Assembly: GCA_029834535.1 (NCBI GenBank)
Contig: JAQMWT010000043.1
Location: 26,268-90,267 of the forward strand
Origin: Chrysophaeum taylorii
Lineage: Eukaryota; Sar; Pelagophyceae; Pelagomonadales; Pelagomonadaceae
Reading direction: 5' to 3'
Length of the DNA: 64,000 bases
Shown: positions 1 through 64,000 of the stretch, in pieces
Layout: each line of letters opens with the position of its first letter
How positions within the stretch are numbered: position 1 is the stretch's first letter
Notes under the pieces: model-generated
What the model was told of the DNA's origin: nothing
Databases searched by the model: none
What the model saw: only the letters and a program-made list of their open reading frames with translations
Made by a program: the position numbers and the translations under genes

Positions 1-480
1 GCGACCTCGTCGGTACCAACCGCAATGCGCACCGCAAGCACACTCACTTGAACCCCATCGACCGTACTGGCTGGACGAAAAACGCGAACTTCGGCGGCGA
101 AACTATCGCCCTTCGGTGTCTGTTTCAACCGCGGCGCGCTCGAGTATCCTCATCGAAGCATCAAGTACGGAGCATCGATTAGTACTAAATGCAATGACTG
201 TCGTGCGCGGCGAATGTTCAAGCCGCTCTCATCTACACCATGCACGAAAGCACAACATAATACACTACTTCGTACTGTGCGAAGCGGCCAGTGCCAGAGA
301 GAAGCAATGAACGAGCCGACAGTGCTCAGAGCAGTGTACTACTACCTCTCCGACGGGCAGACGACTCCAAAAGATACCATCGGTGCAACCGCCGATTTCG
401 GGCTCGGCAAGAATCTCCCACGCGAAGTGGCCGACCTGAAGCTGCAAGAACGGCTCGCTCGCTCTTTCATGAGCTGACGG
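1..480. other. No gene recognised
   Basis: Only short overlapping frames are seen. They lie beside a decayed Copia integrase and may be its continuation, but no motif can be placed with confidence. Confidence 0.4.
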
Positions 481-1260
481 ACGCAAACTTTCGAAGGCTT
501 CAACGGTTTCGGGTATTCCAGTACTCGGGGGGCGGCAAACGGCCAGAGACCAACCGCCCGCTCATCTACCAATGTCGCGACGTGTGTGAATTTAACTTTT
601 GGTCAGTCACTGCGGGCATACATACATACGCGGGACAGCCTCAAACACGAAGGTGATCAACATGCGGCAAAGTGTCTAGTACCATCTGTTACGATGACAA
701 CATTTCTGCATTCTTGGTATGAGAGCCCGAACGTACGTTCCAGTAGCCATCCCAAGTGATTTCCAAGATGAAAGTGGTCACTGTGAACGCAAGAGAAGAG
801 ATCGCACGAGTGATTTCAACATCCGTTTGACTATCACGCTCAGCGACACCGTTGAGTTTGTGTCGCCGTGTCGGGCTACGATGTTGCCCGTGCGAAATTT
901 TTCGACCAATCGATCATGATATTCTGGATCACGTTCAGTGCACAGCAAGGTGACGCGAAATCCATATGGCAGAACAATAACAGTCGAAGTTTTGAGTCAA
1001 CGTCAAAGTCACACCTTGTTGTCGAAAAGATACCGCTTCGGTAACCAAGAATGGTCGTCAACGAACGAACACCACCGTGCTGACGTCGTTGCTCATGGTG
1101 GACGGCCCCTTCACGAAAAGTAGTCCACTTCCTGGAGAGCGCCATGAGCAGGGCGATAGCACTAGTCAAACGCAGTTTGCGCAATTGCCGGCGATACGGT
1201 TTGACGCGGACATGCGCGTGCTGGACAGAACTAGGTGTCAGTATGCCACGATGATTACGG
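480..1260 (-). pseudogene. Decayed Copia-type integrase
   Basis: Read on the minus strand across several frames, the segment follows the integrase of the intact Copia element at 14.3-18.3 kb. FVDDHSWLPKRYLF matches that element's FVDDHTRRRTRYFA (first catalytic Asp). PYGFRVTLLCTERD matches its PFGYRIALIYTDRG (second Asp). A later HVDHLRV-stop-GCPA matches RVDFLRVWGCPA. Frames switch several times and stops interrupt the reading, so this is a relic. It is too diverged to be a recent copy of the 14-kb element and probably belongs to another subfamily. No LTRs were found. Its ends are approximate. Confidence 0.7.
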
Positions 1261-3954
1261 AGCACTAATAGCAAGACGTTCTCACCAAAGTATGCGCAGG
1301 TACTCCTCCCCACTATCAAGAGCGTAGATTTAACACAGCAGATCGATGAGTACGTCGGTAGTCGCGGCAACGGTTGTTGGAGCCAATGTTGACGGGACAG
1401 TCGTGAGCGCAGTCGACGTGGTAAGAGCAACCCACAACCGTACGCACCGCGTCGCGCTCGAAGTCGAGGAAGGGTCGCTGGGTGTTGATGAGCTGAATAA
1501 TTAGGGCATCACCATGCCAAGCGACCGCCGATAAACAAATGGCCACCGCTACGCAGAAGCGGAACAACAAGACCCGCATTACGATGCCGAAGGTAAGGTT
1601 GTAGCGTAGTGCCCGCGGTGTAACTAACTGAGGTGTAGCAGGTCGTGTCTCCGTCCCGAGTCGAACGAGTGCGGACGAGGCGAAGCTCCGAGACTCATCG
1701 ATTGGCGACGAAAACGAGGAAAATGGAGCATGAGAATCACGTAGCAAAGAACATCGACAGTATCACCAGTGCCAACCACTAATGAAGGCAACTACACGAA
1801 GCCTTGAAGACGGCGAGAACCAGGAATAGATATTGTCGAAACACTGAAAAATGAGCAGAGTCACGCCAGCTTGATTACCACGAGCAAAAACTCATCGAGC
1901 GTAACTATCTCACCCGACGGAAGTCGGTGGACATGACGCTAAAGCTCGCGTACTATATGGTAATCGAACTGATCAGCCCAGAAGAACTACCGGAGGACGA
2001 GCCGTTGGGCAGAACAAGCTGGACTCGAGGAGTGGCGGCGCTGTCCTTAGTTTAGTCGCCGGTCTGGTATGCGCTGAAGAGGGCTTGTGCGGGGGGTGCA
2101 AAACGGCAGACGTGGCTGATAAGGTCGGGGTGACCGCACATCCAATACCTCGGGCGTTCGTCGTACTACAGCCCACGTCGACGCGAAGAATCTCGTTGGA
2201 ACAAAAGGCATCAAATTGGCAATTACGACCTGGAGGAAAGCAGGGGAGACCCAGAACCGCACAAGAACTGAGGTAACCACGCTCTGCGCCGGATGTAGTG
2301 CTTTCCACGCTTGCGACTCTCGTTGGTCGGGTGCCGCCCGCCCACATCATGCACTCTGCACGCGAGACGCTGACTTTTCGACGGTGTCGTGCTGAGGTTT
2401 CTGGCGATGAGCGCGCCGTTGACATCTTCGACATCGGGGCGATCAGGATGACGACGGACGTGTGTGATGTGCTTGATTCAAGGAAGTTCCTGGTTCTTGT
2501 GTTGCCGATGTAACCTCGCATATTTCCCTTGAGATGATGCGTAATTTGCGACGCAACAGTGAGAGCTCCTCGCGCGGCGTGATCTTCCCGGCAGTCCGGA
2601 TGTCCACCTCCGAAATGCAGCAGGTCCGCGAGATTCAACGTGATGCGGCACTCCGGATCATTCATTCAAAGGCAGCGTGGTCACGATCATTATGTAGAGC
2701 TCTTGTTGCACCTCTTTAAACTCAGCGGCAGTGCCGTTCGCGGCCTTCAAAGCACCTTGAGGGTTCACGAGTTGTTGTTCTCGTCAAAACTGCTCCGGGC
2801 CGCCGAGGCCTCTTTGTCGGGGATGGATGAACGTCAGCGCATGCGTTGTGCTGCTTCGAAAAGTACAAATATCCTCTGCCGCCGGAGAGTGTATCGAGCT
2901 GTGCCTCGAGTTCAAAATTCTCAGCGAGCGTGGTGTTCGACATGATGATGATGATGTTGGTGGTGCGCGCAATTCGTTTCGTAGTCGGGTCAATGATCAG
3001 CGATCACTACCTGCTAGGGGCGTCCAACACAGCGACTGGGGATGATACCGTGCGACGATAGGATTCTCGACAGCCAGGTCCAATCTCGATGAAGAGTTTC
3101 GAGGAGTAGGAGGAAGGAGCAGGAGAAGGTTTCGTTTCTTCAGGATCCCGGTTGGTGCAGGATCACAGCGCTCACACCCAAGATGTCGCGTAGCGACAGC
3201 AACAACGAGTTTTTCCGGTCGGCCACTGTTGGTTGTACACTCTAAAGATAACGCCGACGCTACTAACAAAGCCAACTATAAGGAGACAGCCACCATGGAT
3301 AATTCTACGTGGAGGGCAAGAAAGGTCCAGGAGAGGGAGAAGCACTCGAATGATGAGAGCGAGGCAGATTAAATAAGGGGGGGTTGGGAAACACATGCAC
3401 GTGAAGGGGAAAACAGGCGCGTGCGCTGGGAATTCGAGCCGGGGACATTAAAGACCTCCCTTCGAATTGAACTTGGAGGACGCGGCTGCCATAGGGGAGA
3501 ATGGAAACGACGGGCTGTCACCGCGCGCGTCTAGACTCGAGGAGGCGGCTCCGCCGCATCGCTGACGCCACCGACTGACGCGCCGCCCTCGACAACGCCC
3601 GAGATGCCGGAGGTGCCTCGATGTCAATCAAGGCTCGGGGCTTGCCTGCGAGGAGATCGAGGGCGAATCGTACAGTGAAGAACATTTCCGAGCTGGGGGG
3701 GGGGGAGACCCAGCTCGTCGCGATGCCAGTCTCGCGGATCGGTCGCTTCCAAAATAGCCAAAACGCAGCCCCGGGGATGACGGGTCCTCGTCCGTCCGCG
3801 AATACAGCCAGAGGCACCACCAGGCGAGGTCGGACGTTTGCGCATACGTCGTACATACATAATCCCCGAAAAACAACAACAACAACAACAACTCGGGATC
3901 AGTAGTGTGTGCGTGTTTTTTTCCCTATAAACGAACGAACGAACGCTCCGTCAC

Positions 3955-3993
3955 GAAGAAGAAGAAGAAGAAGAAGAAGAAGAAGAAGAAGAA
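3955..3993. repeat. (GAA)n microsatellite
   Basis: About 13 uninterrupted GAA units downstream of the minus-strand multi-domain gene. The plus-strand Lys-rich ORF across it is an artefact. Confidence 0.9.
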
Positions 3994-4180
3994 TGTGGAG
4001 AAGAAGAGACGTGGTGCGATAATAAGTCGGCGGGTCAATTCTTCCGTTCGGAGGAGGAGTGAGTGTTTGGGGTCGCCGCGAAATTTTTTGATGGATAAAA
4101 TGCGTCAAGGTGAGGCGCGCCGGGGTTGGGGAGAGAGGGTCCATTCAGAGAGGAGGTAAATCTGATCCCGGTCGGCGGAT

Positions 4181-4211
4181 TCGTTCGTTCGTTCGTTCGT
4201 TCGTTCGTTCG
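4181..4211. repeat. (TTCG)n microsatellite
   Basis: Near-perfect TTCG units in the 3' flank of the multi-domain gene, about 55 bp past its stop codon. Confidence 0.85.
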
Positions 4212-4267
4212 AAAAGCAACGGCGAAAAAAAAAGAGAGAAAGCAAGAGGTGGGGTTGCTTTGGTGTT

Positions 4268-7234
4268 TCAGCGCCGCGGCGGGGCGGGTACTCGGAACTC
4301 GAAGTATTGTCCCGGGTAGACGTTGAGCGGGACGGTGACGCGACAATGTCCAACGTTGGGGACGTTGACGGTGAGGACGCTGCCGGGGGTGACGCCCGGG
4401 GGGACCTGGACGCGCATGTTCGAAGGCTGGGGTTGGGGGGGGAGGTTGGGGAGGACGGGGTGTGAGGGGGCGCGCTGGGACTGGCGCGCGTTTGGGTCGT
4501 ACTGCACGGTGAACGAGGATCCGGCGACTTGGCCCGGCGGGACGGAAACGCGGAGAGTTTGACCGGTCGGGGCGCGTATCGTGAGCATCGCGCCGGGGCC
4601 CGCGTTGCTGGGGACCGTGACGCGACACTGGTGATACTGGGGCTGCTGCTGCGGGGCATAGTAGCTCTGGGGTCGCGTGATCGGCGGCGTCGAAACGGGG
4701 ACGCGCTCCTCGGGGGGGGCGTAGGGCGGCGGGGTCGCGGCGGAGGGGGGCTCGGCGGCGACGGGGGGCGCGGTGAGGGAGGCGGGTAATCTCCCCGAAA
4801 AAGACGAAGATGACGAGGAAGGTGCCCACGAGGCATGCGGGTCGTGGCGCGGCGGAGGTCGGGCCGGCGGAAGGTCCGACGTCGGTCGAGAACTGGCGCC
4901 GACGACGAGCACGAGGGAGTCGCCGTCGCGGACGCCGGCGGCTGAGAGAGCGAGGTTGTCGTCGCGGAGCTGCTGGCCGCGGTTAACGAGGCGGACGCGC
5001 GAGGGATCCATGTTGTTGTGAAGCCTCGCCGCGGTACCTCGAAGGGTTCCGACGGTCGTTCGGGGCGTCGCGTCGAGGTCGGCCGCCGTGTATCGGTTGC
5101 CGCCGTTCGTCCGGATCTCGATCGCAAAGTCGTCGTCGCGGCGCCGCACCGGCGGTCCGGAGGGCGGCGCGCTCGCCGCGTGGACGTCGTTGTACGCCGG
5201 CGGCGACGGGGCCGCCGCCGGCGCGGCCGGCGGCGCGGCCGGCTCTTCGCCGCCGTCGGCGAAAAAGCCAAAGTTGCCTATGATCACGTCGGCGAGACCC
5301 GCGTTCGGCGCCAGGAACTCGTCGCGGCTGATGAGGCCGTCGCCCTCGACGTCGCAGGCCGCGAGCAGCGCGTGGACGATTTCGGTAATCGCCCGGACTT
5401 CCTCCCGGCGGCCTCGCTTGTCGAAAGAGTGAACCAACGCGCGGACGAGCTCGCCCTCGTCGAGAGACCCGCTCCCGTCGTCGTCCCAATATTCAAACCA
5501 GCCCTCCTTGTCCTTGGTGAGGTCGGGGGCGGCCGCGTGGCGGTCTTCGACCCGCGGAGCCGAAGTCGCCTCGAGGTCCTCGTCGAGGCTCGGGCTGAGC
5601 TGTTTGATGACGGCGAGGAGGCCGCGGTCGGGATCGACGAGCTCGTCGTAGCTCAAGGAGCCCGAATGGTCGAGGTCGAACCTGTCCCAGATCTTGTCCC
5701 AGTTGGCCTCGAGCTCCTCCTCGCGCACGGCGAGCTGGGACTTGAGCGTCGCCAGCACGTCCTCCGCCTCGATCCGGCCCTCGCCGTCTACGTCCAGGAG
5801 ATCAAACCAGGCCCGCGGATCGTCGACGACGCGCGGAAGTTCCTTCGTTCCCGTCGACGCGCGCCGACACATCGGGCACGCCGGCGACGGCTGGCCCGGC
5901 AGCGCCCGCAGGCAGTCGAGGTGCACCAGGTGCCGGCACAGCCGCCGACCCGCGTCGGTCGTCAGCACGCCCACGGGCCGCGCGTGCAGCTCGTCGAAGC
6001 ACACCGCGCACTCCGAGTGTTCCTCGGCCGCGTCCCCGCCCGTCACCAGGGAGGTGAACTTGTCCACCACGTCCTCCGACGACGCCTCCGGAGGCGGCGG
6101 CGGCGGCGGCCGCGACGGCGGCGGCGGCGTCGATACTATCGTCTCCTCCGACAACAAATCTCCGTCCTCGTCTGCTCTCCGGGCCGCTTCCGGGACGACC
6201 GGCCGCTGCCACTCCTCCTCCTCGTCGACCGGTGCCGTCGCCGCGTAGGCCGGCGACTCGTCTTTCTCCTCCTCCTCCTCCTTGAGCGCCGGCGCCGGCG
6301 GCGGCTGCTCCGGGATAACGGCGGGTGTCGCGGCACCGTCGTAGTCGTCTTCTTGCTCGGGTTGCGAAGCGATGCGCGCGAGCCCACCACCACCACCACC
6401 ACCACCACCCCCAAAGGGCGGGGGCGGCGCCGTCGGACCCCCCCAGGTGTTGGGCGCGGTGACGGGCGTCCCGTTGTCAACGGTGGGCGGGAGCCGGTAG
6501 CTCGCCGCCTGCGGGCGTTGGGTCGGCGTCGGGGGCGGCCCGCCGAGCGGTTCGCCGCGAGCGACCGCGTGGAGCTGAGCGAGCCACTTGTCTTTGAGGT
6601 AGTCGGCCCGGGCCGATATGTAGTACTCCGCGCCGGGCACGCGCACCGTAAACGAGTAGGGCTTGTCCTCGTCGACGGGCCGCGCGTCGATAACGGCGCC
6701 CGCGAGGTGAATCGAGCCCTTGGCCTGCGGCGCGCTCGGATCTGCCTTGCGGATTAGGTCGACGTGTCGCGAGTGGAGGCCTTTGGTAAAGTAGAAGAGG
6801 GCCGAGCTCCGCGGGGCAAGCACGAAAAACCGCCGCTGCCACGACCCCTTGCGCCACCCCTTGGACTGCTTCCGCAGGAGCCAGCCAAAAAGCGGTTCCG
6901 AATCTGCCGCGAAATTGTCGTAAGGATCCGTAATTGTCATCGACGAGAACTGCGGCGGATTTCTCGACGACGGTCGCCGGCTCGACCGCTCCACCTCCTT
7001 GCGCACGACGCGCGTCGACTCGTTCTCCACGTTCACCTGGATCATACCCGTGCTGGGGGGCTGCGCCATGCGCCGCGACACGGCGGCGGATCCAAATCGA
7101 ACCTCAAATCGACCAACCCCGTTCACGTTCAAAGGAACCGACGACGCCCCCGCCCGTTCCGCCGCCGCGATCGCCTCGTTCTCCGAGGCCGAGTACGGGT
7201 GCCACACGCCGCGCCCGTCACAATGCGAGTACAT
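4268..7234 (-). CDS. WWE-PH-RING-EF-hand-ubiquitin-like protein, probable E3 ubiquitin ligase
   Basis: Single-exon ORF of 988 aa with a true ATG. Residues 1-80 look like a WWE domain (HCDGRGVWHPYSASENEAI then GRFEVRFGSAAVSRRM), a fold that binds ADP-ribose polymers. Residues 113-228 are a PH domain (GWLLRKQ, WQRRFFVL, final W217). A Pro/Gly/Glu-rich linker follows. C409-C456 is a RING finger (CAVC..CRHLVHLDC..CPMC) that should recruit E2 enzymes. Four EF-hand loops follow near 481 (DVDGEGRIEAED), 520 (DLDHSGSLSYDE), 584 (DDDGSGSLDEGE) and 628 (DVEGDGLISRDE). Residues 704-779 resemble ubiquitin. The last 130 residues hold tandem beta units of the form VTVP..V.PG..... The order suggests a calcium- and lipid-sensitive ligase. 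The individual domains are well supported; the ligase role is inferred. Confidence 0.85.
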   Translation of the reverse strand: MYSHCDGRGVWHPYSASENEAIAAAERAGASSVPLNVNGVGRFEVRFGSAAVSRRMAQPPSTGMIQVNVENESTRVVRKEVERSSRRPSSRNPPQFSSMTITDPYDNFAADSEPLFGWLLRKQSKGWRKGSWQRRFFVLAPRSSALFYFTKGLHSRHVDLIRKADPSAPQAKGSIHLAGAVIDARPVDEDKPYSFTVRVPGAEYYISARADYLKDKWLAQLHAVARGEPLGGPPPTPTQRPQAASYRLPPTVDNGTPVTAPNTWGGPTAPPPPFGGGGGGGGGGLARIASQPEQEDDYDGAATPAVIPEQPPPAPALKEEEEEKDESPAYAATAPVDEEEEWQRPVVPEAARRADEDGDLLSEETIVSTPPPPSRPPPPPPPEASSEDVVDKFTSLVTGGDAAEEHSECAVCFDELHARPVGVLTTDAGRRLCRHLVHLDCLRALPGQPSPACPMCRRASTGTKELPRVVDDPRAWFDLLDVDGEGRIEAEDVLATLKSQLAVREEELEANWDKIWDRFDLDHSGSLSYDELVDPDRGLLAVIKQLSPSLDEDLEATSAPRVEDRHAAAPDLTKDKEGWFEYWDDDGSGSLDEGELVRALVHSFDKRGRREEVRAITEIVHALLAACDVEGDGLISRDEFLAPNAGLADVIIGNFGFFADGGEEPAAPPAAPAAAPSPPAYNDVHAASAPPSGPPVRRRDDDFAIEIRTNGGNRYTAADLDATPRTTVGTLRGTAARLHNNMDPSRVRLVNRGQQLRDDNLALSAAGVRDGDSLVLVVGASSRPTSDLPPARPPPRHDPHASWAPSSSSSSFSGRLPASLTAPPVAAEPPSAATPPPYAPPEERVPVSTPPITRPQSYYAPQQQPQYHQCRVTVPSNAGPGAMLTIRAPTGQTLRVSVPPGQVAGSSFTVQYDPNARQSQRAPSHPVLPNLPPQPQPSNMRVQVPPGVTPGSVLTVNVPNVGHCRVTVPLNVYPGQYFEFRVPAPPRR

Positions 7235-7631
7235 TTACCACTCCACTCCCACCATCTTTTGAGAGAGAGAGAGAGAGAGCCCTCTCGCCCGGGCCCGGTT
7301 TCCATGTCCGTTGAGATTCCTCTCAACCAAAAAACCTTTTTGCCTGCTTTGTCAAAAGGTCTCGACGAGGGGGGGCTGGGGGCGTACTTTTTTTTTTTTG
7401 TCGAAATCAGAATTCCGAACTCCCAGTACAGCAGCGCCGGCCACAAAAATATTACAAGTAGTACAATAATTACAACAGCACGACGACGACGACGACGACG
7501 ACGACGAGATCTCGCGGGCAGTCGCGAGACGATCGTACTTTACTTTCTTTCGTACACTTGCACGACTCACGAACACATATATGAATGCACTCGGATAGTA
7601 GGCGGTGGGTGAAAGAGGAGAAATCTGCTGA
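7235..7631. other. Spacer with simple repeats
   Basis: Region 5' of the WWE/RING gene. It contains a (GA)n run at about 7261-7280, a 13-T run near 7388 and an (ACG)n run near 7480-7507. It must contain the promoter of the minus-strand gene, but no element is recognisable. Confidence 0.6.
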
Positions 7632-7901
7632 TCATCCCGCCGTCGCCGCCGCCCAGCAGAGGAGAATCCACGTGGCGAAAGCCGCCCCCGAGGAGGCGGA
7701 GGCCACCAACACGTAGACCGGTGTCGCCGTCGCGCGCATATCCTCGCGCACGTCCGCGGTGAGCTGCAACACGGCGTTCTCGACGCGACGGCCCACGAAA
7801 ACGACCGTCGTAGCCGCCACGGGCGCCGCCCACGCGGCGCGAAGCCCTCCGGCAGTAACCCCAACCGCCGCTGCGACGAGCCAGAGGGGATTCGACGGCA
7901 C
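7632..7901 (-). CDS. Small membrane protein, 5' end unresolved
   Basis: An 89-codon minus-strand frame opening on GTG. It has two hydrophobic segments (NPLWLVAAAVGVTAGG and the C-terminal VLVASASSGAAFATWILLCWAA) around a charged middle (RRVENAVLQLTADVREDMR). The frame stays open upstream for about 16 codons (ILARTFLLEEVRSAW) to a stop near 7948, with no ATG. A short first exon is therefore likely, as in other genes here, but I could not place its junction in frame. Codon composition resembles the neighbouring genes. It lies head to head with SYS1. I do not recognise a family. Confidence 0.45.
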   Translation of the reverse strand: MPSNPLWLVAAAVGVTAGGLRAAWAAPVAATTVVFVGRRVENAVLQLTADVREDMRATATPVYVLVASASSGAAFATWILLCWAAATAG

Positions 7902-8067
7902 CCAGGCCGACCTGACCTCCTCGAGAAGAAAAGTTCGCGCCAGGATTCCTTAACCTCCGAGTTGTAGGAGTCCTAAACCCTTAACCATTGCGTCGTCATC
8001 CACGCGCGGGTGTAGCCGCCGATTCGAACGTTGGCGTCGCTTCCGGGCGCTCGTCCGCAGTCGTTCG

Positions 8068-8609
8068 ATGCACGACAAAATGAAACGGCAAGACCCTCTC
8101 CTCATCAGCTTCCAGATCGTCTCGCTGCAATGCTTCTACTACGCCTTCATGGGAATATTCTTCATGGGCTGCCACGTGATCTATGGTTTGCCCCTCAGCC
8201 TCGATCGATTCTTCTCGCTCACAAGAAGTCTCGACGTCTTGACGGAGTCTGGTGGACTCGAAGTTTTGGCGATTTTCGCCTCGGGCCTCGTCGGTGCCAC
8301 CCTACTCCGGACCATCGTCGAAAAGTCCCGCAAATGTCTCGACTTCGCCGTCACTCTCTACATCATCCACGCGGTCACCTGCGTCGTCTACTCGGACTTC
8401 ACTCTCCCGAATCTCACCTGGTGGATCGTCCACTTCGTCGCCCTCGTCGTCATGGTCGTCCTCGGTGAGTGAGACAGACAGACAGACAGACAGACTACTC
8501 GGGCTTTCGTCGTCCGATCGAGCTTGATGATAACTCTCACCCCCCCCCCGTCGCAGGCGAGTACCTCTGTTCGAGGCGCGAGCTCCAGGACATCCCGCTC
8601 GTCAGCTAA
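8068..8609 (+). CDS. SYS1: SYS1-like Golgi membrane protein, two exons
   Basis: Exons 8068-8464 and 8557-8609 give 149 aa. SYS1 is a four-span Golgi/TGN protein that recruits the ARFRP1/Arl3 GTPase for vesicle traffic. The N-terminus (DPLLISFQIVSLQCFYY) and the hydrophobic spans match the family. Without splicing, the frame ends at Gly-Glu-stop. Removing the GTGAGT...CAG intron (92 nt, phase 1) restores the conserved tail GEYLCSRRELQDIPLVS, which strongly supports the intron. The intron carries a GACA microsatellite (8471-8494) and a poly-C tract in place of a clear polypyrimidine tract. Length is normal for the family (about 150 aa). The gene is 139 bp upstream of the EamA transporter on the same strand. 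Confidence 0.9.
8471..8494. repeat. (GACA)n microsatellite inside SYS1 intron
   Basis: About six GACA units just after the 5' splice site of the SYS1 intron. The same unit recurs in the Helitron derivatives near 38.7 and 57.35 kb. Confidence 0.85.
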
Positions 8610-8748
8610 CAAGAGCGCACCACCGTTTTTTTTGCACCCCCCCCACCCCTCAAATAAATAAATAAATAAATAAGGGGAGCAAGCTGCTTCCGAAGAAGCT
8701 TCTCCGCCTCATGACGTCATCGTCGTCGGAACTAGGGTTGGCGATGGA

Positions 8749-9852
8749 ATGGTGTGGCCTTCCGGCGAGGCGTCGATGGTCGCGTGCACGGTCATCTATG
8801 CTTTCCAGGCCCTCGTGGCGAAGATCGTGGAGCGGCGCATCACAGCCCTCGAGCTCGTAACGTATCGATCCGTTCTGGCGGGCCTCGCCTCGCTCCGCGT
8901 CCTTCTCAAGACGCGCAGGATTGGACGCCTCGATGAGCGAATGTTCGGGCCGCGGGACGTGCGGCACCTCGTGGTCCTCCGAGGCGTCGTCGGCTCCGCG
9001 GCATTCGTGGTCCTCTACGTGGCTCTCCATATGATCGGCGTCGGCGAGCACACGGCCATCTTGTTCACGAACCCTATTTGGATTACGCTTCTCTCGCCCG
9101 TGCTCGGCGAGAAGCTGACGGTGGCGAGCTGCGTCTCGATTCTGTGCGGTGCGGTTGGCGCGCTTCTGGTGTCGCAGCCCTTCAACGACCGCCACAACAC
9201 GAAAACGCACGACGTCGGAGCGTTGCTAGCTCTACTCGGCGCTTTTTTGGTGGCCGCCACCATGGTCGTTGTCCGCGTCGTCGGCCCGCGCGCCCCCGCT
9301 CTCTGCCTCGCGATGTCCTTCCACTTGTTTTCCGCGGCCATTGGCTCGAACGCCCTGGCCTTTGGGATCCAACAACCTACGCTCGTCGCGGACTTCCGGA
9401 ACGCCTTCCTCGTCGTCCTCGTTTCCTTCACGTCTTTCGTGGGCCAGCCCCTCCTCAACCACTCCTTCCAGCATCTCCCTGCCATGCGCGCCGCCAGTCT
9501 CAACTACCTCCAGCTCCTCTGGGCCTTTGGTCTCGGCATCATCTTCAATCGCGAGCGCCCCGAGATTCCCCAGTTCGTAGGCGCGGCCCTCATCACGTCG
9601 GGCGGCCTCGCGGCTGCCTCCACTCGCCGCACTTCATCCCGTGATGATGAGGAGGAAGAGGATACGCCAGCGCCGCCCAGCCCGCAACTGGCGCCCCTCG
9701 AGGACGGCACGACACTACTGGAGGACGCGAACGACCTCGAACGCGACGCGTCTTCGGCTGGTGGTGCTTCTTCTTCTTCGGGGTCTGGCCCTCCTCCCGA
9801 AAAACTCTCACAACCATCATCACACGAGGTGGATCGAGGCTCGTCGATCTGA
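8749..9852 (+). CDS. EamA/DMT-superfamily transporter
   Basis: Single-exon, 367 aa. It has two EamA repeats and about ten hydrophobic spans. The family hallmarks are readable: an early segment VACTVIYAFQALVAKIVERR, ELVTYRSVLAG, a conserved TAILFTNPIWITLLSPVLGEKLT, and a second repeat ending with NYLQLLWAFGLGIIFNRERP and a final GAALITSGGLAA. These proteins move drugs, metabolites or nucleotide sugars; the substrate cannot be read from sequence. The C-terminal ~75 residues are hydrophilic and acidic/Ser-rich (RDDEEEEDTPAPPSP, GGASSSSGSG), probably a cytosolic tail. An AAATAAATAAATAA run lies about 95 bp upstream. Confidence 0.85.
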   Translation: MVWPSGEASMVACTVIYAFQALVAKIVERRITALELVTYRSVLAGLASLRVLLKTRRIGRLDERMFGPRDVRHLVVLRGVVGSAAFVVLYVALHMIGVGEHTAILFTNPIWITLLSPVLGEKLTVASCVSILCGAVGALLVSQPFNDRHNTKTHDVGALLALLGAFLVAATMVVVRVVGPRAPALCLAMSFHLFSAAIGSNALAFGIQQPTLVADFRNAFLVVLVSFTSFVGQPLLNHSFQHLPAMRAASLNYLQLLWAFGLGIIFNRERPEIPQFVGAALITSGGLAAASTRRTSSRDDEEEEDTPAPPSPQLAPLEDGTTLLEDANDLERDASSAGGASSSSGSGPPPEKLSQPSSHEVDRGSSI

Positions 9853-11359
9853 TTTTTTTTTGTTTTTAAACATGTATGTCTAGGGGGGGAGGCTGCTCGC
9901 TCCTCTTGTCGGAAATGTGTACTTTTTGAAGAAGGTTATTTTAGGTTAATTAAAACTACTCCCGGGCACACACACACACCACCGGGTGCGTCGTCCTTGT
10001 CTTGATGAAGCTAGGTGCGGCGACGGGCACGGTGCGCTTCAACCACCAAAAGGACACAACCCGCTTGTTGTCGCGGATGATGATCAATACCTGGCCGCTC
10101 TCGAGGGTTGTTTGTGGCCGTCCGGTGAGGCTGCGTCAGGCTTTTGTCGGCTCCTTGAGCCTGGGAGATGCAAACCATAATAAAGTGTAAACGCGACGTT
10201 TGCGACGGCACAATATGAAGCTTGATCACGGTCTAGGGGTTTGATCACCACTTTCTTTTTGTCAATCCAGATTTGTGGCGACTTCGAGTGACCAAACTTC
10301 TACATGACAGGACCAATGCTAACAAAGCCTCTAGGGCCGCTGTGTATCATCAAGCAAGCTTCCATGTGAGGTTCTATATGTCGCGCTGTGACTCCGGAGC
10401 GTCCTTGGACTTCGAAACAGACGACGACGAGGACGATATCGATGCTAGCTTTCAACTCGGGTCGAGCTAGAGCGTGATGGATACATGCAGCTGACGTCGT
10501 CGGCTGAACACGACGCCGAGGAAGAAAGCAGCCTAGTCGCGTTCCCTGACGAAGTGTAACGACTATGAGCGATCGCCGCGTACACGCTGTCGCAGCTCAG
10601 AGAATGCGGACATATGAGGCCTGACTGCACTCGACCTACCAGAACAAAGCCGAAATCAGAATATGTGTGTTCGGAAGGAGTTCCAGAAGAAGATGGTCGA
10701 CACGGGGGGGCAGGCAATCCGCGTACATCATGGTCAACAGCGCGACGGCGCTGTCGTTGTTCAACTGCAAAATACATAGCAGCGGCTTCTATAAGCGTGC
10801 TGATCTCGTGATGCGCACAAAGACTTTATTACAGTTGCGCATGCTGAAAGCAAAAACTGCTCGGAACCTTCGTCCGGACGAAGACCCAATTATTGCGCGG
10901 AGCACTTCCACGAGGCCTTGACGGTCCTCATCAAGGGCTCCATGGAGAGCAAGTCAGGCAGGCGGCTCTACTCAGAAATAAGCGCGTGCGAAAGACACAC
11001 AAAACAACGTCATCCGCCAAAGGCACGAAATGACGAACCAGCATCATTTTATGGAAAAAATTCTTCGACAACATAAAACTCGGGTGGATCCAAATGCTCT
11101 TGGGCGACGAGGAGAAGAGCGCGGTACCAGCGGTGTCTCGCGCATGCCATGTTTGTGGATGTTGTTCTGCGAGTGTTTGTATGTTGATACACGTGTATAT
11201 GGTCAAGCTTGGTACCTTTGTGACCAAACTCGTGCATGTATGATCAAACTTGCAGCTTTGTGATCAAAAATAGTAAATGTGCGATGCATCAAACTTGGCG
11301 TGCGAGCAGGAAACTTCGGACAGGCACATCAAACTTGTTGCGATGTTTGAGACAAGACA

Positions 11360-12080
11360 GGGTTTAGGAGAACACTCGAAGGTCAAAGGGCGGAGCGTGC
11401 GGTGTGAAAAGCAGCTTAGATTGGCGGGGGTCCGAGCGTCGGAAGGGAGAGCTGGGGTGAGTGGAAGGACGTTGACGCAAGCCGATTGCAGGGGACGGCC
11501 AAGCGCCAGCCTGACCGTCCGGGCGCCGCCAGGGACCCGGCGGCCGGGAGACGTAGGGGCCGTTGGCGTTTCTGTACGCGTCTTGGCGCTCCCTGAAGCG
11601 CGCCTGCGCGTGATGCGCGGTTGCTGGAGGTGGGCGGTGGCTGCACTGAAGACAGGGTCTTAGGATCAAACTCAAAGGTGGTCGACTGCTAAGAGAGGGG
11701 GGTGCTTGTTTGTGCTTGAAGGCTTTTGGTGCGTTGTGTGGGGGCATGAAGGATGTGCCTTAAGGGCGTAGATGGGAATGCGGGGCCTAGTCGGGGTCAT
11801 CGCCGAGCCGCGGGGCAGGCGAAGAGAGGACGGGCCCCGCCCGTAGATCGTAGGCATGCTGCCGCCTCAAATGTTAAAGGACGGAGCGTGCGCTGTTAAA
11901 AGCAGCTTAGATTTGGCGGGGGTCCGAGCGTCGAGCGGAAAGGAGAACTGGGGTAAGTGGAAGAAATGACGTTGAAGACAGTGTTTAGGAGTAAACTCAA
12001 TGATTATCGAGCGTGCTGATCAAAGCAGCTTAGATTGGCGGTTGAGAACGTCGAGGAGAGTGGGGTAAGAGCGGGTTAGG
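11360..12080 (+). repeat. Three copies of a Helitron subterminal module
   Basis: About 100-bp units at 11360-11480, 11870-11965 and 11983-12080 share the order: TTTAGGAG.AAACTC, GAGCGTGC, AAAGCAGCTTAGATTGGCGG, then a GAG(T)GGGGT(A/G)AG end. The same module occurs in the 3' noncoding part of the two Helitron derivatives (about 58.2-58.3 kb plus strand, 37.79-37.88 kb minus strand). Between the first two copies, 11682-11755 carries the other recurrent word, GTCGACTGCTAAGAG followed by GGGGGCATGAAGGATGTG. These are probably decayed non-autonomous members of the same family. Confidence 0.65.
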
Positions 12081-13142
12081 AAAAAAACTCAAAGATGACA
12101 GGGTTAGAGTAAGATGGTCTAAGCGATCTTCTGTACACGTTTGTCACCGTTGAGATACCGCGGCTTGTATTGCCATCGTCCTCATGCAGTGCTCGACGGT
12201 GCAGCCGCGGCGGGACATCATGCGGCGGGGGTGTCGAGGTGCTCGAGGAGGAGGATAAGGAGGAGGTGTTCAGTTGCGGTCGAGCGAGGTGTTGATGCAA
12301 GCGTAACTGCACGTGTCCGCTTTGCGGTTCCATGTCCCAGCTGGACAGCTATCTCCGGATTGGGTATGCGACGGTGAAGGGCGCCTCAACGGCGTGCGTA
12401 TCGCGGAGGTGTGGGACTACGACACGCGGCTGCTCCAGGAGCATGGCCTCGCGCAGTTGCTTGGGGTCGTCGAGATTCGCAAAGACGCTTCTCCTATCAG
12501 ACTCTGTAATCCGGAATGGGGCTATCCGTCTCACGCAGACCATGTTATTGGCATCTGATGCCCGCCTGCTTTCGAAGAATGGCGGACGACCAACAGCACA
12601 GTCGCGGTGTGATATGATGGAAGGTGCGAGAATGGGCGCAGCTTAATCACATCAAGCCGCGGGAAACTGCTGGCGAGGTCGCGCATCGCTGCCCAGACTA
12701 GCCGCGTATCCGCGCTGCCTTAGGGTCTCCTTCTTATCTCAGTGTCACGGGCATGCCGTGCACTTACCGCCACGCTAGGTTCCGCCTAGCCGCAGCACCT
12801 ATGTTGCACTTAAACCATTCTCGCACCTACTGGCGCATTTAGTTTGACTGTACTTGAGGCGTAGTGATCAAATTGTTGACCAAACTTTGTGCAAATGATC
12901 ACACCTTGGACGGTAACGTGATCAAACTTCGGGATAGCTTGGTAGTGTGTGATCAAACTTAACAAATCAAGCTTCTTACATCAATCTCCTTAATTTCCCA
13001 TCAAGCAGACAGGCAGAGACAGACAGACAGGCTCGCTTCGTTGGAACCCACTAGTACTTCTGGAGCTCTCGGTACGCCGTCTACACAATAACGCAGAAGG
13101 TGCAGCGTTTGAGATGGGGCGCGTTCGAGTGCAACACCATCG

Positions 13143-13194
13143 AAGAAAGAAAGGAAGGAAGGAAGGAAGGAAGGAAGGAAGGAAGGAAGGAAGG
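13143..13194. repeat. (GGAA)n microsatellite
   Basis: About 12 GGAA/AAGG units. The Phe-Leu-Pro-Ser ORFs on the opposite strand are artefacts of this tract. Confidence 0.9.
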
Positions 13195-13598
13195 GAAGAC
13201 GGAAGGTTTTTCTTTTGACGCCCGCCCCGCCCTGCCGCCCAATGATTCCAGCCAGGTAATTCCGCCGCTGCAATGTTCGAAAGGGAGCGCATGAGCCAAA
13301 ACGTGCGACGCCGGCATCACTTAGAGTCGGAAAAGCGCCTTTTCCCGGGCGTAAAACGGTTCGAGGTAAGTAGTACCCGGTTGTTGTGAATTCGAGCGAC
13401 GACTCGCTGCTATCGCCGGTCATTGTAAGATCACAGGTAAAGTTTTGACATAGATCTTTTGACCGAAAACTTCGGCTCCGGAATGGCATGCGTGGTGTGA
13501 GGAAGCCATGACACTTACCCCTGCACCACGTCCCCACTATAGTTCTCACATCCCCATTTCAGTTCTCACATGGTAGCAGGTGTTCGTTTATCTCTGTC

Positions 13599-14184
13599 AT
13601 GAGTCGCCCTGATATCACTTGGACCGTCAATCCGAGTGCGCCTTTTACTGACAATCCTGGTAAACCCCACTGCAACGGTCCTCAAGATCTTGCCCTTGTT
13701 CTTGGTCGCGATTCTACCCTTCGTCTCTGTGGTTATTCCGACTCCAGCTGGGCCGACGACCCTGATGACCGCCACTCCACTACTGGCTTTTGTTTTCTCC
13801 TTGGTGGCTCTATGATCTCCTACTGCTCCCGCTCGCAGTAACTCCTTGCCCGCCCCTCTTTTGAAGCTGAATTGCTCGCTCTTTGCGCCGCTACTGCTAA
13901 GCTCTCTTGGCTTCTCAAACTTTTTGATGCCTTTGATCTCCCTCGTCAAACGGTCCCAATGTATGTCGATAAACAGCACCACCGTCACCCAAGTCCGTCT
14001 CCAATGTCTCATGCGGCGCACCCGCTATATTGCCATTCGCTTTTACAGCACCGCTGAATATCATCGCACCCACATCATTGATCTCCAACACAATCCCCGC
14101 CTTGACAACCTTAGTGATATCTTCACCCGTAGTACGGAAGCTCCTCCCTTCCTCCGGCTTCGTGCTCGTTACCTCACCTCGTGA
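13599..14184 (+). pseudogene. RT/RNase H fragment of outer Copia
   Basis: The fragment starts at MSRPDITWTVN, equal to the intact element's MTRPDITWSVN. It continues through the RNase H signature GYSDSSWADDPDDRHSTTG to FLRLRARYLTS at the C-terminus. An in-frame TAA follows SYCSRSQ (13839-13841), a short deletion removes residues after PHCN, and the frame shifts near 13975. It cannot encode an active enzyme. Confidence 0.9.
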
Positions 14185-14547
14185 CTTCACCCTGATATCC
14201 CCTGTCTCTTGCTGCCACACTGCCTCTCCTGACGTCTTCCTTCAAGCTTCTCCTATGTGAGCGTCTCACTTACCCCTTTTTCCTTCTTCCTTTCCTTTCT
14301 TTTCCAGCACCTGTGTGAGGACCTCTGTTACGAATGGAATGAGGCGTTAGACTAGCGATAAGAGAAAGACGTATGGATACTGGATACGTGGTGCAGGGGT
14401 AAGTGTCATAGCTTCCTCACACAGGTGCTGGAAAAAAGAAAGAAAAGGAAAAAGGGGTAAGTGAGGTCCTCACAGAGGAGAAGCTTTGAGGAAGACGTCA
14501 TAGAGGCATTGTGGCAAGAAAGAAAACAACAGAGATCAGGGCGAAGA

Positions 14548-17500
14548 TCACGAAGTGAGGTAAAGAGCACGAAGCCGGAGGAAGGAAGGAGCTTCCGTAC
14601 TGCGGGTGAAAATGTCGCTAAGATTGTGAAGGCGGGGTATGTGTTTGAGATCAATGATGTGGTTGCGATGATATTCGGCGGTACTGTAAAAGCGAATGTC
14701 AATATGGCGGGTGCGCCGTGTGAGACATTGGAGACGGACTTGGGTGACGGTGGTGCTATTATCAACATAAATTGGGGCCGTGTGACGAGGGAGATCAAAG
14801 TCATCAAAAAGTTTGAGAAGCCAAGAGAGCTCAGCAGTAGCAGCGTAAAGAGCGAGCAATTCAGCTTCAAAAGAAGAGCGAGCAAGTAAGTACTGCGAGC
14901 GGGAGCAGTAGGCTATCGTAGAGCCAGCAAGGAGAAAACAAAAACCAGTTGTAGAGTGGCGTTCATCAGGGTCGTCGGCCCAGCTGGAGTCGGAATAACC
15001 ACAGAGACGAAGGGTAGAATCGCGACCAAGAATAAGGGCAAGATCTTGAGAACCGTTGAGATAACGCAGAGTGTGGGATAAAGCGTGCCAGTGGGGTTTA
15101 CCAGGATTGTGGGAAAAGCGCGCACACTGATTGACGGACCAAGTGATATCAGGGCGAGTCATGATGGAGATGAAGAGGACACAGCCAACAATACGGCGAA
15201 AAGGGATGCGTGCCATGAAAATGTGATCTGGAGAACCAGGAGTAGGACAATCAGCCGCAGAAAGATGAAGACCTTTGGGAGCGGGAGTGAGTTCGGGTTT
15301 ACTGTTGATGAAGCGATGTTCGGTAAGTATTTCACGGATAGCATGGGATTGGTCAAGAGTGAGGGTTCTCCGAGGGCGATCACGCGTAATGCGAAGACCA
15401 ACGTAAGAGGTGAGATCAAGTTCATTGACGTCAGTGAAAGCGCGGAAACGGAGGAAAAAGGCTTGGTAAGCGCGGAAACGGAGGAAAAAGGCTTGGTAAT
15501 GGCCAGTGCAATGACGAGGGTGCGCCACAAGAAGATCATCAACGACCAGAACGAGACGTAGAACGACGGTAGAATTGAGCACGAGCTTGTAATGGCAAGT
15601 GTCACCAGATCCGCGGACGAAGCCACAATCATTGAGAAGGAAGCGTTCTAAATAAAGCCACCAATTGCGACAAGCTTGTTTGCAACCATACCAAGAGCGA
15701 CGGAGCTTGTAAACGATTTTGGAACCATCGGTGGGTTGGCGAGGAGCATAGCCTTCGGGTGGCCAGACATAGATGTCTTCGTCAATGGGAGCTTGAATAA
15801 AAGCGGAGCTGACATCCAACTTGTGCAAATCCCAGTCATGAACAGCGACAAAGGTTAGAAAGAAACGGATCGTGACGATGTTGGCAACCGGTGAGTAGGT
15901 GTCATGATAATCAATGCCGTGAACCTGGGTGTAACCGCGGACGACGAGGCGAGCCTTGTACGATTTGAAGCGGCCAGAGTCATACTTCTTGCGGAGGATC
16001 CACTTGAGGGTACAAATGTTGCCAGAAAAAGTCGAAGGAAGGCGAATAACATCCCAGCAACCAAGCTGACCAAGAGAGCTGTATTCTTTAGCGATGGCTT
16101 GCAACCAGCCAGGACGCCCAGGATTGGTCGGAGCTAAAGCTTCACGTAAATGGGTGGAAGTAATAGTAGTTTCGTCAAGGTCTGAATACTGAGACATTTT
16201 TTCGGAAGCAGAGTAATAAACGTGTGCATGGGGATCAACAAGGGTGTTAGCCAAACAAAGGGGAAGGAAGACATAATGAACTAACAAACGAAAGCTAACA
16301 GAAGAGACATACAAAGAGTTACAGGAGGAAACAGAAGCGACAGAGGAAACAGAATCAACATCGTGACAGGAGGAAACAGAATTGCCCGTATAAAAGTTTG
16401 TTGGTTGTTGTAACGCGCGTTGGTCGACTTTGCGCGGTCGGCCCCGTCTGGCGCGACGTAATGGTGCACGTTTCGTATTGTCCGGTAACAGCGTAGTCAG
16501 TGACGGTTGAGTTGTTTCAGGGGTGATCAGTCCCGATAAGGCCGGCTCCGGAGCATCAAAAACAGAAGACATGGGCGCGACGGCGGAAGATAAACGAGGG
16601 TCGTAATAAAATAAGTCAGGAAAACGAGAATCCACTAGAGACGGAGGAAGGGGTTGAGAGGACAGTGACTTACGCAGAGCGAAATTTTCGTCAAAACCAA
16701 CATCAATCGAGGTGTGGATGACAGGACCTGTGGGGCGTTGAAGCAATATGCGATATCCAGGGCCTCCAGAGGGATACCCAATGAAGATGCCGGTTATAGC
16801 TTTGGTAGGCCATTTGTCGCCAGTGAGAATTGCTGCTGGACAGCCCCAAACACGAAGAAAATCGACACGTGGGAGAGTTTCATGTAGCATTTCATGTGGC
16901 GTCATATATCCAGGATTAGAGGCATTTGGCATACGCTCAGAGATGAAGTCAGCCGTTTCCATGGCCCAACGCCAAAAATCAGGTGGACGGTGCGCATGTA
17001 CCAAAAGAGTGCGAGTAATATCAGCGGTTGCGCGATGAGAGCGTTCCACAACACCGGAAAAAGCGTGCGCCTGTGAAGTTTTGGACTGAGCTGCAGGGGC
17101 GCGTTTAAGCGCGATGTTGTTGCCCAGACAGAAGGTTTCGAATTGGCCCATAAGAGAGCGGCCACGATCGGTGTAGATGAGGGCAATGCGATATCCGAAT
17201 GGGCGAACCACGGTAGACAGAAAAAGTTCGAGTTGACGAGCGTTCGTAAGAGCATCGTGTCGTGGAGCAAAGTACCGCGTGCGGCGGCGCGTATGATCAT
17301 CGACAAACGCGAGGATCGCGCGATCTTGATATATGAAGGATGGGACGCCGGCACACATGAGATCGGCGTGAATAATAAGGTATGGGGCAACGGCACGTGG
17401 ACGAGACAAAGGCTCGGAGGAAGGAGGCGAAGTGGAAGCGGAAGCATGAACTTTACGTTGGCCAACATGCGCAGCATGCATTTTACCGAGAGCACAAGCA

Positions 17501-17697
17501 GGACAAAAAGAAAGCGACGCGGAGCTCGGGAAAAACGGTGCGCCAACAGCAAGAGAAGACAAACGCCGAAGATAGGGAGGACTATAATGACCAAGACGAG
17601 CATGCCAAAGGTCGAAGGTAAGTTGAGTGCGTTGAGACACAGCGGGAAACGCACAAGGGTCATGGACACGGGGGCAAGAAGAAAGAAAATGCCACAA
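14548..17697 (-). CDS. pol: Copia pol: integrase, reverse transcriptase, RNase H
   Basis: Long open frame of 1,049 codons with no ATG at its start; it is probably expressed as part of a longer reading. The integrase zinc region is HARLGHYSP...CPACALGKMH. The catalytic core is readable as IHADLMC...FVDDHTRR, IYTDRGRSLM and SGVVERSHR. The RT domain follows (LKWILRKKYDSGRFKSYKAR, LHKLDVSSAFIQA), with the active site LVVDDLLVA in place of the usual YVDD. RNase H has GYSDSSWADDPDERHSTTG, a SFEAEL.AL segment and a final LSDIFTRS. A 30-bp tandem duplication near 15.43-15.49 kb adds ten residues in frame (AFFLRFR... twice) just after the RT active site. Codon use is less GC-biased than in the host genes. 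Confidence 0.93.
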   Translation of the reverse strand: MWHFLSSCPRVHDPCAFPAVSQRTQLTFDLWHARLGHYSPPYLRRLSSLAVGAPFFPSSASLSFCPACALGKMHAAHVGQRKVHASASTSPPSSEPLSRPRAVAPYLIIHADLMCAGVPSFIYQDRAILAFVDDHTRRRTRYFAPRHDALTNARQLELFLSTVVRPFGYRIALIYTDRGRSLMGQFETFCLGNNIALKRAPAAQSKTSQAHAFSGVVERSHRATADITRTLLVHAHRPPDFWRWAMETADFISERMPNASNPGYMTPHEMLHETLPRVDFLRVWGCPAAILTGDKWPTKAITGIFIGYPSGGPGYRILLQRPTGPVIHTSIDVGFDENFALRKSLSSQPLPPSLVDSRFPDLFYYDPRLSSAVAPMSSVFDAPEPALSGLITPETTQPSLTTLLPDNTKRAPLRRARRGRPRKVDQRALQQPTNFYTGNSVSSCHDVDSVSSVASVSSCNSLYVSSVSFRLLVHYVFLPLCLANTLVDPHAHVYYSASEKMSQYSDLDETTITSTHLREALAPTNPGRPGWLQAIAKEYSSLGQLGCWDVIRLPSTFSGNICTLKWILRKKYDSGRFKSYKARLVVRGYTQVHGIDYHDTYSPVANIVTIRFFLTFVAVHDWDLHKLDVSSAFIQAPIDEDIYVWPPEGYAPRQPTDGSKIVYKLRRSWYGCKQACRNWWLYLERFLLNDCGFVRGSGDTCHYKLVLNSTVVLRLVLVVDDLLVAHPRHCTGHYQAFFLRFRAYQAFFLRFRAFTDVNELDLTSYVGLRITRDRPRRTLTLDQSHAIREILTEHRFINSKPELTPAPKGLHLSAADCPTPGSPDHIFMARIPFRRIVGCVLFISIMTRPDITWSVNQCARFSHNPGKPHWHALSHTLRYLNGSQDLALILGRDSTLRLCGYSDSSWADDPDERHSTTGFCFLLAGSTIAYCSRSQYLLARSSFEAELLALYAATAELSWLLKLFDDFDLPRHTAPIYVDNSTTVTQVRLQCLTRRTRHIDIRFYSTAEYHRNHIIDLKHIPRLHNLSDIFTRSTEAPSFLRLRALYLTS

Positions 17698-18190
17698 AAG
17701 GTGAAACGTAGTCCGCGTAGGGCGCAGCGGTCGTATTGCCGATCCAACAGACGATCAAAAGAAGACCACAGCGACGAAGCAGGGGAATAACGTGATGCGT
17801 TTGGCGGTGACGTAAAATACGTTGCGGATAAGCAGGGGCAACGGCCTGAATGGTGTGGCAATCGTAACCAATTTGCTCAAGGGCATGATCTGAAAGAATC
17901 CGTTTGTCACCAAGGCCAGGAGAGATGAGGGTATGCGGGAACGCGACATGGATACCATGAGGGGCGGAAAGAGTGGGTGCAGGAGAAGGAAGACCACGAT
18001 TGTCAAGAGGACCAATTGAAGGAAACGTTAAGTGGGCAGTGGCGGAACCAGAAACCAAGCCAGTGCCGAGTGCAGAAGTGATGGAGTGATGCTGAGTATT
18101 GTCAAGGTCAGTGAAACCAGTGGGAGAGTTACAAAGGTAGACGTTTGGCGCCGGTATCATAGACAACGAGAGACGAACACCTGCTACCAT
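17660..18190 (-). pseudogene. Frameshifted protease / pre-integrase region of inner Copia
   Basis: Right after the primer-binding site one frame reads LVVYDTGAKRLPL. DTGA is the aspartic-protease signature. The match then moves to a second frame (VYLCNSPTGFTDLDNTQHH...), which runs to 17660. A further frame change near 17700 is needed to join pol. At least two frameshifts therefore separate the protease motif from pol. They may be inactivating mutations, or sequencing errors; programmed shifting at two sites is unlikely. No gag zinc knuckle is seen. Confidence 0.7.
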
Positions 18191-18448
18191 GTTACGAATG
18201 GAATGAGGCGTTAGACTAGCGATAAGAGAAAGACGTATGAATACTGGATACGTGGTGCAGGGGTAAGTGTCATAGCTTCCTCAGAACCTCACTTCCCCCT
18301 TTTTCCTTTTCTTTCTTTTCCACAGCGTTAGTGTGTGAGGAAGCTATATTACACTTACCCCTGCACCAAGTCCCCACTATAGTTCTCACATCCCCATTTG
18401 AGTTCTCTCTCACACGTGGTGTTTCAAATTTCGGCGCGGTGTAATATT

Positions 18449-20644
18449 ATGCATAAACGGACCGTAGTTTGTGTGGGTGTAATTCTTAGTTTCTTTTCGC
18501 GCGATTCGATCAAGGAAAAGATGGGGAGCGAGTTGAGCATCGACGCGGCGTGCGGGGAGCACGCGGACGGCGGGGTGGAGAGCGTAGGGGTATGGAATGT
18601 TGGGGGGAGCGAGATTCCGAAGGTGAGCCCCGCGCTGAGGTGCGGGATGAACAATTCGGGAGATGGGTTCCAGCGCGATTTGGGGCCGCCCGCCTTGGAA
18701 GACCCAGAGGGGAACGGGACGGTGTGGGCGATGGTGGCCGCGAGCGTGCGGACACAGGGGTCCGGGCCGTGCATGGGGTGGCGTCCTGTGCTCAAGCGAG
18801 AGTACGAGGGCAAGTTCGAGAAGTTGACTTTGGGTGATTTCGAGTGGTGGTCGTACGAACGCGTCGGGGAGGAGGTGGCGGCGTTGGCGTCGGGGCTGCC
18901 CGCGTCCAAGGGTGAGTGCTTGCTGATTTACGCCGAGACGCAGCGCGACTGGATGGTGACGGCACTCGCGTGCTGTCGCATGGGCATCACCGTCGTCACG
19001 GCGTACGCGACGTTAGGCGAGGAAGGCGTGACGACGGCGCTCTCGCAGACGGGGGCGTCCGTGTGCGTGTGCGACGCCAAACTCCTCAAGGTATTGACGG
19101 GGGCAAAGAAGCTCCCCCGCACCCTCAAGTCCGTCGTGACCATCGGAGACGCCGAGGCAGAGGGTGGATTCTCGTCGGGTCGCGAGATCTTCTCCCTCGA
19201 GAAAATCAAAGAGCGGGGCGCGACGAAGGAGGCGACGAGCGTCGCGCCGTCCGAGGTCGCGCTCATCATGTACACGAGCGGAACCACCGGCGTTCCGAAG
19301 GGCGTGGTGGTGGCTCATCGGAGCCTGGTGGCAATGGCGATCTCTACGAAAACTTACCTTCCGTTCTTTAATTCTTCCGACGTCGTGTGCGCGTACCTCC
19401 CGCTCGCCCACATCATGGAGTTCGGGGTGGAGCTCTGGTTTTTGCACTTGGGCGGCAGCATGGGGTACGGGTCGGCGCACACGCTCACCGACACGGGCGT
19501 GAAACTCCAGAAGGGATGCCGCGGGGACGCGCCGCTCCTGCGGCCGACGGCGCTGCTGTTCGCGCCGGCCGTGCTCGACAAGGTGTACGCGGCAGTCTTG
19601 CGCAAGGTCGAAAGCTCGCCGCAAAAGAAGTACTTGTTCGATCTAGCGCTCGACGCGGGGAAAGCCCGCTTCGAGCAGGGGTTGGTCGGCGCTGGCTTTT
19701 TCTGGGACGCGATTTTGATGAAGAAGATTCGGGCGCTCGTCGGAGGTCGGCTCCGGTACGCCGCGAGCGGTAGCGCCCCTCTCTCCCCGGCCGTCCACGT
19801 CTTCGTGCAGACCTGCTTCAACTGCCCCGTGCGCCAGGGTTACGGCTGTACCGAGACCTGCGGGACCTCGTGCCTCGGGGTTACCGAGGACAACGCGACC
19901 GGCCAGGTCGGCCCGCCGACGCCCGTCTCCTACGTCCGCCTCCGCGACTGGGAGGAAGGCGGCTACTTGAACGCGGACCTCGAGAACCCGGCTATCGGCC
20001 GCCGCCGCGGCGAAGTCCTGATCGGCGGGCCCTCGATCTGCGACGGTTACTTTGTGGACAAAAAGAAACCCGACCCCGAGATCGTCAAGAAGAACGAGGA
20101 AGACTTCGCGACGATCGATGGCGTGCGCTATTTTTGCACGGGCGACGTCGGCGAGATCGACGAGCGCGGCCGACTGCGGATCATCGACCGCAAGAAAGAT
20201 CTCTTCAAGGGGGCCACGGGCGAGTACGTGGCGCTCACTAAGGTCGAGGCCGCGCTCCGCCTCTCGAAATACGTCGAAATTCCAGTCGTTTACGGCAGGA
20301 CTGGCGAGAAGGGCGTCGTCGCCCTCGTCTGCCCGCAGATGCCCGCGATCGAAGACTTGAAGCTTACGGTCGGCCTCGGCGACCTGCCCTACGGCCCGGA
20401 CCTCCTCCAGCGCCCAGAGATCCTCCAGCCCGTCTCTGACGCCCTCAAGATCCAATGCAAGCAGTCCGGCCTCCTCCCCTTTGAAACCCCGCTCGCCTTT
20501 GCCCTCGTCGTCGCCGACGATGGATCGCCCGCCCTCACGCCCGACAACGGCTTCCTCACGACGACGATGAAGGTCAAGCGCCCCGTTGTCGCTAAGGCTT
20601 TCAAACCCCAACTCGACGCGGCCTACGCCTCGTGCGCCAACTGA
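18449..20644 (+). CDS. Long-chain acyl-CoA synthetase (AMP-binding)
   Basis: Single exon, 731 aa from the first ATG (18449), or 707 aa from the ATG at 18521. The enzyme activates free fatty acids to acyl-CoA with ATP, feeding lipid synthesis or beta-oxidation. Seen: the P-loop-like YTSGTTGVPKG (about nt 19270), the adenylate-forming motif GYGCTETCG, FCTGDVGEIDERG, and RIIDRKKDLFKGATGEYVAL, a close match to the eukaryotic LACS signature. The C-terminus (TTTMKVKRPVV) fits the family. Starting at 18449 adds a hydrophobic segment (TVVCVGVILSFF) that could anchor the protein in membrane. The ATG is only 34 bp past a Copia LTR. DGAT2 and a TAG lipase follow downstream on the other strand. Confidence 0.93.
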   Translation: MHKRTVVCVGVILSFFSRDSIKEKMGSELSIDAACGEHADGGVESVGVWNVGGSEIPKVSPALRCGMNNSGDGFQRDLGPPALEDPEGNGTVWAMVAASVRTQGSGPCMGWRPVLKREYEGKFEKLTLGDFEWWSYERVGEEVAALASGLPASKGECLLIYAETQRDWMVTALACCRMGITVVTAYATLGEEGVTTALSQTGASVCVCDAKLLKVLTGAKKLPRTLKSVVTIGDAEAEGGFSSGREIFSLEKIKERGATKEATSVAPSEVALIMYTSGTTGVPKGVVVAHRSLVAMAISTKTYLPFFNSSDVVCAYLPLAHIMEFGVELWFLHLGGSMGYGSAHTLTDTGVKLQKGCRGDAPLLRPTALLFAPAVLDKVYAAVLRKVESSPQKKYLFDLALDAGKARFEQGLVGAGFFWDAILMKKIRALVGGRLRYAASGSAPLSPAVHVFVQTCFNCPVRQGYGCTETCGTSCLGVTEDNATGQVGPPTPVSYVRLRDWEEGGYLNADLENPAIGRRRGEVLIGGPSICDGYFVDKKKPDPEIVKKNEEDFATIDGVRYFCTGDVGEIDERGRLRIIDRKKDLFKGATGEYVALTKVEAALRLSKYVEIPVVYGRTGEKGVVALVCPQMPAIEDLKLTVGLGDLPYGPDLLQRPEILQPVSDALKIQCKQSGLLPFETPLAFALVVADDGSPALTPDNGFLTTTMKVKRPVVAKAFKPQLDAAYASCAN

Positions 20645-21663
20645 TGTGATGCCGATCGACTTTAGTTTTTAACCAACCAACTTGAACCAACCAACCAACG
20701 GAAAAACTCGCCGGCCTCTTTCTCCCCATAGTGTTCTAAGAGGTCTTGACAAAATAAGAACTCGCCGGCCTCTTCCTTCTTCTTTTTCTTCTTCTTCGAG
20801 TCACGTGTATGCACCCTATCGCGATGATCTGCTGCAGCACCGCCAGCTCGAGACCGAAGCGACGCCACATTAATATTCCGGCCGTGGTGGTAGTAGTAAA
20901 AAGAAATGCGCGGGGCTAGAGGTGGGATATCAGTGTACCGATCCGCGTCGGCCGCATGGGTCCATAACCACGAAAGACATGCCCGCCGGTGCAGGGTGAT
21001 TGATGGATCCCTGAGCTGGGTCCAACCTTCCTTTCACACGCCATCTCAAAAGACGTCCCTCGCGTTCGAAGAAGAAAAAGGAGAAAGGCGTCCTAAAAGG
21101 AAGTCCACATTGAACGTCCCAATGACATTCGACTAAATGGGGCGGGCTGATCATGGTGGCGCACGTGATCGTTGATATGGTGCAATGACATCAAGGCGCC
21201 GAGATGAAGGAGGAGAATAACCTCAGGTAGTATCGGGAAGGAAGGAAGGAAGGAAGGAAGGAAGGAAGGAAGGAAGGAAGGAAGGAAGGAAGGAAGGAAG
21301 GAAGGAAGGAAGGAAGGAAGGAAGGAAGAGGAAGGAAGGAAGGAAAGAAGGAAGGAAGGAAGGAAGGAAGGAAGGAAGGAAGGAAAGAAGGAAGGAAGGA
21401 AAGAAGGAAGGAAAGAAAGAAACCGCGGTGGATGACACACCGACAGCCAGCGAGCGTGCCAATTTTCGAAATCGTTACTTAAAACAACAGATTCACGTGT
21501 ATGCATGCCGAGCATGATGCATGGGCGTTCACAGGTGCGGCGCATCGAACGCAACAACAGTCCAACACAGATAGGAGATGTCAAACATACTTACACCTCG
21601 GAACTCGCGCTTTTTTCGCCGCAGACCGCTTGTTGTGTCGAAAAACACACCAAATTCCAGAAT
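20645..21663. other. Convergent spacer with long GGAA tract
   Basis: Separates the ends of the acyl-CoA synthetase and DGAT2 genes. It contains two copies of AACTCGCCGGCCTCTT (about 20706 and 20760) and the long purine tract listed separately. No ORF is supported. Confidence 0.6.
21236..21421. repeat. ~185-bp (GGAA)n polypurine tract
   Basis: About 46 GGAA-type units with a few AAAG interruptions. The plus strand is pure purine throughout. It lies about 240 bp past the DGAT2 stop codon. Confidence 0.95.
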
Positions 21664-22690
21664 TCAGAGCACAACGAGGTCGCGGTCATCACAGCCTGCT
21701 TTAACCTTGTTGGCATCGAAGAGATGACGAAGGGCGTCGACGTAGACTGCGTGCCACCGGTCGACGTCGGCGGTCGATGGTTTGGCAATGGTCGGAAGAG
21801 CGACGGGCTCGCCAACGAAGGTCAGGAGGTCGGTACCTCGACGCGGGAGGAGCGGGGCGACCGGGTTGCCAAAGAAGGCGCACCCAGGGATTTTGAAGCG
21901 GTTGAGCCAAAGACGCCAATTGACGCCGTACGGAAACGTCCAGTAGCACTCGCTCTCGCCGAACGTGAAGACGGGACACAGGCTATAGCCGTAGCGCAGA
22001 GCGAATTTGACGAAGCCCTTGCGCCCGCGCAAGTAGACGCGGTCCTCGCCGCGCGCGCAGATCGTCGCTTCCTCGAAGCCACCCGGAATGATGCCAACAT
22101 TGCCTCCGGTTCGCATGCGCTTCTCGAGGCTCTTCGCGCTCGCAGAGTTCAGGTTACCCTTCCAGCCAACGACCTGGCTGATCACGGGCAGCACAAAAAA
22201 CGCAGTGCTGACGTACCTGCGACAACGATGATATCGTCTTTTTCAACTCGCGCGCGCACCACATGATATCGACTTGCTCAAACTCGCGCGCCCAGACTCC
22301 GTTTACGTTGAAGCCGCACGACACGACGCCGTGCGGCGCGTAGCAGAACATGGTCTTTTCACGCGGCAGCGACTTAGGAAGATACAGCGCAGCTCGACGA
22401 TAGTAAGCGCGGAGATTGAGGCTTTGGATCGCGCGAACAAAGGCCGGCCACGGTCGAGTCGACACGACGAGATGGTGCGTCGCCGCGAGCACGAGGAGCG
22501 ACGTCGTCACGTAAGCGCCGCGCAACCACGCGACGATGATGGAGGTCGAAACGACCGAGGTACCGAGAATCCACGAGCCAAGGAGTATCGCATGACCCAG
22601 CAAGGCGCGGAGACCGGCCAAAGATGGCACCGTCGCCGAAGAGACCCCCTTCATTCGGGAGGACTTGTCTTGTGGAGCAGCTTTACACAT
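21664..22690 (-). CDS. DGAT2: DGAT2-family diacylglycerol acyltransferase, two exons
   Basis: Exons 22690-22260 and 22216-21664 encode 327 aa. The intron is only 43 nt (GTGCGC...GCAG, 22259-22217). Splicing turns two broken frames into ...EQVDIMW-YVSTAFFVLPVISQ..., continuous with the family. DGAT2 transfers an acyl group from acyl-CoA to diacylglycerol in the ER or lipid-droplet membrane. Seen: N-terminal hydrophobic spans (LLGHAILLGSWILG, SLLVLAATHHLVV), the catalytic YAPHGVVSCG (family YFPHG/HPHG), GIIPGGFEEAT, RKGFVKFALRYG, and PVFTFGESECYW. Length is normal for the family. It is the second gene of a TAG-metabolism group. A monoacylglycerol or wax-ester acyltransferase of the same family cannot be excluded. 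Confidence 0.92.
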
Positions 22691-24710
22691 GAGTTGATGT
22701 TGTTCGTCGCGTGGACGACGTCCGTCGAGAAAACGAGATAGTCGTGGTTATCTGAACTGAATCTCTTCTTCGACGAAGATTCGTGACCTGTATCTAATTA
22801 TGGGGCTAGAGCACAAAACTTCAAAAAACTATGTCCGACACTAATAATGCCGGAGATGTAGTTATCCTACAAATAATGTAAGCATCCTCTCCAACAATTA
22901 ATTCTTTGGGCCCATACGGGCGACAGCTTCGTATGTCCTATGGCCTTGACACCGTGGCGTACTTTCTCCTATGGTTCACTTCAACGTCGTTGGTGCACGC
23001 CGAGCACGTACGGAAGATTCAAGATCTCGAGTTAGGCGTTGGCCGCACTGGCGACGCAACAACTGATTATTAGATTATTACACGTGACGAGCTGATTATT
23101 ACGCGTGCAGAGAGATTTCTTGAGTGAGCATAGAGTGAGTGGCCAAACAGTCGCAAGTGATTGAGCCCTGGCTCAGGTCGGCTGCACCCCTTATGACAAA
23201 CCTGAGTCCCAACCCTACACGGCGTAGGGCCGCTCGTCGGCCGGCGCGACAACGTCGCTGAGACTGCTTCTCTGACTCACTACTTTTATTAAACTTGTGA
23301 ACACTACCACCGAATGCGGTCCCGCGCGCACGCTGATGACTCACCTCGGTCGCCCCCCTCCCACACGATCAACCGCACGAAAGACGCACAACCGCATGCT
23401 GCGTGAACAGAGTCACGCAGACGTCCCCTCTCCAAAGGCGACTGTGTCCTCCACCTGCCACGAGACCCCCAGCCAGCATGTGTGCCACGTTGTTCGGGGA
23501 AGTCCTTCACAACCTTTGACTTGCCCACAGTCTACTTCGAAAGTGTGCCTCTTTCTGAGCCCCTTCGGGTTGAGACGCGTTGCGACACGCAACTGAAGAG
23601 TGTGGACGACCTAGGCCGGTCGTTCCAGCATATAGATTTTGAGTTGGCGTGTGTCGTACTAAAGAGAGGTTGAGGCTACCAGCGAGTATTCGCATCATTT
23701 TGCACCTCCTCGAAATCGGTGCGTGATCTCGAGGATGCGCAGCTCTTTCAAGGTAGGTGGGCGGCGATACGGCCGATCTTCTCGAGATAGTCGTAGATGT
23801 CGAGGTGCGCTGTCCTCCGTCGTCTTGAAAAGACCTGGGGACGCGGGCTAAGAAAACATGTGACTAGAAGAAGCGTCCGCTTGTTCGGTGGTCGGTCGAT
23901 CTAGGGGTTGTGACTAGCGCCAAGGCGAATGTTTGAATGTGATCGACCATTTAAAATAGGATAAGTATTTAAGCCGAGAAGCGAAAATGCTCTCGGTGCC
24001 CATTATTATCCAAGAAAGGGGCTACTACTCCTACTCGCAGACGCTGGTGGCAGTCGTTAGTTACTTCGGCAAAGCAAGCGAAGCGATTTAGGCAGAGGCT
24101 AAATAGGAGCTTCCTAATGGGGTGCACCCCAAGCAGGGTGTTCGGAGTAGTGGAGAGCGGAAGGGCTTTAGGGGTGGGCCTGCGGGTCACCAACCAAGAA
24201 ACCGTTCTTGCCGGGGGAGGACGGGCGGGTCATGACCAGCTTCTAGCGCGGTCGACGAGAATGCCGTCATCTAAAGCACCACCATAGTAGCATTGTATAT
24301 TTTCCCACGCAGATATCTAAAAATAGACGTGCGCGCGACGACTAGATCGGCTCCGTGCGTCGTGGTCATGGATTACGTGGGAGTCATCCGTCTCGGTCTC
24401 GGCGTGGTCTGATTCTTTTGGATATGGAAGAGTATTTTTTTTGTGCCGTGCAAGATATGGTCGCAGTGATGTCGAGGGTACTACGATATTTCGTTGTTTT
24501 CAGCTTGGTGTAATAACAACAGTTATTGGTGAGTGAGTTGTGGTGTTTATTCGTTATTTTGCAGGTCTAGACTCTTTTTTTTTTATTCGCTTCATATATT
24601 GTTGTGGTCTTGGAATCAATCGCGCGCGTCGCGGGGTCGGTCGGCCGCCAAAGTCGCAAAAATGTAAGAAAAACAAAAGTGGTCGAGTGTCTCGAAAAAG
24701 CAAGCAACCA
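22691..24710. other. Intergenic region, nothing recognised
   Basis: About 2 kb between DGAT2 and the lipase. It becomes AT-richer from about 24.2 kb. Short frames only; none shows a domain. No tRNA or rRNA was recognised. Confidence 0.5.
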
Positions 24711-27086
24711 CTACAACGAAAATTGGCGAATTGAGTCAAGCTCTCTTGTCCAGGTGGTTGAGGCCCTCATGCCGTCATCATCGAACGAGGTACGGTCGTG
24801 CGCGGGGTCGGACGAGGCGTGCTCCATATTCTTCGCTATCATATGCAATCGATGCGAACGTCGCCGCTGAACCACCTCGCGCATCCATGCATGGTGCTCG
24901 GTACCAGAGCTGCACCAGCGAAAGGTGGTGGGCAAGTAGTGGCCGCTCGCCTGGTCTGGCCGAGCGGCCTCGAGCGCCGTCTCGAGGTCGGTGCAGCTCT
25001 TGGCGAGGGCGCGTTCGATGTCGAGGCGCGAGCGAATCATGGAGATCTTTTGGTAGGCGGCTACGCGGCCTTCGCGGAGGAATCGAGGCAGTGTGTGCTC
25101 GTCGGGATTTTTGAAAATTTGAAAATAATCGAGCAATCGAAGCGAGGGCGTGATCGTTATGTCGCCCTCGAATTTTTGCGTGAGGAAGCGGCCAGACCAG
25201 CCGGGCGCGGCGTCGATGTCGCGAAGGAACTGGAGCTTGGCAAACATGTCGCGCTTGAGGAAGAGTTCGGCTGCGGCGACCACGAAGCCGCCACGCCAAG
25301 GGTCCTCGGTGCGGGCGAGCGTCGGGTTAAACCAGAGCGTAGGGTCGCCGACGCTGCCGTGCGTGTGGTAGAGCATCGGGGCAATGTGCGGGTTGACCTG
25401 CGACGCGACGATGAAGCGAGCGTTGAAGGCTTCCTTGAGGGCGACCGCTGGGATGTCGGTCACAATCGAGCCGTCGATGTAGGTTTCGCTCGCGGTCGAC
25501 GGCGAGACGTTGCCCGTGTCGGGATCCTTGACGCGCAACACGACCGGCGGTATGAGGCCCGGCACGCCGCAGGTCGCAATTAGAGCCGAGGCGATCACCA
25601 CGTGGGGGGACGTCAGGTGATTCAACAGAACCGGAGGAGCGCGTTTGCCTTCTCTCGAGCACGCGGTAAGCGACAGGTGGCGGCCCGATCGTTGGTACGC
25701 CTCGAGGAAAGTCATGTCGCGAATACCCGTCTCGGAATCGTTCGAGAAGAATCGGCTCATTTCGAGAAACCGATCGCCGTCGTACATCGACCCGTGCTTA
25801 TACCAGTGGACAGCGCACTCGAGCGGCGTCTGGTCGAAGCAACAGAGGTGGGCCTGGAGACAGCCGTCGTCCATGAGGTCTCTTTCGAGCTCGTCGTCGT
25901 CGCGCGTGCACACGAAAGACGAGATGAGGCCGCCGGCCGAGGTACCGCAGAGCACGTCCGGCAACACGCCCTCCTTCCATAGCGCACGAATCACCCCAAT
26001 GTGATACGTGCCGAGCGCACCTCCCCCCGAGAGGCAGAGGGCAGTCTTGCCGTACGACTCGCGCGCGGTCGCGAAGAACTCGCGAGTCGTGTCTATGCGC
26101 GAAAAGCTCTCCTCCCGAAACGCGCCCGTCAGCGCGCCGGTGGTCTTTATCACGACCTCCGAAAAGCGATTGGTCTCGTTGAACGCGTCCCTGAAGTTCC
26201 CAGCGATCTCTGAGAATCGGTTGGCGTCGCCCGAGCCGTCGTTGTTGAACGCCGCGACCTCGGAAAAACGAGGCGCCGAGTCGTCGTCGTCGCCGGCCAC
26301 AGCAGTTCCATTATTTCGGGGGGGTGTTTCTTGCCTTCGGACCAAGGCGGCGTGCGTATCGAGCACGAGCGTCGTGAGCCATTGGATAGAGATCGAAACC
26401 TCTTTGATAAAGTCGCTCACGAGAATCTTCGGGTCGCCCGTGTGCGTCGCCGAGAACAGACGAGGGTCTTTAATGCCGCCGACGTTGGGTCGAACGCAGG
26501 TGCGAAGGGCCCTCACCACAGATCGCCAGTCGCGCTTACGACGCGCTTCGCGGAGCCTCACGATTTTTCCCTTAATAAAGGGCCAGTTGTACGTCGTCGA
26601 CTCGACGTCGGCCTGCCAAGAAGCGATGCCCGCGGTCGCGTCGAGCGCTCGCGCGCACGCGAGCCAACTCTCGTAGTCTTCGGCGCGATTCAGAGTGCGA
26701 CGAAGCTCTCGACGCGTCGGATCCTCGATCGCCATTTCCACCGCGCGCACGAACAGTCTCAAAACGGCGTACGTCCAGAGCTCGAGAATCACGATCGCGC
26801 ACACGGCCAGCAGCAGCGGCCATCGCAGTACGTTGTACGAGATTCCGTTGTAGTATGGCACCATGGTTACCGCGAGGCCGCACGCGGTCCACATGACATA
26901 CCCACTTCGCGGGATGCACACGAGAAGAAAGACGGCGGCGGCGACGGCGGTGTTCGACACGGTTTTCGCGTCCAACAGCAGCTCATGAAATTCTTTAGAG
27001 AGAAAATAATCGCGCAAGAAGAAAGACGACGACGAATTTGGCTTGACCACCACGCCGCCCTTCTCTTTGCGCTGGTCCACCGCCAT
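24711..27086 (-). CDS. Patatin-like triacylglycerol lipase (SDP1/Tgl3-5 type)
   Basis: Single exon, 791 aa from the ATG at 27086; the upstream open frame lacks another ATG. SDP1/Tgl lipases release fatty acids from lipid-droplet triacylglycerol. The N-terminal part has hydrophobic spans (AAVFLLVCIPRSGYVMW, LLLAVCAIVILELWTYAVL) and the RRELRRTLNRAEDYESWLA segment of this group. The patatin core shows the oxyanion loop CLSGGGALGTYHIGV, nucleophile motif GTSAGG (Ser), and the catalytic Asp in YIDGSIVTDIP. The active-site Ser-Asp dyad is intact. A Glu/Asn-rich insert with repeated NRFSE(V/I) units (AFNNDGSGDANRFSEIAG) precedes the core. Together with DGAT2 and the acyl-CoA synthetase it makes a local set for TAG turnover. 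Confidence 0.9.
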   Translation of the reverse strand: MAVDQRKEKGGVVVKPNSSSSFFLRDYFLSKEFHELLLDAKTVSNTAVAAAVFLLVCIPRSGYVMWTACGLAVTMVPYYNGISYNVLRWPLLLAVCAIVILELWTYAVLRLFVRAVEMAIEDPTRRELRRTLNRAEDYESWLACARALDATAGIASWQADVESTTYNWPFIKGKIVRLREARRKRDWRSVVRALRTCVRPNVGGIKDPRLFSATHTGDPKILVSDFIKEVSISIQWLTTLVLDTHAALVRRQETPPRNNGTAVAGDDDDSAPRFSEVAAFNNDGSGDANRFSEIAGNFRDAFNETNRFSEVVIKTTGALTGAFREESFSRIDTTREFFATARESYGKTALCLSGGGALGTYHIGVIRALWKEGVLPDVLCGTSAGGLISSFVCTRDDDELERDLMDDGCLQAHLCCFDQTPLECAVHWYKHGSMYDGDRFLEMSRFFSNDSETGIRDMTFLEAYQRSGRHLSLTACSREGKRAPPVLLNHLTSPHVVIASALIATCGVPGLIPPVVLRVKDPDTGNVSPSTASETYIDGSIVTDIPAVALKEAFNARFIVASQVNPHIAPMLYHTHGSVGDPTLWFNPTLARTEDPWRGGFVVAAAELFLKRDMFAKLQFLRDIDAAPGWSGRFLTQKFEGDITITPSLRLLDYFQIFKNPDEHTLPRFLREGRVAAYQKISMIRSRLDIERALAKSCTDLETALEAARPDQASGHYLPTTFRWCSSGTEHHAWMREVVQRRRSHRLHMIAKNMEHASSDPAHDRTSFDDDGMRASTTWTRELDSIRQFSL

Positions 27087-27800
27087 TTTCTTATTCGCGA
27101 CTCGCTGGTGGCGCCAGAGCAGAAATGGGAGGAAGCCGCCGCCAATTTCCTTCTCCAACTATTAGTTGAAGATTCACGTCCGTGCGGAACGCTGAAGTTA
27201 AGGAAGAGTCATCTTCGTTTCTTGTGCCTTGAATCAATACTACACGAGTACTTCTATTTAAGTATAATATCATATCTCAAATATTTTGTTTAAAATGTAT
27301 CATCAGCACTCTTTTTTTTTGGGGGGAGGCGGGGGGGCCTTTTTTCAAGAGGACCACTGATAGAGGAGGGTATAAAGAGGTGGGGACAGCTTCAATTTGG
27401 AAGGAAGGTAGGTATTATTATGTGGCGTACGTGCATTTGGGGGAGAAAGAAGAAAGCTTAGTTCTGTAGCTTCACGTGTTCCGAATACTTGTTGCTGAGC
27501 GGCGTAGAATATGATGCACTTTCTTTTGGGGTTTCGAGATCTCTGGGTGGCCACGTGGCCAACATCAAAACCGAACTCCTTTTGAAACGCCGTCATCATC
27601 ACACTACTAGAGTAGAGCAAGGTTGAGCAACTTCCTAACCGAGGAGATCCCCGTTGTTGTGGCTGCCGGGGGTGCGTTGCGGGCTCAGCCGCCGTTCAAA
27701 CGAGCCAGAGCGCGGATATGGAGCGGAGACCGGAAGTGATGCCAGAGCCGGCCACGTCTCGCGTAACTTGAAGCTGGTCGCTGATCCACCCACCGGCTAC
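27087..27800. other. Intergenic region
   Basis: AT-rich upstream flank of the lipase gene, with a T-run and G-runs near 27310-27340. No gene recognised. Confidence 0.5.
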
Positions 27801-27809
27801 TGAGCGTGG

Positions 27810-28460
27810 CCCATACTACACCCACCGCCTAGTGCGTCGAGCGGGCGGCGAAGAATCTGGCCGAGTGGCCACTCAGTTCGTCTACCGCGGCAATGGCGAC
27901 GGCACTGGCCTCTACGGTCCCGTCAGCAGCGCACCCATTTTCCCGAAAAGCCACACCCCCGACTGTTCGAGCTCCCGAACGAGGGCAACGCCGTCTGCGT
28001 CCAGCAGGTTGAGTACCTCAAGCCTAAGAGCCGCAACGCCGCCGCCATCGCCGAGATCAAGACCTTCGCGGTGGCTGCCGCCAGCGGGCTGCCGCGGGTT
28101 TCGACGCAACCACCAGCCCTACTACAACCAGAATAAGCTCAAGTAGATAGTACGCATCTCTCCTGAAAAAGGTCTCGACAGCGCCGAGCTCGCAACCAAC
28201 GGCGTCAGCGGCCGACATCCCTATTTGGCCCGCACTCTTCTTCTTTTAGCCGCAGACGTCGAAAACATCCGACAACGAAAGCATTGGCTGAAGGACGCCC
28301 AAATGCTGGGACGACGGCGATCTCGTTCGCCGGTGACCAGGCGGCCATATACCCGATCGCGCCCGAGGGTGTGACTACTCTCTCGTTCGCCGGTGACCAG
28401 GCGGCTGTATACCCGATCGCGCCCGAGGGTGTGACTACTCTCGCCGAGGCCTAGGCCTAG
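27810..28460 (+). pseudogene. Decayed protein-coding gene with in-frame 60-bp repeat
   Basis: Plus-strand segments read as protein but in shifting frames: ATQFVYRGNGDGTGLYGPV, then in another frame LFELPNEGNAVCVQQVEYL and AAAIAEIKTFAVAAASG, then PYYNQNKLK. Two 60-bp tandem units at 28321-28440 each encode SFAGDQAA(I/V)YPIAPEGVTTL, followed by a GCCTAGGCCTAGGCC run and a stop. The repeated unit is a multiple of three and differs mainly at one codon, so it likely arose while coding. I do not recognise the family. Confidence 0.5.
28321..28440 (+). repeat. 60-bp tandem repeat, two copies
   Basis: 28321-28380 and 28381-28440 are identical except for two or three bases around the GGC(CA/TG)TAT codons. 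Each unit is 20 codons. Confidence 0.95.
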
Positions 28461-28947
28461 GCCTACCCACTTGCTGCCGCCTGAATTACCTCGTAAAGGA
28501 AGGCTCTGGCTCGCTGCTTCCAATTGAACCTCCAACACTTCCCGTCGAAGAGTTATTATTAGTAATCACTCGCGCACGGTCTCCTTGCCGTGCTGTCTCC
28601 TGCCCCCCCTTCTTTGGTGTCGCCTTTTACAAATCACCACGATGCGGAATCTCTCCTCTCGAACGCGAGCTCGGACTTCTTCTTGGTTTGCAGGCACGAG
28701 GGTGGCGCGGAGGTAGGAGCGGTGGACCGTGTAGTTACGATGACGTCAAAGGAGGAGCTCTAGGCCAACGCCATCCCGAGCTTGGCGCTCTCTTCATAGC
28801 CGCCGACTGCAACGCCCGCACACTCTGCACGATGATATGGGCGGGAGAAGTGACGCTTCAAAATTGCCGATCTAGTAGATCTCAATACTTAAACCCTAGT
28901 TGTAGAAAAGAAGAAGCGACCTCAAGTTGAAGTTCAAGCGTGAGAGA
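28461..28947. other. Intergenic region
   Basis: No gene recognised between the decayed ORF and the kinase. The kinase promoter should lie here. Confidence 0.5.
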
Positions 28948-29943
28948 ATGATCAGGGAGATGGTGACGCCGAACCCGATCGTGGAGAGCACGGGCATGTC
29001 GAGCGTGGCGTCGGTGGAGTTGAGTGCCGTACAGGTAGAGGAGTGCCTCCTTGGGCGCGGGGCCTTCTGCGATGTGTGGGCGGCTTGGTGGAATAACGAA
29101 CGGGTGGCAATCAAACGCATCCGGGGTGATCTGAGCCGGGGGACCGAGGCGATCGCTCGCAAGGACCTCGAGCGCGAGATCGCCATCCTGTCGCAGATCA
29201 AGCCGCACGAGCACATCATCCGTCTCGTGGCGACCGGACCAGGACCCTTCGTGTTGCTCGAACGACTGACGACTCAGTTTGGCGAAAGGTTTGGCGCGTG
29301 GAAGGCAGAGGCCGATCGCCTCGTGCCGGCCTCGGTGACGCGGCAGCTCGCGTGGGTCTGTGGACCGTCGTGCGTGCGTGGTCTCGTAAGGCGGCGGGGC
29401 GTGCTGTGGACGGCAAGGATTGGCGCTGCTCGAGACCTCGCGGCAGCGCTCGCACACCTTCACGGCACGGCTGTTCCGATGCACCGCGTCGCCTACCGGG
29501 ACTTGAAGCCCTCCAACCTCGGCTTTGACGGCGACCGATTAATTTTGTTCGACTTTGGCCTCGCCAAGTTGCTGCCTATGGGCGGAACGGATTCGCCGCC
29601 CGTCCCGATGACGCCCGAGACCGGCAGCGTGCGTTACATGAGCCCAGAGGTTGCGCTCGGGGAGCCCTACGACCACAGCTGCGACATATATTCCTTTGGG
29701 ATCCTGCTGTGGCAGCTCTGCGCGCTCGAGATACCCTTTGCTCACATGACGCCCGCGATGCACCGCCAGGACGTCGTCCTCGGGGGCGAGCGACCCCCTA
29801 TCGGCCACTCCGACTGGTCCGAGTCCCTCTGTTCCCTGCTCGCCAACTGCTGGGCGGCCTCGCCAAGGGCGCGGCTCACGGCCGAGTCCGCCGTCACGGC
29901 GCTCGACCGCGAGCTCCGGGACCAAACGGCCGCGCTCCTCTAA
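28948..29943 (+). CDS. Protein kinase, TKL-like
   Basis: 331 aa from the ATG at 28948; the open frame extends upstream without another ATG. The kinase domain fills the protein: glycine loop LGRGAFCDVW, VAIKR lysine, hinge region FVLLERL, catalytic loop YRDLKPSN (Tyr replaces His of HRD), DFGLAK, activation-loop end GSVRYMSPEVAL, and YSFGILLWQLCALEIPF. All catalytic residues (Lys, Asp, Asn, DFG Asp) are present. The segment QLAWVCGPSCVRGLVRRRGVLWTA between the hinge and helix E does not fit the family. It may be a retained in-frame insertion or an unspliced intron, though I could not fix one. Ser/Thr specificity is inferred from the TKL-like pattern. Confidence 0.88.
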   Translation: MIREMVTPNPIVESTGMSSVASVELSAVQVEECLLGRGAFCDVWAAWWNNERVAIKRIRGDLSRGTEAIARKDLEREIAILSQIKPHEHIIRLVATGPGPFVLLERLTTQFGERFGAWKAEADRLVPASVTRQLAWVCGPSCVRGLVRRRGVLWTARIGAARDLAAALAHLHGTAVPMHRVAYRDLKPSNLGFDGDRLILFDFGLAKLLPMGGTDSPPVPMTPETGSVRYMSPEVALGEPYDHSCDIYSFGILLWQLCALEIPFAHMTPAMHRQDVVLGGERPPIGHSDWSESLCSLLANCWAASPRARLTAESAVTALDRELRDQTAALL

Positions 29944-30752
29944 TAAGCTGGATGATGATGATGATGACGGCCTCTGCGTAATCCGGAGATCCCCCCCTCA
30001 TATTTTTTTGTGTTTACTTAATTTTTTTTCGCGATAGAGTATGTTTGGGAACAGGGGGTTCCTGCCGGCAGCGCGAGCTTTATTTTGGCGCTCACGCGTT
30101 CCTGTGTTCGGGAATCTATTCTATTCGACTCTGCCCCGTACATCGCGAATGAGGGAGGTCGGCCGTTGGTGTCGACGTCGTCGTCGTACTATAGTACTTT
30201 ACTACTTTTTCGGTCGCGTGGTGACGCCATTCCTCGGCCGGCATAATATATATAACCTCGCGATCGAATCGAATCGAATCGAATCGAATCGAATCGTCGC
30301 GCTCGTATTCTAATTTTCCCGCTCCTCATCCCACCCCCATAATGCTGCGCCGCCTCTCCCATACGCACGCACCCACCACCGTTCGGCCGCACGCCCGCCC
30401 TTCTTCGATGAATGAAATGAGACCCGCCCCCAAGCAGCAGCAGCAGCAGCCAGCACTGGGCGTAGTATCGTAGGCATAGAAGCCAAGTAAAAAAACAGAA
30501 GAACAAACAGCACAACAAAAAAAAATGTGGATGATAGACAGAGAGGGCTCGGACAACGTCGACGAGCTCGCTCGATCGCTCGCGCCAAGTATGGACAGCA
30601 AAAAAAGACATCGAGGGTCAGAATGATGGCGAATATTTCGAAGAAGGAAGAACGTTCGTGGAACCGAGGGACGTCGGCGGTGGAAATCTTTAGCAGGAGG
30701 CCCCCGGCTAGATGAAGATGATGCACCTCCTTGTTCGAAAAAGCAAAAGTAG
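29944..30752. other. Intergenic region with simple repeats
   Basis: Holds an (AATCG)n run at 30262-30298, a short CAG run near 30431 and T- and A-rich stretches. No gene supported. Confidence 0.6.
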
Positions 30753-31694
30753 TCAGGTTTGGTGCTTTTGGGGGGGCTTGTTTTTGTTTTTGTTGTTGTT
30801 TTTGTTTTCGTTTTCGTTTTTGTTTTTGTTATTTCCCCCCCCCGGGCCGCCGCCTCGCCGCCGTCCTAGGGTTCCTCTAAGGGCATCAGTCGCGGCGGCG
30901 TCGTCCATGAGGAGGCTGGTGAGCGTGCCGGTGACGGGGACGAATTTCGAGTCGCGTCCGGCGGCGGCGGAAAGGGCGGCGACCAGGATGATGGCCTCGA
31001 AGGCGACGAGCGGGGGCCCGAGACCGAGGCGTCGAACGGCGACCGCGACGAGGTCGAGGAGAAGCGCGTGGCGCGCGGCGAAGCGGACGATGCGCGGGAG
31101 GCCGAAGTTGCACACGCAGACAGCAGCCAAGAGCGCGGCCTTACACACCGCAATCCGTAGGAAAGAGGCGGCGTCTAACGCGGGCAGAAAAAAGCAACCG
31201 AACGCTATAGCGCGGGCGCCGACGCCCGCTGTAGGCTTGGGCGGTTCCGGTGCCTCCTTGAGTTTGAGTTTTTCGGCGCGCGAAATACGCTCGAGGCGCG
31301 TCCGGAAAACGGCAGCCGACACGAAGTCGTCCCTAGTCAACGACTCGCCGTCGAGCATCGCGTCCACGAACGGGAGCAAACGTAGCATTTTTTCGGCGTC
31401 GCGGGAGTTGTAGTTATCGAACACGAGCCGCGTTTCGAGGGCTGCGGCGAGCCCGGCGGCGTCGACGCGGTCGCGGCCGCGCGCGGCGAGCTCGAACAAG
31501 TCGTCGACTTCCCTCGCCTTCTCCGCGGCGACCTCTCGTTCCAGCTCCGCGGCCTCCTCCCGCAGCCGCCGCGCCGCTTCTAGGAGCGCTGCGGGGTCCT
31601 CGGCGTGCAGCCGCACCAAGCCGCGGCGCCGCGGCGGCACCACCAGAAGCGCGCGCACAGCCGAAACCACGAACAACCAGACACACTTCATCAT
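30753..31694 (-). CDS. Unknown membrane protein with N-terminal targeting signal
   Basis: 313 aa from ATG 31694 (a second ATG follows directly). The N-terminus MMKCVWLFVVSAVRALLVVPPRRRG looks like a signal peptide followed by a basic stretch, as in secretory or plastid-bound proteins of algae with complex plastids. An Ala/Glu/Arg-rich coiled coil follows (LLEAARRLREEAAELEREV), then a helical pair resembling a degenerate EF-hand (FELAARGRDRVDAAGLAAAL), then about three hydrophobic spans (AIAFGCFFLPAL, AALLAAVCVCNFGLP, VAFEAIILVAALSAA). The C-terminal NKNKNENEN-type tail comes from a GTTTTT-rich tract and may be non-coding. It is divergent from the K+ channel gene with 199 bp between the ATGs. 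Confidence 0.6.
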   Translation of the reverse strand: MMKCVWLFVVSAVRALLVVPPRRRGLVRLHAEDPAALLEAARRLREEAAELEREVAAEKAREVDDLFELAARGRDRVDAAGLAAALETRLVFDNYNSRDAEKMLRLLPFVDAMLDGESLTRDDFVSAAVFRTRLERISRAEKLKLKEAPEPPKPTAGVGARAIAFGCFFLPALDAASFLRIAVCKAALLAAVCVCNFGLPRIVRFAARHALLLDLVAVAVRRLGLGPPLVAFEAIILVAALSAAAGRDSKFVPVTGTLTSLLMDDAAATDALRGTLGRRRGGGPGGGNNKNKNENENKNNNKNKNKPPQKHQT

Positions 31695-31893
31695 CACACC
31701 AGCAGTTATTTCAAGTCGGCTGCACAATTCAAGAAGAAAAAGTTTACCCTAGTCAGCAGTAGAGGGTAAAGTAAATTTTAAAGTATAATAGGGTTTAAGG
31801 ATTATTAGAGGGGGGAAGGAATGAAGAAAACGAAACCTACGAAAAACGCAGATTTCGCTGACATCACGCCCTATATAATAAATAAATAGACGC

Positions 31894-32772
31894 ATGACCA
31901 CGGCAGCGGTCGCAGCAGCTCCGTCGGCGGGGTATGGGGCAATCGAGGCCCCGGAGGACGACGAGGAGGATGAGATCGGGCCGTTCACGGTGGTGCTGAA
32001 TCTGTTCCGCGAGTTCTACGAGGAGAAAACAAATGTTTTGTACCTGAGCCTGGGCCTCGTGTGCGTCTTGATTCTGATGATGGCATTCTATTCGGCCTTC
32101 GTCGAGGGGTGGTCCGTGCTGTGGGCGGTGTACTTTGCCTCGTACGTGGTCCTGGGCGTCGGCTACGGCGACCTTCGAATCGAAAGGACCTCGTGGAGCT
32201 ACCTCACGTTGACGTTCATCGAGCTCGGCGGCACGGTCGTCGTCGGCGGTCTTCTGTCTATCGCCGTTTCTGGAATCTTTTTGACGGAAGACGAGGAGGA
32301 CTGGGTCACGCTGACGGGCGCCCACAAGAGATTCCGAAAGTGCTTCGGCATTTTGGCGATGGTTATCCCCCCCGGCGTCCTGGTCATGCTCTTTTTCGAG
32401 AATTGGGGATTGCCAAAAACGCTTTACTGGGCCATCGACACCGCCACGACCGTCGGCTGCGGCTACGTGACCCCCACCTCGGTTGTGGGCCGCGTCGTTA
32501 ACATCATCTTCCTCGTTATCGGGAGTTCTCTTTTTCTTACGATTCTCGGGACAATCGCCCTCTACCCGCGGGCTCTCCTCAGAGATTCGAAGAAACGGCG
32601 AATCTTCCAGAAGTATCGCGACGCTAACACGGTCAACAAAACACCCGCGAACAGGGAGCTCTTCGTCCTCTCCGTCCTCCTCGAATCCAAGCTCGTCGAG
32701 GACGCCGACATAATCGACGTCCAGGCCCTTTACGACAAGCTCTACCCTCCGCCACCAGTATCATCATCATAG
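31894..32772 (+). CDS. Tandem-pore potassium channel with altered second filter
   Basis: 292 aa, one exon. Plan: an acidic N-terminus, TM1 (LSLGLVCVLILMMAF), pore 1 at 78-94 (YFASYVVLGVGYGDL), TM2, a charged linker (TEDEEDWVTLTGAHKRFRK), TM3, pore 2 at 178-195 (YWAIDTATTVGCGYVTPTS), TM4 and a soluble tail. This matches TPK/two-pore channels, which work as dimers. The first filter keeps GYGD but has G88 where Thr is usual. The second reads TVGCGYVTP instead of TVGYGD(L/V)TP. No C-terminal calcium-binding EF-hand loop is evident, though the tail ELFVLSVLLESKLVEDADIIDVQALYDKL resembles the plant TPK tail. The downstream gene starts only 4 bp after the stop codon. Confidence 0.88.
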   Translation: MTTAAVAAAPSAGYGAIEAPEDDEEDEIGPFTVVLNLFREFYEEKTNVLYLSLGLVCVLILMMAFYSAFVEGWSVLWAVYFASYVVLGVGYGDLRIERTSWSYLTLTFIELGGTVVVGGLLSIAVSGIFLTEDEEDWVTLTGAHKRFRKCFGILAMVIPPGVLVMLFFENWGLPKTLYWAIDTATTVGCGYVTPTSVVGRVVNIIFLVIGSSLFLTILGTIALYPRALLRDSKKRRIFQKYRDANTVNKTPANRELFVLSVLLESKLVEDADIIDVQALYDKLYPPPPVSSS

Positions 32773-32776
32773 GGTT

Positions 32777-34125
32777 ATGGATTATATCGTGTGGGTGTTG
32801 TCATGTCTGGCGGCGGCAGCGGCCGGGGCGGCGGCGGCCGAGTCGTACGTCGGACCCAACGATACAACTTATTCAGTTATAAAGCTCGAGTGCCTTGGCA
32901 TTTCGCAGACTCGGTGCTTCCGGTTCGTGGGACGCCACAGCCTCGACCTCGGGCCTCTCCGCGAGTTGGTTGCATCGCGCGAAACACCCGACGCGTTCAA
33001 CTTCTCGCGCGTCCCGTGAGTGCGCTCCCTGCGATAAATCACCCTCCGACGAGTAGGATTCCTGTCGACGATCCGAGGGTTGCGGGGGTGGTGGCGACGG
33101 CGCGAGCAGAGCTCGAGGCGTTATCCGACGAGAAGCTGTGCCCGCTCGCGATCAACGTACGGGTCGTGGCGGTGAACGCGTCGCCGCCGCCAGATGTTGG
33201 TCTCGAGAACGACGAAAAGGGGTCATTTCACCCCGGCTTCAACTGGCACAACGACCAACGCAAAGACGAGCGCTGGTTGTACACGGCGCTGTTCTACGAC
33301 GTCCGAGGGGTTATCCGAGGCGGCGAGACAATCTTCGACGACGACGGCGGCGGCCTGACGCGGGTCGCCCCCGCGACGGGGAGGCTCCTCGCCTTTTCTT
33401 CGGGCCCCGAGAACACGCATCGCGCGGGTCCGACCGCCGGCTTTGGCCGCCGCCTCGTCGTGCAGACGCAATGGGGTCGCCCGGGCGTCGTCGTAGTTCA
33501 TCCCTTCAAGACGGCCGGTCGCTTCGTCTGGCACGCCTTCCAGGACGCCTGGGGCCCGCCCACCGAATGCGGCGGTAGCTGGACGAGGATCCACCCGATC
33601 AAGACCCCGCGGAACGCGCTGGAGGGTCTACGGTGGTCGCGCCTCCTCGTGCTTCTTCGCGACCCCGTCGACCGCCTGCTCAGCGAGTACGCCTTCTTCC
33701 ACGCGGCTCCCGGCGACCGCTGTTACGCGGGCACCCTCCCGCTCAAGCTCCGGCTCGTTCCGCCCGCAACCTCCCTCGAGGACTTCCTGGCCCGCTCCCG
33801 AGCAGACCACCAAATCCGCTTCCTGTTGGGAGAAGATGACTGCGATGACTCCTGCGTCGAGCGCGCGCTCTCGCTCCTCGAGGGCGCCGTGGTCGCAATC
33901 AAGGACGACCCAATCCTCTCGGTCGAAAACGCGCTCCGCCAATTCGGGGTCGTCGCCCCGCGTTCGTCGGGGAGTGCCTTTGTCGACCCGCCGTGCCCCC
34001 ATCTCTCCGAGCGCGACCTCGCCGATCCCGTGCTCCTACGCTTGGCGCTGGCTGCGACGACCCTCGATCGCCGCCTCGTCGGCGCGATCCGCAGCAAACG
34101 ACGACGGCACGATGATGAACTATAA
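32777..34125 (+). CDS. 2OG-Fe(II) oxygenase fused to a sulfotransferase, two exons
   Basis: Exons 32777-33015 and 33057-34125 encode 435 aa; the 41-nt intron (GTGAGT...GTAG) restores one frame. A signal peptide (MDYIVWVLSCLAAAAAGAAA) directs it to the secretory system. Residues about 80-235 form a prolyl-4-hydroxylase-like double-stranded beta-helix: iron ligands in WHNDQ (HxD) and in ENTHRAG (distal His), 2-oxoglutarate Arg in GRRLVVQTQW, and the GGETIF turn. A sulfotransferase follows at once: HPFKTAGRF (5'-PSB loop for PAPS) and LRDPVDRLLSEYAFF (3'-phosphate loop). All key residues of both domains are visible. The natural substrate is unknown; a secreted protein or glycan that is both hydroxylated and sulfated is an inference. 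Confidence 0.87.
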
Positions 34126-34159
34126 CTAACTAACTCACTCACTCACTCACTCACTCACT
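34126..34159. repeat. (ACTC)n run between convergent stop codons
   Basis: AACT/CACT units fill the whole spacer between the oxygenase-sulfotransferase stop and the DeSI stop. Both 3' UTRs must include it. Confidence 0.85.
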
Positions 34160-34763
34160 ATGAGGTTGTTCGCATCTTCGCGAGCAACTCCCGTTGCTTC
34201 AACGTGAGTTCCTTCCTTTTCGTCTTTTGCTGCTGGTCTGCCGCCGTTTCTGAAGAGAACCACCACCAAGAAGAAGATGAAGAAGAAGAAGAAGAAGAAG
34301 ACGGAGGCTTCTCCACGCTCAGTTGCTCTTCGCCCTCGACCTGGAACGCTTTGGACGAGAAGACGCCAGCGAGCGCGGCAGCTCGGTTGATGTGTGCCGG
34401 CACGCCGACGCCCGCGAGCTTTCTCGCGAGCGCGTCGCTAAAGTGATTGCAATTCCGTTGGACGAGCGAGTACGTCCCTGGCCTGAACTCGGCCCGGAGT
34501 TCGTTGACGGCGCCCGTCAGCTCGTTGGCCGAACCGACGAAGGTCCCCAGCACGAGGCTCTCTTTGTGGCGGCACTCGGGGCCGAGCCGTCGCGGACGCG
34601 ACCGGAACACGCCTTTATCGTTGAAACTGTACTCGAACCCAGACACCTCGACGCCCGTGTGGTAGACGCCCACGTTCAGAGACCCCAGCACGCTGTTGAG
34701 CCGGTCTCCGACATCGACGAACTCGTAGATGTGGAGCGTGACTTGGCGCTCACTCATGATCAT
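34158..34763 (-). CDS. PPPDE/DeSI-type cysteine isopeptidase
   Basis: 201 aa from ATG 34763, or 199 aa from ATG 34757. DeSI proteins remove SUMO or ubiquitin-like modifiers. The catalytic His is in GVYHTGVEVSGFEYSF and the Cys in VQRNCNHFSDAL, the two hallmarks of the fold. LGTFVGSANELTGAVNEL and YSLVQRNCNHF sit at normal spacing. A Ser-rich C-terminal tail (11 Ser encoded by a GAA/TCT repeat) and a basic end follow. The ATG overlaps the stop of the upstream gene by one base (TGATG), so the two may share a transcript or the true start may be the ATG at 34757. Confidence 0.9.
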   Translation of the reverse strand: MIMSERQVTLHIYEFVDVGDRLNSVLGSLNVGVYHTGVEVSGFEYSFNDKGVFRSRPRRLGPECRHKESLVLGTFVGSANELTGAVNELRAEFRPGTYSLVQRNCNHFSDALARKLAGVGVPAHINRAAALAGVFSSKAFQVEGEEQLSVEKPPSSSSSSSSSSSWWWFSSETAADQQQKTKRKELTLKQRELLAKMRTTS

Positions 34764-35635
34764 CAATCAGGGTTGAGTATCGCGGAGATAGCGTTCGTGG
34801 CGGGGGTGCGGGCAAAGAGCCGCAGATCCACCACTGCCTCAGGAAAGCACCCATTCCACCGCCGTCTCGATGTGCCTGATTCCGCGACGGGCACCAGGGC
34901 GCAACAATGCTGCCTTGGGAGAGCGCAGGCGACGTGGGGGGGCGTCTCGTCGGTTGGGGAGTCGATCTCGAGGCTCCATGACGACGGTGGTGACGACGAG
35001 GACGACGGATCGGTGGCCCTCTCAAGGAGCCGCGCGCACACGTCGCTCAAGACGCGCGGAATGTCGGCGGGACAGGGCTCGCCGCGAAAGAGGAGCCGAG
35101 GTTCGCCGGTGACGCACTCGAGGGACTTGACAGCTTCGAGCAACTCGAGGAGTTTAGGCGCTCCGTTCAAAACCCCGCGAAACCTCTCCAGCAAACCCGC
35201 ATCGCCAATCTGCTGCTGCGAAACATTTTCCTCGCTCGGTGCAGCTTCCGCCGTCATGGTAGCGACTGTGCACGTCGCGACCGCGTCGCGCGCGGCGTCT
35301 TTTGCGGACGCGACGGCCGCGACGACGCCTCCGCGGAACTCTTCCTCGCGGCCGACGAGGTCGGCGAGCTCCATGAGCTGAAGCTTCGCGTTGGCGTCGT
35401 CCCCCCCGAGCCGCACCACGTACACGATGGCGTCGTCGCCCATAGAAATGCGCGTGGCAATGACGTGCTCCTCGCGCAACGATAGCGCGAAGATCGCATG
35501 GTCGATGCCCTGCGCCAGCCTGGCGATTGTGGCGATGACCCGCGCGACGCTCTCCAGACACGCTCGCCCCGGCGCGTGGCTCGCAACTATGTGCCCGTGC
35601 GCTGTGACTACGATGCAGCATGCGTTCCGTATCAT
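34763..35635 (-). CDS. Unknown protein, possibly longin-like N-terminal domain
   Basis: 290 aa, ATG start. The first ~110 residues alternate short beta strands and helices (CCIVVTAHGHIVASHAP, ARVIATIARLAQ, EEHVIATRISMGDDAIVYVVRLGG). This is the pattern of longin/roadblock-type domains in trafficking factors such as Mon1/Fuzzy, but no sequence motif proves it. The middle is Ala/Glu-rich helix. The C-terminal third (CALVPVAESG..., AVVDLRLFARTPATNAI) may be another alpha/beta segment. Its stop overlaps the DeSI start. It shares a 66-bp divergent promoter region with the receiver-like gene. Confidence 0.6.
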   Translation of the reverse strand: MIRNACCIVVTAHGHIVASHAPGRACLESVARVIATIARLAQGIDHAIFALSLREEHVIATRISMGDDAIVYVVRLGGDDANAKLQLMELADLVGREEEFRGGVVAAVASAKDAARDAVATCTVATMTAEAAPSEENVSQQQIGDAGLLERFRGVLNGAPKLLELLEAVKSLECVTGEPRLLFRGEPCPADIPRVLSDVCARLLERATDPSSSSSPPSSWSLEIDSPTDETPPHVACALPRQHCCALVPVAESGTSRRRWNGCFPEAVVDLRLFARTPATNAISAILNPD

Positions 35636-35701
35636 TTATATACACTATGAGGACACGTGAACAATAATAATAATAAGTCTTATTAATAATACCCGGATAC
35701 G
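35636..35701. promoter_or_regulatory. 66-bp bidirectional promoter interval
   Basis: The only DNA between two divergent ATGs. It is AT-rich (TATATAC, AATAATAATAATAA, TTATTAATAATA) and contains one CACGTG palindrome, the core bound by bHLH/bZIP factors. Function is inferred from position. Confidence 0.5.
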
Positions 35702-36469
35702 ATGTCGATCGTCCTTGACCAGAGCCTCGCGATCGTCGCGAGCGAGCTGTCCCGCGCTACGCGGATTGCCCTGTGCAGCGAGAACCGCGCTCTCCACGGC
35801 GTCGTGAGCGGGCTCTTCGCGACCACTGCCGAGGTGTCGCTGGTGCTAAGCGACCCGCCATTCACAGCAGCCGATATCATCTTCTACGATGCAGTAGCAC
35901 CCCCGGGGCGTGCCCTCGAGTTTGTGAGAAGTCTGCGGAGCCGCGAACCCCGCGCCATCCTCATCGTTTTGGGGATCGGCCGCCTGCAGAGCGAGCGTTT
36001 TTTTTTTCTGCCGTTAAGGGGCGGCGCCGACGCCGTCGTCCAGGCGCCGTTTCGTCGCCGTCTTACCTTCCTCGCCAAGGCGATTGCCTGCCTCCTCACA
36101 GGGCCTTCTCGCAGGCAAAACGCCGTGCGCTTGAAGCCCAAACCACCGCCGCCGAGGCGACCGCCCCGCGTGAGACTCAAGAAGAAAAGAATTCAGCCGC
36201 CGCAGCCCGCCACACCAGATCGGGAACACTCGATCGACCTCGACGATTACTTTTGTGATGATGATCATGAACCCGAGGACGCGGGCATTGCCCCCCGGTT
36301 GTCGGAGCGACGGCACAGCACAGGAACCCGCCACAGCATCGTCGTCGCCTACAAAGGCTCCTCCTCCCAGTCCTCCTTCGAGTGCCGGAGATCTCTCGAG
36401 TTCAAGCTGCCGATGGTCGAAAAAAGCCTCGACGACGACGACAACAACGGCGGAGAAACCAAGTTATAA
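35702..36469 (+). CDS. Receiver-like (pseudo-response-regulator) protein
   Basis: 255 aa, one exon. Residues 1-135 follow the CheY-like order: RIALCSENRALHGVVSGLF (beta1-alpha1), DIIFYDAVAPPGRALEFVRSLR (beta3 with an Asp at the phospho-site position), AILIVLGIG (beta4), and GADAVVQAPFRRRLTFLAKAI, which resembles the usual GADxYLxKPF. The conserved Thr/Ser after beta4 and the Lys of KPF are missing (APF), so normal phosphotransfer is doubtful. The rest is a basic, Pro-rich linker (PKPPPPRRPPRVRLKKK), an acidic patch (DLDDYFCDDDHEPED) and a Ser/Arg tail. Assignment rests on pattern only. Confidence 0.5.
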   Translation: MSIVLDQSLAIVASELSRATRIALCSENRALHGVVSGLFATTAEVSLVLSDPPFTAADIIFYDAVAPPGRALEFVRSLRSREPRAILIVLGIGRLQSERFFFLPLRGGADAVVQAPFRRRLTFLAKAIACLLTGPSRRQNAVRLKPKPPPPRRPPRVRLKKKRIQPPQPATPDREHSIDLDDYFCDDDHEPEDAGIAPRLSERRHSTGTRHSIVVAYKGSSSQSSFECRRSLEFKLPMVEKSLDDDDNNGGETKL

Positions 36470-36514
36470 TATATCCCGCCACTTACTCTGGAGTAGACAA
36501 AAGAAAAGGGCGAT

Positions 36515-37236
36515 TCACGCCGCAAGGGCCTTGTTGATCTCGTCCGCAAGGGGGCCGGCCGAGGGCGGGTTCTGGCCAGTGTAGAGGTTGCCGGCGACGC
36601 AGACCATGGGCTTGAAGACGCCGCCGTCCTTGAAGGTGGCGCCAAGGCCGCCCAGGACGTCCTCGCAGGAGCCCGGGCCAGTGGGTTTCGAGACGGCGTC
36701 GTACTTGTTCATCACGTTCTCCTCGGCGTTCGTGAAGGCCGTCACCTCCTTGCCCTTGACGAGGGGTTCGCCGTCGACGACCACATTCATGAGCGCGCAG
36801 GGCCCGTGGCACACGGCCGCAACGATCTTGCCGGCGGTCCAGAGCTTGAGAATCGCGGCCTGGACTGCGGGACTCTGCGGAAAGTCCCACATAGTCCCGA
36901 ATCCCCCGACGAAAAAAATACAATCGTAAGTTAGGACGTCTACGGTCGCGAGCGCCGGAAGCACTTCAGTCTTCACTTCGGCGAGAAACTTCACGCACGA
37001 GGCATCTTCTTTGGTCGCTTCGATAGACGACGGGTCGCAGGTGGTGGTACCGCTGATCGACACGAGATCCACCGCGTGCCCGGCAGCAATGAACTTCTCG
37101 TACGGATGCGCCGCCTCGGGGAGGTACCACCCTGGGCTCACCATTCACAACATGATCCTACTACACATCTCGCACCTGTCGGCGACCCGTCGGGGTACTT
37201 TGAGACGCTCGTGAAAACCATCAAGATCTTCCCCAT
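36515..37236 (-). CDS. DJ-1/PfpI (Hsp31-type) protein, two exons
   Basis: Exons 37236-37176 and 37131-36515 encode 225 aa. The 44-nt intron (GTGCGAG...CCCAG) joins MGKILMVFTSVSKYPDGSPT to GWYLPEAAHPYEKF, exactly the start seen in Hsp31-like proteins. The nucleophile elbow is AAVCHGPCAL (Cys-His). The conserved Glu is in YLPEAAHPY. FFVGGFGTMWDFP and a final lid region (DGGVFKPMVCVAGNLYTGQNPPSA) complete the fold. This Cys-His-Glu set is that of glutathione-independent glyoxalase (methylglyoxal to lactate) and deglycase-type enzymes. Length matches the family. It converges on the receiver-like gene with 45 bp between stop codons. Confidence 0.92.
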
Positions 37237-37664
37237 GACGACTACTCGGAAGAAGAAAAGAGCGAGAAGGTGTTCGGCACACCGCCTAACGGAACGCTTT
37301 CGGTGGGTGTGACGCAAAAGATGTTGACGACGACGTGGTTGTTGGCAAAGTGTGCACTGTCTCAAGATGGAGGAATCGTCGCGGACTCATAGTTCGCTCT
37401 TACCCAAGATCGGCCAAAGTGTGCACAGCCTCACGAGGCTAAGATGGAGGAGTCGCTGCGGACACATAGGTCGCTCTCACCCTAGATCGTGTCGCATGAC
37501 GACACGCAGTCAACCCTACATTCTACCCCCCCTCAAACGCCCTGTGATCCTGGTCCCATGCGCTGCGACGTTGGGATAAATAATCCTACGCCCTTGTACG
37601 ACTGGGCTGGCCCTGTGACGAAGGTAGTCGCCTTTATTTGTTTCTTCCTCTCTTTTAGTTCAAT
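37237..37664. other. Intergenic region with ~80-bp imperfect duplication
   Basis: Two tandem similar blocks at about 37348-37425 and 37437-37495 share GTGTGCAC...CT(C)A, AAGATGGAGGA and TCGCTCT. No gene seen. Confidence 0.5.
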
Positions 37665-38034
37665 ACAAGTGCAGGCCAGTAAGTTCACCTAGTCCCAATC
37701 TCTAACCCCAGTAAGCTCACCTGGTCTCAGTGAGTTTCATATAAGTTCACCTGGTCAGTAAGTTCACCTAGCTCACACCAACTCCTTTGAGCTCGTCGCT
37801 CTCGCCTCCGCCAATCTAAGGCGCTTCGATCCGCACACGCCGATAACCTTTGAGTTTACTCTAAAAACCCTTTACTCTAAAAACCCCAGTAAGTTCACCT
37901 GGTCTCAGTAAGCTAACCTGGTCACTATATTCACATAATCCCAATCTCAAACCCCAGTAAGTTCACGTGGTCCCAGTAAGTTCACTTATAGTGCGCGTGT
38001 AGACGCCGGGAGGGGGCTTATCGGTATTGCGCAG

Positions 38035-38582
38035 CACGTGTGGGGTAGGGTGGAGTCGTCGACTCGGAAGAGCATATTCTCGTGGTTGCCGATCGACAGA
38101 GAGCCACGTAGAACTGGACGTGACAGAAGACGGGCTTGTGGGCAAGAGGACGCCGACCTCGCGGGGCGTCTGGCCCTGGCTCTTGTTGATCGTTTGGCGT
38201 AGGCGGGCCTTAAGGGATACAGGTTGGAGGAGCCTCGGTGACAACGACAGACACGATCGATCATGTATCTGGTACCGTTGCAGTGGCCGTGCGACGGGTC
38301 GAGGTTGCGAAGACATTAAGCTCGCGATCAAAGTCAGCATGCCGTTGGTTGTCAGGGAGTTGAAAACTCTACTGTAAAGAGCGAGGCGTCGTCTTCCGAC
38401 CCAGCCTAGTCAGCCGAAAAGAACTCCGACGCCTCGTCTCCGGGAAAAAAGGCCGCGGTCATGCGCGCGTTGTCAGCATCGACAACATCGTTTCGACGGG
38501 GCGTGAGAATGGCGCGCCGAAAGAGCCGCCGCGGGTCGTGGAAACAGTCTGCGAGGTCGCCGTAGACGGCTTTGAGGATCAC
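38035..38582 (-). pseudogene. Helitron helicase C-terminus (left arm)
   Basis: The minus strand preserves helicase fragments matching the right arm, including GTRYMIDRV and INKSQGQTPREVGVLLP. One extra base after LLP shifts the VFCHVQFYVALCR segment out of frame. Not functional. Confidence 0.8.
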
Positions 38583-38648
38583 TGTCTGACTCTCGAGCCT
38601 ACCTGATCCTTACTCTCGCGCCTACCTGATCCTTACCCCAAATCGAGG

Positions 38649-38702
38649 GACAGACAGACAGACAGACACACACACCCCCCCCTCTTAGCAGTCGACATTT
38701 AA

Positions 38703-38743
<41 letters not shown>

Positions 38744-38758
38744 AACAGACAAACATCT
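38649..38758. repeat. (GACA)n tracts with intervening CCCCCC/TCTTAGCAGTCGAC
   Basis: Two GACA/CACA runs surround the C-rich terminal word CCCCCCCTCTTAGCAGTCGACATTTAAAG (given here in parts: C-run, TCTTAGCAGTCGAC, ATTTAAAG). Part of the left Helitron arm. Confidence 0.85.
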
Positions 38759-38773
38759 GTCGATTAGTAGTTA

Positions 38774-39983
38774 GGATTCTTTCCTAGGAGTGTGACGAAG
38801 GAAGCGGGGAAGAAGAAAGCACCTAAAGTATCCAAAAGAGGACCTACAAGGGTTTTTCAAGACGACTGCTAAGAGGGGACGTACGGGCGTTGAGGGGCGT
38901 TTTGGGTTGTTGTGTGGAGACAGGACGTATGTGGCTCTTCTCAGTACAGACCTACGCAACTCTCTTCAGTACACTAGCGTGTTGAGCGTCCCTCTCCGAG
39001 CCGACTCTCTGCCTGAGAGCGACCCCGCTCAGCGCGTGTTGGGTGAAGAAGAAAAGTAGAAAAAGCACGCCAAGACTAAAGGTATTTTTTATGGTAAGCA
39101 ACTCCCCAAGAAGGGACGTTAAAGGAGCGAGAAGGGCGCAGAGGCTCGCACGTGATACAGGAATGAAGTGCAAAGGGTGGTGCACGGAAGAGCAAGCGGG
39201 ATCGATGACAAAAGCGAAAGGCAGCGGCAATAATTATGGTAAGCAATTTCCCTGGCTTAAATAGCCAGAATGGATGAGAGCAGAGAAAGAGAAAGAAAAC
39301 AAAGGCCAGAGAGGACGGGGAAAGATAAAGCAAGAAAGCGCAAGGTGGGACGGCAGAAGCAGCGAGCCAAGAGAGAGCAAGGAGAGGAACAGAGAGAAGA
39401 AAGGGCGAGGACAGCAAAAAGGAAGGAGCAAACGGGAAGAAGAGAGGGCAAACTGGAGAGGCAGGAGAAGGAAGAGTGACTCAAGAAAAGCACGTGGGTC
39501 AACGGAACAGAAAGAGATGAGAAAGCTGAGGAAGAGAGCAGTATATGGATTCAACGGGGGACGATGCTCTTCATAGAGACATAGACCAAATGTCGCAAGA
39601 ACACAGGATAACCACATGTCTTCAGCACCAGAGGCACGAGCAACAAGGATGGCAATATGCCCCGCCAGGAAACCACCGTGTACGAAGGTAGATAAGCAAC
39701 GTTATTACCAGCGGCAAGGGGGGCGGGGGCAGGCGAGCGGCCCGTACATAAATTGAGCACTTGGTAAGAAGAGAAACAAAAAGAGAACCCGGCAATGTGG
39801 CGCTCGCAAAGTACGAGACTACGAAGCAGCGACGTAGTCACATTGCTCTTGGCATATAGGCGAGAGCTGGTGGGGCGACTTGCGGCGACAAGAGCGATGT
39901 CCACGTGTGATGATCAAGGATACAACAAAACCCCGTGCAGCACCTTTGAATTCTCAACGGATCTTAGGGTGTTTTCGTGGTCA
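38774..39983. other. Intergenic, strongly purine-biased
   Basis: 38866 carries another CGACTGCTAAGAGGGG word. From about 39.27 to 39.48 kb the plus strand is almost pure A/G without a simple period. Leu/Phe-rich minus-strand ORFs here are composition artefacts. No gene supported. Confidence 0.5.
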
Positions 39984-40606
39984 ATGAGCGTCATCACGAT
40001 CGACAAGGACCAGAAGCCCGTGCTGACGCTCGAGGAGCGGCACGCCGTGGTGAAACCGAGTCGGCGCAAGATCAACGTAGGTGGTGGTGGAGCCTCGAAA
40101 CGCGACCGCAGGCGCACACCTCGCGCGATCTGACGTACAACGCTGACCTCGAGGAGATCACGACGGACTCACAGCTGCGCGTGCGGAAGGTCAAGTTCGA
40201 GCGCAAGCAGCCAAAGCCCGACGCGCGGCATATCGTTCGCCATTTGGTGCGTGCGTCTTGGTGCGAGCGTGACGTTTCGCAGGTGAAGACCGACCGATTC
40301 GACAAAGCAGCTCTGCTCGACGCGCGGCTTCTCTTCGACAGGCTCCAGAGAGACGGCCTCTCGTATCTGGCGCTCGCACACCATCTCTCGAAACGAGGAG
40401 ACTACGTCCACCCCTCGGAGGTCAAGGAAAAATTTTCTCAGTTTCGATCGAGCGTCAAATTCGACGAGTTCGTCATAGTTTTGACGACGCACCCGCCCTT
40501 CGCGATCAAAGTTATCGGACGACCCCTCTTGAAGCAATCCACCGACGACAAAAAAAGCTTCTGGGCTTTCTTCCTCTGCTGTGAACCCAATAAGCCACAC
40601 CATTAG
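39984..40606 (+). CDS. Unknown protein, degenerate EF-hand-like, two exons
   Basis: Proposed exons 39984-40076 and 40112-40606 encode 195 aa. The 35-nt intron (GTAGG...CGCAG) keeps frame: ...PSRRKIN-AHTSRDLTYNADLEE.... The product is basic, then has helix-rich segments (DKAALLDARLLFDRLQRDGLSYLALAHHLSKRG and VKEKFSQFRSSVKFDEFVIVL). These recall paired EF-hands without calcium ligands. The end, DDKKSFWAFFLCCEPNKPHH, is hydrophobic and Cys-containing. The open frame continues upstream to an ATG at 39897, so the start is uncertain. An intron of 35 nt is at the lower limit of what is known; if it is wrong, the gene starts inside 39977-40606. No family recognised. Confidence 0.5.
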
Positions 40607-43600
40607 GGATCAACTGCGGGACGCCGTGCGTCGTCGGAAGCGAAGAACAAACCGCGTATAGAATCAAAATGTAGGGGGCAAATTAATCAATGGGCCGAAG
40701 GCGGAACCCGTCGGATCGCGGGCGAATCACGTTTCCCTGATTCGAGGATGACAGTGTAATGTTGTTGCACCCAATCGGCCAGCCTGCGTGACAAGCTGGA
40801 GGGCCACCACCGTCTAGGCCCTGACGGTTCAAACCGCGTGCTAACATCGTGTCCCTCGGAATGGTTGAAGCGGTGGCACTCCTCCGGCTCTGCATCAGCA
40901 CTTTAGTGACCTCACGGTGCACGGCGCACGTTCGACATCACTTGTGTTGGTCTCCCAGTTGCGGCTCGGGGCATTGATCCGTCGTCGCTTTCATTGTCGC
41001 CTTGAATGTGAAATTGAGCGGAGACAATCGCGAGGAGGGAGTCCAGGGGCAGTTCTCAAGTGTCGCCGGGCGTCTAGTCTTATCAGTAGTTACCGTACGA
41101 GTGGCTGTTGTTGCGCAGGCAGGAGCAGACTGGTGACGGATAGCGCAGCTGTGCGTTACTACGTCGGTTCCTGCGTATCGTGGCAAGGGAACACACGCAA
41201 GAATGAAGACTAGGGGGGGGGACGGCGACTGGCAGGTTCGTTTCTGCCCCGCGGCGGTGGGCGGAGCCTGATGATGGAAGGGCTCTCGACGGTGGCACTG
41301 ACGAATGCCGGCTAAGTACGCACAGCGTCGTTATGAAGTCTCCATGAGTCGTCCAGAACGGAGGTCCAGACGACAGAAGGATGAGGGTGCTGCCGGGGGT
41401 AGCGTCGTCGTGCAGCTTGCCAACGACGCGCGAGCGGCCTCTTGCTCAAGGTCATATGCCAGGGGCAAGAAGCTAGCGCGTATTGACGCACAACTTAGCA
41501 GCCGGTCGTCCGCGCAGCGGCCTGTACCACGGGGGTCGAGACATGGTGGAAGTCGCCGCTTCTGGGAGCCTGTGTTGTCGACGACGTACCCCCGGAAACA
41601 ACGGCTGTCACGTCACCAGGATCCCGAGCTCGTGGGAAGGGCTGCAGCGGAAGGCGTGGGCGAAAGCTATGAGGCAGGTTCGGTCCTGCAATGGTAGCGG
41701 CCACCTTAAAAGTCGCAAGGGACCATGTTTCACCGTTTATATGAGCTCCATGTCTCGAGGGTAGACGTGGCACTGACGCGGTTTCTACGAGACCGCAGGT
41801 CCACGGAACTTGTGCCATGCGTGAAAGACACAGACGAGCGCGACGATAACGTGCTTGCTCGATCGCGCCGATAACGATGAGCTCGGCGAGGGTCGCGCGC
41901 ACCCGATCCTCTCGCGGGCATGTCCGAGCGGGCGGAGTTGAGGGACATCTCTTGTTTGTGATGTCGCTTCAGACGTGCTCGTTTCCGCACCAGTCGATTT
42001 AGGCCAGGTCGACGCGTCGAGCTTGCTAGAGAGCGATCGAACGCGGGTTGCTAGAATCCTCGAAGATCACGCTCCGAGTTTTTGCCATTAAACACCAGAC
42101 CGCCTCGAAGTCCCAGACACTCGACGATCTCGACATTGATCGTTCGCGAGGGACGGTGAGACAATTTGACCAGGACACGAAGCTGCTCGCTTCGTTTGAC
42201 AGATCTTCAGCGCGAGTGCCTTCGAAGTCAGAAGTCGCTTGGGACGCAAATCGTCCATGACCGAGCTAGCAACAAAGGCAAAAAAATGAATCCTTCGATC
42301 TTCAAGTTAATATTACTCTTATTATTGCACATCCTAAAGCAATTTTTTTAAGCAATGAGTTGTAAATACGACGGTCTGGCTCATCCTAAGCTGAAACGGG
42401 ACGATGCGCCGATGGTGTGCCGAAATCTGTTATGTAAGAGGCACCGTATGGACGTAGGTGGTATGCGGAAAATACAACCCCGAGCCAGGACCTCCACGCG
42501 CCACAAAGAGGCAAATGCCCCACGGGAGGGTGCTTCCCCAAACCGGTAGTAACGAAAGGCGGCCGTTGTCGGAGTTTCGACCCGCTCTTTAGAAATGCAC
42601 TGGTGTCAACGCCCCAGGCACCACTCCCTGGCAGCAGTAGTAGCTTGGGATCCATTGCGTCAACGTCAATTAACCTCGCATGGACAGCATAGGTCAGTAG
42701 AGATGCTTACTCGTACAAATCTTGGATGTCGTCGTGATCGCACAACCATGCTTTAAGCTAGTTTGACGTGACCCACCGTGGCCACGTAGAAAGCTGATGT
42801 CGTGGAATATGGGGGCTGCCAGACTGTCGATCCCATTGCTCAAGAGAGAGCAGGTCGTTGAGATGCTCCAGTTGGCTCTGTGGCCGACTTGGGCTTGAGT
42901 TCGTCTTTTGTTTGATTGAAGTCCTCGCAGTACCTCGAGCTCTTCACCATCGATCACGTTCGACCGAGCCTCTTGATCAACAACGTGCCATATTCGAGGA
43001 TACCAGTTCGTTCAAATCCGCTCGAATCGTGGTAACCACTGGTGTCGGCGGCGGCGAGTCTCAGCTTTTCTGTCACACCTTCGAAGCGCCGGGGAACGTA
43101 GGGGTGATATGGTGAGAACACTAACGTGAGGTAATCGAGATTGGCGACGTAGCACCTCGCCGTCGAGTGCGCGAAATAGTTGGCCTTAATTCTTGCATAT
43201 GTCATCACGAGCGGGTTTGCGCATGGCTCAGTGCTTTGGCACTCGTCCAGCGCTGTTTGTTGAAAGCGCGGCTTTCCGACAAGGCTTACGCTCATGTCCT
43301 TGTTGTTTGTTGAAAATTGTCACGCGTTGTTGTCCTGCTAAATTTTGAGACCGTCAACATCTTGAGCCTCTGGTGGGAGTGAGTACTGGTTCTACAGTAT
43401 GCCCATGCGCCGAGGTCGACGTCGATAGTAACTAAGTTCCTGTGGGTGTGCCACAAAAATGAGGCCAGGCCGACGGCCGCACCTTTCACGCCGCGATTCT
43501 TCTTACACATTCTGCGGCAGCCCGCGCTTGGTTTGGGCAGTCCCGGACATGAATTCATGTGACGCTGCCAATGTTGTTGCGCCTGAGCTTGTGGTCGATT

Positions 43601-44150
43601 GCACTGCGCATTGCCTTGATCGACGGTCTACTCCGCCTAGTTGAGACGTAGGACACGGGCTGTGACTTCCTCTGGAATACCGGTCCTACCGCAGGGGCCG
43701 GCCGACGGCGTTTGGTATGAGGGTTTCATCGTCGGTGGGTATCGGAAGGCTCGTGCACATTTTTTTCGCTCGACGCCGTTTGATTCCGAGGCCCATTTGG
43801 CGCTGTTCCGTGATTTGACCACTGAATCGTACTGCGCCTCTGTTGCTACGACCATTTTGGTCTGTAGGGTCGATATGCTTCGATTCCCCGCCACAAACAT
43901 GCGCCGGGAAACGCTGCTTTCCGCCGTTTCTCCCAAAGGCGACGCGTGATCGCTCGTTTCCATTCCGCCACGTTCCCAGTGCTGATAATACGGCGTCCCA
44001 CTCTCTACCGGTCTCGGCGCACGTAACTCGACTGTTGCCGACCGACTTCCCGCGTGGGCCGAGCTTCGTCTTACAGCGGACTGCGATCCCCCGGTCGTTT
44101 CTGCGTGGCCAGAGGTTGCAGTTGCCATCTACGACCCCGTCACATACATC
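40607..44150. other. Degenerate intergenic region
   Basis: Mixed-composition DNA without an intact gene. A 43.64-44.13 kb frame contains PVLPQGPADG and TNMRRE, words found in Helitron helicases, but the spacing is wrong and I did not accept it. Confidence 0.4.
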
Positions 44151-44159
44151 TCTACAACT

Positions 44160-45050
44160 TGGGCTTGGCCACAGCCGCATCCGGGGGGGGGGCGGGGGGG
44201 GCGCAAGAACACGAAAAGAACCCCCCCCCAGCACGAAAGCTTAGCGCTGGGGGGTCGGTATCCCCTGCCCTAGGCCTCCCCTACAGCGCGGAGGGATCCC
44301 CCCCCCCCCCCCCCTAGGACGACGGGCACCGCAGCATCTGAGTGGCTCTACAATATAGGCTACAGTTTGGCAGGGAAATTGGGTTTCGAGGGGGGTCTTT
44401 GGCGACGCTGAATGGGTCGCAAGGAATGTGGCGGCCTCATGGTAGAACGTGGCGTCTCCGAGGTCCATGAGGTAGTCGCGGAGGTTCTCCTCTGGAGCTG
44501 GGCTCTCATCCTCCTCCTCATCGAGGGCGGGCTCCTCGACGGAGTCTGGCTCGTTGACCTCGCCGTGTTCGCGGGGGGCGGTTCGTTGTCGTCATCATCG
44601 TCGTCTTGAGGACAGGGCGCGTACAATATCCCGACAAGTTTTACGGCTCGGAGTCGCGCGTATGGCTAAGCCACTGTGACTTTCCTGCAGCCGCGCCTCC
44701 TCTTGTCCGGTTCTTTTAACGCCTATGCCCGCGAAGAGCGCGAGGCTAGCAGAGGCGCTCCCTCCCGGCCGAGTCGCCGGCACCCAGTCCGTGGCCGTCC
44801 GTAGTTCTATAGCTCTGCTGACCACCTGGGCGCTCGGCAAGCATTCGAGGCCTCTTCTAGAGTGCGTGCGCGGTGGTCAGACACCCCCCTAGCACGAAAC
44901 TTTCATGCTGGGAGGTCGCAGACTCCCCCCCGGGCACAAAAATTAAGCGCTGGGGGGTGGCGGCCCCCTCGCCCAGCAAAACGCTGTTCTCGCGCCCCCA
45001 CCCCCCCCTCGGATGCGGCTGTCGCCAAGCCTTGTCTGTGCGCCCTTGCG
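44160..45050. repeat. G/C-run hairpins and a partial inverted repeat
   Basis: 44163-44212 (GCTTGGCCACAGCCGCATCC, G-run, GCGCAAGAACACG) returns inverted at about 44990-45050. Hairpins of the form C-run-AGC...GCT-G-run occur at 44222-44257, about 44883-44915 and 44930-44960, each with an AAA-TT loop core (CACGAAAGCTTAGC and relatives). A G/C homopolymer of 19 C lies near 44299-44317. Possibly decayed small transposons. Confidence 0.6.
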
Positions 45051-46466
45051 ATTCCGACGCTCGGCGTATCGGGCTGACGTCGTGGGCTTCCATGCGGCAC
45101 GAGCTGCGCTTTGGTCCCTTCCCTTGGAGATTTCCGGTGGCAACTGTTCTCCAGAAACAACGGCGCCTAGCATGCCCCGCAGTACATACCTGTTGTTATG
45201 TCTGGAGATATTGGCATGAGAATGCGCCGGTTCTTCTACACCCGCACGCACACACACACACACACACGCACACACCGCACGTTTTGGCTGGTACGACTTC
45301 GTGTGGGTTTGTGGCTGACTCGGAGCAAACCGTAAGCCCTGTGCCCAGCTTACCTTCGTCAAGTGTCCAGAGCATACCGGCGATGGCCTCGTCGCATGGC
45401 GACAAGCTTGATGGTCACTCTCCGCCGACCGACCTTTCGGCGCTCCTCGTCTACAGGCCCGTGATTCCGGACTGGCTCCTGTCGGTCCGGCCTGGCTCCC
45501 ATGCTCGGGAGAGGTCTGAAGTTAGTTACTTAGTTAGTGTCCAGAGCATACCGGCGATGGCCTGACAGCGCTTGTTCGGTGCGGCGCGGGCGTGAATGGC
45601 CCAAGTGCATCTCCTGCGCACTTCTGCCATGAACGGCGCCCCTTTGTCGGCTCCCAGCGACGACGTTTCTTCTTGTGGTCTGGTCTGTTGGACTCTATTC
45701 ACGCAGCTTGGGTTTCGCGTCTTCTTGTAATGAGCCTGTGGATGCCGCTCCTCTGCCTTTGCTTGTCCGGATATCTTCTGTGCGCCTGCCCAATCATGCA
45801 CGGTGTTAAGTTTGTCGTAGCGCGATAAGCCACCCGGCAAAGGTTCTGCAGCCATGGGGGGGGGGGGGTGTTGTCGCACCGATTGCACGTGCTGTCGGCG
45901 CCCCGATTCTGTCAAGTCGCTTCTCCGGCGCTTGAGGTTGGGTGCTAGTGGTTGTTCCAGCGCCTCCCTTGTCGATTACGCAACGGACAATGGTTGCATG
46001 TGGTTCACTTCGCTTTCGGCCGCCTATTATGCGTGGAATAATGTGTGGCGCCCTAGCTGGTATTGTGCCGTGGCTGCTTTTAAGTTGTCTCGCACCGCGC
46101 ATTTCAGACACTGTGCCCTCTCACGAGGTGTTCTTGGTCTTGCTTTTTCGCATGTCCTTGACTATATCTTGCCATCTCCGTCTCCGTCTGTGTTTAAATG
46201 TCGACTGCTAAGAGGGGGGTGTGTGTGGGGAGCATGAAGGATGTGGGTCTCCGTCTGTGCCTTTCCTCGTAGCTCAGCTTCTTAGTCCTTGCTCTTCCGT
46301 CCTTCTCTTACGATTCTCCTTTCAACCAGAAGCTACTACTCATTCGTCGCCCTCTGCGCTCTTCTCGAGTCGTCTTTTGCGATCCTCTTCCTTGCTTGCC
46401 TTCTTCCTCCCCTGCGCTCACCTGTCTCTCTGTTTTTCGTCTGCGTCTCCATTTGCGCTCTTCTAG

Positions 46467-46532
<66 letters not shown>

Positions 46533-46829
46533 CCCCCTTTTCTTTTCGATCCTCTGTGCTACCTGCCTACCACCATACCATCCCTCTTGGCTGCCCTCCC
46601 GCACGCTCCAGTCGAAGGCAAGTGTAGGTTCCAACCAGGGCCACATCGATTTCGTCTCCTATCTTGCCCGGCCCTCCCCAGGCAACGTCAAGACGCACTC
46701 GACGAATGAACAAATCTGATAACGCTGAAGTCTTGTTGGTTCGCAGGGCATGGCGCTGAAACCTTGTTGGTTCGCGGGGGATGGTCCGATTAGTACTACT
46801 TTGTCGCCACCACGGTGTCCCTCGTGCTG
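45051..46829. other. Degenerate region with microsatellites
   Basis: (CA)n at 45241-45272. A 27-bp direct repeat GTGTCCAGAGCATACCGGCG+ATGGCCT is at about 45363 and 45538. A copy of the Helitron terminal word TTTAAATGTCGACTGCTAAG followed by GGGGAGCATGAAGGATGTG lies at 46191-46247. A (TC)n tract covers 46469-46535. No intact gene. Confidence 0.5.
46469..46535. repeat. (TC)n microsatellite
   Basis: About 30 TC units with one TATC interruption, inside a pyrimidine-rich block. Confidence 0.95.
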
Positions 46830-48200
46830 CTAGCCGAACATCCCGCACCCGATGTCAACAGCGCGCTTGACGCCCGTCATATTAGTATGGGCACGGTAGG
46901 CAGCCTTGCCACTGGCCAGTGCTTTGCGTGCGCGACATCCGCTCTGAGTTCTATGAGGCGTGAATTCCTATCAACGTCGCCGTGGCTGCTAAGAGCAGTC
47001 CCTCATGCCTCGTCTCTGGCGTCCGCGCACATGCGGAGCAGTATCCCGACCAGGTCATCATCATGCTCGACGAGCGTAATGATTTCAACGAGCTCAGCCC
47101 GCCGAAGGCCGTGGACAAGCTCAACCACCATGCAAGTGCCAAGATGCGTGTGTTGCGTGTTTTGCCATTTCATGTTCAAGCAAATTCAGCCGACGTCCTG
47201 GATGGTGGTCCATGGACCGACGGGCCTCGCTCGCGCTCCCTTCGACTCTCAGGAAGGTGGCCAGCATGGTGACGATCCCACCTACTCGCCTGCCTATAAT
47301 TGCCTGGCGGCCCATCACCCCGTTCAAGAACTCGACGACCGCGTGCACGCATGTGTCGGCTACGCGCGTTTCGGCTCGACGACGGCGTCGCCCCAGGTCG
47401 CCCTTTCGAGGTTGTCGAGGCTCCACCGCAGTACGCCAATGACATCCAAGCTTGTGGCGAGGAGCTTAGCCTGAACAAGTGCCCGGTGATCAGTCCAGCG
47501 CTCGGCACGCGTCTCCTTGACTTTCCGTCGTCTAGCACCTAATTCAACTCGCGCCGGGCGGTATCCGCACTCTTGCCAGCCTCTGTGTTGTTGCCGACGG
47601 CAGCGTTTTCTACTTAGTGCCCACCAGGTCACCCTTGCCCGCTGCGGACGCCCACGTCGTCTCCACTTTACAGCGACGATCCAGTCAGGTAAATGAACAC
47701 CATTCGTAACTCCAGGACATCTCCCTCCAATGCATTGTGCCTTGGCCCGCTACTGCATCGATCGCGCGTGGACGACATATCGCAGCGTTACGAATCCCCT
47801 ACAGCCGAGGCAGAGCTCGCTTGCTTCGACGACGCCGTCCCAATTGTGTCGCCGACGTTGGCCCCGTCGGTACTTTCGTTGGCACGGCGGCCCAAGCCTT
47901 CGGTGTCTCTTTGACCGCCGCACCACCGCAGGCACCGTCGTGGTCCCCGGGCCTGGTTCTTTAACCAGCTCGCTTCAGTTCTGGCAGCCGGTCCTTTCGA
48001 GACGGCAATGGAATGCGCCGTTGGCACCACCTTCTCGTCTCTAGGTGCTGCCTGGCGCGGCTCTCGAGGATGCGTGAGCTGGCCTCCGCACCAGTGACCT
48101 CCTTTCAACAATGGGTTGCCCACAGCGGCGCTGGCTCCAGTGACCTCACCAATGTCGAGTTCGTCGACGGCCCTCTCGCCCGTGAGTTTGTCTCCTTAGG
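46830..48200 (+). pseudogene. Decayed non-LTR (LINE-like) reverse transcriptase
   Basis: Protein-like words in the order of a LINE RT are spread over different frames. ISMGTVGSLATGQCFA resembles the RPI..G...R...K block. VSGVRAHAEQYPDQVIIMLD and ERNDFNELSPPKAVDKL resemble block A (DxxNAFN). GGQHGDDPTYSPAYNCLA resembles block B (GxxQGDPLSP), followed by HHPVQELDDRVHACVGY. A downstream LARYCIDRAWTTYRSV and SLTAAPPQAPSWSPG fit the region after the catalytic palm. Frameshifts and stops abound. No intact YxDD is seen. Ends are approximate. Confidence 0.7.
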
Positions 48201-50632
48201 CCTTTTCGCGACCCGGCTGCTCCGGCTCCATACTCCAGCGTGCCCATGTTGTCATTCCTGCCGTCCGCTCGCGACTCTACGGCCAGTACCGCGGCAGCCT
48301 CGCCCAGCGCCTCTTCGTACCCGGCATCCTCGTCACGCTCGGCTGCGTGCACCTCTACGACGTCAAAGCTCTCGCCCGAAGCTTGAGGTATACGGACGGT
48401 GCCCTACCAATTCCTGTGGACAAGCGCGCCATGGAGGTCCACGGTAGCTAGGGTAGCCACGTTCGCGACATCGACGAGGTCCTCGCGACGGACCGCGGGA
48501 ATCCCGTCACCACCCCAGTCTCTCGGTGCCCCGTCGTCGCTATGCAGCGCATAATCAAATATGGCACTGTCGATGGCCTCATCTTCGGCGGTTTCAGTGA
48601 GGCCGGCGAGGCGTTCCGCGAGTTCCAACACGCATCTGCGCGACCTGGATCGCCGAGCGGACGTAGGTGCGGCCCAGCTCCGCCGCATCTGTCTACCGTG
48701 AGTGTGGCCTCGAATCTGCCTCGCTGCGCCCTCGCTGTCCTCAGCCACGGACCGCCACGGTAGCCTACTTGAGCTGCAAGCATGTAAGCAAGCTAGCTAG
48801 CAAGCTACCTAGCCACGGGTGCGGGAGGATGTGGGAGCACCAGCAGCTATGGGAGCGGGCAAAACCAACTCGCGCCTCTTGGTAATTTATGGTAATGGGA
48901 AGGAAGCTTCCGTGGAAATTACTGGCAACTAGGGTAGAGATTATAGTGGGACTGCGGAGGTCATGCTACGATGTCTCGTGAGCTTCGGGAAGTGGCATAG
49001 ATGTGTCGGGATGCTTCCAGAGCGTGCAACTAGCAGTAAGCGCATGAGTTTATGCAGCTGCGTCATCACTTTCGATTCATGACGTCAACACTGTCGACGT
49101 GACTCGGACCGAAGTGATGGCGCCGATCCACGCGTGGTTTCGAACAAGATGATGTCAAACAGGCGGGCTGCGGAATTGGTGCACTTGGAGCTGGGCACCA
49201 GTGGCAAGAAGGTGGAGACGAGCTCGCGCTCAAACAACGCGATGTTTGAGCTGGTCGCTGGGCACCGAGAGTCAGCATGACTCAATCGGTGCTGCGATCA
49301 CGTCGTCATCATTAGCACAAACAGGGCGACGACGAGACTGTTGTGGGGTCTTCTTCAGGTAGCACGAGCGACCTGCCTCTACAGTTGGCGAATCTGTATT
49401 TTCGACGTAGGTGTTGAGAGACAGTCCTTGCTGATGAGGTGCTGCATTGTCCCACTGGATACCGTAGTTGTAGATTCGCGCCCTCGGCTTGAACTTGATG
49501 ACGTTGCCAAACTATCACAGATGACCTTTTATCTTGTTGGAACTGTCTTTGACGCGATGTTCATCTGTTCCAGAGTGTGCTGGCCGTCTTCGGCGTTCCG
49601 TTTGGCGGCGGTCTTGACCATGGGCTCTGCCTCGGCGACCTCGACTTCCTACCCCGTGGTCGTGTTGCCGGTTCGATTATCATACCGGGCAAGCCAGATC
49701 TTGGTTACAGCCGAGCTGAGCGAGAGACGGATCCCGGCATTGTCCGCCTCAGGCAGGTGCTTGCATTGCAGTGGCTTTGCTCCGAGCTTGGTCTGATTGA
49801 TTAGCCCCGCCGTACACGTAAGTCACGGACGAGGTCGCCTTCAGCGTCAGCTTTGGTCTTGACGCTGTCATTCACGGTAAGTTTCGACGAGTGTTGCGGG
49901 TAAAACCCTTTCGGAGAGAATCCAAGACGTGCGACAAGGCAAGAGCAGAGAGCCAAGCAGGGCGACGCGCGGGGGAGTCTCGGATGTTCCAGGGAATCGA
50001 CCAGCCCATCCAAAGAGAGAGGCGAGGTTGGTCTCGTAGAGTATGGGCGATATTGAAGGACAGGCATCGCCATTTCGTCGAAGAAGTTCAAAACCGCCAG
50101 CCCTCTTATCCCAATCTTCTGGCCGCGATATGGCTTCGTCAGAGCACCGTAGACTTCTGGAGGCGCCTGTCGGCCCTCGTCGGCCCTCCCACTCGCAATA
50201 CGTACGCTTAACCATCACGTGTGAAGCAACAGAGTTGGTAATTGTAAGTGTTGTAAGACGAGACTTAGCTAGGCCGAAGATGGCGGGTGGGTCCGGAGGG
50301 TGGGGTGCGGACATTACCACCCAAAATAAGGCCGCAGGCATTCGGACCACGGAGGCTCCAGCAGCGCAGAGAAGTACAAGAATGAAAATTTTGGCTCTCG
50401 AAGCCTGGGACTTGCTCAGCATAATACATAACAACGACAATAAGGTAAAAACGAGGGACACCTGAGCCAGCGGCGGCGAGGCAAAGCTGGTGGCAAGACA
50501 GGCAATGAGATGGTGGCAAGACACACATAGGGAAAGACAGGTAAGACGCGTGGCAAGACTACTCGCGGGGGAAGAATGGCTCGTGGCCTTATCTCGTGGC
50601 TTGCAAGAGTCGTGGAAAAAAGAGTCGCGCTA
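48201..50632. other. Degenerate intergenic region
   Basis: Possibly continues the LINE relic up to about 48.75 kb (frame with LAQRLFVPGILVTLGCVHLY). The rest shows only short frames without motifs. Confidence 0.4.
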
Positions 50633-52396
50633 CTATAGGCCGAGGTAGTCCCAGCAGCGGTCGGGATCGGCCATGCAAGCTTGCTGTGCCGTTTTGAAGG
50701 CGGCCTCGCCCCGCGGAAAGATGAAGGAGTTTTCCTTGTCGAGGGGTGGGGAGCCGAAGAATTCGCCCTCGGTGTAGACGAGGTCGACGGTGGAGGCGTT
50801 GAGTTGGAACCAGAAGTCGTCGAAGGGGCACCAGTGGGCTTGCTTCTGCTCGCAGAGGTTGGCGGCGTCGGTGACGGGTTCTGAAAGGAAAGTGAGCGGC
50901 GAGAGAAGCTGGAAGTCGCCCATGTTTTGGAAGTTTTCGAACGCAGCGTTGAAAGTGCAGACGAAGACCGAGTTGTCGTCGGGGTTGTAGCAGATGTGGA
51001 TACCCCAGCTCCTGGAGTGAACGATGCCGGCGAAGCCCGCAGCCCTCGCGGCGTCGAAGGTACGTTGGACGTTGGGGTCAGCGTTTGTGCTGGTCGGGTC
51101 CCACCAGTACCCCTCGACGGGAAAGTCGTACAAGTGAGTCAGGTTGGGAAGGAATTTTGCCTTGTCGAGCATGAAAGTATCGCAGACGCCGAAGAAATCC
51201 GGCTCGCCGTTTAAGAGTATTGGGTATATTGGAAACATCTGGCCGTTCCGAAGATGCCAGCCGGCTTGGTGCATGTAGAAGCAGTTCTTGTCGATCCCCA
51301 GGAATGTGGCGTCGGGAGGCTCGACGGGTTCGGCGCACACGTCGTAGTCGATAGCCGAGATTACCGTCATCACCGGAATATCAAATTTGTATCCCTCGGG
51401 CTTTTTGGTGGAGACGGGCAATAACGCCCCGCTCACGCAGACGTCCGCGTCGATCGTGTTGTGCAGCACGCACCCCAACTCGGGGGCGATCCCCGGGTAA
51501 AAGACGTCGCCGTCGGCCTCGGACGGGTCCCAGTCGTTTAGAAATTCTTCGAGGTGGTGCGTACCGGCATCGTAGGTCCATCCAAAGTTCGCCGCCGCCT
51601 CGAGGGTTGCGTCGCTCGAGGTCATCGTGAAGACCGTCGTCGGCCCCAGGATGTCGACGTACCCGTCCTCCTCCGGACACCCGAGGACCAGCGGGACGTT
51701 GAACTCCTTGTCCCAAACGAGCGGCAAGTAGAGCGACGTGTCGTTCTGGGATTCGCGGCGCGCGCACTCGCGGGCGTAATAGTCGGTGGTCGTCTCGATG
51801 TACAGGCCTTGGTTCAGATCGACCGAGCGGCGGTTGTTTGTCCCCGCGAGAAACCCGAGACGTACTATATTCGAATCCGCGTGCGTCAGCGTCACCTTCT
51901 TGTCGAACTGGTCGAGCATTGTATTCAGCATGTACTCGGTCGCGATCTCCACGAACTCCTTGAGGGACTGCTCCTTTTCCTCGTACGGGTACACCAGGCT
52001 CGTCCATTTCTGCGTTTTTTCCTCGCTCGTGAAGTCGACGTCGCATTGGTTGATCAACGCTTCGTCGAACTTTACGCACGCCGACAAACCAAACTTTTCC
52101 CCCTTCCCCTCGGTCCCGCCCGGCCCGCAGTGCTGCCAGTCGATCTTCCCATCGTCGCACTTTATGATACACGTATAGTTTGCGACGTACTTGGACTCGG
52201 TGCAAAACGCGCTCATGTACATGCCGTTCTCCATCTTCTCGCCCCCCGTGTAAATGGCCCGCGGATGCGACACGGTCGTATACGCGACGAGCCCCCCGCT
52301 CGACTCCTCGACCCACGCGAACTTATCGGTCGGCGGCGCCTTGCATTTCCACGCCGCGGCGGACGCCACGACCAGTGCTGCGACGTCGACCCACAT
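50633..52396 (-). CDS. Large secreted protein of unknown family
   Basis: 587 aa, single exon, ATG start. The N-terminus MWVDVAALVVASAAAWKCKA is a signal peptide with likely cleavage near residue 15. The remainder is soluble, acidic and rich in Trp, Tyr and Cys. Many Cys are in pairs suggesting disulfides (CIIKCDDGKIDWQHC, ECARRES, VCDTF, CEQKQAHWC, CMADPDRC). N-glycosylation sequons include NYT, NDT, NLT and NAS. No transmembrane span or GPI signal appears at the C-terminus. I see no catalytic motif. Base composition and codon use match the host genes. It sits alone in a repeat-rich stretch. Confidence 0.7.
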   Translation of the reverse strand: MWVDVAALVVASAAAWKCKAPPTDKFAWVEESSGGLVAYTTVSHPRAIYTGGEKMENGMYMSAFCTESKYVANYTCIIKCDDGKIDWQHCGPGGTEGKGEKFGLSACVKFDEALINQCDVDFTSEEKTQKWTSLVYPYEEKEQSLKEFVEIATEYMLNTMLDQFDKKVTLTHADSNIVRLGFLAGTNNRRSVDLNQGLYIETTTDYYARECARRESQNDTSLYLPLVWDKEFNVPLVLGCPEEDGYVDILGPTTVFTMTSSDATLEAAANFGWTYDAGTHHLEEFLNDWDPSEADGDVFYPGIAPELGCVLHNTIDADVCVSGALLPVSTKKPEGYKFDIPVMTVISAIDYDVCAEPVEPPDATFLGIDKNCFYMHQAGWHLRNGQMFPIYPILLNGEPDFFGVCDTFMLDKAKFLPNLTHLYDFPVEGYWWDPTSTNADPNVQRTFDAARAAGFAGIVHSRSWGIHICYNPDDNSVFVCTFNAAFENFQNMGDFQLLSPLTFLSEPVTDAANLCEQKQAHWCPFDDFWFQLNASTVDLVYTEGEFFGSPPLDKENSFIFPRGEAAFKTAQQACMADPDRCWDYLGL

Positions 52397-55300
52397 TTTC
52401 GTATCTCAGAATTCTACAAATTCGAAAAACAATATACAAAACACGAACATCTAGAAAAAAGTCATTAATTACTACTATGGTACCCTAACTTTAAATATAA
52501 AAGTGATGGAGTGAACCCGAAATTCATAAGAACCACCAGCCTTTTCATTTCGCATCGGCATATTTTTTGCGTCTAGACACTGACTGCCTCGGAATGTGAC
52601 GAGGGGTGGCGAAGAGGAAGAAGACCTACGCTGGTCAAACAAAGGTGGGCGTATGAGGTCAGCAGAGAAGCCGACGACGAACGAACAGAGAGGTAGGTCA
52701 ACGACGACGGGGAAGGTTGGGACGAGAGTGCAGGATGGACAGATAGAGCTCGCGAGTCGGACCCCACAACTAAGGGGCTCTCTCTCCGTAGACCATGTGC
52801 ATGGACGAGGCTCATGGACGAGAACCATTGAGTTCTTAAGATGCGAGCCGTTATTGTCACAGCAACAAAGCTTCTTAGTTCAGGAGGAAGCGGCATCAGC
52901 ACACAACAAGCGAATTCCCGTGCAATGCAATCTCGTTGATTATCTATCACCTATGTGCTGCTGCGCTGACCGCGACGGCAGCCGCGACCACGACCGCCGT
53001 CAGCTGTCTCACAGGTCTAGGGTTATGCTCCTTCACACCCCTGGCTGGCCTCCTTGTCTTCCTCCTCTTCCTCCTCGTTGCCGCGCTTCGGACGCTTCGT
53101 CGCACGCTCGGATGTCATGAAGCCACAAATGTCATGGAATGACACGAACATGTCATTGAGTCGTGACAAAAATCGTCCTTGAGTCACAGAAGAAGACAAA
53201 AATACCATTGAATCACGAACGAATTGGTGTCATCCAGCCACATCAAACTGTCTTGTCGAATGGTCAGAAAAGTGGTACGCGCCGTCGTTGATGAAATCAC
53301 GGGGCCCGATGCTGCAAGAGCGGTGTGGCCCATAGCGGATGTTCGCCGCGACGTCGTAGGTTGCAGCTGCAACGTCAGGCTCATCATCCTGCCCGTCCTT
53401 AATGATGATAATGGAGACACTCTCTCTTTTTTGTTTTCCAGACTCGCACTCGCGTCGAGGTCCGAAACCAACGCGTCTACCAGCTCATCCCAGTGCGGTG
53501 TGAGTCGCTTACGCGTCTTGCTCCATTGGCCACGGCCTCTCGGTGCTTCAGATAGCGGGCCTACTGCGCATATTGTCAAACACTAAGTCACAGTCGTGGT
53601 TTCGAGCGGCAACGGGCTCGCACAATCTGGCATCGGAGAACTGGGCAAAGGGCAGCCAAAAACTCTTTCGACTAGAAAAAACAAGCAAATGTTAACTGGT
53701 CACAAACCAATGCAAACTGCAAAGATTCTCAGGTTGTCCCAGACAACGCACGCGAAACAAATCCACGAAGCAACGAAGAAGAATCCACGCCTATTGTGGA
53801 GCCGAGAAGGAAGATGGACCTTCATGAGAGCCTCGACCGAAAATTGCTGGTCCAATCCCTGTGCAGTGACGTAAAGGCAGGCCAAGTCAGGAGAACAGTT
53901 GGCAGAGCACGCACGTTGGATACACCATGGCGGTGAGCCCCTCGCGCGGTGTCTCGAGACGCCGTGCAAAGGCGTCGATATACCGTGGGGAGCTTCTCCG
54001 CCATCGATCTCCAGCGTACATCTGAGGCCCCTGGCGTCGCCGAACGAGTCAACTCTTGGAAGATCCTCCTGCGCACGCCCTTGCCCTTGACTTGCTGCTG
54101 GCAGTGCAGTTCCTACCCCCGTGCTCGTCACAGGGCTTGGATAACGTTGTGTTCAGGACCTTCTTGTAGACGCTTGGCTCCCCGAGGCCTTTGAAGCTGG
54201 TCCCTGCGGCCCACTTTAGCACAGGGAGATATCGATCTCCCCCCGCTTCTTCTTCAAGTGCGTCGCTTTCGCCTCGCTCGCCGCCCCCTCCTCCTCCCTC
54301 TCTGCCTTCTCGTCGTCGCCATCTTCGGGCGCGGTGGCCGCAAGCTCCTTTGCCAAGACGTCCAGGTCCACGTTGATTCTGTGTCAATCGACCGTTATGG
54401 TCCTGCCACCTCATCTCCACCAACGTTAATTAAACGAGTGTGTCAAAATGACATTAAATGTCATCAATTTTGTTTTTGACCAAATGACGTTTTTTGTGCT
54501 TGTCGACAAGAGAGTATCGTTTGGTCACAAATAAAAGTCATTTGTAAAAAAAAAAGTCGTTTAGTTAGGGCGTGGTTAAATGATGTTTTTGTTTAATCAA
54601 AAATAGGTCGTGATGACCAAATGACATCCACCCTATTTAGAATTACCAAAATTAAAAACTTCGTTTCGTTTCCAGGAAGGTGATGTATCTTACGAATATC
54701 AGAAACTCTGGCAACATGCCCAGACTTATTAATAATTGGCTAAAGATTTATTTAGCTTTCGAGTTTGCAGCCAGCCCCCTCGAAGGGATCGGCTGCCTCC
54801 TCAGACGGGGCGGGAGCGGGGGTTGGCGCCGGCGCGAGCTTGGTAGCACTCGCTGGGCTTGCGCTCGACGCCGACACCCCATTTCGGCGGCGACGCCCCA
54901 AAATCCCGCTTCTTCCGGTGCAACGCCCGATAAAAGCCGATCGATGGTCCGCGAGGTGACGTTTTATGTGAGCCTGATCTCCTCCTTCGACGCCATCGAC
55001 AGCCTACCATTGTTCGTGGCGGCCGACGCGCGGCACATGGCGACAGTCAAGTCACGCACTTCGTCAAGGACAAATTTCGCTGGCGTGCGACTTGCGCTTT
55101 GGCGTCTTCTCCTTCGCTGGCACCCTTTTCCCGCGCACGCGGCGGGCGACCGCCGAAAGTCGCGCCTTGTTAGTTAGACGCGCCCTCTGTCGGGGTTTGG
55201 ACGCTTATCTCCCGACAGAGCAAAAAAAAAAAAACGTCGCCACTTCTTTCTCATTAATGTTCTTTCATAGGTGTGTTATCATCGTGGTGCTGCTAATAAA

Positions 55301-55445
55301 GGTGTGAGTGCAGGGGGTCGGTTTAGGCATCAGAGGCGGGCACGCAGGGAGGGCTCACCTGCGCTATACCCTTTCTTAGGAGAAATAAAGTGCCAATTCT
55401 GGTCTTGTAGTCCTCAACGATCCCCCCAACGGCTCGGAGCGGGAA
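52397..55445. other. Intergenic region with AT-rich repeats
   Basis: No gene accepted. 53.10-53.23 kb repeats words like ATGTCATGGAATGACA and CATTGA(G/A)TC. 54.42-54.65 kb is AT-rich, with inverted words around CCAAATGAC/GTCATTTGG, possibly an old MITE. The 55-kb frames facing gamma-SNAP show no domain. Confidence 0.45.
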
Positions 55446-56321
55446 ATGGCCAAGGCGCGAGCCCGGCAGGAGGGGGATGTCGCGCTGGGAGAGGCGACCA
55501 AGTTGATGCAAGCCCCGACGAGCCGGCTGGCGAAGATGATGTGGAAGGCGGACCCCGTAAGCGCGGCGCCCAAGTTCGCGCTCGCCGCCAACAAGTTCGC
55601 GTTCGCGGGTGCGACAGACCTCGCGCGCGACTGCTTTCGGCGCGCTGGAGAATGCTATGTCGCAGCGGAGTACTACTACCAGGCCGCGCAGAACTACGAA
55701 AAGGGCGCGGGCCTGTCGGGGGACCGGGCGATGTTGGTGGCGGCGGGCGAAGCCTTCGCGATGGCCGGACAGCCGAACATAGCCGCCGAGGCGATGGTCC
55801 GGGGTGCAAAAAAGCTCGAGGATGCTGAAGCGGGGGACGTGCTGCGGGAGGCCTTTGGGTACGCCGAAGCCGCGGACACGACGCGCGAGATCGTGCTGTG
55901 GTTCGCGCGGACGAAGCGGTACGAGGAAGCTATCGATTTGATGCCGCGAGCGATAGGACGGTCGAGGGACGGCCTCGACAAGTGGCGCCTCGTGGCCGCG
56001 GGAATCGTGCTCTACTTGCGTCTCGGCAGATTCGACGACGCCGAGAGGCTCTTCCTCGACAATCTCAGCGCGGACGGCTTTTCGAGTTCGAGGCAAGCCG
56101 CTCTAATAGACGACGTTTTCGCCGCGTTCAAAACAAGAGATCTCGCCAAGCTCAGGGACGCCCTCCAGCCTCACAATATTTCCACCCTCGACTACGATAT
56201 CGCTGCGATCGCGAGGGCCTTGCCATCTACGCTGGACTGGGGGCAACCTGGCCCTCGGGGGGTACCGGAGGACGACGACGACGAGGAGGAGGGGGACGAC
56301 GAGCTCCCGGACATCTCGTAG
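55446..56321 (+). CDS. NAPG: gamma-SNAP (NSF attachment protein)
   Basis: 291 aa, one exon. SNAPs bridge NSF to SNARE complexes and drive their disassembly after membrane fusion; the gamma form acts in endosomal traffic. The protein is an array of TPR-like helical hairpins: AAPKFALAANKFAFAGATDLARDC, CYVAAEYYYQAAQNYEKGAG, AEAMVRGAKKLE, REIVLWFARTKRYEEAIDLM and others. The C-terminal segment (FSSSRQAALIDDVFAAFKTRDLAKLRDALQ, LDYDIAAIARAL) lines up with the FNGSEDCAALEQLLEGYDQQD end of gamma-SNAP rather than alpha-SNAP. The tail is acidic (EDDDDEEEGDDE). Its TAG stop touches the stop codon of the opposite-strand gene. Confidence 0.85.
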   Translation: MAKARARQEGDVALGEATKLMQAPTSRLAKMMWKADPVSAAPKFALAANKFAFAGATDLARDCFRRAGECYVAAEYYYQAAQNYEKGAGLSGDRAMLVAAGEAFAMAGQPNIAAEAMVRGAKKLEDAEAGDVLREAFGYAEAADTTREIVLWFARTKRYEEAIDLMPRAIGRSRDGLDKWRLVAAGIVLYLRLGRFDDAERLFLDNLSADGFSSSRQAALIDDVFAAFKTRDLAKLRDALQPHNISTLDYDIAAIARALPSTLDWGQPGPRGVPEDDDDEEEGDDELPDIS

Positions 56322-57077
56322 TTACGTTGTAGGAGTACGTAACAAGTCTCCCGCGGGTGCTGGAGCGGCGGCAGCCGCGAGTCTGAGGCAGACGAGGTCC
56401 GCGTAGAAGGCGACGAAGTCGTCGCGCTTGACGACGGAGTCATGGTGGGAGCTAAAAAACGTGTCGCCGCCACCGCCGAAGACGTCGCGCAGGAGGAGGT
56501 CCGCGCGGGTCGTGGCCACTCTGTCATGGTCCGGCTGACCGAGATCGAAAAGGAGGTTGCCGAACAGGGTCGAGTCGCCCTCGATTACCCTCGAGCGGAG
56601 GTCGTCGACGTGCGCCTTGAGCGGCTCCAGCCGCACTTCGAGGAGTCGGCTCTTCCGTCGCCATGTTCCCGTCTGCTCGTCGAGGCGCCGCAGGTGCGCG
56701 GCCGCGTCCGCGAGCTCGCGCTTTACGGCTCGTACCGCACTCTCGAGGCGCGCGCAATCCCGCACGCGCCGGACCTCGGTCTCCAGAACACGGCGCTCGG
56801 CGGCGAGACGTCGTCGCTCGCTCTCGAGGAGGTCCGCTGCCTGCGGCATCGCCGCGAGCTTTTCGCGCGCGATCCCGAGGCGCCGGCGGGTGGTCTCGCC
56901 GCGTCTCTTGGCGCTACGGAACACCTCGCCAAGCTGCGCGAGCTCGACGCGCGCAGCCTCGGTCGATTCGGCGTTCTTCATGCCCGCGAACAGCCGCATC
57001 GCCCGCAGGGCGCGCCGCTCTTGGACCACGAGCCGCGACCCCTCTAAGATCTGCGCCTCGACCCGCTTTTCGTTCAT
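56322..57077 (-). CDS. Coiled-coil protein of unknown function
   Basis: 251 aa, ATG start, one exon. Residues 5-175 are nearly all heptad-forming helix rich in Arg, Glu, Leu and Ala (ESERRRLAAERRVLETEVRRV, VRAVKRELADAAAHLRRLDE). The C-terminal third is different: LFGNLLFDLGQPDHDRVATTRADLLLRD and DDFVAFYADLVCLRLAAAA, which may be a small helical domain. No membrane span. Possibly a cytoskeletal or ciliary component, but that is only a guess from the coiled coil. The gene ends exactly where gamma-SNAP ends on the other strand. Confidence 0.65.
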   Translation of the reverse strand: MNEKRVEAQILEGSRLVVQERRALRAMRLFAGMKNAESTEAARVELAQLGEVFRSAKRRGETTRRRLGIAREKLAAMPQAADLLESERRRLAAERRVLETEVRRVRDCARLESAVRAVKRELADAAAHLRRLDEQTGTWRRKSRLLEVRLEPLKAHVDDLRSRVIEGDSTLFGNLLFDLGQPDHDRVATTRADLLLRDVFGGGGDTFFSSHHDSVVKRDDFVAFYADLVCLRLAAAAAPAPAGDLLRTPTT

Positions 57078-57321
57078 CGGCTACAACGCTTTTTTATCAG
57101 AGCCGTTGATTTGACCGTTGGACGATGACAGCTTCTTCGCTGTGTGGCGGCAACTCCTGACCGCTAAGGCTTACCCCCCCTCTCTCAAGGCTTGATACCC
57201 GTTCAACGGGACACCTTTCGACAAACCCAGACACATCCCGTCGGGCACATCCCTCATACCCCACAAACCCACCCACATCCTTCATTCATGCTCCCCACAC
57301 ACCCCCCCCTCTTAGCAGTCT
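57078..57321. other. Upstream flank of coiled-coil gene with inverted terminal word
   Basis: Holds the inverted copy of the Helitron terminal word at about 57288-57320 (CATGCTCCCCACACACC, C-run, TCTTAGCAGTC). Confidence 0.6.
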
Positions 57322-57416
57322 TAACTACTAATCGACAGATGTTTGTCTGTTTGTTTGTCTGTCTGTCTGTCTTTAAATGTCGACTGCTAAGAGGGGGGGG
57401 TGTGTGTGGGGAGCAT
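57288..57416. repeat. Long hairpin: ~33-bp inverted repeat around a GACA-tract loop
   Basis: CATGCTCCCCACACACC + C-run + TCTTAGCAGTC (57288-57320) faces GACTGCTAAGAG + G-run + TGTGTGTGGGGAGCATG (about 57383-57416). The ~62-bp loop holds ACTACTAATCGACAG and a (TGTC)n tract. Confidence 0.85.
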
Positions 57417-58380
57417 GAAGTCCCTCGATTTAGGGTAAGGATCATGTAGGCGCGAGAGTAAGGATCAGGTAGGCGCGAGAGCCAGACAGTGATCCTCCAA
57501 GCCGTCTACGGCGACCTCGCAGACTATTTCCACGAGCCGCGGCGGCTCTTTCAGCGCGCCATTCTCACGCCCCGTCGAAACAATGTTGTCGATGCTGACA
57601 ACGCGCGCATGACCGCGGCCTTTTTTTCCCGGAGACGAGGCGTCGGAGTTCTTTTCGGCTGACTAGGCTGGGTCGGAAGACGACGCCTCGCTCTTTATAG
57701 TCGAGTTTTCAACTCCCTGACAACCAACGGCATGCTGACTTTGATCGCGAGGTTAAAGTCTTCGCAACCTCGACCCGTCGCACGGCCTCTGCAACGGCAC
57801 CGGATACATGATCGATCGTGTCGTTGTCACCGAGGCTCCTCCAACCTGTATCCCGTAAGGCCCGCCTACGCCAAGCGATCAACAAGAGCCAGGGCCAGAC
57901 GCCCCGCGAGGTCGGCGTCCTCTTGCCCAAGCCCGTCTTCTGTCACGTCCAGCTCTACGTGGCTCTCTGTCGATCGGCAACCCCGAGGATTTGCTCTTCT
58001 GGGTCGACGACTCCACCCTACCCCACACGTGCTGCGCAATACCGATAAGCCCCCTCACGGCGTCTACACGCGCACTGTAGGTGAACTTACTGGGACCAGG
58101 TGAACTTACTGGGGTTAGAGATTGGGACTAGGTGAGCTGAGTGCCCAGGTGAACTAACTGGGACCAGGTGAACTAACTGGGACCAGGTGAACTTACTGGG
58201 GTGTTTAGAGTAAACTCAAGGGTTGGCGGCGCGTGCGGATCAAAGCAGCTTGGATTGGCGGGGGTGAGAGCGACGAGCTCAAAGGAGAGTGGGGTGAGTG
58301 GGTGTGAGCACGAGTGGGTTTACGCCGAACTTACTGGGGTAAGAGATTGGGAGTAGGTGAACTTACTGGCCTGCACTTGT
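57322..58380 (+). mobile_element. Helitron derivative, right inverted arm
   Basis: Plus-strand copy of the left arm (37665-38773), about 50 bp shorter. Order: TAACTACTAATCGACAG, GACA/TGTC tract, terminal word with GACTGCTAAGAG, two ATC(A)GGTAGGCGCGAGAG units, the helicase C-terminus, then a 3' part made of AGGTGAAC(T)TAACTGGGACC units and the GCAGCTTGGATTGGCGG module, ending at CTGCACTTGT. Both arms show the same jump from terminal sequence into mid-helicase, so they descend from one already deleted, mobile parent. No clear CTRR end with hairpin was identified. Confidence 0.82.
57492..58050 (+). pseudogene. Helitron PIF1-like helicase C-terminus (right arm)
   Basis: Pieces in successive frames reproduce the end of Helitron helicases: ILQAVYGDLADYFHEPRRLF, QRAILTPRRNNVVDADNARM, an acidic SADxxGSEDDASLF, VFNSLTTNGM, LCNGTGYMIDRVV, INKSQGQTPREVGVLLP, HVQLYVALCR, and VDDSTLPHT with RAAQYR at the end. 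INKSQGQT is helicase motif VI-type sequence. Frameshifts make it non-functional. Confidence 0.85.
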
Positions 58381-59080
58381 CGACATTTAAAGACACCTTT
58401 CCCTATCTTCTTAGTGACATCATACCTCTCTCTTGTGAGAAGCATTCTGGCTGTATTCCTTGTAGTATTCTTGCTATCATATACCATCTCTCCATCTTGT
58501 TGAGAGGCTTGGTGAGCGTGAGCAAGGTGTGTGGCGAGCCTATCCGACCCCGCGTCCGTGTTTTCCTCGTTCAGTGAGGTCTAGGACGAGTCGGTGAGTA
58601 CCATCTTTGTCACCCGGGGGTCGGGAAGGTTTTTCTGTGCCGCCATACGTGGTGGAGTACACGAGATCGTGCGACTACATCGGTCGCCGACGAGCGAGTG
58701 CTGCCGTACGCGTTGTATTACGTGGTCCGGATTTGTACGTGCGCCCTGATCAAGCACACGGAGTTCCATTGGACCGGTTTGCGTTGAGAATATACGCGAG
58801 CGTTGTTTGTGTTCGGTACGATCCGAGTGACGACGAACACGCGTGCGAGTTGGAAATCGCAGCGCATTCTCCCGGGGATTGATTTTGGTATAGCTGAACG
58901 GTGGAAGCTGTTTAGCGAGTGGGATCGCTACCCACGGGCATTTTTGAATTGCCAGCGGATTGGGAATTCCGCGAGTGCTGTTTTTACAGCGACAGATAGC
59001 GTTGTTGGAATCAACGTGAATTACTTCGAGTGATCGGATCCGGACGTGTTTCGAGATTCTTGATCGATATTTGATACAGT
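58381..59080. other. Probable LTR/leader of Ty3/Gypsy element
   Basis: No ORF with motifs. 58379 starts TGTCGACATTTAAAGACA, again the recurrent Helitron terminal word inverted. The 5' LTR of the downstream retrotransposon should be here, but without its 3' partner I cannot set ends or a primer-binding site. Confidence 0.4.
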
Positions 59081-62000
59081 ATGGAGATAAACGCAGACGT
59101 GCGTGAGGAAGAATCTCCTCCAGTTCTTCCCGCCGCCCCTGAGATAGGCCGCGAGGAAGGTGAATTAAGAGAGGCCGAGGCAGTCGACGTTGCTGACGTG
59201 CCCCCTGATGTGCCTCCGGATACTGCCATTTTTTCGCCGTTGAGTCCAACGACTCCGGACCGTGGCGAGCGTGTTACTATTGAGCGCGGATCTGCTGCCC
59301 GAAGTCGACTTCGTGAAGACCTCGAGCAGAGACGTCGCGAAAATGAACGATTAGCTGAGCGTTTTGCCAAGCAAGATGCGGATAAACCGTCTGGGAATGC
59401 GGATCCGCTGATCTTACGAGATCCTTTTTTGTGGGGCAAGAGAACGTGCCCGCACTGTGGGTTCTTCTGGACCACGCATGATGAAGATGAACACGGAAAT
59501 CGCGTAGTTTGCAACCGCGATCCGGATCGTTACTACTGTGCGATGTGGAAGCGAGTTCGTAAGCAGAAGAAGCAGCCCATATCGCGGTCCGATTGGGCGA
59601 AGCGTGATGATGCATCTCATGCGAACGCCACGCACGGATCGGAGCCTTCTAATGAAATTCAAACGGCCCTCACCGATCTTGGAACCACAATGGCGACCAT
59701 GGTGAGCGAGGTCAGAGGCATCAAGGATACTACGTCGTTCTCTACACGACAGCGAGACGGACGATCACCTTCTAGAAGATCGTCGCGCCGACATCGAAGC
59801 CAGAGCCCTGATCGAAAAGCCCATACTGCTCAAAGCAGCCCGAGTCCTTGCCGTCACCGGAGCTCTAGTCGCAATTCGCGCCGGCGCCGACGTCATCGAC
59901 ATTACGATGACGAGTATGACGGAGGCAGATATCAGGATAGTTTGGGACATTCGAGCGCAACTTTCGCGTTCCAATCTTTATGCGACGCGCCGCCAATGTC
60001 GGGGGTTGTCTTTTACCTGACGGCGCTCCCTGCCCGAGTCTCTGATGATGTTGCCGATGTCGCTGTAACGAGCAGCCATCGTTTGCAACAGGAGCAAAAT
60101 ACCACCAACGCTCGGGTCGTTCGGTGGCCTTCTACGTTGTATGTGGAAGCAATATCCGATGCTACTTTGGATTCTCCGTACTACTGGGAAGACTCAGATT
60201 CGGAGACCGACGAACCCATGCCGCAGGTTCCAGTGTCCCCCCATTCGTCAATGTGCATGTCTTGCAGGGCAGTTCATGATGATGACGTTAGACCTTTTGA
60301 GTTGACGTCGGGGACGACGCCTTCTTTTCCTGCGGGCCCCCCCGAGACCGTTTTAGCCGTTTTAGCCGATGTTCTAGCCGATACAGTTTTGGTCGCAGCA
60401 GAGCAGACCACAGCGGCGCCGATGGAGGAGAAGTTGACGGGAATGTCCGATTTGATGGACGAGAAACGACGATTACCCGAAGAGATAAAGGAGGAGATAT
60501 ATGTGCCTCCGATTGAGAAGTGTCAGAATTTGTTGTCAGCGAAACTGGGGAATGAAGAAGCAGCCGAAGCGGCGAGCGCCAATATAGACTCAGCGGCGAG
60601 ATGTAGAACGCCAGATATAGCAGCGGTGACGATGCAGATTCCGGGCGATGCGAAACCGGAGATACGATGTCATCACACTGCACTGTCGCCGAGCGATGGG
60701 GAAAAGATCGAGCAAGACCTCATCACCATCGGCTGCCTGGACCCTGGTACCCTCACGTTTATAGTTGGTCATATTTATAGACGACGAGACGGGCCGAAGT
60801 TCGCAACGACTTTAGGCGTGGATGGAATGGCTGATGTCTCTTATATTTGTCGTGGGATGGTTGAAAAACTGGAAAAGGATAGCATCATCCTTGACCGGGG
60901 CGATCTTCCAGTCGAGCGCACACTGTACGGGTCAGGATTGAATAAGACGACTATCCACAAATGGGTCGCATTGCGGATTGCGCTTGCGGACGACGTGGCC
61001 GTTCCCGTTGTTGCTATTGTGGCCGATACTAATCATCTATTTTTGCTGGGAGCGCGCGATATTCGGGTGTTTGGAGCCATAGTGGACTACCCGCGAAATC
61101 GCATTGCGTTTCTCCGCACACAAGTCGCTTATGGGCGCAAGAAGTTAAAAGTGCAGGATCGACGAGTCGATTCTCCGATTTTGACGTTCAGAACAACTTA
61201 TGACGAGAGCAATCCCGTGGTAGTTCAGGTTTATGGGCAACAGCACCATGCGATGCAAAAGAGCCAGAGCACAGTTGAGAACCGAGTCTACGCTCGCTTG
61301 TGCAAGATTGAAGACCTCCAGCGTCCACCGCCGAAACGAGCGGGAGCTTCGACGACTTGGGGAGTCCCTCCAGTTATGCCTTCTCAAAGTTCGAACAGCG
61401 ATGCCTATGAAGTGATAGCCTATGCTGCGCGCACGATGAAGGTCGAGCCTGGGCGCACCTACTGCGTGCCAGTCGCTCTTTCAGAGCCCATGGAAAACGG
61501 GCATGTTTTCGTTGCTACGTCTTCTGGGTACGAGCAACTCGGGGTAGTCGATGGAATGTGTTCTTCTCATGAGGATCATGATAAGTTCGCAACTCGAGTG
61601 GCGATATCCTCTACCCAAGATGTGCCGACCGTGATCACTCAAGGTGAAGTCCTTGCTTTGGGCGATATTGTTCGTTTTGATGACGAGCTGAATGCTGAGA
61701 CGGTCGACGATTTAACGAAGAATGGTGAAGCCGAATCTAACAAGGCTAGTGTATCATTTACTGTTTCGGTCGCAAGCCATCTGACTCAAGGCGATGCGGC
61801 TCCCGAACCGATGCTTTTGAGCTCGGTGCAGAAGGCGTCTCCTTCTGCCTATAAGAAGAAGAATTCTCGTCAAGAATCGCTCGATAACGACGATTTCGAC
61901 CGACGAACTGACGAGGAGGAAAAGAAATGCCGAGAAGTTGCAGAATGCGAGATTCGCCGAAGGTTTGAAAAGGTCCACTGGGTGCCGATCACGTATCGCA

Positions 62001-62782
62001 AGGTTGTGATGCTCTTCGGCGGCGCCGGAGGAAGTACTTTAGGACTGCAACGAGCGAACGAGTTGTGCGGGACGTCGTTTCGAGTCGTCCTTGCTCTTGA
62101 CTCTTCAACAGCTGCCAACAAGGTTCATCAGAAGAATTTTCCGAAGATACCTGTGGTTCAGCACACGCTCTGCGGACGATATGACTCGACCCTCCGACTG
62201 ATCCAGGCTTATTTGCCTGAAGCGGAATGGTCATCGTCGATGTGTATAGCGTCTCCACCCTGCGTTCATTCAGCACTCTGCAACTTGACATCCAGAGATG
62301 TTGACAAGGGTGTTACGGCCACTAACTGGACGATGAAGCTGTGCAAAATGGCTGGCTTCATGATGTGGCTGATTGAACAGGAGGCGTCCATTATTTCTTA
62401 TATAGCGCGCTTACACCCTTACGTGTACGTCGTCAATTTTCGTGATATCACGCCCACTCTGATGAGCTCTCGCGTGCGATTCTTGGTTTCCAGTCGCCCA
62501 CTGCACTTGCAAGAGGCTCCGAAGACATGTGTGAACATGCAACAAAAATTTGCTGCAGCTTTAGGTTATGCTCATGAACGCCACCTTCTCCAGCTGAATA
62601 ATCTTGGCTCGTCCCGAGAAGCAACAGACACGGCTTACACCGTTACGCGAGTTCCTCTTCGTCTGGGACCGCATCGCTCGGACACTCAGCCTTTGACTCT
62701 CGAGATGACGGCCGAGAACTCACGATGCCGGTGGATCATGATTGGGCTAGCTTGTCTAAGACAGATTCGTTCAAACATTTAG
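59081..62782 (+). CDS. Retrotransposon polyprotein: gag-like, protease-like, C5-DNA methyltransferase
   Basis: Intact 1,233-aa ORF. Residues 1-120 are acidic then a basic coiled coil. About 123-155 is a Cys/His cluster (CPHCGFFWTTHDEDEHG, VCNRDP..YYC) like a nucleic-acid-binding gag finger. About 227-285 is an Arg/Ser-rich stretch. Near 579 a retropepsin-like region reads LGVDGMADVSYI, aligning with xVDTGADVSLI, followed by LFLLGARDIRVFGAIVDY (family ILGMDWL....IDF). From about 973 the methyltransferase motifs appear in order: I (VVMLFGGAGGSTLGL), II (VLALDSSTAANKVHQKNFP), IV (ASPPCVHSALCN, with the PPC catalytic Cys near 1061), a VI-like Glu (MWLIEQEAS, cf. ENV) and VIII-like (MSSRVRFLVSS, cf. 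QxRxR). Motifs I and IV are convincing; VI and VIII are weaker. The target-recognition region and motif X were not identified. Confidence 0.85.
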   Translation: MEINADVREEESPPVLPAAPEIGREEGELREAEAVDVADVPPDVPPDTAIFSPLSPTTPDRGERVTIERGSAARSRLREDLEQRRRENERLAERFAKQDADKPSGNADPLILRDPFLWGKRTCPHCGFFWTTHDEDEHGNRVVCNRDPDRYYCAMWKRVRKQKKQPISRSDWAKRDDASHANATHGSEPSNEIQTALTDLGTTMATMVSEVRGIKDTTSFSTRQRDGRSPSRRSSRRHRSQSPDRKAHTAQSSPSPCRHRSSSRNSRRRRRHRHYDDEYDGGRYQDSLGHSSATFAFQSLCDAPPMSGVVFYLTALPARVSDDVADVAVTSSHRLQQEQNTTNARVVRWPSTLYVEAISDATLDSPYYWEDSDSETDEPMPQVPVSPHSSMCMSCRAVHDDDVRPFELTSGTTPSFPAGPPETVLAVLADVLADTVLVAAEQTTAAPMEEKLTGMSDLMDEKRRLPEEIKEEIYVPPIEKCQNLLSAKLGNEEAAEAASANIDSAARCRTPDIAAVTMQIPGDAKPEIRCHHTALSPSDGEKIEQDLITIGCLDPGTLTFIVGHIYRRRDGPKFATTLGVDGMADVSYICRGMVEKLEKDSIILDRGDLPVERTLYGSGLNKTTIHKWVALRIALADDVAVPVVAIVADTNHLFLLGARDIRVFGAIVDYPRNRIAFLRTQVAYGRKKLKVQDRRVDSPILTFRTTYDESNPVVVQVYGQQHHAMQKSQSTVENRVYARLCKIEDLQRPPPKRAGASTTWGVPPVMPSQSSNSDAYEVIAYAARTMKVEPGRTYCVPVALSEPMENGHVFVATSSGYEQLGVVDGMCSSHEDHDKFATRVAISSTQDVPTVITQGEVLALGDIVRFDDELNAETVDDLTKNGEAESNKASVSFTVSVASHLTQGDAAPEPMLLSSVQKASPSAYKKKNSRQESLDNDDFDRRTDEEEKKCREVAECEIRRRFEKVHWVPITYRKVVMLFGGAGGSTLGLQRANELCGTSFRVVLALDSSTAANKVHQKNFPKIPVVQHTLCGRYDSTLRLIQAYLPEAEWSSSMCIASPPCVHSALCNLTSRDVDKGVTATNWTMKLCKMAGFMMWLIEQEASIISYIARLHPYVYVVNFRDITPTLMSSRVRFLVSSRPLHLQEAPKTCVNMQQKFAAALGYAHERHLLQLNNLGSSREATDTAYTVTRVPLRLGPHRSDTQPLTLEMTAENSRCRWIMIGLACLRQIRSNI

Positions 62783-63978
62783 CGTCTGTCGTCCCTCCAG
62801 ACACTCTTGCGATTTTAGCAGTCGATCTGCACAACTCCGTCACCAGAGATTTCCGCCAAAGTGGTGAAGTTCTGCCGACCGCGTTGAGCCCGACAGATCG
62901 ATCCTTTGAGCAGTATTTGCGAATCTCCGACACCACCTTTCGTCACGTAGAGATTCCGCTGTTAAATACGCGTACTCGTGTCGTTAAGTGGGTGTCAAAA
63001 GATGATCTCCAGGATCCCACTAAATGGGAACCGCCAGAAGTTCCTATGCTTCCGCTTCCAACAGATGCGCCGGGGACGGCTCATGCTTTTTCTGCTGCCC
63101 CCCCCCCCCGACAATCGAAAGTGGACGTTCCGCCGGATCCTGAACCTGAACAGGAGCCGAAAGTAAGGCGCGAGCCGAATGTGCGCGTCAAAGGTGAAAA
63201 GATCAATAAGAGCCACCCTGAGGTGAGGTTCAAATACGAAGAAAAGTTCGATGTGCCATGGAAGGATGCGCCGCGCGATGCGGACGGTGTACCGTTACCG
63301 CAGATTCCCGAGCACGTCAAGGACAATGATGCGACGAAAGTCGTAATTCCGACGAAGGAAGAAGTTGAAAAGGTTGTTCGAGATCTAGGAATTCCCGACA
63401 ACCCGCATCTGGATGATGATGCGAAGATGATGTTGAGCCATTGCGTGCAATACGCGTGGGCTTTCTTTGATCCGATTATGAGACCCGTGGACTCGCCACC
63501 GGTTTCTCTACGATTTAAAGACGCAAACCCACGACCGATCAAGATGACGCCTTATAGGTTGACGCCAGCAAAGCTCGAGTGTCTCAGAAAGCAGATCACT
63601 GAGTGGTGTCGCGATGGAGTCATCCGACCGGCGAACTCTCCGTGGGGATTCCCTGTACTGATGCTGCCTAAGAAGGGAGCAGAGGCCGGGACGTCGAATG
63701 CTTTTCGTGCTGCAGTTGACTTGCGTCAGCTCAATGATCAGCTGGTCAATGACAGTTGGCCGAATATTCGTCAAGATGATGCTTTGGCTTTTCTTGCCAT
63801 GCGCCGTTGGCGGACGTGCATTGATATTCGATGGGGTTATCATAACTACGTTTGGACGCCGCTGCTCAGGACGCCGTTACGATGGTTAGTCCACTTGGAG
63901 CCCATAGTTTCTTGGCGCTTGCCTCTAGGAGGAAAACAGCAGGAGCTCTTTTGTAAGCAGATGGCTAGCAATACGTAA
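62725..63978 (+). CDS. pol: Ty3/Gypsy pol, reverse transcriptase N-terminal half, truncated by frameshift
   Basis: The ORF starts with ATG 58 nt before the first ORF ends, in the -1 frame relative to it. About 270 residues of charged, Pro-rich linker precede the RT (DVPPDPEPEQEPKVRREPN). The RT shows MTPYRLTPAKLECLRKQI, DGVIRPANSPWGFPVLMLPKK, FRAAVDLRQLNDQLVNDSWP and CIDIRWGYHNY, the standard Gypsy RT fingers and start of the palm with the first catalytic Asp. After GYHNYVW the match moves to another frame (MVSPLGAHSFLALAS, cf. FVTPLGLFEFLVMPF), and the open frame ends at 63978 before the YxDD motif. So this copy is mutated here, or the sequence has an error. Confidence 0.85.
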   Translation: MPVDHDWASLSKTDSFKHLASVVPPDTLAILAVDLHNSVTRDFRQSGEVLPTALSPTDRSFEQYLRISDTTFRHVEIPLLNTRTRVVKWVSKDDLQDPTKWEPPEVPMLPLPTDAPGTAHAFSAAPPPRQSKVDVPPDPEPEQEPKVRREPNVRVKGEKINKSHPEVRFKYEEKFDVPWKDAPRDADGVPLPQIPEHVKDNDATKVVIPTKEEVEKVVRDLGIPDNPHLDDDAKMMLSHCVQYAWAFFDPIMRPVDSPPVSLRFKDANPRPIKMTPYRLTPAKLECLRKQITEWCRDGVIRPANSPWGFPVLMLPKKGAEAGTSNAFRAAVDLRQLNDQLVNDSWPNIRQDDALAFLAMRRWRTCIDIRWGYHNYVWTPLLRTPLRWLVHLEPIVSWRLPLGGKQQELFCKQMASNT

Positions 63979-64000
63979 TCAACGAAGTACACCGAAAAAG

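Follow-up and report, generated by a model that had tools for sequence, protein, structure and literature searches.

Sequence evidence for C5-methyltransferase capture by a Ty3/Gypsy retrotransposon of Chrysophaeum taylorii

Retrotransposons are usually silenced by DNA methylation. Those that themselves encode a methylation enzyme therefore present a paradox, and to our knowledge few such cases have been described. The precedents named in the initial annotation of this DNA, from Klebsormidium and Symbiodinium, are documented in PMC5890265. There, KnitGypsy-Dnmt3 of Klebsormidium nitens is described as a Gypsy element with a Dnmt3 in its Pol ORF, and SymbioLINE-Dnmt and SymbioDIRS-Dnmt3 as sources of very many DNMTs in Symbiodinium, where abundant Copia elements carry no DNMT. 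Two SymbioDIRS DNMTs produced de novo CG methylation in yeast; in that assay KnitGypsy-Dnmt3 and the SymbioLINE DNMTs yielded none, a result that the authors call inconclusive (PMC5890265). PMC12344493 states that LTR Copia and DIRS elements of streptophytes and dinoflagellates contain DNMT3; since that paper cites PMC5890265, which describes Gypsy, the Copia statement may be a slip.

The elements of C. taylorii resemble KnitGypsy-Dnmt3 in having a putative DNMT inside a Gypsy Pol ORF, intronless copies, and purifying selection. They differ in that KnitGypsy-Dnmt3, as described in PMC5890265, is a Dnmt3 member with DIRS-like repeats, whereas the domain found here is not assigned to Dnmt3, the relative L045 has ordinary LTRs of 336 bp in direct orientation, and the hosts differ. 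With the Symbiodinium elements they share very many retrotransposon DNMTs and purifying selection, but the Symbiodinium carriers are LINE and DIRS elements (PMC5890265), and those found here are LTR Gypsy and Copia elements. A DNMT within LTR Copia is common to our data and PMC12344493; the enzyme there is DNMT3, whereas the best PDB match of the Copia domain here, itself sub-significant, is M.HhaI. Sola1-1_Ec32 of Ectocarpus is likewise an algal transposon that bears a DNA methyltransferase, but PMC12477816 presents it as a DNA transposon whose predicted enzyme is of the N4-cytosine/N6-adenine type, as opposed to the predicted C5 enzyme here. Among the matches listed, no description of these elements was found in the open-licence literature. 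The initial annotation knew of no report from this kind of host; one sentence in PMC6338049, however, mentions that Gypsy and DIRS elements encoding an adenine or cytosine methylase occur in stramenopiles as well as in red and green algae.

The window analyzed here is the whole 64,000-nt stretch, and the Gypsy copy runs to its edge, where the contig stops at 64000; the 3' part of this copy is therefore missing. With middling confidence, we interpret the locus as a worn, frameshifted copy, lacking the presumed Gag region, of an abundant methyltransferase-carrying Ty3/Gypsy element, whose enzyme is proposed to act on the element's cDNA. The features of the copy are as follows.

57143 to 58647, + strand: 5' LTR, ~332 bp of LTR sequence, split by the insertion at 57219-58391
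57219 to 58391, no strand assigned: insertion within the 5' LTR; the LTR is uninterrupted in L046 and L047
59081 to 62782, + strand: ORF1, 1233 aa, polyprotein remnant from the N-terminus to candidate motif VIII, then an out-of-frame tail
59360 to 59372, + strand: deletion junction, ~1154 bp (presumed Gag region) gone relative to C235
59447 to 59540, + strand: stretch rich in Cys and His (CPHCGFFWTTHDEDEHGNRVVCNRDPDRYYC), perhaps a zinc knuckle of the Gag type, from the translation and without a profile match
60780 to 61110, + strand: aspartic-protease-like stretch (VDGMADVSY ... FLLGARDIRVFG), by pattern only
61961 to 62716, + strand: predicted C5-methyltransferase domain (PF00145), motifs I to VIII, 252 aa conserved in other copies
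~62013 to 62030, + strand: motif I, FGGAGG
62249 to 62263, + strand: motif IV, ASPPC
62375 to 62383, + strand: candidate motif VI, EQE
62471 to 62479, + strand: candidate motif VIII, RVR
62717 to 62782, + strand: ORF1 tail, out of frame past the frameshift
62725 to 63978, + strand: ORF2, overlapping ORF1
62725 to 62870, + strand: start of ORF2 with candidate motifs IX/X (MPVDHDW ... HLASVVPPDTLAILAVDL), continuous with the domain in relatives
62871 to 63978, + strand: remainder of ORF2, a linker followed by the N-terminal portion of a Gypsy RT, by similarity to L045

The 5' LTR starts with TGTGGCGGCAAC, which matches the LTR start of a relative with two identical 336-bp LTRs; its end was placed by alignment to the 336-bp LTR of that relative and is accurate to a few bases. 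The insertion within the LTR is flanked by a 9-bp duplication, GACACCTTT, read from the sequence at 57210-57218 and 58392-58400. Inside it are inverted repeats and, at 58079-58200, an array of 19-bp tandem units. An ordinary Copia copy also lies within the window, and the methyltransferase domain was not found in that copy.

Both ORFs reported in the initial annotation are present, and similarity to a relative supports its assignment of ORF2 to a Gypsy RT, but the overlap between the two is not native. At the point where the window copy shifts, 29/29 other copies read (out of at least 141 places in the genome at which the domain was located) continue in frame, and on this ground we rejected programmed frameshifting between the two ORFs. 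ORF1 and ORF2 are thus, as judged from these copies, one polyprotein, split where a frameshift interrupts the methyltransferase domain, and candidate motifs IX and X consequently fall at the start of ORF2. The RT frame is disturbed again from ~63843, ahead of the FVDDI motif of the relatives. No Pfam match to RT was obtained in ORF2 of the window copy, and its predicted RT identity rests on the 76% identity over 419 aa (tblastn, whole ORF2) to L045, which bears RVT_1, RNase H, and integrase.

The window copy also lacks ~1.15 kb holding the presumed Gag region, and the same deletion, to within a few bases, was seen in the C244 and C9 copies. A spliced intron as its cause was rejected because no GT...AG is found at the junction. 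No profile match to Gag was found in Pfam; the sole Pfam match of the N-terminal 336 aa of L046 was RecQ5 at E 0.65, and Gag is assigned by position only. Similarly, no protease was found in Pfam and PDB searches, the hint being a DGMA / LGxRD pattern with DGMA at the usual DTGA position. The claimed placement of the methyltransferase between protease and RT stands on the RT side, where the domain is fused upstream, and no profile finds the protease on the other.

A copy with both LTRs, of the kind sought in the initial annotation, was found in the same genome. This relative, L045, has two direct, 100% identical 336-bp LTRs (TGTGGCG...CGCCACA), with a PBS-like TGG sequence starting two bases past the LTR; around this one relative, with both ends read, no target-site duplication was seen. 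The relative with identical 336-bp LTRs retains a single intact 2957-aa ORF between them. In the L045 ORF, RVT_1 (1891-2055), RNase H (2150-2262), and rve (2522-2615) follow in the Pol order RT - RNase H - integrase of Ty3/Gypsy, of which the window copy keeps the RT N-terminus only. The predicted family polyprotein is a single ORF in the order presumed Gag, protease-like region, C5-methyltransferase, RT, RNase H, and integrase.

We then consider the identity of the domain. Motifs I (FGGAGG), II (LALDS), and IV (ASPPC) are present as initially reported. PF00145 matched ORF1 of the window copy at E 0.011 and two whole relatives at E 1.3e-4 and 1.1e-3, all below the cut-off. The isolated domains of relatives matched in 12/12 cases, with a best E of 4.2e-6 and 26.8 bits (cut-off 22). 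These 12 copies (alignment A1) exclude the window copy; L029, L030 (stop), and L033 were left out, and L038 was added. The weaker counterparts of motifs VI and VIII occur in the expected order with motifs I and IV and the catalytic Cys, but are non-consensus (EQE rather than ENV, and RVR); motifs IV, VI, and VIII are our assignments, those of VI and VIII made by eye. A Rossmann-fold methyltransferase outside the C5 family, with a fortuitous PPC, might be considered, as HMMER aligns only 51 profile positions (2-52) and 1/12 members also touches Methyltransf_15 (E 0.12). We regard this as very improbable, because PF00145 is the sole Pfam family matching all 12 members, TIGR00675 (dcm) matches 11/12 (best 1.3e-3, far below its cut-off), and the comparison with host DNMT2 by hhalign, despite a probability of only 11.6% (P 0.0026), pairs motif I, motif II, and PPC. 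The candidate Glu of motif VI lies 38 residues from the catalytic Cys, which is also the spacing in M.HhaI. Taken together, sequence comparison places the domain, in frame just upstream of RT, in the C5-methyltransferase superfamily, and supports the capture of such an enzyme by a Ty3/Gypsy element.

The domain could instead methylate RNA, either the element's own RNA or the tRNA primer, in the manner of DNMT2. DNMT2 proteins were the sole C5-methyltransferases among the three chains retrieved up to E 10 in the PDB profile search, motif IV is SPPC as in DNMT2, and the domain adjoins RT, where the primer and genomic RNA would bind. The two best matches, both DNMT2, were not significant (E 0.14 and 0.15) and spanned residues 24-82 only, so that similarity to DNMT2 over the full domain was not found; the CFT signature of DNMT2 is absent from alignment A1, and the tie to DNMT2 consists of sequence matches rather than a phylogeny. 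We consider action on RNA quite unlikely. Across eight comparisons, candidate motifs IX/X resembled DNMT2 C-termini weakly: 15 and 35 of 2000 shuffles reached the score in the best two, and at least 130 of 2000 in the other six. A comparison of the domain with the host DNMT5-like protein by hhalign gave nothing, and a single-sequence AF2 model of window residues 61931-62716 was uninformative (pLDDT 32.5). Protein searches with the Gypsy domains of L045 and L046 and the Copia domain of L014, which reach only relatives sharing short words in collections that may hold few algal proteins, gave no homologue outside the genome at E <=0.001, and neither did a viral_contigs scan with alignment A1.

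Selection on the domain was estimated between copies. The dN/dS of the methyltransferase between two subfamilies was 0.041-0.059 (3 A-B pairs), comparable to 0.016-0.056 for RT windows, whereas two windows lying past the presumed Gag and ahead of the protease-like stretch gave ~0.5; these values are approximate, since synonymous sites are near saturation (pS 0.70-0.74). They indicate that the predicted Gypsy methyltransferase domain is under purifying selection, as is RT. A catalytically dead fold, retained as a structural element, for binding DNA, or to serve as a decoy, would fit the off-consensus motif VI and a motif X without GN, as well as the CpG observed/expected ratio, which exceeds 1 in every element measured and thus shows none of the depletion that heavy CpG methylation followed by deamination would leave. 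Drift at the catalytic positions would be expected of a dead enzyme, but the catalytic Cys is retained in 30/30 copies read, motif I, this Cys, and the two candidate motif VIII Arg residues do not vary among the 12 aligned copies, 11 of which also have the candidate Glu of motif VI. Together with the similar conservation in Copia elements described below, this makes a dead fold unlikely.

A second, different predicted C5-methyltransferase lies upstream of the integrase in Ty1/Copia elements of this genome; these carriers are new relative to the initial annotation. In the single 1939-aa ORF of L051, PF00145 (336-462, E 1.1e-7) precedes rve (1003-1097, E 0.006, below the cut-off) and RVT_2 (1673-1920), and integrase before the RVT_2 RT is the Ty1/Copia order. 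Motifs I, IV, and VIII were found in 8/8 copies, with ENV in 7/8 and ENA in the remaining one, and dN/dS was 0.086-0.138 in seven comparisons (alignment A3, 5 copies; L007 with stops, L008, and L013 left out). A search of Copia alignment A2 against host DNMT2 gave nothing, perhaps owing to the long gapped flanks in A2. A single captured gene as the source of both the Gypsy and the Copia domain was rejected, as hhalign gave no match over the methyltransferase motifs, its alignment falling on an unrelated stretch (P 0.14), although alignments this shallow are weak evidence. With different methyltransferases in two LTR superfamilies, the captures appear independent and the enzymes gained more than once.

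In the proposed action on cDNA, the methyltransferase, cleaved from or still fused to Pol, would enter the virus-like particle along with RT. It would methylate cytosines in cDNA of the element itself, ahead of integration or during it. New copies would then arrive with a host-like mark, which may protect them or make them tolerated in a host that has a DNMT5-like enzyme of its own. The second, different methyltransferase at the equivalent place in Copia would be explained by the same selective pressure. The initial annotation suggested either such self-methylation or a change of host methylation, and both may apply; that CpG is not depleted in the elements measured counts against the proposed action on cDNA. 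For the two superfamilies together, we consider it rather probable that two different C5-methyltransferases were captured independently in one host, that each came to lie behind a protease-like region and ahead of the following Pol domain, and that purifying selection maintains both, with convergence on methylating the element's own cDNA or RNA, and with a Gag-less Gypsy sublineage perhaps moving on Gag supplied in trans. The presence, in one genome, of different selected C5-methyltransferases in two unrelated LTR superfamilies argues for a repeated benefit to the element.

The window copy of the Ty3/Gypsy element was compared with known C5-methyltransferases together with its relatives. Against PF00145, the Pfam profile proposed as a check in the initial annotation, the window ORF1 matched below the cut-off (E 0.011), and the whole ORFs of two relatives, L046 (1.3e-4, 21.9 bits) and L045 (1.1e-3, 18.9 bits), also fell under the cut-off of 22. 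When the domains were excised as 332-aa sequences, PF00145 was found in all 12 aligned members (best 4.2e-6, 26.8 bits; cut-off 22); the part of the profile that aligned, positions 2-52, corresponds roughly to motifs I to III. TIGR00675 (dcm) was found in 11 of the 12, but even the best match, at 1.3e-3, fell well short of its cut-off. Searching PDB chains with a profile gave three sequences at E values up to 10, with DNMT2 in the first two places (E 0.14 and 0.15). Motif IV is SPPC, and its Cys lies 38 residues from the Glu of EQE, taken as candidate motif VI; the same Cys-to-Glu spacing, 38 residues, occurs in M.HhaI. RVR fits motif VIII. In the relatives, the chain continues into L(T/N)LxMTxELLTMP and then HLASVVPPDTxAxL, which are tentative candidates for motifs IX and X because the alignment to DNMT2 C-termini is weak. 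Aligned by hhalign with the host DNMT2, the domain paired motifs I, II, and IV (P 0.0026, probability 11.6%), and no match was obtained with the host DNMT5-like protein. A fold predicted from the single sequence was uninformative, with a pLDDT of 32.5. It is very probable that the Gypsy domain belongs to the C5-methyltransferase superfamily.

At least 141 places in the genome match the 273-aa domain of the window. A query from the second subfamily listed 121 places, some of them additional to these, and an RT query listed 150. The contig pairs C10/C297 and C25/C521 hold the same elements at nearly identical coordinates, which suggests that some alleles were assembled and counted twice and that the copy counts may be inflated. 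Two subfamilies were distinguished: A, to which the window copy belongs and in which the 29 other places nearest to the window domain share 94-97% identity with it, and B, represented by L045 (83% to the window). The search for a full-length copy with LTRs, suggested in the initial annotation, succeeded with L045, which contains one ORF of 2957 aa from the first ATG. The two LTRs on either side of it, each of 336 bp, are 100% identical to one another and have TG...CA ends, and a TGG sequence resembling a primer site is present. The identity of its LTRs points to a young copy; no target-site duplication was seen at this locus. The ORF encodes RVT_1, two RNase H profiles, and the integrase zinc-binding and core domains, with PF00145 (sub-cut-off) upstream of RT. 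A protease-like stretch, recognised by no profile, has DGMA in place of the usual DTGA in the window (60780-61110), in L045 (residues about 940-1050), and in L046.

A and B copies were compared by Nei-Gojobori counts. The dN/dS ratios of the methyltransferase domain were 0.059, 0.041, and 0.054 in three A-B pairs, values that are approximate because pS was 0.70-0.74 in these pairs. Those of the RT windows were 0.053, 0.016, and 0.056, and those of the RNase H-integrase windows were 0.036, 0.134, and 0.044. Along L046, successive windows gave two saturated values (presumed Gag), two of about 0.50, and one saturated; those covering the protease-like stretch and what follows it gave 0.11, 0.215, and 0.144, and the window at the domain was saturated. 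These ratios clearly point to amino-acid constraint on the methyltransferase domain at the level of RT. The catalytic Cys was kept in all 30 A-type copies read, window included, and a stop lay inside the 307 codons read in five of them, the window copy among these.

The window copy itself has the following features.

59081-62782, forward strand: ORF1, read from the window sequence
62725-63978, forward strand: ORF2, read from the window sequence
57143 (start), forward strand: 5' LTR, from comparison with the relatives' LTRs
57219-58391: insertion in the 5' LTR, flanked by GACACCTTT, from the same comparison
59360-59372: deletion junction, presumed Gag region, from comparison with the copy on contig C235

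Both overlapping ORFs of the initial annotation are present. Their overlap, however, is not the native layout of the element, because the reading frame is lost at ~62716, within the methyltransferase domain, and is kept in 29/29 other copies read. A second disturbance begins at ~63843, and these single frame shifts could be either mutations or assembly errors. The domain forms a single locus in two pieces, 61931-62716 and 62719-62925 (tblastn against the window), with one further chance-level match (E 0.15). The 3' side is cut off because the window is the end of its contig, C43, in an assembly of 70.8 Mb and 697 contigs. The 5' LTR insertion is bordered by a 9-bp duplication and contains a 19-bp tandem array as well as inverted repeats, and similar sequence flanks an element on contig C5 (L050).

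Relative to C235, the window copy lacks ~1154 bp including the presumed Gag region, a label given by position alone: among Pfam families, the N-terminal part of L046 matched none except RecQ5 (E 0.65). Copies on contigs C244 and C9 (L052; L053) have a deletion at the same site, give or take a few bases. An A-type methyltransferase among the matches listed could be assigned to 15 of the 40 5' ends listed; the other 25 had no partner among these matches, some possibly owing to deletions. Since the spacing was short in three of the 15 paired copies, window included, a sublineage without the presumed Gag region has probably spread, perhaps moving in trans on Gag from other copies.

The host's own enzymes were sought among the 57 PF00145 matches listed for the genome. 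The top two belong to the host itself: L001 is a DNMT2 orthologue (E 3.9e-39 to 1g55), and L002/L010 combines DNMT with SNF2 in a protein that we take to resemble DNMT5. Among the PF00145 matches inspected, a subset of the 57 in which intron-split genes could be missed, only these were recognised as full-length host C5-methyltransferase genes. A protein in L011 has what we take to be a bipartite leader (ARAFTAP) and light-harvesting features; together with the DNMT5-like gene, it suggests an algal host bearing a complex red plastid.

A second, different methyltransferase was found in Ty1/Copia elements (loci L003-L008, L012-L014, and L051, some overlapping). One carrier and the Copia element of the window are as follows.

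L051:2136-7955 (G000:C96): Copia carrier
14551-17697, reverse strand: ordinary Copia pol (RVT_2, SH3_retrovirus, gag_pre-integrase), from domain profiles

Within the single 1939-aa ORF of L051, PF00145 (1.1e-7) is followed first by the integrase core (E 0.006, sub-cut-off) and then by RVT_2 (1.5e-38). The domain is preceded by a protease-like DGGA stretch and followed by integrase (L051, L012, L013, and L014), and its signature is AGGLHQEGF, LPCQHLS, ENV, and FGDxISKxRYLAV. Motifs I, IV, and VIII were matched in all eight copies tested; ENV was present in seven and replaced by ENA in one. For SENARIC, the candidate motif IX, three copies matched exactly and two with one change, and it was not found in the remaining three. 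Against PDB, the domain profile gave 18 sequences up to E 10 (best E 0.01), 15 of them cytosine-specific methyltransferases, mostly M.HhaI entries, and three unrelated. A genome search listed 140 matches (65-100% identity), some being two pieces of one copy. The dN/dS of the domain was 0.086-0.138 in seven comparisons, below the upstream protease-like side in 6/6 where both were measurable. The Copia in the window appears to be without the domain, as the latter finds no match in the window (tblastn, E up to 1). Shallow alignments of the Gypsy and Copia domains did not match each other by hhalign. The simplest reading is that two different enzymes were captured independently, although the two may share a very old common origin that a comparison of shallow alignments might not reveal.

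The precedents named in the initial annotation are indeed in the literature: the available text of PMC5890265 reports SymbioLINE-Dnmt, SymbioDIRS-Dnmt3, and KnitGypsy-Dnmt3, and gives Symbiodinium Copia as without DNMTs. There, two Symbiodinium DIRS enzymes methylated CG in yeast; no methylation was obtained with the KnitGypsy and SymbioLINE domains, a result that the authors of that paper regard as inconclusive. In the parts available, PMC12344493 mentions LTR Copia and DIRS with DNMT3, citing PMC5890265; PMC6338049 notes that stramenopiles and red and green algae also have Gypsy and DIRS elements encoding methylases (adenine or cytosine); PMC9998398 surveys microeukaryotic DNMTs; and PMC12477816 concerns an algal DNA transposon that carries a DNA methyltransferase of another kind. 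No other description of such elements was recognised among the matches listed in the open-licence PMC text available.

Finally, the Gypsy sequences measured had a CpG observed/expected of 1.17-1.33, three Copia loci one of 1.035-1.071, and four host gene loci one of 1.33-1.51; TpG+CpA was 0.95-1.02, 1.12-1.13, and 0.69-0.90, respectively. The Copia loci were lower than the host loci in CpG and also in G+C. Because CpG observed/expected was nowhere below 1 in the loci measured, a strong version of self-methylation is disfavoured. Less probably, the domain methylates RNA or the tRNA primer, or is catalytically dead. Since it follows the protease-like region in frame and precedes RT, the methyltransferase would be packaged together with RT, and the best-supported guess is that it would methylate the element's own cDNA.
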